Shown here piece by piece: positions 1 through 64,000 of a stretch of DNA of 64,000 bases (its first letter is position 1; each line of letters begins with the position of its first letter). The notes under the pieces are model-generated. The model had not been told where the DNA came from. It saw nothing but the letters and a program-made list of their open reading frames with translations, and searched no databases. Source of the DNA: Heliocybe sulcata (taxonomy: Eukaryota > Basidiomycota > Agaricomycetes > Gloeophyllales > Gloeophyllaceae); the NCBI GenBank assembly GCA_004369045.1, contig ML213507.1:1243324-1307323 (forward strand), in the 5' to 3' direction. The position numbers and the translations under genes are program-made.

Positions 1-392
1 CGCAATCAGTCCAGATCATGAGCATCTGTGCCCGCTTGGCCTCGTTGATAAGATTGCACTCAATGGTCTTTTTGTCCTTTGCAACTTCTGCGTAAACAGG
101 AGCCTCAAATAAGTCGAATGGGTCGCATGAGTTCCATTTTGCATGCGCAGCATCGAAGTCGTGAGAGAGCAAATGGCCGGAGACGGCGGTTACTGTGAAT
201 CGTGCCCGGGTCTGAGGATAGTCGAAGACGAAGTTTCTTATGTATTGATTTCCGGTTGGTCTCTGAGCGAAAATATTTAGCAGATGTTTGAGATACGAAT
301 CTGCATCTTACTGTCTCAAATTGCCCTCCTGACAGGATCTGGCTGATAGATCGCGCTATTGAAGGCTTCTCTGCGACACATAGGACGTTCAT
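1..392 (-). CDS. TOP3: DNA topoisomerase III, N-terminal part (cut by window edge)
   Basis: Type IA topoisomerase that relaxes and decatenates DNA with a RecQ helicase in the nucleus. The gene starts at 392 with MNVLCVAEKPSIARSISQIL, the opening beta strand of the TOPRIM domain with its metal-binding glutamate (AEKPS). Exon 1 is 312-392 (27 codons). A 49-bp GT-AG intron lies at 263-311. Exon 2 runs from 262 to the window edge and reads RPTGNQYIRNFVFDYPQ, then TVTAVSGHLLSHDF and IWTDCD, which is the TOPRIM acidic motif region. Splicing gives an uninterrupted topoisomerase III sequence. The catalytic tyrosine region lies outside the window. Family assignment is from recognised motifs and is firm; the symbol follows the yeast gene. 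Confidence 0.93.
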
Positions 393-869
393 GTATGATG
401 GATTACTGCAGTAACTTTCGTCGTACAGAGATAATAAGAAAGTCTGGCCGACAGCTATAGCGATGTAGCCCAAGAGAAGACGGACAGTCGCAGGTAGTAA
501 GAAAGCGAGAACCGCGACGCGACGCGGCGTCGGAAAAACACGTGATTCGTGTCACAATTCGCAGTCACCGTGCTGCGCCACCGCGCTCGCGGAAACTGTC
601 GTCCTATTTCCTGCATACAGCAAGGACAAGAATATCACGACTATGCAGAGAATCATGCTATACCGAGAACTGCTAGAGGACTTCTGAACTGCTAGAGGAC
701 TTCTGTTCGATGAAGTCTGCGAGGCTCCCACAGGTTGAACACTAGGTACCGCCGGGATGTCCACTGCAGGCAGCAGCTAGGGAGGTGTTTGGTAAGTGCT
801 AACAACTCTCGCAGGCAACAGTTCCCTAACGAAACGTACCATGAGATGACATGTTTCGCACATCTCAAA
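393..869. other. Intergenic, TOP3 start to hydrolase A stop
   Basis: No gene seen. From about 650 the sequence matches 2505 onward and belongs to the tandem duplication. A perfect 19-bp tandem repeat lies at 666-703. The part next to 392 should hold the TOP3 promoter, but I see no clear TATA element. Confidence 0.5.
666..703. repeat. Two-unit perfect 19-bp tandem repeat
   Basis: The unit gaactgctagaggacttct occurs twice head to tail. The matching place in the second block of the larger duplication (about 2520-2545) has only one diverged unit, so this small expansion followed the larger duplication or was lost there. Confidence 0.85.
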
Positions 870-1807
870 TCAATGAGCAACGTTCTTAACCAAGGGCAAG
901 AGGAATTTCTGTGCTTGGAGCGCGATCTTCGCTCCCTCGTGGCCCACACCTGGTACAATATCGAGCACGCCGTTTATGCCCAATTTTTTCCACGCATCTC
1001 GCAGGGCGGTTATCCTATCAATCCTGTTCCCTCCTCCAGCCGCTTCGGGACCCAGCTTGTCTCTGAGCGCTGACGTCTCTATGTCGCTTTCTCCGACGAC
1101 AAACTGCACGGGTACTTTTGCCATAGCCGCGAAGTCCGGAACGTGATTTTGGCCAGGTTGATCCGGAACGTCAAATACTTCGTTGATGTCCGAGATCCCT
1201 TCAGGCCAGGGGCGGTCTGCTCGCGGCAGAGTAATACTCCCAGGAGATCCGATCGAAATGCCTAGGAGCAACTGAGGATACAGGTAGAAGAACCTGTGGC
1301 AGAATTGGCCTCCCGCGCTGACTCCGTGCATGAAGAACCTGTCCTTCCGGACGCGCCATATGCAGGACGCTTGCTCGATCATCGACAAGAGAATTAGATC
1401 GAAGCGGATGTCGTGGTATATCAGCGCCTTGTAATTGTGGAGATCTGCAGTTCATTCTGAAGGATTATTCCCAACAGACTAAGGAGGACGGATTTACCGG
1501 TGATGTCTATTATTCCACAGGGAAACAAGGGTGCGAGCACGACGCATCCGCACTCCTCCGCGAAATCTATCATGGTCCTCAGGTGCGGATTTCGTGTGCC
1601 CCCATGGATTAGCACCAGTAGGGGTAGCTCAGGTCCGTCGAAGCTGTGACATTTTGGTACGTAGGCTGTGAAGGAGAATCGTTGGTCTATCACGCAAGCC
1701 ACCACGGGAGTCTTGCCCGTCAGTATCCTGATTTCAAGCCTTTCCTTCGGCATCTCAGTCAGCCTATCCCTCCATGCTTGTAGCGTCTTAATCTGATCCT
1801 CGTTCAT
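870..1807 (-). CDS. Alpha/beta-hydrolase (esterase-like), copy A
   Basis: Predicted serine hydrolase of 294 residues from two exons, 1498-1807 and 870-1444, joined over a 53-bp intron. The start MNEDQIKTLQAW fits the paralogue. Visible features are the oxyanion-region strand LPLLVLIHGG (about residues 60-70), the nucleophile elbow FFMHGVSAGGQF, a likely acid residue in VVGESD and the catalytic histidine in VPGVGHEG near the C-terminus. There is no signal peptide, so it is probably intracellular. The substrate cannot be read from sequence; fungal proteins of this build are usually annotated as carboxylesterase or PHB-depolymerase-like. The second copy lies directly upstream on the same strand, about 80% identical in exon 2 when counted by eye. 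All triad residues are kept, so both copies may be functional. Confidence 0.85.
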
Positions 1808-2726
1808 TGCGTAGGTGATAAGGATGACGGGAGAGGGTAGAGTTGCTATTGCAAGGCCTCACGATGGGGCGTGATACGCTTCTCTCTCCAAAGAAGGTAA
1901 CATCCTCCGGGCGTCTTTCGTGGCGTCCGACCATCCTCACAATATTCATAGCAGGATCTCATAAAGCATTGCAGGACTGAGCTGACCTTCTCATGGAGAA
2001 GCTGCTGCTGTTACATAGGCATCGACACGAGCCAATCCTTCGAAGCAAGACAACCGAACGTCAGACTTTCCTGGGAATGTATGCCGGTCAATCCACGGAG
2101 AATGTGGATAAGGCTGTCTTCTCCGCATGTGACCTCGACGGTCGTTTCAGATCCGACCGCGTCCTTCGACCAACATGCTAGGAAACGCCGGGCAATGAAG
2201 TCGTAGACTTCCTTCTCGTTCCCTGCCAGATCGCCGGCGTGAGCGGTAGGGTGGATCGGGAATAGCCTTGTCGTTATTCTTATCCTCCGAGGACAATTGA
2301 AACCACCTGCTGGAGACTGGCGTCGATGTCAGCGAGTGCGTTGCGTGATCACTCTCCCATTTACGATGCTGCGAAGTTGCACCATGCACTGTCCGCGGTC
2401 TGCTTCTGGACCAGTCCTACACCACACCGCTCGGTCGTAGGAGTTGTCGTCCCTCGTACTCAGTTTGTTCTTTACAACAGGAAGGACAGGCTCGGCGCAA
2501 GAGCATTACGCTATACAGAGAACTGCTACAGGACTATGAACATATTAATCCTTCAGTACTGTTCGACTGAAGCCTGCGAGGTTACGACTTGTTGCACTCT
2601 AGGCTTCGCCGGCATGTCGACTGCAACTAAGGAATGCCTGGTAAGTGCCGCCACTCTGGCAAGGAGAAACCCACTAACCAATCTGACCAAACGTACCACG
2701 AGATGGCATATCACATACATTGAGAA

Positions 2727-3662
2727 TCAACGAGCCATGCTCTCAAGCAAGGGCAAGAGGAAAGTCTGCACTTGGAGCGCGACCTTCCCTCCCTCGTGGC
2801 CCACACCGGGTACGATGTCAAGCACACTATTTATGCCCAGTTCTTTCCACGCATCTCGCAGAGCGGTTATCCTTTCAACCCTGTTGCGTCCTCCAGCAGC
2901 TTCGGGACCCACTTTGTCTTCGAGCGCTGACTTCCCTGTGTCTCTCTCACCGACTACAAAATGCACGGGTACTTCTGCCATAGCGGCGAAGTCCGGAACG
3001 TGACCTCCGCCAGGTTGGTTTTGCATGTCGAATATTTCATTGATGTCTGAGATCCCTTCAGGCCATGGGCGGTCTGCTCGTGGCAGAGTAATACTGCCAG
3101 GAGCTCCGATCGAGACTCCTAGAAGCAATTGCGGATACAGGTAGAAGAACCTGTGGCAGAATTGTCCTCCTGCACTGAATCCATGCATGAAGAACTTGTC
3201 CTTCCGGACGCGCCAGATGCAGGACACCTGCTCGATCATTGACAAGAGAATCAGATCGAAGCGGATGTCATGGTATATCAGCGCCTTATAATTGTACAGA
3301 TCTGCAGCTCATTCTGAGGGACCTTGACAACAGACTACGCGGATGGATTTACCTGTGATGTCTATTATTCCACAGGGAAACGAGGGTGCGAGCACGACAC
3401 ATCCGCACTTCTCCGCGAAATCCACCATGGTCCCCAGGTGCGGGTCTCGTGCGGCCCCATGGATCAGCACAAGTAGGGGCAGCTCAGGTCCTTCGAAGCT
3501 GTGGCACTTTGGTACGTAGGCTGTGAAGGAGAATCGTTGGTCTATCACGCAAGCCACCACGGGAGTCTTGCCCGTCATTATCCTGACTTCAAGCTTTTCT
3601 TTTGGCATCCGAGTCAGCCTATCCCTCCATGCTTGCAATGTCTTGATCTGATCTTTGTTCAT
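2727..3662 (-). CDS. Alpha/beta-hydrolase (esterase-like), copy B
   Basis: Paralogue of the gene at 870-1807, also 294 residues, with exons 3353-3662 and 2727-3301 and a 51-bp intron at the same codon. The nucleophile motif is FFMHGFSAGGQF, the acid is probably the aspartate in VVGERD, and the histidine is in VPGVGHEG. Substitutions cluster in the loop around residues 195-205 (QPGGGHVPDF against QPGQNHVPDF) and after the acid residue. This could mean divergent substrate range, but that is inference. It reads through with no stop or frameshift. No secretion signal is present. Confidence 0.85.
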
Positions 3663-3905
3663 CGCGCAGGTGATAAGGATAACGGGAGAGGGCAGAGTTG
3701 CGACTGCAAGGCCTCACGATGGGTGGGGCCTCCGACGCTTCTCTTTCCAAAGAAGGTAATATCCTCCGGGCGTCTTTTGTGGCGTCCAACCATCCTCATA
3801 GTATTCATAACAGGATCTCATAAAGCACTGCACGACGGAGCTAGCTCGTCCGACTTGCCTGGGAATGTATGTCAATCCACGGAAAATATGGATAAGACTG
3901 GGTGG

Positions 3906-7391
<3,486 letters not shown>

Positions 7392-8157
7392 GGGATTCGG
7401 TATTCGCATCGACATTGTAACTCGTGGCTACCTGTGTATCACTAGATTCTTTTAGAATATAAGCGGATTATCCTCGGGCGAGGTGCCGAATGTATGTTCG
7501 AACCGTGGTCACTACTAACCCCAGATGTGCGGCGTGGCCATCCACAGATTATTCCGTGTACTGCGCTCGGGGTAGAACTTACTACAGCTGAGAACTCTCT
7601 CACTCCTCTGACATCCAGATTCCCCAGTCCAGTTTTGAGGCTGGGAGCACCTGTACGCAAAAGCACCTGAAGGGGTCATGGATCGTTGGATAACAGGTTT
7701 AAGCTGCGTGTCCTGAGAGTTCTGCTGGTGCTTCCGGAGATCGTGCAAGGGAATCTAAGGTTGCCTGCGGTCTGACAGCACGCTTGGCGATCTCTAAATT
7801 GAAAGGAACACTGATTCATCCTGCGCTATATATAACGTAGCACCCACTTACTATGACATGGGAAGATCAAGTTTGGATCATCTTCAAGGATCTCCCTAGC
7901 CAGGCGTCCGGAGATACCATGGGAATGCAGGACTTACATGTTTCGAGCAGAATACGAGGTGAGCCGGTTCCCATGTCTGAACGAAGCATTCACAAGCGCC
8001 TATCGGTCCAGCGGCGGGAATTATCTCGGTGCGGCCAAACAGTCGGAAGCACCAGCAACTACGTTGTGATTAAGAATTCCCTAGGTGAGGTCGCAAGAAA
8101 GTTGTTAGATAGAGCAAAGGTATGAAGAAAGTAGATGCGTAGGACATCCTGATGCAC
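7392..8157. other. Intergenic, nothing recognised
   Basis: No homology or coding structure I can support. A 90-codon open stretch at 7853-8125 on the plus strand has no recognisable motif and a composition unlike the neighbouring exons. Confidence 0.4.
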
Positions 8158-9101
8158 TCAATGCATTCGCAACATCTCCATGACGCCCGACTCAAGCACC
8201 TTGGACAATCTCTCATCCTCAGCCTTCCCAAGGTTCGCACCCACGGCATCCCTCCACTGCTCGACGTCTTCCATCGCTCGGGTATGGTCGGCCGATTAAT
8301 TCCCAGCTCCGACATATACACGCCTTTGAAGAGCATGAATACTCTCGCCACGACATCCGGTACCGGCGCTACGTTGAGCGGTGCGGCGCATCCGTACGCG
8401 CTCTGTAAGAATAGCAGGGCCACGCGGGAGTATTTCAGCAGCGACGGAAGCCAGGACGTGACAAAAGACGTTCGCGCGTCTGTGTCAAGATCAACAGCTA
8501 GCAGGCACCTGTCGAGGTATGGCAAGATAGTCTGCACCGACAGAAGGACGGAAGTTTCTGGTGCAAAGTTGCTCGTCGACGGGCCGAGATTCTCCGCGGT
8601 GAAGGCGCCGTCTGTCAAGGGCTACGAGGCTTCAAGATTGGTGCTATTGACAAGTATGTTAGCTAATGGGTATGGATGCGCGGTAATACGAAGCACAACA
8701 TACTGAGCCTCACCAAAAGAGGTGAGTCGCATCGAGATCGGTGACAATCCCCGTCAGGGAACCGTCCTCGTGAACCAGCACATCCCATTTGACCTCGTGC
8801 GACGCCTTCGCCTACGAGTCACCAGAGGTCTGCTGGATGAGGACGATAGCATAGATGGCAGAAATCCCCATTCTGAAACGAGAACGTAGCATCACGGTAG
8901 GTCCCCGTTCAGTCGATGAAAACAAATCAATGACCGCCTTTCCACCACACTGATTTTTGCAGGGTACCTGATGGAGGTATCACCCGCTCTGATCACGGTG
9001 TGTCTCTCCATGAATGAGATGAAGAGATAGTCTTCTGGTTGCGCCCAATCTGAATAAGCCTTGTCACCCAGAAGTCTCGCTGCGGCATCCCAGACCTTCA
9101 T
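8158..9101 (-). pseudogene. Decayed copy 1 of the ubiquitin-like family (inverted)
   Basis: Wreck of the gene family intact at 9748-11272, on the opposite strand. Recognisable pieces in order are a diverged ubiquitin-like stretch (about 8950-9100), the segment around WDVLVHEDGSLTG (about 8735-8800), an intron-like gap (about 8635-8700), the helical module with YLDRCLLAVDLDTDARTSF and VPDVVARVFMLFKGVY (about 8330-8600), and the C-terminal tail EQWRDAVGANLGKAE ending in a stop at 8158-8160. The coding frame is broken in several places: an extra base in the codons after LFW, a stop in the QQTSGDS region, and a frame change after FKGVYMSEL. The outer (5') boundary is uncertain because the N-terminal exon is not found. 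Confidence 0.8.
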
Positions 9102-9747
9102 CGGAGCCTCCGATGATTCAAGTTAATACGAGGTATACAAGCCAAGACTTGCTCCCCGGGCTCTCGAGCTACATAACTCGATTAAGTTATTATAAGATCT
9201 AGCCACAAAGCTAGACGCACCAGGAAGACGTTTCTGGCGCAACTTGGGAGGATGGCTTTGAGACTGGATCAGACTGCTCTGATTCAAAGCTCTCAAGCAG
9301 GGATAACCTCATCCCAGACGCCAATCTCGGTAATGTTCACTATTCTCGCCATTGCATATCTCTAGCTCATTGGGTTAAAGAACGATGATATGCTTGACGA
9401 GACTGGAAAATGACCTTTGAAGTGGCTGCCTAAAGTTTAGTTTACTGCGCGACTCAGTAAATCACTTCGAACATAAGATTCTTGAATAGTAATCAAGAGC
9501 AAATGAAGGTGAATGATTGACTAACACACGTTTCTCGCCATGTATCTGATCTCAGTATTAACAGTTTTTCTATAGTCGTAGAGCAAGTAGAACTGGCACT
9601 GGAAGGTGCTTTCGGCATATTCCATGTGGCAGAGGTGATTTATTTCCGGGGTCCCAGACGCGTCAAGGACCCCGAAACTTACGTTTATCCCCTATTCGCT
9701 TTCTGCAACTTCATCCACCAGGTCATCCCAGCCGTGTCGCGTCTACT
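9102..9747. other. Intergenic between inverted and direct family copies
   Basis: AT-richer stretch between the divergent copies 1 and 2. I see no gene. It should hold the copy 2 promoter and whatever is left of the copy 1 5' end. Confidence 0.4.
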
Positions 9748-11272
9748 ATGGCTAAGACTCGCTCTTCTATGGCGTCGGGAAAATTGAGAGCCTCGCCAAC
9801 GTCCACCACCAACTCTCGCAAACCGAAACACCTGATCCTACGACATGAAGAATCTCGTATCTTAATTAATTGTCCCCCTTCATGGGCCGTACGTCCTGAA
9901 ACTGCTCTCAGAACCTAGTCAAGTTGACCACGACTAGGCTGCTGTTCAAACAGCCGAAAAACATTTCCCTCAGCTGCGGAATAGAAGCTTCACTTTACAG
10001 ACGGATGAGCTGGATATATGCAACAACGAGCTTGTCGAAATCACTGCAGAAGTATGGGACAGTATCATCGACGATATAAAGACTTTATGGGTGAAACTCA
10101 AATTCCAAATAAACGTGGCATATGCGCCTGCTGCGCAGGATACACTTGCAAGACCAGCACAACATATCGGACGAGGCACGTACCTCTTTGATCATTCGGA
10201 GACATCTTTTATCAGTGACTGACAACTATCATAATCATAGACTCTGACAGACTTCATATAAATGTCAAGACGATGTGCGGGATGTCCATGAAGTTCGAGG
10301 CGAAGTTTTACACTCCAATGAGTCGCATACGGAGCGCGATGGGCGAAGCGCTAGGTAAAGAGCCGGAGATTATCAGGCTTATGTACGACGGATGCAGAGT
10401 TTCCGACGAGGATACGCCATACAGTCTCAGCATGGATAGTGGCGATCTACTATTTGCGATGGTCGAGCTGGTTGGCGGCAAACCGGTCATCTACCTGTTC
10501 TCCCCTACCGAACAGGAAGTCGCCGTGACAATATCCCTTGTGCCGCAGTGGAGCTTTTCCGCCATCTATCCCGTCGTCCCCATCGAGCAGGAATTCGGCA
10601 AAACGGAAGGACAGACTGTGCAGAAGGTCCAGTGGGACGTTCTGGTGCACAAAGATGGATCGTTGACCGAAAAGGCGACGCAGCTCGACGTCGCATATCT
10701 CTTCTGGGAGGCCCAGTATGTGAGCTTTCTCGATACTCTCGTCGACTTAGACTGATTGGCGCTTATGTAGCACTAATGCGGATCGTCCTCTTACACCACC
10801 TGCATCTCCGTCCATTGAAGAGTTTAGGAACACACCCAGCTTCAATCCAGCCACAGCCGACCTAAGCCCCGACGACTCTGTGGTCTTGTCAGTATCCCAT
10901 ATCACTCCCTACCTGGACAAGGCTCTCCTGGCACTAGGCCTCCACACGGAAGCTCGAACATCGTTCATCACCTACTGGCTGCCGTCGCTCCTCAAGCACT
11001 CGCACGTAGCCCTCCGATTTTTACGGCAGGAGGCGTACGAGCGCGCTGCGCCTCTGGATGTAGTCCCGGCTCCGGACGTCGTTACGAGGGTGTTCATGCT
11101 CTTTAAGGGCATCGACCAAGAGAGTCTCAGAGATTGGTCGGCCGCTCAAGACAAAGCGAAGGAAGACGTCCAGTGGTGGAGGGATATTGTGGGCGTTGAC
11201 TTGGACAAGGCGGGCGACGGCAAATTATTCAGAGTACTGGAGTGGGGTGGAATGGAGGTGTTGCGACCTTGA
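9748..11272 (+). CDS. Ubiquitin-like domain protein of Agaricomycete family, copy 2 (intact)
   Basis: Protein of 449 residues from four exons: 9748-9888, 9938-10179, 10251-10715 and 10771-11272. Visible modules are a basic, disordered N-terminus (MAKTRSSMASGKLRASP). A helical stretch follows (LQTDELDICNNELVEITAEV, about residues 68-100). Then a ubiquitin-like fold: RIRSAMGEALGKEPEIIRLMY, YDGCRVSDEDTPYSL and SGDLLFAMVELVGG. Next comes the hallmark KPVIYLFSP strand with WSFSAIYPVVPI and a DGSLTEKATQLDVAYLFWEA segment. The C-terminal helical module has YLDKALLALGLHTEARTSF and PAPDVVTRVFMLFKGI and ends GGMEVLRP. I know this architecture from uncharacterised basidiomycete proteins; its function is unknown. 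There is no di-glycine end, so it is not a conjugated modifier. It appears intact. Confidence 0.82.
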
Positions 11273-11930
11273 TGGGCGCTACCAGTAACGTCTGGTTGAT
11301 CTAGCGTATTTGATTCTGGTGCATTCCAAGTTTGTTTGACTGTAACTTTACTGATCGTTCCCGGCCGTAGTAGGGGAGGGCAATTTCGGATATTGGCTCT
11401 CGAAGTAGTAGGAGTACATGACCTGGTGAGATCTTCGAATGATGGGGTGAAATAAACACTTACGGCAAATGAGGCAGTGGTTGAACCATGAATCGTCGAT
11501 TTCTTTGGGAAATGCTTATTGCGAGTCTCGGCCGATCAATCGTAGGTATCTATATACCCCTGCACTGCCAGTAGGTGGACACAGCAGGCGTTAATGTGGC
11601 TGACAGGGCGAACGTGAACAGGACCTTCCTACGGGTTAAGCGCCCGTACCGTACAGGGCGCCACTGCTTGGAGGAGCGTTTGTCGCTAATAGGCTGCTGT
11701 GAGTAACTTCCTTACTGCATAAGATGGCTTGTCATTGATTCTTCCTGCTATATTCGCTCTTACGCAGTGTATCGACTTGTCGGCATCCTCGCTGCCATTT
11801 ATATATGCAGGCCTATTCAGTGTCTAAGGAGGAACTGTTACTTCTATGATGATATCCGCAACATCCCGGGCACCTGCAGTGGTCTTATTAAAGCGCACAC
11901 TTGATGTGCAATCTCTTGCTACCTCCCGCC
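11273..11930. other. Intergenic between family copies 2 and 3
   Basis: No gene seen. It separates two tandem paralogues and should hold the terminator of copy 2 and the promoter of copy 3. Confidence 0.4.
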
Positions 11931-13438
11931 ATGGCGAAACCTCGTCGCCCAGAGTCTGTCACATTCAGCCCACCGCGATCATCTCAAAGCAACTCTACTA
12001 GCGGGCCTAAGTTTCTGGTCCTTAGGCATGCCCAAGATCGTGTCCTGATCAGACGTCCCGCATCATTGGCAGTACGTTATGCTATCTGCATGGCTTTGAG
12101 CTCGTAGGCGGCCATTGCAGCGGCTAGGGAGCATTTTCCTCAGCTGCTGCTTGAAGACAAGGTGGTCGTCTTGCAGACTGACGAGCTGGATATCTGTGAT
12201 GACGAGCTTGTCGACCTCACGGCGGATGTCTGGGACGATGTCATCACTGAGATAAAGACTCTGTGGGTAAAAGTCAAATCTCAAGGAGTCAACATGGGCT
12301 TGGTACATCCGACGACGGGGGCTTCTGCTGTACCACCGTCTCCGGAACGCACTGGTTTTTATCTTGATGGTTACTGGGCATCCTCATTAGTCCTCATTCC
12401 AGGACTGACGATTCTTCGCAGAACACCATGACGATACACTTGATATCTATGCGCGTACTATGACGGGGAATACCTACCTCATCAGACTGAAGCACGACAC
12501 GCCGATAAGCGACGCGGTGACCCAAGAGCTGGGTTTCCTGCAAGACGAATTGAGGCTCATTTATAAAGGTCACGTCCTATCGGACGCAGCCACGCCGTAC
12601 AGTGCTGGTATGAGCAGCGGCGACCACGTTGACGCGTTGCTGCGGCGGCGGGTCCGGAAACCTGTCATCTATCTGTTCTCCCCAGTTGAACGCAAGGCTA
12701 CTGTGAGCGTATCGCTCATTCCGGAGTGGAGCTTCTCCATCATCTATCCTATCGTTCCTATCGAGGAAGCGTCGGGGAAGGCGCTGCAGCAGGTTCAGTG
12801 GGAAGTCCTGGTCCACAAAAAAGGCTCCCTGACGGAGACGACTACCGGACTTGACGTCGCCTATCTGTTTTGGGAAGCCCAGTACGTTCATATTGTCTGT
12901 ATTTTCGCCGTTTCACACTGAACTGCACGCGTACAGCACCAATATGGACCGTCCTCTTTCCCCGCCTGCATCTCCGTCCCCAGAGGTGTCTGGGAACCAA
13001 GACACCTTCAATCCGCTCACGGCCGACCTAGACTCCCACATCTCCGTTGTATTGCCGGTTGCTCATGTAACTCTCTATCTGGAGAAGGCTCTCCTTGCAC
13101 TGGGCCTTCACACAGAAGCTCAAACATCGTTTATCACCTACTGGCTCCCCTCCTTTCTCAAGCATTCACACGTCGCCCTCCGGTTCCTCACTCAGAGAGC
13201 GTACGAGCGTGCCGCTCCTCTGGATGTGGTGCCGGCGCCGGACGTCGTGACGAGAGTGTTCATGCTCTTCAAGGGCATCTACCAAGAGGATCTCGCACAT
13301 TGGTCAGCTGCCCAGGAGCGCGCGCGCGAAGGCGTCGAGTGGTGACGAGATGTCGTAGGCGTCGATTTGGCGAAAGCGACGGATGAGACGTTGTTCAGAG
13401 TGCTGGAGTGGGGTGGAATGGAGGTGTTGCGGCCTTGA
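11931..13438 (+). CDS. Ubiquitin-like domain protein, copy 3, with late in-frame stop
   Basis: Tandem paralogue of copy 2 with the same four-exon plan: 11931-12071, 12108-12354, 12422-12881 and 12937 onward. The first intron is only 36 bp. It has the same modules: N-terminal MAKPRRPESVTFSPP, helix VVLQTDELDICDDELVDLTAD, ubiquitin-like stretch DELRLIYKGHVLSDAATPYS, then KPVIYLFSP, WSFSIIYPIVPI, and YLEKALLALGLHTEAQTSF with PAPDVVTRVFMLFKGIY. A TGA at 13343-13345 stands where copy 2 has TGG (EGVEW then stop). Translation would end 31 residues early. The downstream frame stays open and conserved to a stop at 13436-13438, and exon 4 to that point is 502 bp, exactly as in copy 2. The lesion is therefore young, tolerated, or a sequencing error. 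Confidence 0.8.
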
Positions 13439-14097
13439 TCCATGCTACTAGGAATAGGTGATTGGTCTGCCTGGTTGACACAGCATTTTGCGTTTATCTT
13501 GTATGCCAGGTTAACCTACGGAATCATTAGGCTGAACTGCGTAGTATTTGAATATTGGATGACGACTCCCAAGGCTGGCTGCATTGTCTGGGCAGTTATG
13601 CACTTCGATTTCTGTCTCAGCTACAGACACGTATAGGACCCCGAAACGTCTTGAGAGCGACGCCACATCTTGACTTGCGTCTTCCAGTACTCGACTATTA
13701 TGGCGCTCCATTGCATTGCTTAAAGTGCGACGTCGCCAATGCAGCTGTATTCATTCCGCATGATACGTCAAGAATGCTATAAAGAGGCGATATCGCCTCT
13801 TTGTACCATTCTGGACTGCAAACCTGCGACCCGCAGGCTGCCGTTCCTCCCGAATGCAGTTCCGGACAAAATCCGGATTGCATTCTGAACCATAGGCTTG
13901 AATGCGTTACCTCCGCGGTGTCGGTCCCCGTTTGCACAGATCGAATATCGGTTCGCTAACCCGCCGGATACCTGCATCCCCGCCCGCCTTCCCTGCGGTA
14001 CGCTGCGGACCGCAAAGCTTCTGTACCCATATAAAACGCTCTCCCCGTCGGTATAGCTTCCTCACTACTTCTTGTTCTGAAATCACCACTAGCAGCC
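13439..14097. other. Intergenic; cyclin promoter region
   Basis: No gene seen. It carries the TATA-like element listed separately and pyrimidine-rich sequence before the cyclin start. Confidence 0.45.
14030..14036 (+). promoter_or_regulatory. TATA box of the cyclin gene
   Basis: The sequence TATAAAA lies 62-68 bp upstream of the ATG at 14098, followed by a pyrimidine-rich leader (cttcctcactacttcttg) typical of fungal start regions. This is the clearest core promoter in the window. Confidence 0.6.
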
Positions 14098-15170
14098 ATG
14101 ATTACTACCTCTGTCCACCCCGCCTCGCTGGTACCGAGCGCCAGGCACTCGAGCGAAGTCTTGTCCATGCTCGAACTTCACCCGAAATCCAGGGGACTAG
14201 TCGGTACGTATTCTGCATATACCATCCTAGCCATGAGCTAATATCGTTTCCGAAGATTATATCCTGGCTCTGGTCACCGAAACTGTTACCTGTGCTCTCA
14301 ACCGACCGCTATCCTCCGCCTCCAATATTCATGCCTTCCGCGCGTTTGTCAAGGAGGTACTCCACTGCGCAAGGCTCAAGACCCCAGTTATTCTTGGCGC
14401 TATGGTGTACATCGCCCGGGGGAAGGAGTACCTGGAAATCGCACAAGAGGAGTACGCCCTTGAGCGCGTCTTCCTCGGCGCTGTTGTTGTGGCACACAAG
14501 GTTCGTGCCTCCGTATTTTCACCCCCATGTCTCGTATCTGACTTTTTTTTTTTTGCAGTATCTCAACGACTCTTGCTACAGGAACTACCAATGGGCTGCC
14601 ATCGTAAAGGGCTTTGTCACGAAAGATATCAACCGCATGGACCGCGAGTGGTGCAAGGTGCTCGACTTCGAATTCACCATCTCTGAGCAAGACCTTCTCT
14701 CTCTCTATCCCGTCCTGTCGTTGCACTGTCCGGCACCACCCTGCCCCGTCATCGCACAGCTTCCCTCGCCGACGGGCTCCACGATGTCGTCCTCCAATAT
14801 CCCGTACCAGTACGGAGACTTCATTATCTTCCCCTCGGATCTGGACTCTCCCTCGAGCAGCGACAATGAGTGGAGTCCGGAGACGGCGGACACCTTACTA
14901 TTCACTCCTTCTCCGTCACAGACCGTGCCAGACTCTTCTGAGGTCCCAGCGGATCTGGAGATGCACGTCTGTCGTGAATCCGCTGCAACGATCGCCCAAG
15001 CTGTCCAGAGCGACTTGTCCAAGTCCCAGCTTGTCCATCGCCGCCAGGCATCAAACCACAACGTTCACGAGTCAAGGCGTGCCTACTACCGATCCCTAGG
15101 ATCGGGGAGCGTAGTGAGCAAAATGCGGCCACGGATTGTGGGACGGAACACGAGTGTTAGTGTGGCGTAA
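14098..15170 (+). CDS. PCL/Pho80-type cyclin
   Basis: Regulatory subunit that would bind a Pho85-family cyclin-dependent kinase. Exons are 14098-14203, 14256-14500 and 14559-15170, giving 320 residues. The cyclin box covers about residues 37-150. Visible parts are FRAFVKEVLHCARLKTPVIL, the helix ALERVFLGAVVVAHKYLND, and the hallmark SCYRNYQWAAI followed by NRMDREWCKVLDFEFTI, all typical of fungal Pcl1/Pcl2/Pho80 cyclins. The C-terminal half is serine/proline-rich (SPSSSDNEWSPETAD, TPSPSQTVPD), probably disordered and a place for phosphorylation. Intron 2 ends in a 12-T tract before its acceptor. It could pair with any of several kinases; the sequence does not say which. Confidence 0.88.
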
Positions 15171-15776
15171 GCCTCATCGGAAGGGGGCCAATACATTGGG
15201 GGCCAGTCGGGTTCGGATTCAGGATATCAGTGTAATTAGGCTGTCCGCCCCATGTAAGTCCGGAAACTGGACACGTCCCGCCCTGTGCGCCAAAGAGCAC
15301 AGTGTTATAAATATACCTTCGCGCTTACTTGTGGCACCTTAGTTATTTCCTAGTGCATATGCATAACCTATAGCAATATAACAACTTACCCAAAAGGACG
15401 AAATACGGGTCCTTCTGCCGAGTCAGTGGCAGAATCAGTAACGCAGTACTCGGTAGGAAATGCTTCAAATCTCTCAGTCTGCGCATCTTGGGCTCTAAAT
15501 ATTGGGCTGCCAGCTTTAACATCCAAGACTGGCACTGGAACGGATCGACAATCTGTTTACGGACAAGACTAAGTGGATAGCATGTGGAGTACAAAGGTTT
15601 TGGAACATATCAGGGACATACACGCATGGCTAGAAGATAGACTGTTCATATGTCTGTTTAGCTACAACTATGATCCAAGAGATTCCAAGCGTCAGATCGT
15701 GCAACACTGTAAAGCATCCCACATGAGCTCAATGACGCACGACTTATGCGAGGACTACTCACAATACTCAGGAATG
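15171..15776. other. Intergenic between convergent genes
   Basis: 3' flanks of the cyclin (plus) and the Arg/Pro-rich gene (minus). I see no coding or RNA feature. Confidence 0.4.
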
Positions 15777-18700
15777 TTATAGACGGCCTGGAGGTCCCAT
15801 GTAGCGCCTGTCGTCTCTAGGGTCCGCCGGAGGGTACGCCCTACTTGAGTAGGGCGGCGGCGACCTCGGGGCAGGAGCCCGGCTGTCATACGACCCATAC
15901 CTATCAGCATCTCTAAGCGGCCTTTCGCGTATGTAGTCACTATCTCTCGGCGGTGGCGGGCCACTAGAAGCGTAGGCAGGACGATCGTAATAGCCGCTAG
16001 TCGAGATACTCCGGGGCGGCGAAGCAGCGCGGGACGTGTATTCCGCAGTCGAGAGCAAAGTGTCTCTGCGCGGAGGTGAATAGTAAGCGGAGCTAGCACC
16101 GTAGGGCTCATCGCGGGCTCTCTTGAACGGAGGAGGCCGTAAGTCATCCGCAGGACCAGGACGGCGAAGAGGGCTGGGGCTACGCGGTCGAACTCGGGAG
16201 ATAGGTGGAGGGCTCGGGTCGCGAAACGCAGGCCGGTCAAAGTCACGAGGAGGATAGCCAGCTCGCTCCTCAGGATAAGGATCAGCCACTCTCGGACCCG
16301 CCAGCGGACGCATAGGCTCCACACGAGACGATGCTACAGGAGGTGGAGAATACGGTCTTCGATCTCTATCGTAAGCTGCCCTCGCAGGGGCTGGCGATGG
16401 TTCACGCGCGTAGAAACCTCTGTCTCTATCATACTCACGCGCAGGTGGCGGGGGCGGCGCGTTGCCCCGTCTGTCCCAGTCCGGATCCCTGGGGTCTCTC
16501 GCGTCTCTCGCGTCTCTATCCCTGTAACTCCAGTCTCTGCTATCCTCATAGTAGTCGCGTCTGGGTTCAGCAGTGAAACGCCTGTCGGCGTCCGCGGTAG
16601 GAAGAGGAGGAGGAGGGTCTCGCGTCCACGATGCCCGTGCAGGCGAACGCTCCCGGAGTGGAGGTGGACTCCGGCGATAACGAGCAGGACCAGAGTCTAC
16701 ATCCATCATATCCGGACGCCGAGCATCGTACGGAGGCCTATCTATGTCAGCACGAGGAGCCGGCCGAATGTCAGGCCTCTCCCTAGAAACATCACGGGGA
16801 ACAGGTGGGTAGTCACGAGGCGGCGGAGGTCGTAAGTTGCGAGGAGAAGGCGACCTTGGCTCTCTCTTAGGCACAAGCACATCGCTGCGGGCAGCTGGAC
16901 TGGACCTACGGGGTACTGGATCAGATGCGCGGGGCGGAGGTCGACGGTCTACCGGGGGTGGAGAGGGCCTGTAACGGTCCCCTCCAGGCGGAGGGCCAGG
17001 GCGGTCACGCCTGTCATCTACAGGAGGACCACGGTCATTAACGGAAAGCCGTCGACTACGATCAGTATCGTCCAGCGGCCGAGGTGCAGTTCGTGAGGGA
17101 GGCTGATCGCGGTCAGTGAGCGGAGGCGCTACAGAACGAGGAAGACGATCATCCGGAGGAGGAGGACGAATAGAACGATCATCTGGCGGACCAAGGGGCC
17201 GCTTGTCTGGGACTGGAGCGGCACGAGCAGCATGATCATCTGGGACTCTGCTCGGAAGAGGATGACCCCCGATCCGATCTTGCAGAGGAGGCGGGGGCGG
17301 TCTACCACTGCGCTCTTCAAGCACGGGCGGAGGACGGGATGGCGGAGGACGACTATCAGCTACAGGAATTGGAGCTCTGCTACTGCGATCATCAGGTCTC
17401 ACATTGTCCAAAGGCGGTCTACCACTGTTGCGATCTTCCGAAGGTGGTGGGACCCGGCGATCGTCTATCGGTCTCGCAGCGCGACTATCAGCAACAGAAG
17501 CGCGAGCATCAACAGCCTGAGAAGGAGGACCACGAGCAGAAGGAGCACGATCATCACCAGGAGGTGGAGGGGGGCGCATCTGTCTGTCTTCAGGAACAGG
17601 AGGACGACCAGCACGATCGTCGGGTAAGCTAGTCCTCGGAGGAGGTGCAGACGGTTCTGGACGTCTATCAACGGCCATAGGTTCATCTGCCGGCTTTGTG
17701 TCGAATCGACGGGGAGGTAGTGGATCCGAGCGCCGGGGTTCATAGTGCCTTTCTTCCGGAGGAGGTCTTCTACCATTGCCAATTGGTTCCGGCGCCCTGG
17801 AACGGTCGTCTGAACGCCTGTCGTCTCGAGGACGGTAGTTGTCCGCACGGCGATCTCGGTCGAACTCTCGTTCCCGCTCACGGTCTCTGACGCTGTCTCT
17901 GTCCCTATCACGATCTCTATCATAGAGTCTCTGATCCCTAGCAGGCGGACCACGAGAGTCACCAGCACCAGAACGGTCAGAAGGAGGCCGGCTAAGAGGC
18001 GGCGGAGCAGGACGTTCTGCGTCTGCCCGTCCGCGAGAGTCGTCTCGACTATGAGAAGCTACCCATGACGATTTCAAGTCGGATCTTGAGTCATCTTTAC
18101 CGTTAGTGCCAGACAACCTTGAAGCGGGCCTTTCCGGTCTAGCATTGGAACCCGCTTCGCTGTTGAAAGACCTATCGGGCGCTGAACGAGCTGAGGATGT
18201 TTGATCCGACCTTGTCTGACTGGACGGGTGACTTCCATGTGGCGTGTCCTGACGAGCACCAGGCAGTTCAGGCTTGCCACCAGAGGGCATATCTTTGAGC
18301 GGTCGGATCCCTTCATTCCTGTCCTTTGACAGCGAAGTTGCGTTCTGTATGTCAACACGTCAGCCACGGAGACAGCAAGTGCGACTCGAGAGCCAAAGCA
18401 CATTAGCCATGATTTGCGTAGCGCTTACTGGTGTTTGAGGAGTAGGCTTCCTGTCCCAAGACTCGCTGCGAGGCCGTGTTGAGCTATTCGGATCTACGCC
18501 ATTCGAGTGACTCATCACAGGCGTTCCCATAGCATCTTGAGGAATCTGCTCAGGATGAGGAGGTACCTGAGAAACAGCACCAGTGGAAGTATTGCGCGTT
18601 CCCAAGTAGATGCTGGCCAGCGCATTCGGATTGGGAATAGGCTTGAAAACTTCATGCTGGTTGTTCTTGATCATATCCTTGAGATTCTCCAGTATTTCCA

Positions 18701-19016
18701 AGTCATTCTGGCCAGGCGGAAGAGCCATAGTCTGCTGTTGCTGTTGTTGATAAAACTGGTAAGGAGTACCAACCGGCGCAGAGATAGGAGACATGTAGTT
18801 GTTGGGGAAGCCAGGATAGCTGTGCGGCATCTGAAAGCCACTATTTGAACCTTGACCAACGAAAGGCGCCGGTATGGACACCGCCGACTTGGGAGGGTCC
18901 TCTGAGGGTGTCGGAACTAGGAAAGCAGTGCCCGGATCCTCAGTAAGCGTGGTGACCGTCCTCTCGCGGTTCATGCTGTTGCGGGCCTTGCGTTTTTTGT
19001 TTTGTCGTGTCGCCAT
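15777..19016 (-). CDS. Arg/Pro/Asp-rich low-complexity protein, probably nuclear
   Basis: Large disordered protein of 1051 residues from two exons, 18429-19016 and 15777-18344, with an 84-bp intron. The N-terminus MATRQNKKRKARNSM is a strong nuclear-localisation-type basic cluster. It is followed by a Q-rich run (YQFYQQQQQQT) and a short conserved-looking helix (NDLEILENLKDMIKNNQHEV, then FKPIPNPNALASIYLG). The rest, about 850 residues, is dominated by DDR, RPPPP and DRDRDRDRD patterns resembling RNA-processing or SR-like proteins. I do not recognise the family. The only globular-looking part is residues about 105-145. Repeated DDRxxRPPPP units suggest growth by slippage. The start is chosen because it is the first ATG and carries the basic cluster. 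Confidence 0.75.
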
Positions 19017-19415
19017 CCCTTATATCCTCGTTTACCCCCCCTGCGCACCCGTGTACGTAGTCAGAACCCCGTCCGAACAGCCGCAGATGAATTCAGGCCG
19101 CCCGCTGACCCTGAGACCCACCGAAACAACCTATCGCCTGTGCGTTGCTGTGAAAATCAGAGCTACTTTTGTGGCTAGAATGTGCCGAGAATAAGCAAGA
19201 AAGCAGTGGGGGGACAGCAAACGCTGTGTTGGGAGGGAGCAGCAGCAGCGAGTCGCCTCGATGCAGTGATATAGTCATCCGGCCCAACTGGCCGGGCGAG
19301 CGGCATACGCCGACCTCCTGTATTACTGCAATATTGAGAGACAAGAAACTATTGTATATTTGATTCTACTGCTCGTAATCTATCATAAACACCCGACAAA
19401 TGCAACGAAAGTCCT
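19017..19415. other. Intergenic, 399 bp
   Basis: Lies between the 3' end of the Hsp110 gene and the start of the Arg/Pro-rich gene, both on the minus strand. It should hold the promoter of the latter; no motif is clear. Confidence 0.4.
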
Positions 19416-21958
19416 CTAGTCCACATCCATCTCAGATGGCCCCTTGGGCTCCTCCGCCTTCGCCTCCTCAGTCTTGGGTGGCGCCTGCTCCTGCTTCGGT
19501 GTCTCCGTCCCAGGCGCCGGTGTAGGCTTGGGCTTGGGCTTCGTCAGGATAGGCGTCGCGAAGTAGATGATCTCCTCCCTCTTCTTCGCAATCTCCTCGC
19601 TCTTGAGTACAGGATCGACATTCTTCGGCCGCTCACTCTGCCTCGCAATCTGGTCGTCAAGCCATTTCTGGATCGTCGCGCACTTCTCGACGATCGACTG
19701 CTTGTCCTTCTCGTCGATATGCGCGTACTTCTCGTCGCCCGACGTCGCGTAGCTCATGTACGTGTTAATCGTCTCGCGTAGCGCGCTCACATTCCTGCCC
19801 CGCTCCTCGGTCTCGCGCCAGCGGGTGACGATAGGGTTGCCGATCTGCTTGGCAGCGTCGAGGCGGGAGATGTACGCAGACTTCGTCGCGTCCTCGCCCT
19901 CTTCTGAGTACAGCCAGTCCTCAGACTCCTGCAGCTGCTTGAGTAGTGCCTCCTTCTCCGGCTGCTGGACGTAGGAAGCGTAGCGGTCATCAAGCTTGCC
20001 CCGCATGTCGTAGACGTACTCCTCAAGAGCATTTTTGGCATCCTGTGAATCACAGATGAGTAATCAGGCAGGCCAAGACTGGCATGAAACATGCGAACCT
20101 CGGTGTCCATCACCAACTTGTCAGCAGCGTGCATCTGCGCTTCTTCTTCCCGTAGCTTCTCCAGAAGGCTCTTGTCGAGAGCGCTATTGCCAACAACGAA
20201 GGGCACTTCCTTCTTGACGACCTTCTTCTTCTTCGGCTGCGCTTGCTGAGCCTCGCCATCGACCTCCATCGCCGCCTCCTCCTGCTCGACTGTCTCCTCA
20301 ATGTACGCTTGCTCAAAGCTCAAGATCCCGTGGGTATTCAGTCTGACCTTCAGCTTGACACATGTCATATCGCCGTTCGCATCCGCAGTGACATTCTTAG
20401 CCGTGAAGCGTGCGATCCAGGGGTTGACGCCGCCGGGCAGCTGCGACGGGTCCGCATAGGAAGCCTCGAGGTCGAATGCAGCCTTGCGGTAGAAAGTGAG
20501 CACCTTCGTGGAAGGAACGGTGTTGCCCTTGGGGAACACTACAAGCTCCGTGTCCTCATCGGGGTCACCCGGCGTACGCTCCCAAGATATCTTGATCGAG
20601 TACGGCTGAACGTCATGCATCGAGAACTCCCGCACGCGGAAGATGGGCGAGAGCATTGCGCAAGTGAAGGTCGCGCCACGCGCACATGCCTCGTCCTGGT
20701 TCAGTGTCGTCCTGAGTGTGTGGCTGGGGAATGCGCTTTGGATCTTCGCGCGCACAGCGGGAACACGAGTGCTACCACCGACGAGCTCGACAGAATCAAT
20801 CTTGTCCAACGGGACCTGTGCATCGGCAAGAGCCTGCTCAACGACGCCGGGAATGCGGTCGATCACGTGGGCAATAAGCTGCTCGTACTGGTCGCGGTGA
20901 AGCTTCGAAGAAGCATCGATGTCGTTCATGATGGATTCAACGGAAAGGTTGGCTTCAGGGTTCGCGGAAAGGATCTTCTTGAGGCGCTCGCAGCCGGCGG
21001 CCAGGCGGAAGGTTGCCTTCGGGTTCGAGAGAACATCGATCTTGTACTTCTCCTTGAACTCCTCGGCAAAGTGCTGTACGAGCGCATAGTCGATGTCCCG
21101 GCCGCCCAAGTGGCGGTCGTACGCAGTAGCCTTGACCGTCAGCTGACCCTTGGAGAAGGCGACAACCGTCACGGTCATATTCGAGTGTCCAACGTCAACG
21201 AAGACGACGTGCCGGGGGTTCTCCGCCTCGGGCAGGTCAGACTTCGTGATACCGTAGCCAAGGGCCACGGCTGTTGAGTCGTTGACCACACGCAAGACGT
21301 TCAAGTTGGCGATGGATGCAGCGTCAAGGAGGGCTCGCCGTTGGACATCAGTGTACCAGCCCGGGACCGCGATGACGACGTCGGTGACCCCCGTCTTCAG
21401 TTCATTCGCGGCGATGTCTCGTAGCTTGCCAAAGTACATAGCTACCAGCTGGGTTGCGGAGAATTGATGCTCCTCGTTTTGATACCGAACCTAGTATACC
21501 GTCAGACTCCACCCGACTAGATCTTGGGCCAGCACGCACCTTCACCCCGACGGTGCCATTCACGTCCAACAATTGAGCATTCAAAAACTTCTTCTCAACC
21601 TCCTGTATCTCGGGATCGTTGAGCGTTCGACCGATGAGTCTCTTGAGCGAGCCGATCGTATTTTTAAAATTGGACGTTTCCTGCGTCTTTGCGGATTCAC
21701 CGATAGCTCTCAGTTTCGACCCGAAACCGACGAGCGACCTACCACACTCTGTCAGTATACTGCATGATATCTGGAATAATATATAACGTACGGTGTAGCG
21801 CGATTAGACACCTCATTGACAATGATATCGATACCTCGATTTCTTGCAACACCGATCTATGGGCAGAAACCCAATGTCAACTGGAGTACTCGGCTGACAG
21901 AATCAATGCGGCACACCTTACTGTGCAGTGAACCAAAATCAACGCCGACGACGGCCAT
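19416..21958 (-). CDS. SSE1: Hsp110-family chaperone, nucleotide exchange factor for Hsp70
   Basis: Cytosolic Hsp70 nucleotide-exchange factor and holdase. Exons are 21917-21958, 21792-21856, 21540-21738, 20099-21490 and 19416-20042, giving 774 residues. The nucleotide-binding domain opens MAVVGVDFGSLHSK and contains VLRVVNDSTAVALGYG and VELVGGSTRVPAVR. The Hsp110 signature is the long acidic and lysine-rich insert in the substrate domain (EEAAMEVDGEAQQAQPKKKK, about residues 490-520), the three-helix C-terminal domain (LEEYVYDMRGKLDD onward) and an acidic end SEMDVD. Length and layout match yeast Sse1 rather than a canonical Hsp70, since there is no EEVD end. A stepwise heat-shock element lies 100-132 bp upstream of the start. 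No lesion is seen. Confidence 0.95.
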
Positions 21959-22056
21959 TACGATGAGAAGATTGTAAAGAAGTAAGGGGAGAAAGTTGGG
22001 GTACGCGACTCTGAGGAAAGGCCCTTTCGCGCATGCTCATTTTGATTGATTTCCTG

Positions 22057-22091
22057 TTTCGGCGGCGTTCTGGAGGATTCTACGGCGTTCT
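22057..22091 (-). promoter_or_regulatory. Step-type heat-shock element upstream of SSE1
   Basis: Four TTC triplets start at 22058, 22068, 22078 and 22088, exactly 10 bp apart (GAA on the coding strand). This fits the step-type heat-shock element (nTTCn units with 5-bp spacers) bound by Hsf1 trimers. It lies 100-132 bp upstream of the SSE1 start, a usual promoter distance. The family function makes heat-shock control expected; the spacing is read directly from sequence. Confidence 0.72.
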
Positions 22092-23013
22092 AAGTTGCAC
22101 CGCATTGCTACGTAGCGTGCGCAGAATGCTCTGCCAGCGGCTATGGTTGTTCTATTAATTGCTGCCTTCAGGCAAGTTAACATGGACATGGTGAGTCTCG
22201 AGAAGATATTTATTTGAGACTCGCATTGCCTGGAATGGCCAAATCAACATAGAAATGGGGACGCACATTTGTCGCGCTTCACGTCGCTTCGCGTTTGCCT
22301 GGCGGCTCCCACGCTTCGATAGTTCTCCGAGTGGCTGTCGGACACAAGTCGGACACGTTGCGATATCATTTAGATTCCTATCGATGCCTTGAGGACTCAG
22401 CAATGCGCATACCATGAGTTGTACTTACAGCTTTGAGAATGGCATATCAGTTCCCTGACATCAAATGCATCGATTACCACCAATTATCAGACGCTGAGTT
22501 GGGGTTGGACGTTCTCTTTCATTCGTACGGTGCTGCATCATTTCCTATACTGGATAAGAATAATGGTACGCATGCAATACGGACTATGTGCGGAGGCATA
22601 TTACTTGCAGCCTTCGCAGTGCAGGGTTAACTGAACTAGTTAAGGCCGCGTGTTTTCAAACACTCTGCCAACATGTCAAGACTGGACTCGCTGGTATACC
22701 CTAGACTCGTGACCAGCCCCTATGGCAGGACGCGTCTATCAGACGGTAGTTCTATGTTAATTACAAGAGGGGGAGGCAGCGGAACATGGGAAGGACAAGT
22801 GCGTCGGGTCTGGCGTAACTGCCATAGGGACTGGAAGCACTCGAAACACCGTGAGTACAGTAAGATTTCAAAGTCCGGTCATTTCCTTTCAAGGGCATAT
22901 TTTTGTATTTGTTTATACGATAAGTGGCGTGGTATGCGTCGACGCGTCTTCGACGCGTGCATGCTGACCCGATTATAGTACTCTGTTCTCTTCTTGGGTC
23001 TGTTCTTGCAGTG
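22092..23013. other. Intergenic, repeat-border region
   Basis: Between the SSE1 promoter and the truncated DUF6589 gene. No supported gene. Short open stretches are present but carry no recognisable motif. Confidence 0.35.
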
Positions 23014-23979
23014 ATGGCACCCACGAAACGGAGGAAGGACGACGAGAAGGAAAATTTCTTCGTGAACACGCTCTCCGCACCGCCCAAACGTCGTCGACGT
23101 GCTCTGCAATTAACCACTGAACAGCTACAGCTTGAGCAGCAGCGACACATCGAAGAACGCGAAGCACGGGGAGCGCTTGAGAGAAAGGATCGAGAACGCG
23201 AGGAAGAGGAGCAACAAATATTGGCTGCGCAAGCCGAACAGGACCTGGCCAATGCGCGCCTTGCGAACTTGCTTCGAGGGATACAGGCTGACGGCTTCAC
23301 GCTAAACACATTTCTAACTGCTCTACCGATCAGCAGATATCAGCACAGGCCTCGCGCTTCCTTGTCGCGCATGGCCACGAATTCTTAGTTACTCTGCACC
23401 GTAAGAAAGCTGCAGTTATGCAAGCATATGCAGCAGAGGTTGTTCACGAGGCCATACGGACAGAAGCACAAGCACTCGAGCGATACATGCATCCTGGCGA
23501 AGGGCAGAGCATCACAGATCTTCTGGAGTCCTGGTCTCTCCAACAATTGCTCGAAGATGCCAAGGATATGGCGCCGACTTTGTGTCGCTTTCTGCGCGAG
23601 CTTTGTATCAGCACGAAACATAAGTCAGCGCGGAGAGATACCGACTTGGTGGGTCTTACACAGCACTGCGCATAGAACATGACGACTAACAGCCAGATAG
23701 GTCCTTGCTACAGCACTGTCAATGCTCATACAAGCACGCAATGAGCGCGCTAACTTGTCGCAGAGCGTTCTCTGCATTTACCTGCTTGCGTGCGGCGCTT
23801 CACGATCCCTATTCGAAGTCCTACACCACGCAGGGTTTGCATCCTCCTATTCGAAGGCTGTACGCGACATCAAGCAGCTCAAGAACGAGCGCCTTGCGAA
23901 AGTTGCGGAGCTCGCGCGGACGCGAGCGTTCATGATAGTCTGGGATAATCTCAACATCGCATTCCGAGTCGGGGTCTAG
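23014..23979 (+). pseudogene. Truncated DUF6589-type gene
   Basis: 5' part of a multi-copy basidiomycete gene of unknown function that is usually found in repeat-rich regions. The start MAPTKRRKDDEKENFF is followed by a charged coiled coil rich in E, R and Q (about residues 35-90). A frame change of one base occurs near 23320, after LNTFLTAL, and the protein sense continues as QISAQASRFLVAHGHEFL. A GT-AG intron lies at 23649-23700. The downstream exon reads LSQSVLCIYLLACGASRS and FMIVWDNLNIAFRVG, the start of the conserved DUF6589 core. The sequence then ends abruptly at about 23973, where the family normally continues for several hundred residues. It is broken by the frame change and by the lost 3' part. 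Confidence 0.7.
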
Positions 23980-24115
23980 TAACTCTCGCTATCTGGCATA
24001 CGGTTTTTACCTTGTACATATGCTCTGCACCTAGGCTCTGGATAGTCTCCCTGCATACAGCAATTGTCGGGAGTGTTGCTGACTTTGTCTTCATATATGG
24101 TAAGTACGCAACATA

Positions 24116-24403
24116 CTAGCTTGCTCGTATAGGACTTACTTGATCAACCATCAGTGCTGTCAATGGCGACACTACTAGTCCGATGTCCGTCTCATCCTGA
24201 AGGAGAGGCAGGCTGAAACAGAGGGTCTTGCCACTACCTGTCCCAGCATCCACAATCATGTCCTCTCCCTTCAATATAGCTGCAGCAATCTTCAATTGCC
24301 AGGGAAATGGTCTCTTGCCTAGGAGAATGGCGGATCGGGCAGCAAGATCATTAAGTATAATAGTATCATCTGTATATCTTTTAACCTGAGAGGCTGCAAC
24401 CAT
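24116..24403 (-). pseudogene. RecQ-like helicase fragment
   Basis: About 95 codons of a DEAD/H-box helicase. Visible motifs are the region before motif I (KRPFPWQLKIAAAILKGED), Walker A (VDAGTGSGKTLCFSLPLL) and motif Ia (VVSPLTALMVDQ). It ends soon after motif Ia, where a full helicase needs 300 or more further residues, so it is a 5' fragment. RecQ-like genes of this type are numerous in Agaricomycete genomes and often lie near repeats. It is probably non-functional. Confidence 0.75.
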
Positions 24404-24989
24404 GGCCGGAGAGGAAGGGGGACTAGCCCACTGGAATCAATTTTCATTTTTGATCTATTTACGAGCCCCTGTCTGCAGCAGCTGCAGCAGAGAGAATATT
24501 GTGTCGCCACATTCATGTTGGCGGTGGCGCACCTTCCTCAAAAGGAAATGACCGGAGTTCCAAATCTCACTGCACTCGCTCATGATACAGTTGTACCAGA
24601 CCCTTTGTATATAATTCGTGCGTAGCACAAGTATCAAAGGGTCTGGTTACGAGACTAGGTATACCCGTACCTATGGATGTACCGCAGGCTTGAACCGTTT
24701 AATGTTCCAGATCAATAGTTCCGGATCTGGGTAAAGCATAGTATGCTGCCGCTGTAAGACGCTTCCTGATAGCCTACTCCTACTGAATTGGACTAAAAGT
24801 TGCCATAAATAACAATGAAGACACCCCCATTGGACAGAGCCTTCAAGCTGCGAACTTCAAGCATCGAAGTGGACATCAGAGAGCGCTGTGTGGACAACGT
24901 GATAGCTGGTCACACAACTTGACGGACTGTCACGCACGCGTATATCACGTGGTGGGCCACATTTGTGGCGAGGCTGCATTTGAGATGCC
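24404..24989. other. Repeat debris between helicase fragment and Mutator-like element
   Basis: No gene is supported. It contains the hairpin at 24595-24647 and AT-rich sequence leading up to the target duplication at 24990. Confidence 0.35.
24595..24647. repeat. Inverted repeat (hairpin), 15-bp arms
   Basis: The left arm accagaccctttgta pairs with the right arm near 24633-24647 (caaagggtctggt), with one mismatch region near the loop and about 23 bp between arms. It could be a short MITE-like end or a cruciform; no target duplication is obvious. Confidence 0.55.
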
Positions 24990-24998
24990 ACGGACTCT

Positions 24999-25094
24999 TA
25001 GGCTCGTGACCACCCTCTCGATCGAGATTGGGGCAGAATCTCTAATGAGAGGCTGGTCGATTTTGCGCCCGAAAAGCCGGGGCGTCAACTAACT
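24999..25094. repeat. Left terminal inverted repeat (96 bp)
   Basis: Begins TAGGCTCGTGACCACCC and ends GGGGCGTCAACTAACT. It is the exact reverse complement of 25681-25776. Confidence 0.92.
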
Positions 25095-25680
25095 GCTGGC
25101 GTCACAGCTGCCGAGGCCTGCCGAAAGCCACCGATCTACGATTTGTAGTCGAGTAAGATTTGCTTGTAGTAAAATAAGACATGCTTGTAGCGAAGTAACT
25201 ATTACTTGTAGTCTCAATACAAACACGTATAGTGGCGTGCATCGCGGCTGGGTCCCGCAATCTGCGCTCGCCTTCGTACACCATTGCCCTTTAATCACTA
25301 TATGCCTCATACTAATGGATAGACTGGATGGTATTCTACGGAAACTGGCAAAGGGTAGTCCGAGGAGCTTTCACTTGCTATTCGATACTATCATCCCGTC
25401 TAATCTTGCTCCGTCTCCGCAATTCATGGTGACTCTCTCTTGGCCGGAAAAGCTCAATGTCCAGCGTGTCTGTCTACTATGTTATCTGCTGACGATACTG
25501 AAGCCGGCAGCAAGGCAATGGCGGAGCGCGCAGAACCTTTTAAGTCCGAGAATACAGAGGTCATTTGTAGTCAGATCTGAATCGGATTTAGGGCAGGCAG
25601 AACTATTTCAGGGCAGGTCGAATTTACTTCAGGGCAGGTCATAATTTCGAGCTCAGCACCAGAATGTGGCGGTGGCGAGG

Positions 25681-25776
25681 AGTTAGTTGACGCCCCGGCT
25701 TTTCGGGCGCAAAATCGACCAGCCTCTCATTAGAGATTCTGCCCCAATCTCGATCGAGAGGGTGGTCACGAGCCTA
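25681..25776. repeat. Right terminal inverted repeat (96 bp)
   Basis: Exact reverse complement of 24999-25094, ending CGAGCCTA directly before the second copy of the 9-bp target duplication. Confidence 0.92.
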
Positions 25777-25983
25777 ACGGACTCTTCTTGGGTGGCCTTC
25801 TTGCTCGCTTCCGATATAATTAGTTCTGCAGTATTATTTAATATGTCTGTGCTTGCAAGACATGCCAATGTAGTAGATATCCATCCCGACAGAACCCATT
25901 CTCGACACTCGACGCTCAAACAGGGAAACCGCAGCTGGATACACCAGTCATGGATGTGTCACAGTGCTTCCAACATCATTATC

Positions 25984-28142
25984 TCATAGAATCAGCTTTT
26001 GTACCTCAGCATTACGTGGGACTATCGAGCACTTGAAGGGAGTCGGCCGGCTGACACACGGTATCCTAGATCAGCAACTCCAGCATCCATGAAAGAGCAT
26101 TAGACTTACACGACGAGCCCATCTGTATATGGAACGTCACCTTCTGGCTGATCTTTACGTTTCGAGATATCAAACGTCGCTAGAACGCGGGAGATGACAA
26201 TCCAGATGGCAGCGTCTGCAAAATGCCGGCCAGGACAGACACTATATAGCCGTTCACTCGTCAGGACGATAGACGTTTCGCGAACATCAGACTTACCGTC
26301 TGCCTGTCCCGAATGCTGTCATAGGGTACGCCCCTCTCCGGATGGAATCATCCGGATTTAAGAAGCGTTCGGGCTTGAATTTCTCAGGTTCCTCGTAGAC
26401 GCGCTCATCCATGTGCATGGCCCTATATGATACTGAGCATGTTCGAGGAAGTAACAAGATATTACAAGAAAGCGCTACCATGTATTCATTACTATAGTTG
26501 CACCTGGAGCCACATGCAATTAGCTGCATCATGACAGACGCTCGAAGGTTTCCGCTGACGACCGACCTTTGGGTATGAAATATCCGTCGTAAGTATCCGC
26601 TTCAGTGGTGGCATGCGAGACAGCTGGGCAAAGTCATACACTGTCTCGTCAATGCACGCAGTTATTCACGCTTACAGAGAGGCGTCACCGGCCGCCACCT
26701 CAAGATCTCCCAGCAAAGCGCCTCCACGTATGGCAGAGACGCTTTGTCCTCAAACATCGGCAACCTGCTAGGCCCAACAACTCTGTCGATCTCTTCCTGT
26801 GCTTTCTTCTGCGCATCGGGATACTGCGTCATTGCGAGAAAGAATGTATCGATTGCTCCGACAGTCTGGCACAAGTGAGCAGGAGCAGGACTTCGAATCT
26901 TACCTTACACTTACTGTATCCGCACCGGCTGTGACAGGCGTCAAGAAGAGGAGGTCCGCAGACACATGCACGTACCGTTGTAAGCCGCTCCAGCGATGCC
27001 TTTCACCATCTTATCCAGTGTACGACTGTCGTCTTTTGAGGCCTGTCGTCCCAGAAGCTGTGTTGTCATGCACTCGATCCCTGAGTCAGACAACTGCCAC
27101 GGGTCAGGAATACAGTATGCGTCAATGGCAGAGACAACTAACCATATTCGATTTTGTATAATCAAAGGGCACATCCTGCATCTCCGTCACGAGGTTATAG
27201 CATCTCTGCGCATAGGCCTTGAATTGCATGCCGGGCAGCCAAGATGGAAGCTTTTTCGCTAAGGCTGGGTCTCAGAACCATCGAATTGTGTGATTGAAAA
27301 CTGGGCCGACATACCTTCTGGGATAACATCAAGGATGGCAGCGCCAGGGAAACTAGAATCAGACATCATCCTCGTCGCTTGCTCGACTATCCGCACGAAG
27401 CGATCGTTGTCCTCAGCAATCTTGTATCCGTAGAGCGTAAGCATCATATTCGCTGCAGCAAAGCTGGACGGCAAGTAAGATCCTAAAATCTGGTTGATAT
27501 AAAGCTACGCACTGCTGGACGTGGTCCATGAACTTATCCGGAGTGCGCAGGAGCCTGATCAGGAGTTCGCGCGACTTCTCAGTGGTAGTAGGGGAATAAT
27601 ACGCGGCATTATCTGCTCGGAAAACTTGGTGGAAGAGACGTCTGTACGTTCGCCATTCACTACCATATGGCATGAAGGCAAAATGGAAATCGTAACCCAT
27701 CCTGACAAAGCGCAATCCAGCTGGAGACTCGCAGTCAAGCAAACATGGAGCTCACAGATTCAGCATGTGAAACGCCGGCCGGCTCGAGTATATGTTGGAA
27801 CGCTTCTCTAAGAGGTCATTCGTAATACTCGCTGAATTAATGATGATAACATCCTCATTCAAGAGACGGATGTGCATTATGTCACCTTAACCAGAGGCTC
27901 TTCATCACTGGACAGGACGCGGGACAGTTGTGTTACATACCATACTGTCGACCCCATGCGGTATACGTCAACCAAGGATACCGCGCAGGTACCTGGAAGT
28001 AGTTGCCTATGATCGGCCATGGTTTCGGTCCTGGAGGGTAGGGCAGGCTAAGAGGGTTCACATGTTGCTGACGATAATACTTCTTGACAATGACCAAGAG
28101 CGCAGCGAAGGCAGCAATAACGAGAGCGCCGACGACCGTCAT
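25984..28142 (-). CDS. Cytochrome P450 monooxygenase
   Basis: Membrane-anchored heme monooxygenase of 506 residues from 13 exons: 27941-28142, 27756-27885, 27513-27701, 27315-27463, 27143-27264, 26976-27093, 26915-26928, 26676-26865, 26567-26623, 26479-26503, 26297-26422, 26110-26241 and 25984-26050. An N-terminal membrane helix (VVGALVIAAFAALLVIV) is followed by the proline hinge LPYPPGPKPWPIIGN. The oxygen-binding I-helix AGADTT is split over exons 7 and 8. The ExxR motif is EILRW, the PERF motif is FKPERFLNPDD, and the heme-cysteine loop is FGTGRRVCPGRHF, split by an intron after GR. All essential motifs are intact. It resembles the large basidiomycete P450 groups annotated as O-methylsterigmatocystin oxidoreductase-like; its substrate is unknown. 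Exon 7 is only 14 bp. Confidence 0.92.
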
Positions 28143-29018
28143 GGCAAGACTTGGGCAGAGAGGTGCGGAGTCTTATCGTGCTTCTACACGACATACAACT
28201 CTGAATCTATATTTCGCCCAGAACCTGCGTCAGCGCCACATCAATGTTCGAGAAGACGAACTCATGACTCACAGGCATATATATATGCCAGAAGATTGGC
28301 TTGAATTGTTTGAAATCGGCCCGTGTCTCTTCCGATAGGAAACAACATATGAAGAAATCGGCGCCCTGACCATGGTGCATAGGGTCTAATAAAGAGTTTA
28401 GTCCGCTTGCTCCAACATGGAAGGTCCGGAGCTTAACTTTATTCAACGGCCACTTCAAAGTTGAACATGAGAATCTGTCTCACCTTCAGACGGCATTCGT
28501 TGAGGACTGTCTATCGCTGGATTTCGATTGTGGGACATGTGGTATTCCCTCGGACTTCTGAGGTGTTGAGGAAGAGGCCGCTGGCGTCCATCTCTGATAT
28601 TTATGATCAACATAGTACTCAATGGAACATAAATGTCTTTTGAGTTGGTCCAGGCGGGCCAAGCTCACAGTCCGTCATCGGGCGAGCATGTTTCCTCTAG
28701 TCCGCCCTCAGTCGGTGGGGACAGCCGCAGAGTTACCGTCAGGTCGATGGTTTGAAGCATACCTGACCTCAAAGAGTCTCTGATTTCTTTCCGTATGCAT
28801 TGACCGCTTGGCTGAGGAAAAGGAGCTCAAGCGTTGGGCAGGATGCACTGAACGTTAACCAGACTCTGAATCCTGCCTGGATCGGCGATTCAGACTCCGC
28901 ACTGCGAGAAGTTGGAACGGTTGGATAAGAGTCTGAACTTTTCGACCGATCATTTGCCAGGGCCTGCCGTCTTTAACGCCTACAACGTCCTGCTCGTCGT
29001 ACCCACCACATCGCCACC
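28143..29018. other. Divergent intergenic region, P450 and NOG1
   Basis: Shared upstream region of the P450 (minus) and NOG1 (plus). No gene or clear core element is recognised. Confidence 0.4.
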
Positions 29019-31404
29019 ATGTCGACCAGCGGACTCAAGGCGATTGCTCCGGTGCCTACGGCCAATGACTTTCTGGATATTGTGCTGTCGAAAACCCAGA
29101 GGAAGACGCCGACCGTAAGTGGTGTATGCTTTAGTATTAGGAAGGAGGCAGTTAACTTTGCTGCTTTGCCCAGGTCATCCACAAAAACTTCAAGATTAGT
29201 AGGATCAGGAACTTTTACATGCGGAAAGTCAAGTTCACCCAAGATACATTCGAAGAGAAACTTGGCGCTATCCTAAATGAGTTCCCAATGCTTGATGTAA
29301 GAATCCACTATGCTTTTGCGCGAGCTGTTTCCTGATGCTGGTACAGGAATTGCACCCTTTCCTGGCCTCTTTGATGAACGTGCTTTATGACAAGAATCAC
29401 TACAAGCTTGCTCTGGGTCAGCTGCGGACGGCACGGCACCTAATCGACCAAGTAGCGAAGGATTATGTCCGGTTGCTCAAATTTGGCGACAGTTTATACC
29501 GTTGTAAGCAGTTAAAGAAGGCGGCATTGGGAAGGTGTGTGTATCCGTGATCTACATCTGCCTTGCTTGATGAGATGGAACAGAATGGCGACTATCATGA
29601 AACGCCAGAAAGATCCCCTCGCCTACCTTGAGCAAGTCCGGCAACACATCTCTCGTCTCCCCGCCATCGACCCCAACACTCGCACCCTCCTAATCTGCGG
29701 CTACCCGAATGTCGGCAAATCGTCCTTCATCAACAAGGTAACCCGCGCGGACGTCGACGTCCAACCTTACGCCTTCACTACGAAATCTCTCTTTGTCGGT
29801 CACCTAGACTACAAGTATCTGCGATGGCAGGTTATTGACACTCCTGGAATCCTCGACCACCCCCTCGAGGACATGAACACGATCGAGATGCAAAGTATCA
29901 CCGCACTCGCGCATCTCAAATCATGCATCCTGTACTTCATGGACTTGAGCGAGCAGTGCGGGTACAGCGTTGAGGCGCAGTGCAAGCTCTTTCACTCAAT
30001 CAAGCCCCTCTTCGCCAACAAGCCTGTCGTCCTCGTCATTAACAAGATCGACGTCACCCGTCTGGACGATCTGGACGCGACAAACAGGGCACTCGTGCAG
30101 GAGATCATCGACACCGAGAACGTCGTTTGCGTGCAGGTCTCGTGCTACTCCGAAGAGGGCGTGATGGAGCTGAAGAACAAGGCCTGCGACGCATTGCTTG
30201 CCCACCGCGTTGACTCGAAGATGAAGGGCAGTAAGGTCAACTCGATTATCAACCGCATTCATGTTGCGCAACCCAAGGCGCGGGATGATCTCGTCAGGGA
30301 GCCGTTCATCCCTGAAGCAGTGAAGAACAAGAAGAAGTATGATAAAAACGACCCTGAGAGAAGGAGACTCGAGAGGGACATCGAGGCCGAAGAAGGAGGT
30401 GCTGGCGTGTATAACATGAATATCAAAAGTGAGTTGTCGGGATCAGTTCTCTTTACACTGGCCCTTATGATACTCCCTGTGGTTCAGAGAACTACATGCT
30501 CGCAGACCCCGAGTGGAAGATGGACGTCATACCCGAGATCATGGACGGCAAGAATGTTGCGGACTTCATTGATCCCGATATTGCCGACAAGCTTGAGGCG
30601 CTTGAGCGGGAAGAGGAGAAGCTGCAGGCAGAAGGCTTCTACGACAACGACCAGGACATTGTGAGCTTGTTACGCGTTTTGAAGCCGAAGTGGCCCTGGC
30701 TCATCGTATCACTTAGATGGACTCAGAAGACGAGCGCGAAGCCGAGGAAGCGAAGGTCGCGCTAGACGCCAAGCTGCGCTCTCAACATACTAAAAAGTCG
30801 ATGAAACACTCAGCCCGCCTACCACGCACAGCAGGCCTGCGCACGCTCTCCGAGTTGACCACTGAGCTCACAAAAGCCGGTTTGGACCCAAGCCGGATAC
30901 AGGAGCGCGCAGAGATGCTCGCAAAGGTCCGCAGCGAGCAGCGGAAGCGCAAGAGGGACGACGAAATGGACGTGGATATGGACGGCGAGGAGGCGGAGGG
31001 CGACTGGATGGACGTGGATGGCGAGGACTCGCCGAATAAGCGGGTGAAGGCTAACTCTGGGGCCGCGGTTACCAAGGGGAAGAGGGAGCCGCGGTCGAAC
31101 AGGCAGCTTGCTGGAATGCGGGACGAAGCGGTACGTGATGTCAGCTGGATGATTGCAGCGATGTGTTCTGATGAGGTTGGTGTTTACAGCAAGCGTCGAA
31201 AGCCGTCAAGCTACGGAACCTTGGGCAGAGAGAGCGGAATATGCAGGCGAGAGCGGGAGAATCGGATCGGCATATCAGGGTCAAGCTGGTATGTCCTTAT
31301 TCAATTTTCAGCAGTGCGCCTTCATTGCTCATGCGCACTGCGACTTGCAGCCCAAACATCTGTTCTCTGGGAAGCGGAAGATGGGCAAGACGGACCGGAG
31401 ATGA
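29019..31404 (+). CDS. NOG1: Nucleolar GTP-binding protein 1
   Basis: Essential GTPase for 60S ribosomal subunit maturation, in nucleolus and nucleus. Eight exons (29019-29114, 29174-29296, 29347-29534, 29584-30428, 30488-30660, 30717-31130, 31190-31288, 31351-31404) encode 663 residues. The N-terminal helical domain ([29 protein letters not shown]) leads into the Obg-like GTPase domain: G1 GYPNVGKSS, a switch region with [10 protein letters not shown]3 DTPGI and G4 NKID. The C-terminal half is charged, with [15 protein letters not shown], acidic [19 protein letters not shown] and a basic end [17 protein letters not shown], as in yeast Nog1. The start codon has the context CCACCATGTC. Length matches the family. 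Confidence 0.95.
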
Positions 31405-31820
31405 TGTCTTCTGCTTCATGTGTTTGTCACTCTGTCTGCTTCATTCTCAGTATGTACGTTCACTGCGTACAACATGAGTACGCCGGAGATCACTTATAAA
31501 CCGGGAGCTCTCGGTACTCGTATATGATTATTCACGCTGGGCGGCCATTTATCCCAGCTAACCATGAATTCAGTGCGCGAATAGTGGGTACACTCGTGTC
31601 TACATTAAGGGAAGATATATGGCAGCACAACAAATATCGAAAAATGTCCCCAACCCATTGAAAGCGGTACATGAGTGATAATGATACAAGAGTCCCCAAC
31701 CAAGAGTTCCCAGTGTGCAAAGCCAACGAAGAAATGCCTGTCAATGGCCGGCTCGACAGGGTATGCTGCGTGTCCACAGCATTGCTGCCGCTTACCGTGC
31801 CGGGAGGTACGAGCTTGTTT
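31405..31820. other. Intergenic between convergent genes
   Basis: 3' flanks of NOG1 and the surface protein. Nothing further is recognised. Confidence 0.4.
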
Positions 31821-33697
31821 TTATCCTGACTGACTACTGGTGGTCGCCCCAGTCGGACTGGGAATAGAGAGATCACCAGGGGGAAGTACGGGGTCTCCGA
31901 TCGAAGGATTGCCGTTCCAGTACAAGCTCTCGGCGGAGGGGTTCCTGCTGTGTCTGGAGCCGAGCGAGCTGACGCTCGCCCGGAATGGGTCGTACCCTGC
32001 TGCGCGGACGGGGGTTGGGATGAGGTTGGACGGGTCTCCCCGGGTTAGTGGGGGAAGGCTGATGTAGGTGTATTGGTGGCCTGGGGATGGGGAGGGAGAG
32101 GGAGAAGGGGAGTGTTGAGGTGTGGTAGGGTCGGAATGAGGCTGAGTTGTCAAGGGATGATGTTAGTAGCTCGGACTGTAGGTGATAAGTACTCGACGCA
32201 CGTTTGGGAGATGGGGATGCGGGTATGGCTGCGCGGTCGTCAGGACAAGTTTAGTAATCCTACGATATGCGACAGGGTACGGCACTCACATCAGGAAGCT
32301 CCGGCTGCGTCGGAGAAGGGGGCTTGATCTCGAATCCAACATCACCGCCCGCTTCAGCCCTATCCGTGCGCGGGGACTGCACGGCCGACGACTCGATGGT
32401 AAAGTCAACCCCAGGGTTTTGCGAGATGAGCAGAACACTCTGTTCCTCGTCTTCATGGCTGTGTGTCGTTCGCCCGATGACCATGGTGGACGAGCGGGAC
32501 GCGGCCTTGGTGCTCAGATCGGTGTCGTCGATGCGGAAGCCCTGGCGTCGCGGCAGCGAATGAACAGGTAAGGGCGATTTGCCAGAGAATATCTTGGTGT
32601 GGAAGGAGAGCGGGGAGGTTAGTTTGGATCTGGGTGCGGGCTTGTGGTCGATGCCACTGCCGGACGAGTCGGTGGAATACGAGGACAACCGGGATGGGTG
32701 CTCTGGCGGCTCCATGTCTATCACCCATGACTCGAGGCGCTCGTGGATCACGGGGCTTGGACCGCGGCGGAAGCGGCTGAGGAAGCTGTTGCCTGCGTTT
32801 GCGTGGGTGTAGGGGTTCCGATGCTTCGAGCGGTACCACAGGAACAAGGCGACGCATACCAAGAAGACAGCGAGACCCGTCAGGATTGGCAGCACGATTT
32901 GAACGGGTGACCAGGGATCTGACGCTGCCGCTGACCAAGTAGAAGATTTAGAATAGCCGACCAAGCTCACGAAATGACGATACCGCCTACCAGACAGGGC
33001 TCCTTGGCTGTTGAAATTGGCCGATGACAGGTCGGCAGAAGCCCACATTGGGACATGGACAGATACGTTCGCTATGGGATAATAGTTCGTGACGTTGATT
33101 CCTTGAGAACTACACTTGCTGGTCCAGTTGGAGAAGAGAGCGGTATTTGCGTCGGGTCTCTGGCACAGCTGGCAGGCACTCAGAAGGTTGTACACAGCAG
33201 TATTGCTGCGCAGCGGTGTATAAATGAAATCAGTGTTGTATCTGATAGCTAAAGGAGAGCCACATACCAGGAACAAGTCGAGTTTGCATAGGCGTCCAAC
33301 CATCTACCAGCACCGGACTCATCCAACGAACCTAGTACGAAGTCCAATCGGATCAATGCGTGTCGTAGCTCACGACTCACCGAGATTCGGGAAGCAAGGA
33401 TACAATAGCTGCCTCGCTACCGCGCATGGACTGTCTCCCTCGTCGTTGTTAAGCTGGAATTGCCGCAGCATTCAGCTCAACCGCACTGCTTTACTCGGTT
33501 AGCAAGCACGTACTGGAGACACCTGCTGCTTGCATGACGCTTGTCCGGTCTGACACAGATAAGGACAAGTCTCAGTAAGCTTCCGGGGCAAGCTGTCAAA
33601 ATTGTCGGCGTACTTGGGCATTCTCCTCCGCGTTCACGAAGCTCGGCAGCATGGAACATATGAGAGCTAGCAGATGGAGTGGCAGGACGCCATGCAT
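31821..33697 (-). CDS. Secreted/single-pass plasma-membrane protein with Cys-rich ectodomain
   Basis: Predicted type I membrane protein of 481 residues. Exons are 33614-33697, 33523-33570, 33381-33453, 33268-33331, 32991-33205, 32290-32930 and 31821-32141. The signal peptide MHGVLPLHLLALICSMLPSF ends near VNA-EEN. The ectodomain has paired cysteines (TCPYLCQTGQASC, ACQLCQRP) and sequons NST, NWT, NVT and NVS. One membrane helix (VLPILTGLAVFLVCVALFLW) is followed by a basic stop-transfer sequence (YRSKHRNPY). The long cytoplasmic tail is rich in S, P and T. This layout is common in Agaricomycetes and I do not know a function; a surface sensor or wall-linked protein is plausible. Splicing of the first three exons is less certain than the rest. 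Confidence 0.72.
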
Positions 33698-36246
33698 ACT
33701 CCTTTCGACGACGTCCGGGGCGACGAGGAGAATATCAGAGGCAAGATACCAGCCAGCGCCTCACAGACGACTGCAACCGAGAGAGCGCTGGCCGTGGCTG
33801 TCTCCGATATAACTCTCCATGTCCACAACCAGATTAGCACCACTACGCCTCGGCTATCATTCAGTACGCCATTCCAATGATCCCATCAACGGGGACCGTG
33901 GTCCGTTTTTGTGTTGGCCATGGCACAACTGCACAACTGACGACTGACGGACGATGTAGTCTCAAGTCGATACTCTCTTGGAAAATTTGGTGTTTCATTG
34001 ACGATGTAATATACTCGTTATGCCACAGGCTCATGCACGGCTCTATCGCAACTTTCCTACCAGGGTCCCAAGTTATATGAAGTGTTGTCCTGAGAACTCC
34101 GGACCTAGGATCACTTGCACTTGCAAGGGAACTATATATTGGAGGCTTCCACTGCTCTCTCACTTTTGTCGACGTTGCGATAAGGTGCGGACGGGGAGTA
34201 GGTAAGTAGTGCATCTTATGACCCGAGATACCCGAGCGCTCATAGCTTTCTATCAGTTCGGCGAGACCGAGGGTACAGTATTGATCCTTTATATCATCGG
34301 CGTAAACCAAGTCCTCAGTGTCTTACCGGCATCTGTAGCTTGGGTGCACTGTACAGACAAAGCTAAGCGGAACGACAAACAAAGGAGGAAATATCGCCTT
34401 GGACGCGCCGAGTTAATCGGAACTCTGCGACATTACATTAGGATGTCGCTCCCCATCGCAACCAACGTGGAAGCCCGACGATGAATCATTACAGGTAGTT
34501 CCCCCTGACCTACTGACGCGAGAATAGTGTGCTGCATGCGCCACGGGGACGGTTAAGACCGTGACTTTAGCTGCTGGCAGCCCGTTCGGAAGAGCACCCA
34601 TAGCTGCGGGGACGGGACACAGCCGGGTCTCCTGAGGATAGAGTGGGAGCGACAGATTTCCTATTGAATCGCAGGCCTTCAGAATTCCTCAGGTAATGGC
34701 ACTGTAGAGATCTGGAACGTATGGGCAATACGCCAGTATTGATATCACCTATGTGCATGCAGAAAGTTGACTGGCGCTATCTGTTCGTTGAGCGGTCGAC
34801 ATTCGTGCAAAAGAGGACGCTGGGCAGCGGGATGCACCTGTTGTATCACTGGCGATAGGATATAATACCAGTTGGGACTGTCATAACGACAGTAAGATTC
34901 ATGGCGTTGCCGATGTGTGGCTCGAAACTCACCTCCAAGCGCTACGTCGCCTTCAAAGGAGCATACGCTTATACAGGTTGGACGTGACTCACTAGAGATG
35001 CCTCTACAAGGTCGGCACCAAATGAGGAGCTGGATCATGATATTATGACGGACGGTTATGGTGCATGAATGCGACGCACCCAGGAACACCCCACAGGGCA
35101 GCAGAATGTATCATATATTTGAACATATGTGTTGCGCGATGCAGGAGGTGCTTGAGACTACGAATCCCGACGGATATGACCGGTGGAAGTACACCTAAGT
35201 AGAGTTAGAATGCTGAGTTACTATGCGAATCGGTAGCTCCGTAAACGAACCCTCACAGTACAGGTGCTCCATATACCGGCGCTAAGTGCGTCAAGCAGAG
35301 AGACAAGCTTGGTGCGGAGCCAGTTTAGTGACTCACAAGCTTGCCCTACCACCCCGGCCAATGGCGGACTCAGTGCCGGTCGCTGGGTCTGCCGCCATAT
35401 TTAATACGGAGTAGTATCACCAATCGGTAGCATGTAATCAGGCATACAGACGTACGTGGCCATGTCCTGCCGCACTGTGAAATGGCATTGTTACCCATTT
35501 CGGTGGGCGGCATAGGCTCATTCAAAGAGCAAGCTGAGTATTTTGGACGAAGATGCGCCCCGAGCCTGAGTATCAAGAAGACCGGCACGCTGACATTGGT
35601 GGCGCTCATCGTTTGCATGCCGAATCTCTCTAATGTTGGATTTTTAGAGAAGATAGGTTTCCTAACAGCGCTCGACGTTAAGCAAGGTCAGAACTGTCCT
35701 TCTCTTCCCCGCAGACTGAGGGTCGTGGGGCTTCATCAGCAATCTGTCAAGGCTACGGAACAGAGCAGGAAGTGGCACGGGAAAGGTGGTGAGCCTGCCT
35801 TGCATTGCACTCACACGCAGATGCTGAAAACCTGTGACCATCGTCAAGTGCTGCGCTCTTTAGCAGTTTCGAGGCCAGATGATCCATTTAGCCATGTGCT
35901 TACCTACCAGTACGACCCTGGTGTCCGTGGGGTACCTGGTATACTTATGCAGAGACCTGTCCATCAGCAAGGGCAATAGAGCACAACTGAAGTGCTGATA
36001 TCCTCGGTGGATATAGTTCCAGGAGTTCGCCGCTGTGGGAGAAGAGGAGCAAGGACGAATTCGTATGTCACGGAGGCAATATACGTGCCCTTGACTAGAG
36101 CCCATGTATACATGTTCCTTGTTCAGTATCGGAGACTGAGATCCCTTGAGGTATTGCGACGTTGGAAATATGGCTAGGAGACGTTGACAATGCCCTATAC
36201 ACGTTAGGAACCACGAGAATAGACGGGCAACTCCGGTGAACGTCCA
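33698..36246. other. Gene-poor 2.5-kb region
   Basis: Only short open stretches without recognisable motifs on either strand. I looked for a second copy of the neighbouring 7TM gene and of the surface gene and found none. It may hold old repeat debris. Confidence 0.4.
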
Positions 36247-37769
36247 TCACGAGGAAAACGTGACTGGGCTGCTCCATCGCCAGAACATCCAGGAGCGCAC
36301 AATATCCTACAAGATGTCAGTTCTGTATCCTAGCTAGCCAAGCGATTGTACGAACCATGCCAATACCGGCAGTAAGAAACGCAGCGACAGGGACTGCCAT
36401 ATTCATAGAGTCAGGATCAGGATGCAGCCGCGATCAGCTGCATGATTTCCCTACCAAGAGCAAGGAGAATGTTACCCGCCACGCTCTCAGGGTGCGAACT
36501 GATTGTGCTTTTAGATGTGAAGAGCATCGAGACGCTTCAAGGAGTAGTCAATACAAAGTGTAAGCGAGCTGACGGAGGCAGCCGTACCAAAACGCTACAA
36601 CAGCAGCCACAGTGAAGCACGCCACACGCAGTAAGAAAGCGAGAGAGGACTTCTGGGGATTTTCTGCATAACGGAACTTAGGCCACTGGCGGTACACCAT
36701 GACTGCCGTATATACTGTCAAAAGTACATATGATCAAAGGTTCGGACTCAAAGTAAGGGCCGCTCACTTTCGCAGGGCATGCCCACGACAGCTGCCAGAG
36801 CCACTAGCAAGCTTGACACTTTACCCCTATAGGAAGTCTGACTTAGCGTGATACTCTGGAGGTTGGAATGAGAAGACTCCGACTGTGTCCCTGCATCAGA
36901 ACGGCAATAAAAGATGCCTCTGATAATTAACTCGGGTTGTGCGAGACCCAGCTGCACTCGTATGTTAGAGGGATCCGCGCAAGGGCAATTACTGGCACTT
37001 ACCTCAAGTGCTTCCACTATTACAATAGCAAATAGCACATAGGGACATAATAGCAGCTGCCTGACGGGTAAATGTAGAGCTCTTCGGGAAAGATACAGAC
37101 AGACCCAAGAAACATGAATGGTCCTGGATTCCTGGTCTTCGTGCAGTAAAGCACTCATACTGAAGTGGAGCTGACCATGAAGTGTCAGCGCACGCTGGTA
37201 ATGCGTTTTAAAATGCGGCACTCACGTGGACAACTAGAGCAAGAGTGGCGAACGAGGTTCTGCCGGGTGGTCCACGTCGATGTAAGCAGATGATAGCAGG
37301 ACCTCAGGGCAGAATATTCACAGTACAGGCACGCCATAAATGAGGACAGATTGGCATAGACAGAGTGAGAAAGGCGGGTCAGGCGTCGTCTCGTATCCAG
37401 AAATCAATCTTGCCGAGGAGAGAAAGGTAAGTAATAGAGGAAGAGGATTACCGCACAGAAGGACGTACAGAAGAGTATATGAGAGGCAGCTAATGATCCA
37501 TGATACGCAGAAGCTTATCCAAGTCGGATGCCGCTTCACCCTGAAGGAAATACACATCGTGGCGGTTGATATTATCAAAGCAAGTCCAGCACCGAGTTGT
37601 AACGCCATAAAGAGCCTGACGAGTGCGAGATCGTTGCTCTGGAGAGTAAGATCTAAAGCAATTCCTATTGTCAATAATTGTCACAGCATCAGCATAGCTT
37701 GCTACACTCGCCCGAGGAACGTTGATAAAGGACCGATGAACTTGAACGAGCGGGAGTATACTGAACCAT
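36247..37769 (-). CDS. 7TM receptor-like protein of Agaricomycete family
   Basis: Polytopic membrane protein of about 345 residues. Exons are 37734-37769 (least certain), 37322-37638, 37226-37259, 36884-37170, 36768-36826, 36588-36714, 36455-36534, 36356-36393 and 36247-36306. Hydrophobic segments and family-like motifs include LVRLFMALQLGAGLALII, KRHPTWISFCVSWIISCLS, PDPPFSLCLCQSVLIYGV, ATLALVVH, VRQLLLCPYVLFAIVIVEAL, VYTAVMVYRQWPKFR, RVACFTVAAVVAFCVSMLF, and a cytoplasmic end DIVRSWMFWRW. These match a large group of orphan 7TM proteins found in Agaricomycetes and often called GPCR-like; ligand and G-protein coupling are unknown. There is extra sequence after LLCG (about 23 residues), with no usable intron to remove it. 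The frame is intact otherwise. Confidence 0.68.
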
Positions 37770-38847
37770 TGCAGGCAGGGAGTGTCGTCAACGAAAGATA
37801 GCGGATAGTCGAAGAGATTGTGGGAGGGGATCTCTCCCTCTAGCGAAGCATCTTATGGTGGCCCCGGAATAATTAACAGATGGATCTTCCAATCATGATT
37901 TCCTAGGATAGATACCCGCATGTTCGTATGCACCGGTAGCGAACTAGTAGGCGGGTGACAAATTTGAGTCTGCGGAGAGCTGAACATGCGGGGCGTTTCA
38001 TCGTAAATAACTATCAGTTATGATGTCTGAATCAATCAATGGAGTATAGACTCTCACCATCAGTTCAACTTGAGATCGTGAGCTATCGATAGCTTCTGTT
38101 GGAGACCCGCAGGGCTCGCGACTTAAGAATCCTGGCGCTGCGCCTAGTGCAAATATTGGCAGCATCTACGTAATATTTGTGGACGACGGGCCAGACCACG
38201 ACTGCCGCGAGGGGCAAGAATGCAGCTTGATTCAGTGATCCTTGACGACGGCAGCCCTTATCAACGAAGGGCTTTACTTCGCATAATGCTAAACAACCGC
38301 ACCTTTATAAGCCGGATACGGTCAAGACTTCTCGTGCAGATTTTTATATCCTATTGTTCTACGACTCCTGTCGATATCATATTGCTCGCTGCCTCGAACT
38401 CGGAAGAACGTTGATAGACTTCAGGAAAGGATAAAGCAAAGCTTCTGGCGGTCTTGTCTGTGCAGCAACGCTATACGTTGCAGTAGAGATCGCCACGAAT
38501 CCAAAAATCTATTGTCATAATTGCATGTAAGCATATCGGGTACACGGATACAAGAGTGATAATCGTCTCGCTAGTCGTGAGGCTCGCAGCCAACAGCGGT
38601 AGAAATGGGGAAGCAAGAGAAAGGCGGAAACAACATATGTACATATCAAATGTAAGTATGCACCAAGAATAGCGAGTTCGCGCTCGCCTTGAAAGGGATA
38701 AAAAGTGCAAAAAAAGTTCCTCCGCATATGCGATATAACAGCGAAAGCGGGCCCTGCACCGCATTCCAAGGCGACATAAGATAAAGATGGAATGAAAAGG
38801 GAGAAGCAGATGACAATCGTCCGAACCTTTACATCGGACGTCGGATC
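37770..38847. other. Intergenic, about 1.1 kb
   Basis: Lies between the 3' end of the aminopeptidase gene and the start of the 7TM gene, both on the minus strand. No supported gene. Confidence 0.4.
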
Positions 38848-41800
38848 TTAGTTCCAGTCGATGGTAAGACCACCAGGTCCAGCGCGCGCGACTCCGATAC
38901 CTCGCTCTGATTCTCTTTTCAGCCATTTCAGTGCACGACCGTCGGTGTCCTTGAGGTACGGCTCCAGTCTCTGATAGCATCGCCTGTTGTGTTCCTGCGA
39001 GGAGCAATCAGCATACAGATCATCCTATATCGTTAGACCTTACCTTCAGCCACGTCTTCTCTTCCTTCGTCAGCATACTCTCCTTCACCATCTTTGTTTG
39101 GATAGGCACGCAGGTCAAACGGTCGAATCCAAGCCAAATATCGCCGTTGAACTCGCGCTTCGTCTAATGCCGCATGTTCATCAGCTCGTCAGCGCTGACG
39201 CGAGGTCAATAGCACAAGCAGGCTTACCGTTACACGTTTGACGACGAGAGCGGACTCGATTCTGATGCCCCACTTCCCTGCGTTATCTGTCGCGCACCTG
39301 TTAGCTTATGACCTAATGCCCCAGCACAATCAACTTACAGTATCCAGGCTCATTAGTGATGACATTCCCGGGTACCAAGGGGACATCTATTCCGAAACCA
39401 TGAGGACCTTCGTGCACGTTCAAGTACGAGCCCACGCCATGCCCGGTTCCATGCATGTAGTTCATGCCGTCTTGCCACAGCGCTCTGCGTGCGAGTACGT
39501 CGAGAGTTTTACCAGTGGTACCCTCAGGGAAGATGGCGCTGTCGATAGCAATCTGCGTGAAGGTCAATCATTCATCGAAACGCACTTGCGATGAAAGGAG
39601 CCTACATGTCCTTGCAAGACACGGGTGAAAGCTTCGCACTGCTCATCGGAAGGACGGCCGAAGTGGACTGTTCGAGTGGTGTCGCATGTACCATCTCGGT
39701 ATTGGCCTCCCGAGTCACTAGCACACCGTCGCGTTAGCCACCATAACTCAGGGCTGGTTCGCAAGAGATTGACTTACTTCAAGTATGGAGTGTCCTTGTC
39801 AATTACACGCGCAGTTGCTCGAGTAGGTGAATAGTGGGGTAGCGCTGAGCGGTCCATAAGCAAGAGGAACAAGGCCAGATCAGAGGTTGATACGCACCTG
39901 CATTAGGGCCACTAGCGGATATGTTCTCATATGCAAGGTCCATAAAGTACTTCTGGTGACGACGGAATTCGGTTAATCTGTAGGCGGCCTCGTATTCGGT
40001 AATCTCGTAGCCTTGCTGCAACTTCTGATCCAACCACGCATACCATCGCACCTATAGGTTAGAACCCCAGTCATTCAATGAACGTCCGCTTTGAATTACG
40101 GTAAAACGTACGAAAGCGACACCGTCGCGCAGATATGCTCGTCTCATGCCTTCAATCTCGACTTCATTCTTCACGGCTTTCATCTCTTCGACATAAGATG
40201 GAAGTACAGTGTATCGCAGATGCGTGAGCATCAGCGAGATGGCGTAAGAAGTCTGTGGCGAGATGATGACCTGGATAGCGTGATATGAGCATAACCGGGT
40301 TGATCATACGCCAGCCGAAAAGAACACGAACCTTGCCCTCGCCCCACTCACGACGGCGCAAGAACGTCCAAATATCATTATAATCCCTCTTCTCAACATT
40401 CAGGCCTTCCAAGTATCTGGACACTTCATCGTCGACTTTGACACCCTCTATAAACAATATGGCCTTATCCAGCCCAATGTACAGGTATGCAAGGAAGATG
40501 GGATTGTACGGGATATCTTGGCCCCGGAGGTTAAGGAGATAAGCTTTATAGTAGAGGGGCGGATGCCAGTCTGAGGATTGCCCGGCAATATAGGACGCGA
40601 AGACACTCACCGATTGAAGCCAAGGAGCTGATGAGGGTCCCGACGTGCACCTGGGCGGGTGTCGGAGGCGTCTTGGACAACCCTAGCGTAGCCGCAGGCT
40701 GCGCCTGTATCCATTCTCGTAGTTCGGCGATCTTCTCAGTCGCGTCCTTGCCTAAAGGAATATTCAGCGTCCCGCCTTCCGATAAGGCCGATCTACCCCT
40801 CACCAGTGAATTCTCTCGGTTGGATAAATATAGATTCCTTCGACCGCTGGGGCTTGTCCTTCCACAGCAAGTCAACTAAATTCTGCGGCGGGTAAATCAA
40901 CTTCGATCCCTTCGCGTTGAGCTGATTGCTGAGCGAGGACGCCTTCTCGTGGGTGATCATCCGCGCATCGATGCCAATCCGCGCGTCCTTAACCCGGTCC
41001 TGAGGTCCGATAAGCACTTCACAAAGCAAATGTCGGGGAAAACGTGGTACTTACAACAAGCCACTCGATCCAGTCCCTGGGAGCCTCAGGTGCACCAGCG
41101 GTAATAAGGTGCCAGTTCTCGTCGAGCTCCTTCTGAGCCTGTAGCCAGTAACGTGAGTCCGTGAGCAGGTAGGCCTGAGTCTTTGAGACGATCGCCTGTC
41201 CGGCGGATCCGGTAAAGCTGGGTAGATGTTAGATATACTCTGTGGATGGGAGTATAGACAGCTCACCCCGAAATCCATTCCCTGCGCTTGTCACTTGGTG
41301 CGACATATTCTGACCCATGAGCATCTTCACTCGGAATAACGCTGATATAAAGCACGACCTCAGCTTGTCTCCGGATTGTACCATCACACATGACGCACTA
41401 ATAATCCAGCTGGTCTTTCTGCATGAGCTTTCGTAGGTCCTCCAACCAGTCAGAGGTATCAGGTTTCTCTTTGATGGGGGCGTTGGCGTCTGCAATCTTC
41501 CTGTCGAACGCAGAGCCGACAAGGGTACTAACGGAATCATTGCGGCCAAGTCGTAAAGCGCCGCTGCGTGAGCTCTGCTTGCTCCTCTGTGATGAATTCC
41601 TCGAAGGGCCCTGGCTAGGCGACTCTTGACTCTTACTACCCGACCTCGGTCTCTCGGGCAAGTCCCGCTCCCGGACTTCACGTACCGCTTCCATCTCCTT
41701 CACAACCTCCTTCTCTCTCTTCCCGGCGCCCCATCCGTATCCCCACTTCTTCGAATCAGACCTCTGCACAGTGGTCGACTTTTCCTTGGCAATATTGGGC

Positions 41801-42051
41801 ACATTATCGTAAGCCTCAGTGTCGGAGATAAAGGTCAGATTGTCGGCACGCGACGTAAGAGTACGCTCAGACGAGAGCGAGCCACTACGCGTGAGGTCAC
41901 CCGAGCGCTGCGAGTATCCGTCATGCTTTTCGGAGTACGACGGCGCAGTCAGTGAGCGCGAAGGCGATGGACGCGACGACTTCGACCGTTTCAGTGAGAA
42001 AGGGAGGCACAATGGAGGCGGCGGTGGTGGCGGAGGTGGTGGGGGAGCCAT
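38848..42051 (-). CDS. Xaa-Pro aminopeptidase (aminopeptidase P) with disordered N-terminal extension
   Basis: Metallopeptidase that removes the residue before a penultimate proline; family M24B, like XPNPEP1. There are 14 exons: 41399-42051, 41267-41341, 41055-41217, 40804-40999, 40611-40751, 40332-40543, 40112-40270, 39898-40051, 39778-39844, 39606-39717, 39339-39552, 39228-39286, 39044-39163 and 38848-38994. They give 823 residues against about 610-620 for the usual enzyme. Two creatinase-like N-terminal domains start at [17 protein letters not shown]. The C-terminal pita-bread domain shows the metal ligands: the aspartates of [16 protein letters not shown], the histidine in [14 protein letters not shown] and RIES. 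Exon 1 adds about 200 low-complexity residues beginning with a polyproline run and then S/R-rich sequence. A shorter start inside exon 1 cannot be excluded. Confidence 0.92.
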
Positions 42052-43029
42052 GTTAGCAGTTACGCGTCAAGGAATAAGATACTCAGTAGCCAGTCGCTGT
42101 CCAGAGCGAGAGCCTTAATCGCGAAACCATGCACGACGAGTGCGCAGGCAACGTCGAAAGAATTTCCCGCCCGCAGACGTGCTGAATACACTGCCAGGCC
42201 TGCGCTCGCTTTAGACGTCGGCCACGTTGCCAGAGTTGGCCATTTACGGATGTTTTTGCCGGATCGGGCCGGTCAGGTGGCTGAGAGGCAGTGAGAGCGC
42301 AGAACCGCCCAGGCGAGGTCGACCCCGAGAACGCACTGGAACGGCGTGGTGCGCTCAAAGTCTAATGAACGATAGGCACATGCGAACTCATCGACGGACG
42401 CAGTCATCTAGGTGATCAGCTTATCGACCGGAACGGCTTAAGGGAGGCCTACCACACTCCCAGTGCCCCCTGTGGGAAATGGAAGGGTGCATGAATTGCA
42501 AGAGAACTAATTCGGCACTGGCAATGGCATCGGTAAAGTCTTTGTGGGCGATGGCGACGGCGATAACCAAAGAAAATCCGTTAGGGTCTGCTTTGGAGGT
42601 GCACCAAGTCCCACACGACACGTAGAGTTCGTCGGCCACAGTCACTGGGAGGCTGGGTGTCCCGTCCCGCTCGAGCGTGACAGCATGCATGACTGTTTCC
42701 GCGCTATTCTGGAAGGCTCTCCGGTACTTGTCTTATTGACCTGTGAATTAATGAAGTCCGCAAGGCACAATTTTCGTGGACCAAGCCAGATGACCATGAA
42801 CCTTGACCAGAATGACCCGCCTATAAACGGCATCCAGACACCCTATATCGTGCAGATCGTGGAAGTACCTTCATGCGGAAAGTAGCCTTCGTCCCGCAGC
42901 GACAGTGCACGCACCGGAGGGAACCGAATATACGTGATCGCTGTAAATGCCGACCTAAATTGAGATGTGGGCTTTGATATATAATATTCACCGGAAATGG
43001 CAGGTTATTTTTTATATATGTTATATTGT
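42052..43029. other. Intergenic up to the assembly gap
   Basis: Upstream region of the aminopeptidase gene. No supported gene; it becomes AT-rich before the gap. Confidence 0.4.
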
Positions 43030-43664
43030 NNNNNNNNNNNNNNNNNNNNNNNNNNNNNNNNNNNNNNNNNNNNNNNNNNNNNNNNNNNNNNNNNNNNNNN
43101 NNNNNNNNNNNNNNNNNNNNNNNNNNNNNNNNNNNNNNNNNNNNNNNNNNNNNNNNNNNNNNNNNNNNNNNNNNNNNNNNNNNNNNNNNNNNNNNNNNNN
43201 NNNNNNNNNNNNNNNNNNNNNNNNNNNNNNNNNNNNNNNNNNNNNNNNNNNNNNNNNNNNNNNNNNNNNNNNNNNNNNNNNNNNNNNNNNNNNNNNNNNN
43301 NNNNNNNNNNNNNNNNNNNNNNNNNNNNNNNNNNNNNNNNNNNNNNNNNNNNNNNNNNNNNNNNNNNNNNNNNNNNNNNNNNNNNNNNNNNNNNNNNNNN
43401 NNNNNNNNNNNNNNNNNNNNNNNNNNNNNNNNNNNNNNNNNNNNNNNNNNNNNNNNNNNNNNNNNNNNNNNNNNNNNNNNNNNNNNNNNNNNNNNNNNNN
43501 NNNNNNNNNNNNNNNNNNNNNNNNNNNNNNNNNNNNNNNNNNNNNNNNNNNNNNNNNNNNNNNNNNNNNNNNNNNNNNNNNNNNNNNNNNNNNNNNNNNN
43601 NNNNNNNNNNNNNNNNNNNNNNNNNNNNNNNNNNNNNNNNNNNNNNNNNNNNNNNNNNNNNNNN
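43030..43664. other. Assembly gap, 635 N
   Basis: Run of N from 43030 to 43664. The left flank is AT-rich (ttatattgt), so the gap may hide a repeat. Any gene crossing it cannot be read. Confidence 0.99.
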
Positions 43665-45304
43665 GTGACTTCCCGATATTGGGCCACATTTACAGGGCAG
43701 TCATATATTCGGTTACTGGAAGTGACGCATTCAAAGAAGCTGAAGACGATCCAGCTTCGACAGGACGTCTCTGAAATTTGCGACCCCTGCATTGGCGAGA
43801 AGTGAAGACATGAAGGGAGGATTGAAAAGCAGCCTCGTGCTTACAGGCAGATAAATGTTCGCCACGGGGAAGGAACGGACCCACTAGATGGGTTGGGAAC
43901 ATACCATCCCCAAAGCCAGTAGGAGAACCGCGTGATGCGCTGTATGCATGCACCTTGGCTTTGTGGGAGATGGATCCGTTCCGATTGAAATGCCCTCCTG
44001 AAAAGATGAGTACATGCACGTCCAGCGCTGGACCCGCCGAAAGGAAAACCAGCATGCTAACCGTGGACTCTTGGCTTCCATCGGGCTATATGTATCTGTT
44101 CAATATGCCAAGTGGATCACCTCAATACTATTCTGCATCTGCTTTCAAATCCTGTTGCCATTCGCATTCACGGTGAAGGTATAGTGATAAATTTGGTGCA
44201 GTCCTGACCGTCGAAGTATGCGCCTTTCCTGATCCCTAAGGCCATGGCTACTAAAGAGTGCCGCTCGACAGTCTAGAAAAGTTCCAGGCCCCGTCCTCTA
44301 CAGTCTTGCATCGACTGTATCGCGAAGAAGAAAGAATCATAGTCGCCGTCGGGCGCTCGGGGACGTCGCGCCACAATGCGCGGGCCACGTGATATGGTGG
44401 CGCGTCATGTGTGGCATTATTTGTGGTTCCAGCCACGGCGATGTCGTTTTAATCCTTCCACACTCATCCTCTGCGCCTGAGTAAAGATCTACCAAACGAC
44501 ATAGTCATTCGATTCTAGGACTAATGACGAAGCGTCGTTATTGTGTATTCATACGTCGCCCCACCCAATGCCGTCCTCAATCACGCAATGTGCTCTGTTG
44601 ATCCGCTCCGCTCTGCCCAAACTGGGGTTTTCTCGCTCTCATCTCAATGCCTATCCTTGGGAGTCAGGCTGACTAGTAAGTTGCTCGGTGACTCCACTTA
44701 CTGGCAGGTTTTAGCGTCTCAGTACTGCCCAGTTCGAAGTCTATCGTCTCTTCCAGTTCGATAGGCTTGAGACATGCAGCCGGTCAGTGTGCTTGCTTGC
44801 GTGTGGCAAGACCTAATCCGTATTGGACGTCGGATGCGAACCCGAGGAGACTTTAACGGCATCTCCCCGATTGCTTTGCTTCTTTGATTCCACCGGTGTG
44901 GCATCCCCCACCACTCCGGACCGGCAGCCAGCGGGTATCTTAGACCTTTTCCTCGCATCAAGTACCAAGTCGAATTAGCATCTGGTATGAGAGGAATCGG
45001 ACTCGGTGTTGCTGTTCACGAGCTTCTTGCATCGCACTATGCTTCCTGCCTGATTTGCCGTAACAGTCCGGCCTTTACAGGGCTATCAATGCTTGTCGGA
45101 CTCGGCCTCTACCCATTCTTGATCCTCGTCCGACTAATCCAGCCTCGTTCCAAGTATGGCACCCCGCAGATTCTCACACCAGTACTATGCGAAGATTAAC
45201 ATAGAATCTTCGACGTTGCCATTAGTAGGCGGCGTGGAGTGAGGGTCTTTCCGTGCCCTTACCCCAGCTTCGCTCGTCGTTGTGACTGTACTGACCGGGA
45301 AAAT
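43665..45304. other. Intergenic with weak coding-like stretch
   Basis: A minus-strand open stretch of 121 codons at 43690-44055 contains ALDVHVLIFSGGHFNRNGS, which looks protein-like. I do not recognise it and see no partner exons, so it is not annotated as a gene. The rest includes the upstream region of the sugar transporter. Confidence 0.3.
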
Positions 45305-48300
45305 ATGGGTGGACCAGGCGCTGTCGTCGCAGACGGGAATGAATACGCCGGACTTGTGAGGCTCGCTGGGCCGTGGTGGAAGAATCGGCGTACGCCTCGG
45401 TTCTTCTGAGAAGTCACTGCCGTCCTGACAGCGACTCTGTAGGTCTACTGGCGTTGAATGCTTGGATTGCGCTGATGTGGGTACCGAGTCATCGTGCTTT
45501 CCGTTCTTCCTCACTCATTATCTTGCTCCAGGCTCATTACATCCACCACCAACGGATACGATGGTGCGTTCAATGACTATTCATCATTTCTGTTATGACT
45601 AATCCCATATACAGGGAGCATGATGAGTGCGCCGCACCACCATGAGTTTCTTATGGTATGCGTGCTCACGGATTATCTCGACAGATGGGCTACAATCGTT
45701 AACTCAGTGGGAAGCATCATTTAACTACCCCGTCGGGCCGCAAGTATGTCCGTCATTTTCGTCAATACCGTAAGAGAATATTGATGCCTTTGTGCAGTTG
45801 GGTTTGTTGAACGCGATCCAAGTAGGCTATCACCCCGCGCCTAATCTTGCTTCGCTGATTCATCCCCATAGAACATCGGCTGCCTAGCCGCCTACCCTTT
45901 TGCGCCATATATGGCCGATGGCCTAGGGCGCCGATTCTCTGTTGGCTTCGGAGCAGCCCTTATGTGCGCTGCGACTGTAATCCAGACCGCTTCCCAGAAC
46001 GTGCGGATGTTTATCGGCGCAAGGTTAGATTGTTGCGATGCAGCTGCGACATTAATGGATGAGAATGAAAAGCGGCTCATGTACCTGAGCGCAGGTTCTT
46101 GATTGGATTCGGGTTGACGTTCGCCCAGTCCGCGGCTCCATTATTGATCACGGAGATTGCATATCCGAGTCAGCGTGGACAGGCGACGTCTCTTTTCAAT
46201 AGCGTTTGGTGAGTGGCTCGATTGCATTTACTGTCTACGTCTCACTCACATCGGCAATAGGTTCTTGGGAAGCATTGTGTGAGCGCAAACCATTGCCGTA
46301 TGTCCATAGTGTCACTCACCCTAGGAAAACACAGCGCTGCGTGGACAGTAAGTCAAATAGTCTGCTTTGTATCCGGTCCATTATACATCATCAAATCGCT
46401 AGACATTTGGCACGTTTAATATCCCGAGCAGCTGGGCATGGCGGGTTCCGTCTGCGCTCCAAGGTTTACCGTCCCTAATTCAGATAACCTTAATCTGGTT
46501 CGCACCAGAATCGCCTCGATGGCTCTTGAGCAGAGGAAGGTGCACATCCCTCTTGTATCTCAGCTCCACTCGCCCTCTAACGCCATACCTTGCCAGGGAA
46601 GAGGAAGCATTGCGGACGCTTGCTTACTACCATGCCAATGGGAATGAGTGAGTTAAGTAATATGTAACATTGGTAGTACTTACGCATGCTATTGTACAGA
46701 CAAGACCCGCTTATTCGGCACGAGTTCGACGAGATCAGAGCGAATATTCTCCGTGACGAAGAAAACAGGAAGAACGTCAGCTGGCTCACCCTGTTCAAAA
46801 CCCCCGGAAACAGGAGACGCCTGAGAGTCATCATTGCCATTGCAGTGTTCTCTCAATGGTCCGGGCAGGGATTAATGTACGTCGTCTATGAACACCGCGC
46901 TGTGACTCTGCTGATTACCGCATTGTCAGATCTTATTGTGAAGCGTTCGCCATCTGTAATCCGCCTTCATTTGCTGACGCGGTCCTATAGATCTTAATAA
47001 GGTACTGGACTCGATTGGAAGTGAGTTCCTTTGCCCTCACGGTGCAAAGTGGTCAGTCCTAAACCTTGTTATAGTCACGGATGCGACCGTACAACTTCTC
47101 ATTGTGAGCAACATCAGCCCTCTCATTACTCGGCAATCCACTGACATGCTGCAGAACGGCCTGCTCAATATCTGGAATTTCATCATCGCCATCACCGCTG
47201 GTCTACTGTGCGAGAGGGTAGGCAGGAGGACATTGTTCATCGTCTCTACCCTAGGCGAGTTAAACAGTCTTACGGCGCCATCTGAGCGAAGGAGTCTTAG
47301 ACGTGCCTCCTTCAACAGGCATGGTCGTATTCTGGACCCTTCAGACTGTATGCATGTCCCAGTACACGCTGCACAACAACATCGCAGCTGGCCACACTGT
47401 CATTGCATTCATTTGTGAGTGGTTGTTTTTTTGCTCGATTGACCCTGACACGCGTCCTTCTACATAGTCTTATACTATGCTTTCTGTAAGTGCTTTTTCC
47501 CCGCGTTCTGTCATGTAGTAGACTCTGACGAGGTGTTATAGACGATGTAAGTATGTTTGGTCCGCTTGTCGGAGAATGTGACTGAGCTGCCCTAACTCTC
47601 AGATCGCCTTTACGCCCCTTATTGTGTCGTGCGTGACGTGCCAGCCTTATTCTGAGTCCCGCCGTAGCTGACTTCCGTCTGAACAGGTATACATGCGAGA
47701 TCTTGCCCTTTGAGCTACGTGCCAAAGGGCTGACATTGTTCTTCTTCACTGTCTCTATCTCCCTTATTTTTAATCAGTAAGCAGAACAATGTCTCACGTC
47801 ACGCGAGTACGCCCTGTGACACTTATTTTCGAAGATATGTCAACCCGATAGCAATGCAGGCGTAAGTATCCACAGCTTCGGCCTGTCATTCATACTTAAT
47901 ATCCTGCGTTCAGCTTGGGATGGAAATATTACGTGAGTGTACCTAGACGGAACTAACAGTAGGTCTTCCACATCGGCTCAACTCTTTGCAGCTGGTATAC
48001 GTGTGCTGGCTCGTGTTCGAAGCTATTTTCGTGTACATGTACGTCCTGGAGACCAAGAACGTGAGCGGTTCTTCATCCTGGTAGCGCCGACTAATGTCGA
48101 CCGCAATTACTGCAGCGGACATTGGAAGAAACAGCAGCGTAAGTGGCATTTTGCGAATCCATATCGATTATGACACGTTGCATGGTTCGCTATAGCTTAT
48201 TCGATGGACAAGAGGGACCTATGTCTCCCAGTGATGTTTCCGCTCTGCCAAGCCAGGAGGCTGAAGAGGTGAAAGAAGATCCGTCCAATAATCCGGTAAT

Positions 48301-48322
48301 AGACATGGTCTCCAAACAATAG
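45305..48322 (+). CDS. MFS sugar transporter (hexose/lactose permease type), 27 exons
   Basis: Twelve-helix proton-coupled sugar porter of 524 residues in the plasma membrane. The start MGGPGAVVADGN lies before LALNAWIALMLITSTTNGYD. Family motifs are NGYDGSMMNGLQSLTQW, DGLGRRFSVGFGAAL, LLITEIAYPSQRGQ, PESPRWLLSRGR, FSQWSGQGLISYYLNKVLDS, ERVGRRTLFIVSTL, LPFELRAKGL and YVLETKNRTLEE. Exons: 45305-45389, 45443-45476, 45532-45563, 45615-45626, 45685-45743, 45798-45821, 45872-46023, 46095-46208, 46261-46278, 46335-46347, 46403-46539, 46597-46647, 46700-46876, 46930-46937, 46991-47020, 47075-47103, 47155-47254, 47319-47414, 47468-47485, 47542-47546, 47603-47628, 47687-47776, 47835-47861, 47914-47932, 47992-48060, 48116-48138 and 48196-48322. 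Frame is kept throughout. Exons of 5, 8, 12 and 13 bp and one GC-AG intron (47255-47318) are needed. Confidence 0.9.
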
Positions 48323-49328
48323 AGTATGTTCAGCGGGGTAGGATGTTCCGAACTAACGGTTGTAGTGGTCTGCTGAAGGTGAGAAGCATCTTTTCAGCGA
48401 GCCTCCCTCTAATTGCTTATGCGCGCTCGTACTCAGGAGAGTGTAGGATGTGCTTATAGGATCTAGTGCCCTCAATGAGACGTTTGCGCTTGGAAGCATA
48501 TCTCCTTAAACCGGCTTCCATCATACGTCCCCTGCACATGATGGCTTGAGAGGGTTGCCTATGACTGCTCAAGCATCGCCAGCGTTCGTAACTAAAGCCA
48601 AACGCACTATCGCTGACCAAATAGGAGTTGTAACGGGAGACACCCACTCTCTAAGGCTTGCAATCGCCCGACAGAAACATGTGTGCCTGGTGCATGCTCA
48701 GCCCCGCGTGAGTTGTCTCATGTTGAGATTTAGTGACAAATGTGACTGAAGAAGGCATTGCTGCTGGATATCAAGTTCTATTCCCGTCAAGCAGCAGAAT
48801 AAGAAGATATCTCAGTTGGTGTTCAACGTTATCTGCACGGATCTGTCAGTGATCGCAGTGACGTCTCGATAATCTCTCGGTGCAAGCGAGCTATGCGTCC
48901 TCCCGAAGAAGAATAACCAGTCACATAGTTCGCCGTGACTTGAGACTTCCGACCCCTGGCTACTGCAAGTCGTCTGTTCTGGTTAAGGGACTCGGACCTG
49001 GCTCGGAATCACAAAGGAGATCCACCATGTCAATTAACTATGTACGTCTTCTTGATATCATGATTCTGGCGAATTTCAAGGTCATGAAGATGGTAAGCAC
49101 CTTGAGTGTGGCGACGAGATGATAATACCGCCGAGCTATGTGCAATACCGAGCATCCGTTTGCTGATAAAACTTAGAACCTGAAGAGGGCGACGCCGACC
49201 GGGGCTGCTTTGTCCTTTCATCTTAATGAGTAGCAGCGGACCCATAAAACGATCTTGAACCCGATCAAGGATTAAGGTGCCCTGTCTACGACAGGATACC
49301 TACGCGTCTAAGTACTGCGACTCCCTTT
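48323..49328. other. Intergenic between convergent genes
   Basis: 3' flanks of the sugar transporter (plus) and the lysyl-tRNA synthetase (minus). No supported gene or RNA. Confidence 0.4.
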
Positions 49329-51813
<2,485 letters not shown>

Positions 51814-52430
51814 ATAACTTTTTGGCTTCTGCTTAATCGAGTCACTATCTGTTTCCCAAACAGGAACTGATCCGGACTAAACGTGCCTACCATATCAGGC
51901 TTATTTTAGGACGAAAGTTGTGAGGTCGCAGAGCTTCAAATGGATTCCAAGGTTTGGTTAGAATCCACCGTCGAAAGATCGCAAAAGGGAAACGTAAGAG
52001 ACAACTGGGGCATCGAGACTTATTAATGTGTGCACAGCACCTCGGATCCGCTAGAGATGAAGGGCAAGACTGAGGGCGAGGCAATACATCGGGGATGATG
52101 AGGGTAGGAGAAAAGGGAAAATCAAAGACTCACGTCTGATATATCGCACTGTAGATTTGTGAAGTGCCTGTGAAGAGTTTATTGACGGCATAGTCGCCAA
52201 ACGCATATTCCTCGACCTCCAGGGTCCCAATCTAGTCTTCTGCGTCGTAGTCTAACAGTGCCGTCGGAGTTGAAATAATCCTCCCAGGACTAGTGTTGCC
52301 GCAGCGCCAGCGCCAGGGCCACCCCAGCGCGGTTCGAGTGCGCGCTGGGTCACCTCAGTGCCACGCTACCCTGCGTAGCAGCGCCGCTGGCCTTAGCTGA
52401 TCTCTATTACGGATTATGCCGGGAGGTGAA
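51814..52430. other. Intergenic, with hairpin
   Basis: Upstream region of the lysyl-tRNA synthetase. It contains the perfect hairpin at 52323-52349 in a GC-rich stretch. No gene is recognised. Confidence 0.4.
52323..52349. repeat. Perfect 9-bp hairpin
   Basis: cccagcgcg and cgcgctggg flank a 9-base loop, gttcgagtg. The loop resembles a tRNA T-loop by chance, but the arms and spacing do not fit a tRNA. Confidence 0.6.
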
Positions 52431-52742
52431 CTACTCTAACAAAGTCTGCACTAAGAGAGTACTACAGTTGAATATTGAATATAGAGTCCTTAATATCTTC
52501 ATTGAGGGCCTCGATAACGAGTCCACAAGGCCGTTGTCCATCAAATCTTTGAGTTGTGCAAGTTGATCGACAATTTTGTGTCTGGCATGAGCGAGTAAGT
52601 TCATCTGAAGTTGACACCCACCGGCACTAAAATCAAGATGGTCTTCGCAAATGAGAGATTTAAAAATCTGTAATGCCTTCAAAAGGACTTCAGAAAGGTC
52701 CCGCGCATCCAGGTTCTTTTCTCATTCCCGAGCATCAGCTAA
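52431..52742 (-). CDS. Unrecognised coding fragment (C-terminal)
   Basis: Open frame reading toward lower coordinates and ending at the stop at 52431. Its helical, leucine-rich sequence looks like real protein: LSEVLLKALQIFKSLI, LLAHARHKIVDQLAQLKDLM and LRTLYSIFNCSTLLVQTLLE. I do not recognise the family. Upstream sequence breaks into stops at about 52720 and no matching exons are found, so this may be the 3' remnant of a gene. The start is unknown, and the coordinates cover the coding-like part only. Confidence 0.35.
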
Positions 52743-53598
52743 CACAGGTGTCAGAGAAAGATAGCCGGATGATGTTGGCAAGACATTCCGGTATGCAGCT
52801 GAACAGCTGAGGTTGTTGAGGATATACATATTTTAACTTCCGAAAGAACTGCCCATGCAGCAGTGTTGCCGGCAGATCTTGAGTAATATTCGCAGCAGTA
52901 GTGTCGGCCTGAGGACAAGTGCAGATGGCGCATATGTATTGTGGAGATGAAGACGTAAATATATAGATAGCAAGAAGTCATATACTCGAGAAGCGCCTGC
53001 GCATTCGCGCAGGGCAAGTACTTTGCGACCCTCATATTTCCGTGGCTATTTACTTCAATAATAATAAGGCTACATAGACTCAAGCTGGATTTTTTCTGGC
53101 TTGAATGCGCGGAATGTTTGACCGATGACGCCACAGTACTGTGGCGTTCGCTACCATACGAGGAAAGCAAAATAAATAGAGACAAATAGACTAACCCTAG
53201 CAATTCTTCGAATTTCGATTCTAACATGCCAGAGACCTTGCTAGTCGCAAAGGTAACATTCATATTACACAAAGATGCAGGGAAAGACTGGAGTGGATGC
53301 CGATATACGGCGTAAAACAAAGCGACGACGCGCCAGCCACCAATGGCGGATGAACACGTGATCGCAACCAGCGCCACTCTGGAGCCGACCAGGGTACTGC
53401 AGGGTCACTCTGTCGGCAGGCAGAGTGGTCACTCTGGGAGCCAGCGGCAGCGCAACTCCAAGCTCACCCTGGCGCTGCGGCAACACTACCCAGGACCCCA
53501 AACGCTAGAGATCGCTCCGGCCGACTTGCACGCTGACTACACCTTGCTTCCGGACAACGAGGACAACGACCTGATTGCTTGCTGCGACGACCAGTGCA
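52743..53598. other. Upstream region of the RBR ligase
   Basis: Contains a 92-codon open frame at 53343-53621 that overlaps the ligase start in another frame, plus the direct repeat GGTCACTCTG near 53403 and 53427. No independent gene is supported. Confidence 0.4.
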
Positions 53599-55580
53599 AT
53601 GATGTCGGACGACTATTCTGACGACGAGTACTACTACGATGAGGATGAGGATATGATGGACGCTGAGGACGATGGTGCGTTCTACCCACCGGCTCAGGCG
53701 GTTAAGCTGATGATCGCCCTGTACAGGCTCGGCGCCGTCCGACGATGATATGGATATGGAGGTTTTTGACAGCGACTTCAAGGTGCCGGGGAAGGAGAAG
53801 AAGAAGTCGTACGAGGTCGACGCGGAGTCACTGAGCCAGGCTCAGGTCGAGCGACTCATGTCGGTGGATGTGGACCACATCCGTGGGATCTTCGGTGTTG
53901 ATGTGAGTGCACTCAGCAGTTGCATGAATGCTGGATTGACTGAATGGATGCGATCGCAGGCGCCTGTGGCGTCTTTGCTGCTGCGCTACATGAACTGGAA
54001 TAAAGAGCGCCTAATCGAGAAGTACATGGACGACCCCACTGCCATCAACGTAGATGCTGGCATCTCTGCTGCCGATGAGGAGCCCAAGGTCAGTCGAGCA
54101 GCGTCTACGACCGGTCCCACTCGCACCACACGATCCGGCAAACTCTCCAAGGTCAAATCACCCTCGCCGAAGCGCGACGAACCATTCGTGTGCCCTATCT
54201 GCTTTGACGACACCCAGACGGAAACCCTGGCCCTCTCCTGTACGCACACGTTCTGCGCATCGTGTTGGAACGCATACGTGACTGGCAAGATCCGAGAAGA
54301 GGGGGAGCACTGGATCCGCTGCATGGCCGAGGGCTGCTCACTTGTCGCACCAGATCCTTTCATCCAACAGGCTCTGGGCGACGATACGGCCACGTGGAGC
54401 CGCTTCCAGGAGCTCCTCGTGCGCCACTTCGTGAGCTGCAACAAGAATCTGAAGTTCTGCCCCTACCCGAACTGCACGTACACGGTGTCATGCCCCGCTG
54501 CTGCGACCAAGTCCTCGCTGTCGACTATCGTCCCCACAGTGACGTGTGGCGCGGGTCCGGACCACAAGTTCTGCTTCGGGTGCTCGGTCGAGAGCGATCA
54601 CAGGCCGGTTGTATGCGCTGTGGCGAGCATGTGGCTGAAGAAGTGCCATGATGACAGCGAGACGGCCAATTGGATTAAGAGCAACACGAAGGAGTGCACA
54701 AAGTGCCAGAGTACGATCGAGAAGAACGGTGGCTGCAAGTGCGTTGTTTCAATTCAGTTAATCCGGTGCGTTGGTGCTTATTGGAATCTATTCTAGCCAT
54801 ATGACTTGCAAGAAATGCAAACACGAGTTCTGCTGGGTCTGCATGGGTAAGCTGGATGTGAAAATCATGGATCTACGAGAGTCCGCTGACTCGGTGTGGG
54901 TAGGTCCTTGGACGGAACACGGTACGGCTTGGTACTCGTGCAATCGATACGACGAGAAGGCTAGCCAAGATGCTCGCGATTCACAGTCGAAGAGTCGAGC
55001 GTCTCTAGAACGCTATCTACACGTAAGTTATATTCGAGTACCCCTTGTGTGTCAGGACAGATTTACTGGTTCCATCGCAGTACTACAACCGTTGGGCGAA
55101 CCATGAGCAGTCTGCGAAACTATCCATGGATCTGTACAAGAAGACGGAGCAGAAGATGGAGGAGATGCAGATCACATCTGAGCTGACGTGGATTGAGGTG
55201 CAGTTCATGAAGAAGGCGGTGGACGAGGTGTTCAAGTGCCGGATGACGCTCAAGTGGACGTACGCGATGGCGTACTACCTCGAGCGCGGCAACCCGAAGG
55301 AATTGTTTGAGGACAATCAGAGGGACTTGGAGAAGGCCGTCGAGGATCTGAGTGAATTATTGGAGCAGGCAATTGAGCCTGCGGAGATTGCGACGTTGCG
55401 GCAGAAGGTTACGGATAAGACTGTGCGTATTCTCATATGGTTTTGGTACGGGATGAGGGTTAATCGCTTGCGTATCAGGTCTACGTCCAGAAGCGGAACG
55501 AGATCATGTTAGAAGATACGGCTAACGGTTTCCTCGAAGGTCGTTGGACATGGAACGCCACTGTGGAAGGTTTCGAGTAA
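53599..55580 (+). CDS. Ariadne-type RBR E3 ubiquitin ligase
   Basis: RING-between-RING ligase that passes ubiquitin through a cysteine thioester. Seven exons (53599-53674, 53727-53902, 53960-54738, 54797-54846, 54904-55022, 55081-55422, 55479-55580) give 547 residues. The acidic N-terminus ([18 protein letters not shown]) is typical of Ariadne proteins. RING1 begins at about residue 160 ([17 protein letters not shown], then [10 protein letters not shown]). The IBR domain follows ([21 protein letters not shown]), then RING2 ([30 protein letters not shown]), whose catalytic cysteine is the one in GGCNHM, formed by the exon 3/4 junction. The Ariadne helical domain ([32 protein letters not shown]) closes the protein. 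Two ATGs stand side by side at 53599 and 53602. All zinc ligands expected are present. Confidence 0.94.
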
Positions 55581-55962
55581 GACTCAATCATCAAGCCAAT
55601 GTATCATTGTGTATCAGCAGCAGTCCCAGGTTCGGTCTATCTCTCCTCTCTCCTCATCTTTCCGGCACCCCTCCTATAATCCTATTGCTGTACATCGGAC
55701 AGACATCTTCACACACTCCCTCGTTTCTAGTGATCCCCCGCATATTTCCTCTTGCTTCCTGTCCATGCTCTAGCTGTCTAATTGTATTCTCAGTCTGTGT
55801 CAATATATACAATGCATAGAATTACGCTGCGGCGAACATACTTCAATCAAGCCAAATTTGGAGTCCCCCTATTTCTGACTTTGTGGCAAGTCTTCGACTC
55901 CCACTCGACGCTGGTTACCTCGAATCTTTTCCCTCGTCGAGCCCGACGACGACGGCGGCATT
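55581..55962. other. Intergenic, 382 bp
   Basis: Short pyrimidine-rich spacer between two plus-strand genes. It must contain the 3' end of the RBR gene and the promoter of the next. Nothing else is seen. Confidence 0.4.
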
Positions 55963-57469
55963 ATGAGCTTTCTGCGGCGGATGAATCCACGATCTATAAC
56001 ATCTAGGCTAATTTTCATCGGCTTCGTCGCGACACTGACACTCCTTCTCTACACCTTCGCTTCACCTTCGTTACGACTACCCGCCGTTCCTTCGTTCTTC
56101 CCGCAACGCACACGAGCATCGTGCTCGCCAAAAGCTTGGAACGATGGCCAGTGGGTGTACAGTCCGAAGCCTGGGCTGGAGAATAGTACGCTGAGCACGC
56201 CGAGGGATGCGCTGCTGTTTTCCGGGCTGGAGGGCTGCGCGGCGGACAGGGAGTACAATTGGCATTTGGGCTCGGATAAGCCGGACATGTGGGACCGTTT
56301 CCCCGCTGTTACGAGCTGGAAGTGGCAGCCTACGGAGGAGTGTAATGCGAGACCTCTGGACGGCGCTGCTATGACTAAGGACTTGGTCGAGAATGGGGGA
56401 TGGCTGCTGCTTGGAGGTGCGCTTTGACTGCTATCTTGCACCATGCCACCTAACGGTATCCAGATTCGATAACTGAGAATCACTTCTTCTCCTTGTCATG
56501 TCTGCTCTACCCCCACGTCCGTGCCACGCCAAACTACACTGAAAACCCGTACTTTGACCGGGCATGGGCGCAGAACCTATACCTCCACCCGGAGTCTCCG
56601 CTGATCCCGCACCTCTCCTTTCCCGAGGGCTTCTCAATAGAAGACACACCCCTGGTAACCTTCCGCCGCCTCGACCTGCTTTACTCTCAGCAGGAACTGC
56701 GCGACCTTCACCGCGAGCTGCACCCGGACGTATATGAGAAGGACCCTGAGTTCCAGCTTTTCAGCGAAGAGGCAACATGGAGCCCTTCGCCGAAAGAATA
56801 CCTCCCAGAGCTGTTTTCCGAGCCTGCGAAAACCCACTATACCACGCTAATCGTGAGTACTGCCGGCCACTGGACGACGACCCTCTTCCGCGGCTACCGG
56901 GATGAGTCCCTAAGCGACGACGAGGGATACGGTATCTTCGGCTTGCTCAACTTCTTCGAGGAAGCGATGGAGCGCTGGGCGACTGAGGTGCAGCAGTACT
57001 TCGATACACACCGGGGTGGGGAGAGGAGGCAGGTTATTGTGCGTGCGTACCTGCCCGGTCATGAGGACTGCCACAACCATAAGCAGCCGTGGACGGAGTA
57101 CAAGGAGTTTGACTGGAAATGGTATAACTGGTTCTGGATTCGCGACTATAACAGTATCTTCGAAGTTCGTGACTGTCTTTCCGAGATTTGAGTTCAGCAC
57201 TGACCCAAAGCAATGTATGCAGAAGGTCCTGAGTTCTCCCAAATACCCCGATATCCATTTCCTCCGCATCGATCGACCAGCATCTCTCCGTCCAGACGCG
57301 GTAAGTTTACGTTTACCCATATACTCTCGGTCTTTGGTAACTGAATTTCTTCCTCCAGCATGCCACAGGCGACTGCCTGCACATTATGACAGGCGCCGGT
57401 GTCCTCGAAGGATGGTCCCATTACATCTGGCACTACGTTACCCGCGAGATCCCTGGTCGGATACGATAA
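55963..57469 (+). CDS. PC-esterase/TBL-like type II membrane protein
   Basis: Golgi-type protein of 447 residues with a short cytoplasmic N-terminus, a signal anchor (LIFIGFVATLTLLLYTFA, about residues 17-34) and a lumenal domain. Exons are 55963-56416, 56464-57164, 57223-57300 and 57359-57469. Diagnostic motifs are a GDS block (LLLGGDSITENHFFSLSCLL, formed across the first intron) and a C-terminal DxxH block (TGDCLHIMTGAGVLEGWSHY). These are the two motifs of the PC-esterase family, which includes plant trichome-birefringence-like polysaccharide O-acetyltransferases and animal CASD1-like domains. It also has an early W-rich segment (SWKWQPTEECNARPLDG), as in TBL proteins. The likely role is acyl transfer to, or removal from, a wall or secreted glycan. 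The substrate is unknown. Confidence 0.8.
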
Positions 57470-58210
57470 ATGGCATCCTCGAACGCAGATCGGGTGGATA
57501 GACGGACTGCCGGTGATTGGACTCACTCCTAGAGCGTACATACCACCGGACCTGGGACCCTCTTGGATAGTCGATTGTATATATGCTTATTGTATGCTGT
57601 AACTATCTTAATTGTGTATCGCAGCCTGTCTAATGAATTGAATCCCTTTGAGATTTGTACAGCGTGGCATGGTTCTTGCAACCAACGTTAACTAGAAGTA
57701 CTTGTATGTATGGAAGCATATCAACAACCACGCACAAGACCGCCAAGGAAGATGCCGAAAACCAGCAACTGTGGATAAAAGATGGCGTTGGATAGAAGAG
57801 GAAAAGGTCCGAAGCCGCATTAGCTATATTAAGAGTGTAAAGGCAGAACAGGAGGAGCATCACCGCCTCTATCCTGCTACGGCCTGGCCTAGGAAATCAA
57901 AAAGGGTAGGGGGAGGCAGAATAAATGGAAACTGGATGATGGTAGTACAGGTGATTGGGGCGCATGGGTATGCGGGGTAGGTATAAGCTAAGAAAATGCC
58001 GAGCAGATCATCATCATCTTGAGATTGGACCAATTGCGCGTAGACTTAATGCGATGAGACGGGGGATGGCAGTGGCAGTCGAAGACGCAGGCAAGGAGAC
58101 AAGGCACAAGGGGTGGTAGGAATATATCGTCACATATACAAGGAGCATGCAGGGACAGGTGCGGCTGATGGAGGACACAAGCACATCGCGGGAGGGGAAG
58201 AAGGTTATGC
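57470..58210. other. Intergenic between convergent genes
   Basis: 3' flanks of the PC-esterase-like gene (plus) and the Cps1-like gene (minus). No supported gene. Confidence 0.4.
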
Positions 58211-59895
58211 TCAGCTCGCGAAGCCGGAGCGCATCTCTATGGGCGGCTGCTCGGGCTGAGGTGTCGGGAGGTCGTGGTACGGCTTGACGACTGTCACCTC
58301 CGGCACCTTCTCGTTGCCCCCGTTCTCGGCTGCAGCAGTCGCCGCAGAGGGGTCACCCACACCTGCACGCGTGCCCCATCCGGTCTGCAAAGTAGAAACA
58401 TCAGTAAAACTCAGAACAAGAATGAGATGACTGATGACGACGTACCTCGTGTAATGTCAGGAGAGCATAAACCTTCATGATGGCGAAGTAGTACCCGAAG
58501 AGAATGAAGGCGGGTACGTAGATGATGTCTTGGGGTCGGTTCCAGAGATGGGGGAGGAGCTTCGCAGTACGCGTGGCCATGAGCCAGACCATGTAACTGA
58601 CCATGATGTTCCTATTGTGGAACAATTAAGATGGGTTAATGGGATGAAGATTAGTATGCGTACCACCAAGGTAAGTGATAGCCGCCCTGGTCGACGGGGA
58701 TTGTGCTCTTGTACATGAGGTAGGCCACCAGGACGGGGCCAACAAGAAGAGTGAACGGATTGAACAGCTTGTCCACCTGAGAGAGGTTTAATGACGACAG
58801 CGGAGCAGGACGTAGGCAATGCTCACCATAGTGTATGCAACGTAAGGGTGCGACGTCCAGATATGTCTCTCCATAAACAATGATCGCAGGTCCGACCGCC
58901 AAGTGTTCCTAGTCCACCGCAGGACCTGCTTCAAGAACCGCCAGTTGGGCTTCATCGTACTCAACAGTTCCGCCTCCTTGCAGCACTGCACATACGTGCT
59001 CCATCCATGGCTCACCATCCACCGCGTCAAGAACTTGTCGTCGCCCGAGTTGAGGTGGTATTTGTCCAACCAGTAGTCGTGCGTGAAGCCGTGCAAGAAC
59101 TCGGGATCTTTAAGGATGATAGTGCGGTATGCGGCTGTACGCCCAGACAAGCAGGGAAGGCCACCGTCGATGTGAGTAGAGGAGGAGATCTCGATGTTCC
59201 GGATAGTAAGACGGAAGGCGGCCAGGACCTCCCAGACCGTCATCTTCTCACCGACAGGCTGCACGCGCTGCGAAGTGCCCACTCCCCCGACCTTCTGATC
59301 CTCAAAGCACGCGAGGATGTACGGCAGCATGGTAGGCGGCCAGATAGCGTCGTCGTCGGCGAACACGATGATGTCCGTCGTTGTGTTCTTGATGCCATGC
59401 GACATCTGCAGCCGCTTGTTTGCAAAGGGAACGGTAAGGACGCGGATGCGCTCTGGGTCGACCGCGTTCGCGAGCTCTTGTAGTGGACCCTGCATCTTGT
59501 CCTCCGTGACGATGATGATCTCCTTGGGCTTGCCGACTAGCCAACTGTGTGCAGCCTCCTTGAATTCTTCTCCTGCATCAATGGTCGGGACGATGATTGT
59601 GACATCTTCGGACGCTATGTACGTTGGGTTTTCGGGTAGGGGTATGTGGCTGTAGGTAAAGGCCGCTGTAAGACGGATGCAATACCAGAGATATCGGTAG
59701 AAGCTAAGCGCCTCTGGTCAGTCTCCCATCCCGGTTGCCTGCACAGGCTCGGAGACTCACCCAATGACTCCGAACGGTACGACTGAAGGAGTTTATGTTA
59801 GCGTACACGTTGCCGACGGTGAGCGCGCCGCCGAGAAATAGTGCAATGTATAAATACTCACAGACCGGAAAGTTATCAGACGTCAGATACAACAT
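58211..59895 (-). CDS. Family 2 glycosyltransferase, Cps1/hyaluronan-synthase-like
   Basis: Processive membrane polysaccharide synthase of 461 residues. Exons are 59862-59895, 59761-59782, 58827-59703, 58664-58776, 58446-58611 and 58211-58384. The start MLYLTSDNFPVFVPFGVIGF forms an N-terminal membrane segment. The catalytic domain shows VTIIVPTIDAGEEF, the nucleotide-sugar aspartates in FADDDAIWPP, the acceptor-site block GGLPCLSGRTAAYR, the catalytic GDDKFLTRW and the QxxRW-type motif KQVLRWTRNTWRSDL. C-terminal membrane helices follow (LFNPFTLLVGPVLVAYLM, FILFGYYFAIMKVYALL). It matches fungal Cps1 proteins, of which the Cryptococcus member is reported as a hyaluronan synthase; here the product is unproven. 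The short hydrophilic tail ends at the stop at 58211. Confidence 0.9.
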
Positions 59896-60394
59896 CGGAA
59901 ATAGCCTAGCAGCGCGTCAGCGCGCCACGGTGGGGAGGTAACGAGTGGACTGCTGTCGACGACGGCGAAGGAAGGGATGAAGCTTGAGGGCGCCAGCGGC
60001 GTTTAAGACAGCGAGCACGACGGCTGACAGGAAAGAGAATACGATGACCGTATGCCTGCTCGGTCGCTATCCAGACTGCCCATGCATCGCGGAGTTCGAA
60101 TCGAGATCTCCTATGGAACGTTTTGTGCCCTTCTTAGTTACCGTCACAGGCTAGGCACTTTGCTACGAATGCACCTCTGTATTTTTACAATGCAGATGTA
60201 GAAACACGTAGAACATTGCTTTGGTATTCATAGAGCATGAAGGATCGGTCCAGAATAGCTAAACAAACCGAATGCTGAGAAAGGAGGTAATCCATGTCAT
60301 CTGGCAGCTGAGACTGGGACTGCGGACGTTGGTAACTGAGCTCGGCAGTTGCATAGAACATCAAGAGCATGAAGCCTTTAGAGATGACGAACCT
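59896..60394. other. Intergenic, about 500 bp
   Basis: Upstream of the Cps1-like gene and downstream of the Mio gene. A GTTCGAATC string near 60096 was checked and is not a tRNA. Nothing else is seen. Confidence 0.4.
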
Positions 60395-63300
60395 CTACAA
60401 CTCATCAGCACATCTACAGTCACAGTCCGCCACAGGACACGTCCGATGTGCCCGCGCCGCATCTTCCCCTTCCCCATAAAACCACTCGAGCAGGTGGGAA
60501 GCATGGCCGCCGTGGCGACAATTTTGGCATATAACGATCGCGTCGTCAATTGTGTCTGGATGATCACCAGGGCAAGATCAAGTTATTCTTGGGTTAGGGC
60601 CGCAGTGCGGTACCGGAAGAACACATACCTTCGCGTTGTGAGCGCCCCATGTCAACTTCGCGATGCCCATCTGGCACGACGCAGAGAGTCATAAGGCATA
60701 TGGAGCAGCGCGGTAGTGTTCGCCCACAGTAGGGGCAGCTCGTCGTCTGCAAGATCAGGCTAGTGAGCTGACAGAATCACCCAACTTAGAGGATCATTGA
60801 TGAACACGCACACGTCCTGTGTAAATCGCAGACGGGTCCGACACGTCAACTGGCTTGCTGCAATAGTTACACCTCAGCATGATTTGCCTTGGTGCCCACC
60901 CAGGGACCATCTCTCCCTCCTCCACAGCCCGCTTGATGATCTCCCCGCGATCTATATCGAGCTGGCAACGATGGTGGAACAGCCGCCATCCATCCAGCAT
61001 GTCCCGATAAGCCTCGAGCCACATCTCTGCGCGCTTGTCGCGCAGCTTTGCAGGGCAGACGTAGGATGACAGTATCGTCGCGGTCTGCACGTCACCTGCA
61101 CTGTCAACATAATTCTGTAGGATATCCATCCCGGCTTTCGTGAGTCCGGTGATAACAAGCCCTTCAATATCACCATGCGCGATAGCCCGGTCTGCCGTCC
61201 GACGCAAATATGACGAGAGGGCCTTGTCATCCAGGAACTGGAACGCGACGACCAGTCGTTCTCGGAGCGGCAGCGCCTCTTCCTCCAGGACCTCCGACCA
61301 GTCACGGAGCGTGAGGAGCGTCAGCATCGCGCGGAAGTACGGGTCCTGCAGCCGCACTATCAGATGCTCTGTGTGCTCGCGGAGCTCGGAGTTCCTTGAT
61401 GTACTCGCTGCACCGTGTGATGTTAGCGCTACGAGTGTACCAGTCATCATGTAATGCGTCTCGTCTAATTCAGCATTTAGCCTGCCTCCTACCCAAAGTT
61501 GTGAGGCCATTGCTGACCTTTGCTGCGCATCAGCACCTCAAGCGCCTTCGAGTACTGGCCCGTGAAGACCAACCAACAAGCAGCCTTCGAATGCTTTCCC
61601 TCCTTCTCCCACCTACACCATTCCTCAATCTGATCATCCCACCGCATAATCCCGCGGTACTGCTCACCTCCGTATTTCATTGGCAAAATCGTCCGGCGCC
61701 ACCTGCCACCCGCACAACTGCAGTGCCAGCTCCCTCTGCTCCGTCTTCCCTGTCTGTACTGTCGCCCGATTGCCCGCACTGAACGCCACAGGTGGCTCCG
61801 ACGCGTGCGAGTGAGAGCGCGCCTTGAGGTGCTTCGACCGCGACGTCGTTCGGTGCAGCGGGTACTCCAGGCCGAGAGCGGAGAGGTTCGGCGAGGAGAG
61901 GCTCGAGATGGATACCATCGGGCTTTGTAGAGCGGATTGTAGGTCCTCCGGTGTGCCTGGAGCGAGTGTCTGCGGGGAGGACTCCCAGACGCCTAGAAGG
62001 CCCTCATAGGAGAAGTCGAGGCCAAAGTGTTTCAGAGTCTGCGCTGATAGAATGTCTTTGGAGACTGGGAGCGCGACGTCAATGTCTAATAGCAAAGAGC
62101 TGCATCTTCAGCTCACAAGAGATCCATGCCCATAGTTCTGACAGGGTATTGTTGCCTGCAGGGTCATCCTGGGTTATTATATGGTTGTGATACGCCTAAT
62201 TAGCCCTGTCAGTTTACTGAACGAAGACAGACGTACAACGCTCACATTAGTAAGACCATATCCCCTCAGCACACGCTTCCGCATAACCATCGAAATATCT
62301 TGCTCAACATACTTATGTATCGTATCCGCCGCGTGCCTCCGCGCCTTGCTTGCACTCTTATCCCTCCGACTAACTCGAGCAGAGCCCGCAACAGAGCGTG
62401 GTCTAGCAGGCAGGTCAGAGGGCTTGATCGTCCCAGTCGACTGATCCGCTGGCAAGTTCACCGTCTTCACAGCAGGACTCGCCGCTGCGCTGTTCCTAGG
62501 TACCTTTGGTGTCATCCGCTCTCTCGACCTTGCCGGCGTGGAGGATAGGGCGGGAAATCCGTCCTCATCGCCACGCCCAAAGAAAGGCGGCGTAGGCGTC
62601 GTAGCTGTGGATTTCCTGCGCCCGCTCGTCAAGTACGCCTGCACCGCCGCATCATCCCCACCCACGACAGGTAAACCGTCAGCGACCTCGACGTTCCATG
62701 GCTCCAAGCCGTTTAGCGGACCGCGGACGTCGTAGCCAGAGACGGTGCGGCATGACCTGCCGCATCCTATGGCAAGGTCTCCGCGTGAGCTCCAGGATGT
62801 GTACTTGGGCGTGTCGTGGATGGCGTAGAGCTCGAGGTCGCCTTCTTTGCTTACTACCATTACATGCGAGGCAAGAGGATGCTTTTGTAAGCTTGGGACG
62901 AAGGCAAAGGAGGAGAGGGACCAGCTGAAGTCTTTTGCTGGAGATGCAAGGTAGCTTATCAGAGCCTCGTTTACGTAGCATCAGCAAGACGATAACCTAC
63001 TCTTCCGAGTATCAGCCAGTACCACGTTAGAGGGGTATTTCCGGTACTCTTCAGCTGCGGTAGGGCTCCCTCCGGAGGAGCTCCAGGATAACATACTGGA
63101 CGGGTTTGTCCAGGAGAGCCTTGACATTCGGTTGGCATATCCAGACGGGTCCCTAGATCTCTCTGACGCCGCTTCTGACGCCTGCGCATGTTGCAAGTCC
63201 CAGAAGCGAACATACGCGGAACCTTTCTCCAGAGTCGATAATCGTCCTCGCCGCGTGCCGGAGAATTGCATGGTGGTATAGGACGCGCCCGGCCTCACCT

Positions 63301-64000
63301 TTCCTCCGTCCGCCGATGCGTCTTTTGTAGTGAACGTCAAAAGGGGGTGGGAGATCCGTCGTGAATCCCAGATGGTGACGACGCCATCTCCGAATGTACC
63401 GATACGATAAGGGTCCATTGGGTCGGTAGCAATTCCATGAACCTTACTAGGTACGTTTGTGTGGGCGCCAGGCATAGGACTACGTAGGTCGAAAAGCCGG
63501 AGCCAGCGGTGAGAAATCCCACCTAGCAGCAGGTACCACGAGTTAGGGACGAATTCCAAGGAAGAGATGAAGTCTGTCGGTGCATGCTGCTGAAGAATAC
63601 GAGAATCGCCTCTAGTATTTCCATCAGACCGAGGAAGGGCAGGGTGAGAGTGACTATTGGAAGCATCGACGTTCGAGGCGTGATCTACAATTGGATCGAT
63701 GTTCAGCGTGCTACGCGCTGTGTTGATATCCCAAATAATCAGACTAGGGTCGTTCCTTACTTTATCGAGGCCAACAGCAAGATAGTTTGGTTGAGCATCG
63801 CAGAATGCAAGAGTATTGCATGGACGCGAGTTTCGTACGGGGAGAGACACACGGGGTCCGCCCGTCAGGACATGGTTCGTAGTATGTGTTGTGGATTCAA
63901 GACGCAAAAGATCAACAGTCCCGGTGTTCAGCCCGACAGCTATCAGGTCTTCCACTGACGGATCCGGGGACCATTGGAAGCACTACCAGAGCAGTTCAAG
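60395..64000 (-). CDS. SEA4: Mio/Sea4 WD40 subunit of the SEA (GATOR2) complex, 5' end outside window
   Basis: Subunit of the vacuole-associated complex that controls TORC1 in response to amino acids. Exons in the window are 63001-63982, 62246-62937, 62117-62168, 61668-62085, 61518-61612, 60812-61464, 60629-60746 and 60395-60555. The first visible exon starts at an acceptor (63983-63985), so one or more 5' exons lie beyond 64000. The N-terminal WD40 propeller shows [50 protein letters not shown] and [15 protein letters not shown] helical solenoid follows ([32 protein letters not shown]). The C-terminal zinc module has [42 protein letters not shown] and [10 protein letters not shown]. This domain order is that of MIOS. 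An internal disordered region lies at about 62400-62640. Confidence 0.92.

Follow-up and report, generated by a model that had tools for sequence, protein, structure and literature searches.

The window analysed here is a 64,000-nucleotide stretch of the Heliocybe sulcata genome, located on contig C5 of an assembly of 31.6 Mb in 51 contigs. Window positions 43030-43664 read as N. The window contains a 778 bp element with long terminal inverted repeats (24999-25776, hereafter the focal element), flanked by long open frames of an HSP70-family gene (19787-21490, minus strand) and a NOG1-like GTPase gene (29516-30664, plus strand). Its features are as follows.

24990-24998, plus strand: left target site duplication ACGGACTCT, read directly and identical to the right copy
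24999-25094, plus strand: left terminal inverted repeat, 96 bp, starting TAGGCTCGTGACCACC, complementary to the right repeat at 96/96 positions
25143-25213, plus strand: subterminal tandem array with TTGTAGT-like motifs (period 21 bp, 3.4 copies; Tandem Repeats Finder)
25195-25593, plus strand: putative remnant of a transposon-borne helicase gene, from its 5' part (tblastn with the protein of the 1188-bp family described below)
25586-25638, plus strand: second subterminal array, ATTTCAGGGCAGG, 21-bp period, 2.6 copies (Tandem Repeats Finder)
25681-25776, minus strand: right terminal inverted repeat, 96 bp, complementary to the left repeat at 96/96 positions
25777-25785, plus strand: right target site duplication ACGGACTCT, read directly

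Structure of the focal element

The identical 96-bp inverted repeats and the 9-bp duplication reported in an earlier, sequence-only reading of this DNA are both confirmed. When slightly extended, the arms pair over 103 nt at 98%. A tenth base (T) beside the duplication repeats too; the length of 9 bp is nonetheless set by the symmetry of the TAGG..CCTA ends and by the relatives of the element. Given the base composition, a 9-bp repeat would arise by chance at one fixed pair of sites with a probability of about 3e-6, and a scan of the window for TAG.CT.G ends bordered by an exact 9-bp duplication returned exactly two elements, the focal element and a neighbour (el2), with none of 200 Markov-1 resampled windows being positive.

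The TTGTAGT motif occurs four times in the focal element against 0.10 expected, three of them within the array at 25143-25213, and similar arrays lie equally far from one end in two relatives (C26 and C7); the array is absent from el2. These motifs are candidate protein-binding sites. The motif of the ATTTCAGGGCAGG array was not found in the eight other elements checked, and there is no Rfam match in window positions 22000-27000.

A second element lies upstream

The sequence-only reading did not mention el2, which has like ends and a duplication of its own and lies 341 bp upstream of the focal element.

22693-22701, plus strand: left target site duplication of el2, GGTATACCC
22702-24657, plus strand: el2, 1956 bp, with ends TAGACTCGTGACCAG / TAGTCTCGTAACCAG forming a 20-bp imperfect inverted repeat with 3 mismatches
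22828-23346, plus strand: similar to the N-terminal region of the DUF6589 gene of the C9 element (32% amino acid identity over 176)
23701-23973, plus strand: DUF6589-gene fragment, upstream of the Pfam domain (74.7% amino acid identity over 91 residues to C9)
24119-24436, minus strand: 5' part of a RecQ-type helicase gene (PF00270, E 3.3e-13), convergent with the DUF6589 fragment
24658-24666, plus strand: right target site duplication of el2, GGTATACCC

The DUF6589 fragment at 23701-23973 carries the motif FMIVWDNLNI and has no Pfam match on its own. The el2 helicase matches RecQ chains in PDB (E 1.2e-8) and TIGR00614 recQ_fam (E 1.2e-12, which for a fragment falls far under the whole-protein cut-off), and it is 55.8% identical to the C9 helicase over 95 residues. 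Relative to C9, el2 lacks the 3' parts of both genes. It is probably a second deletion derivative, closer than the focal element to the full-length element at C9:894821-900607.

Related elements elsewhere in the genome

Search of the genome with the whole focal element gave 39 matches, of which the closest (C10:182011-182844, C8:513717-514307 and C2:2142415-2142650) align in pieces at 75-86%. There is no close copy of the whole element in the assembly; the nearest one shows 155 differences over 756 aligned positions, with a further 100 gap columns. The terminal pattern TAGNCTCGTNACCA, which is exact at both ends of the focal element and of el2, has 39 exact occurrences among the matches listed, with about 4 expected (2 x 31.6 Mb, uniform composition). 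With one mismatch allowed, the counts (78+78) are barely above those of a reversed-pattern control (68+74), and we therefore used only exact hits and paired ends. Further copies of the end sequence, for which the sequence-only reading had proposed a search, exist in the genome.

Both ends were read for ten elements: the focal element, el2, C10a, C1a, C10b, C1b, C26, C7, C9 and C11. Perfect 9-bp duplications flank eight of them, the focal element included; C7 has none, and in C11 the two copies agree at 8/9 bases. We note that el2 and C9 are not fully independent tests, since el2 was chosen by its ends and duplication, and the duplication of C9 served to place its far end. C8, which has lost its left end and has a stretch matching 8/9 bases of the right flank about 60 bp outside, was left out of the ten, as were the single-ended C2, C6, C42, C50 and C7:1356774. 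The terminal repeats are 92-98 bp long in C10a, C1a, C10b and C1b, and 20-21 bp in el2, C26 and C7. The earlier description of the focal element as a non-autonomous element with terminal inverted repeats is therefore upheld by related copies elsewhere, most of which have their own 9-bp duplication, and the focal element is a real mobile element.

The genome also contains micro-elements of 70-78 bp that consist almost only of two facing ends (C1:308617-308686, C6:1011762-1011836, C23:139702-139779 and C11:185655-185730). Those on C1, C6 and C23 were located by the terminal pattern, and the C11 one (L017:2656-2731) was read directly, being 76 bp long and flanked by CGTACCGCG/CGTACCGTG, which agree at 8/9 bases. 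Each 96-bp repeat of the focal element has an internal imperfect inverted repeat, GACCACCCTCTC / GAGAGGCTGGTC (window 25008-25058), and the left repeat, taken as single-stranded DNA, folds better than all of 200 shuffles (z -2.74). In having its own inverted repeat and a better-than-shuffle fold, a single focal end resembles these micro-elements.

A helicase-gene remnant in the focal element

The interior of the focal element has an open frame of 183 amino acids, whose best conserved core lies at about 25315-25497; the frame itself has no Pfam match. It aligns with the protein of the 1188-bp family at 34% amino acid identity (tblastn, E 4.6e-12), and the same query retrieves the helicases of el2 (E 8.1e-6) and C9 (E 4e-4, 32% over 68 amino acids). 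The family frame (L015:3115-3672, minus strand, 186 amino acids) continues into SGCGTGKT, which is Walker-A-like, and IIISPLKRLQANQV, and matches PF00270 DEAD with E 2.1e-5 and 24.7 bits, against a cut-off of 26. The simplest reading of these alignments is that a helicase gene survives in the focal element as its 5' part. The sequence-only reading had held that no transposase is inside; none is there, yet the remnant of a helicase gene is.

Two other origins of the frame were considered. One is a captured host gene, which was rejected because, of eight genome matches to the core (E up to 1, among the best candidates scored), seven fall within elements with both ends read, and the remaining one, on C6, lies beside a single end, about 1.5 kb inward of it, where the sequence is 98.8% identical to that of the C7 element. 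The other is an independent small protein gene, considered for the conservation at protein level and rejected because the 1188-bp family frame continues into the helicase.

Substitutions in the frame differ with the distance compared. Between families dN is well below dS, with amino acids better kept than silent sites (dS 0.70 and dN 0.19 for the focal element and C10a; dS 1.22 and dN 0.25 for C1b and C6), and in the six remaining comparisons with the focal frame dS is saturated. Four near-identical pairs have no synonymous changes and, by rate, 1-2 non-synonymous ones, and so give no sign of constraint after the deletions. DUF6589 has no tblastn match in the focal element at E 0.05, which is unsurprising for a deletion product, yet gives no support.

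A full-length element pairs DUF6589 with a RecQ-type helicase

The element at C9:894821-900607 is 5787 bp long and has CTTACGAGC flanking both sides. Its inverted ends are short and imperfect, with 7 mismatches in 20, and differ from the TAGNCTCGTNACCA pattern by one mismatch and three mismatches respectively. On the plus strand it encodes, in several frames, a RecQ-type helicase, which matches DEAD and Helicase_C in Pfam, RecQ, RECQ5, WRN and BLM chains in PDB, and, piecewise, TIGR00614 as its best match (E 1.4e-22). Convergent with it on the minus strand is DUF6589, matched in two pieces (E 2e-66 and 3.6e-29). The DUF6589 frame has one in-frame TGA, and is either broken or crossed by an unrecognised intron.

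PF20231 (DUF6589) has six matches in the genome at loci above the cut-off: two on C9, one each on C16 and C31, and two on C43. On C31 the match stops about 1 kb short of the contig end, those on C43 lie within 1.4 kb of the contig start, and the matches cover complementary parts of the model, so C31 and C43 probably represent one gene. On that basis, a convergent helicase-like frame accompanies DUF6589 at all three loci; counted separately, it does so at three of four. The helicase-like frame is strong at one locus (C9) and weak at two. At C16 it scores 18 bits to DEAD against a cut-off of 26 and matches the C9 helicase with E 1.5e-4, and the DUF6589 match there covers only model positions 9-181. 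At C43 it has no Pfam helicase match and is recognised by eye from a RecQ-like motif, QEIGRTARNG, which we take to be motif VI-like; at C31, the stretch read near the contig end shows none. DEAD-type matches are rare across the 31.6 Mb genome (77 candidates, 36 scored, 41 matches), which makes a helicase unlikely as a chance neighbour of DUF6589. The pairing at C16, C31 and C43 is drawn from gene frames, with bounded ends known only for C9.

Pfam gives the function of DUF6589 as unknown, and the C9 copy lies inside a bounded mobile element. No known transposase was found among the DUF6589 proteins in Pfam or NCBIfam. One C9 DUF6589 piece used as a query gave no PDB match and no confirmed relatives among viral contigs and genome contigs, and the literature searched does not mention DUF6589. 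The three DUF6589 loci have DN and GDQ/GDG motifs in common, with a possible later E.

Origin and mobilisation of the focal element

We consider it likely that the focal element, itself non-autonomous, arose by internal deletion from a DNA transposon whose full-length members have convergent RecQ-type helicase and DUF6589 (PF20231) genes. The ends, the duplications, the helicase remnant, the gene pairing in C9 and the homology between el2 and C9 are all shown here. Against this interpretation, the likeness between the focal element and C9 is limited to about 14 terminal bases, duplications of 9 bp and a distantly related helicase, and the C9 ends are short and imperfect against the perfect 96-bp ends of the focal element. 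A full-length member of the focal element's own subfamily was not found in the genome.

Within this interpretation DUF6589 is probably the transposase, judging by elimination and by the common DN and GDQ/GDG motifs. The helicase may participate in transposition, and some present DUF6589 gene may still serve the focal copy. The focal element would then presumably be mobilised in trans by the DUF6589 transposase, perhaps with help from the helicase. The transposase would recognise the common terminus TAGNCTCGTNACCA, perhaps also subterminal TTGTAG arrays, excise the element and join it to the target via staggered cuts 9 bp apart, which would give rise to the 9-bp duplications; the helicase may help to open the ends or to repair the donor site. 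If the role of DUF6589 is confirmed, this domain gains a testable function, and it becomes possible to ask by experiment why a cut-and-paste element should have a RecQ helicase of its own. The two neighbouring deletion derivatives in the window are natural substrates.

The nearest published lineage is AcademH (Kojima 2020, Mob DNA 11:15), and the chances that our group belongs to it appear to us evenly balanced. In that case DUF6589 would be Pfam's name for the transposase of Academ, a reading that is compatible with a two-gene RecQ and DUF6589 transposon and would only reduce its novelty. The title of that work, which PMC10045372, PMC8290104 and PMC12210899 cite, presents AcademH as a helicase-encoding lineage of Academ DNA transposons in animals and fungi, and a passage of PMC10799480 describes it as low in copy number in Basidiomycota, Ascomycota and Mucoromycota. 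The likeness is thus that of a helicase gene in a fungal DNA transposon, here a RecQ-type helicase in C9 and el2; AcademH is represented in this comparison only by the descriptions in citing papers, and no link between DUF6589 and Academ was seen here. Putative non-autonomous MULE and Academ elements are noted side by side in a mushroom genome in a passage of PMC8290104, which suggests that the two may be readily confused.

A bolder proposal, which we put forward tentatively and regard as less probable than membership of AcademH, is that DUF6589 would be the transposase of an unrecognised fungal superfamily of DNA transposons, marked by TAGNCTCGTNACCA ends, duplications of 9 bp and a RecQ helicase that regularly accompanies it in convergent orientation, with the long-repeat elements and micro-elements as its non-autonomous offspring. 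If so, the 70-78 bp fold-back micro-elements and the elements with long terminal repeats may sit under Mutator in fungal annotations.

The sequence-only reading had called the focal element a Mutator-like non-autonomous element moved by a MULE transposase, on the grounds that long repeats with a 9-bp duplication are characteristic of such elements. Passages of PMC6446971 give MULEs duplications of 8-11 bp and often long repeats. The 9-bp duplication and 96-bp repeats do fit this, the group shares with Mutator-like elements the occurrence of deletion derivatives, and there are five PF10551 (MULE-domain) loci in the genome. We nevertheless consider this assignment improbable. No MULE-transposase element with TAGGCTCGTGACCAC ends is present in the PF10551 stretches read, four of five of which are incomplete (a contig end truncates L034, and L035-L037 were read in part); a facing pair of TAGGCTCGTGACCACC-like ends occurs at none of the five loci. 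Searches for a bounded element around the MULE domain, with matching ends and an 8-11 bp duplication, gave one weak 8-bp candidate at each of three of the five loci and no candidates in one shuffle of each locus. The coding remnants in the group are instead those of a helicase and DUF6589, none of 13 proteins scanned with Pfam has a MULE match at E up to 5, and like ends sit on the DUF6589 and RecQ element, C9. The sequence-only reading had proposed looking for a full-length relative with a MULE transposase; the full-length C9 encodes DUF6589 and RecQ, and the Mutator label is not sustained. Non-autonomous elements with 9-bp duplications are easily called Mutator when judged by their ends alone, and it is the coding remnants and the full-length relative that point to a transposon of two genes, one for a RecQ helicase and one for DUF6589.

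Other long inverted repeats are present near two of the MULE-domain loci (L036:1926-4484, 161 nt at 95%, and L035:2030-3783, 78 nt at 94%). They do not enclose the domain, and no flush duplication was seen by eye in their flanks.

Kolobok elements insert at TTAA, and this sequence is in none of the eight perfect duplications, all of which are 9 bp. A place in KolobokH, or in any other RecQ-bearing Kolobok lineage, is accordingly very unlikely for our group, even though the RecQ helicase of C9 fits KolobokH, which according to passages of PMC9587614 encodes a RecQ helicase and is known only from fungi; the same source describes a red alga Kolobok with the RecQ helicase on the complementary strand. 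The lack of a known-transposase match for the DUF6589 proteins in Pfam or NCBIfam also argues against Kolobok. A RecQ helicase in a fungal DNA transposon is thus what our group has in common with KolobokH as described there, and the two differ in that our group has 9-bp duplications without TTAA, separate convergent genes, and DUF6589 with no recognised Kolobok transposase. Subtelomeric RecQ genes also occur in fungi, and the passages of PMC4522978 that describe them do not assign them to elements bounded in this way. We give next to no credence to a chance or otherwise non-mobile inverted repeat or a segmental duplication, which would agree with the lack of a close whole-element copy and does account for one pair of relatives (C42 and C50), given the perfect 9-bp duplication of the focal element and the relatives, whose flanks differ and which have 9-bp duplications of their own.

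Recent activity

The sequence-only reading took the perfect ends to suggest recent activity in this genome. The focal ends are identical and those of C10a differ at 1/98, while between the two elements the ends agree only to 87-88%, so either each insertion is young or the ends are kept alike by conversion. Perfect ends are consistent with a young insertion, but for the focal copy recent activity is only suggested, its closest relative being as distant as noted above. Empty sites, also proposed as a check, were not found in this one assembly. The 1188-bp family is better evidence of recent spread than the focal copy: its three copies occupy three sites, each with its own duplication, and differ at 6/1072, 15/1072 and 19/1188 positions, of which 5, 14 and 17 are transitions.

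Single ends

Several ends occur singly. At C42:93239 (L040) and C50:28857 (L039), one end of the 1188-bp family, over about 354 bp, lies beside a common flank, ATCCTTACCCAT, and on account of this flank the two appear to be one insertion copied by segmental duplication. A lone 40-bp end on C7 (L041:8736-8775, C7:1356735-1356774) directly follows a long frame that by eye resembles a Dicer gene. On C6 (C6:96898, L042 from 899), in the part of the stretch that was read, long minus-strand frames come after an element end and a helicase remnant; by eye they look like a Helitron (PIF1-type helicase and Rep), possibly a nested insertion.
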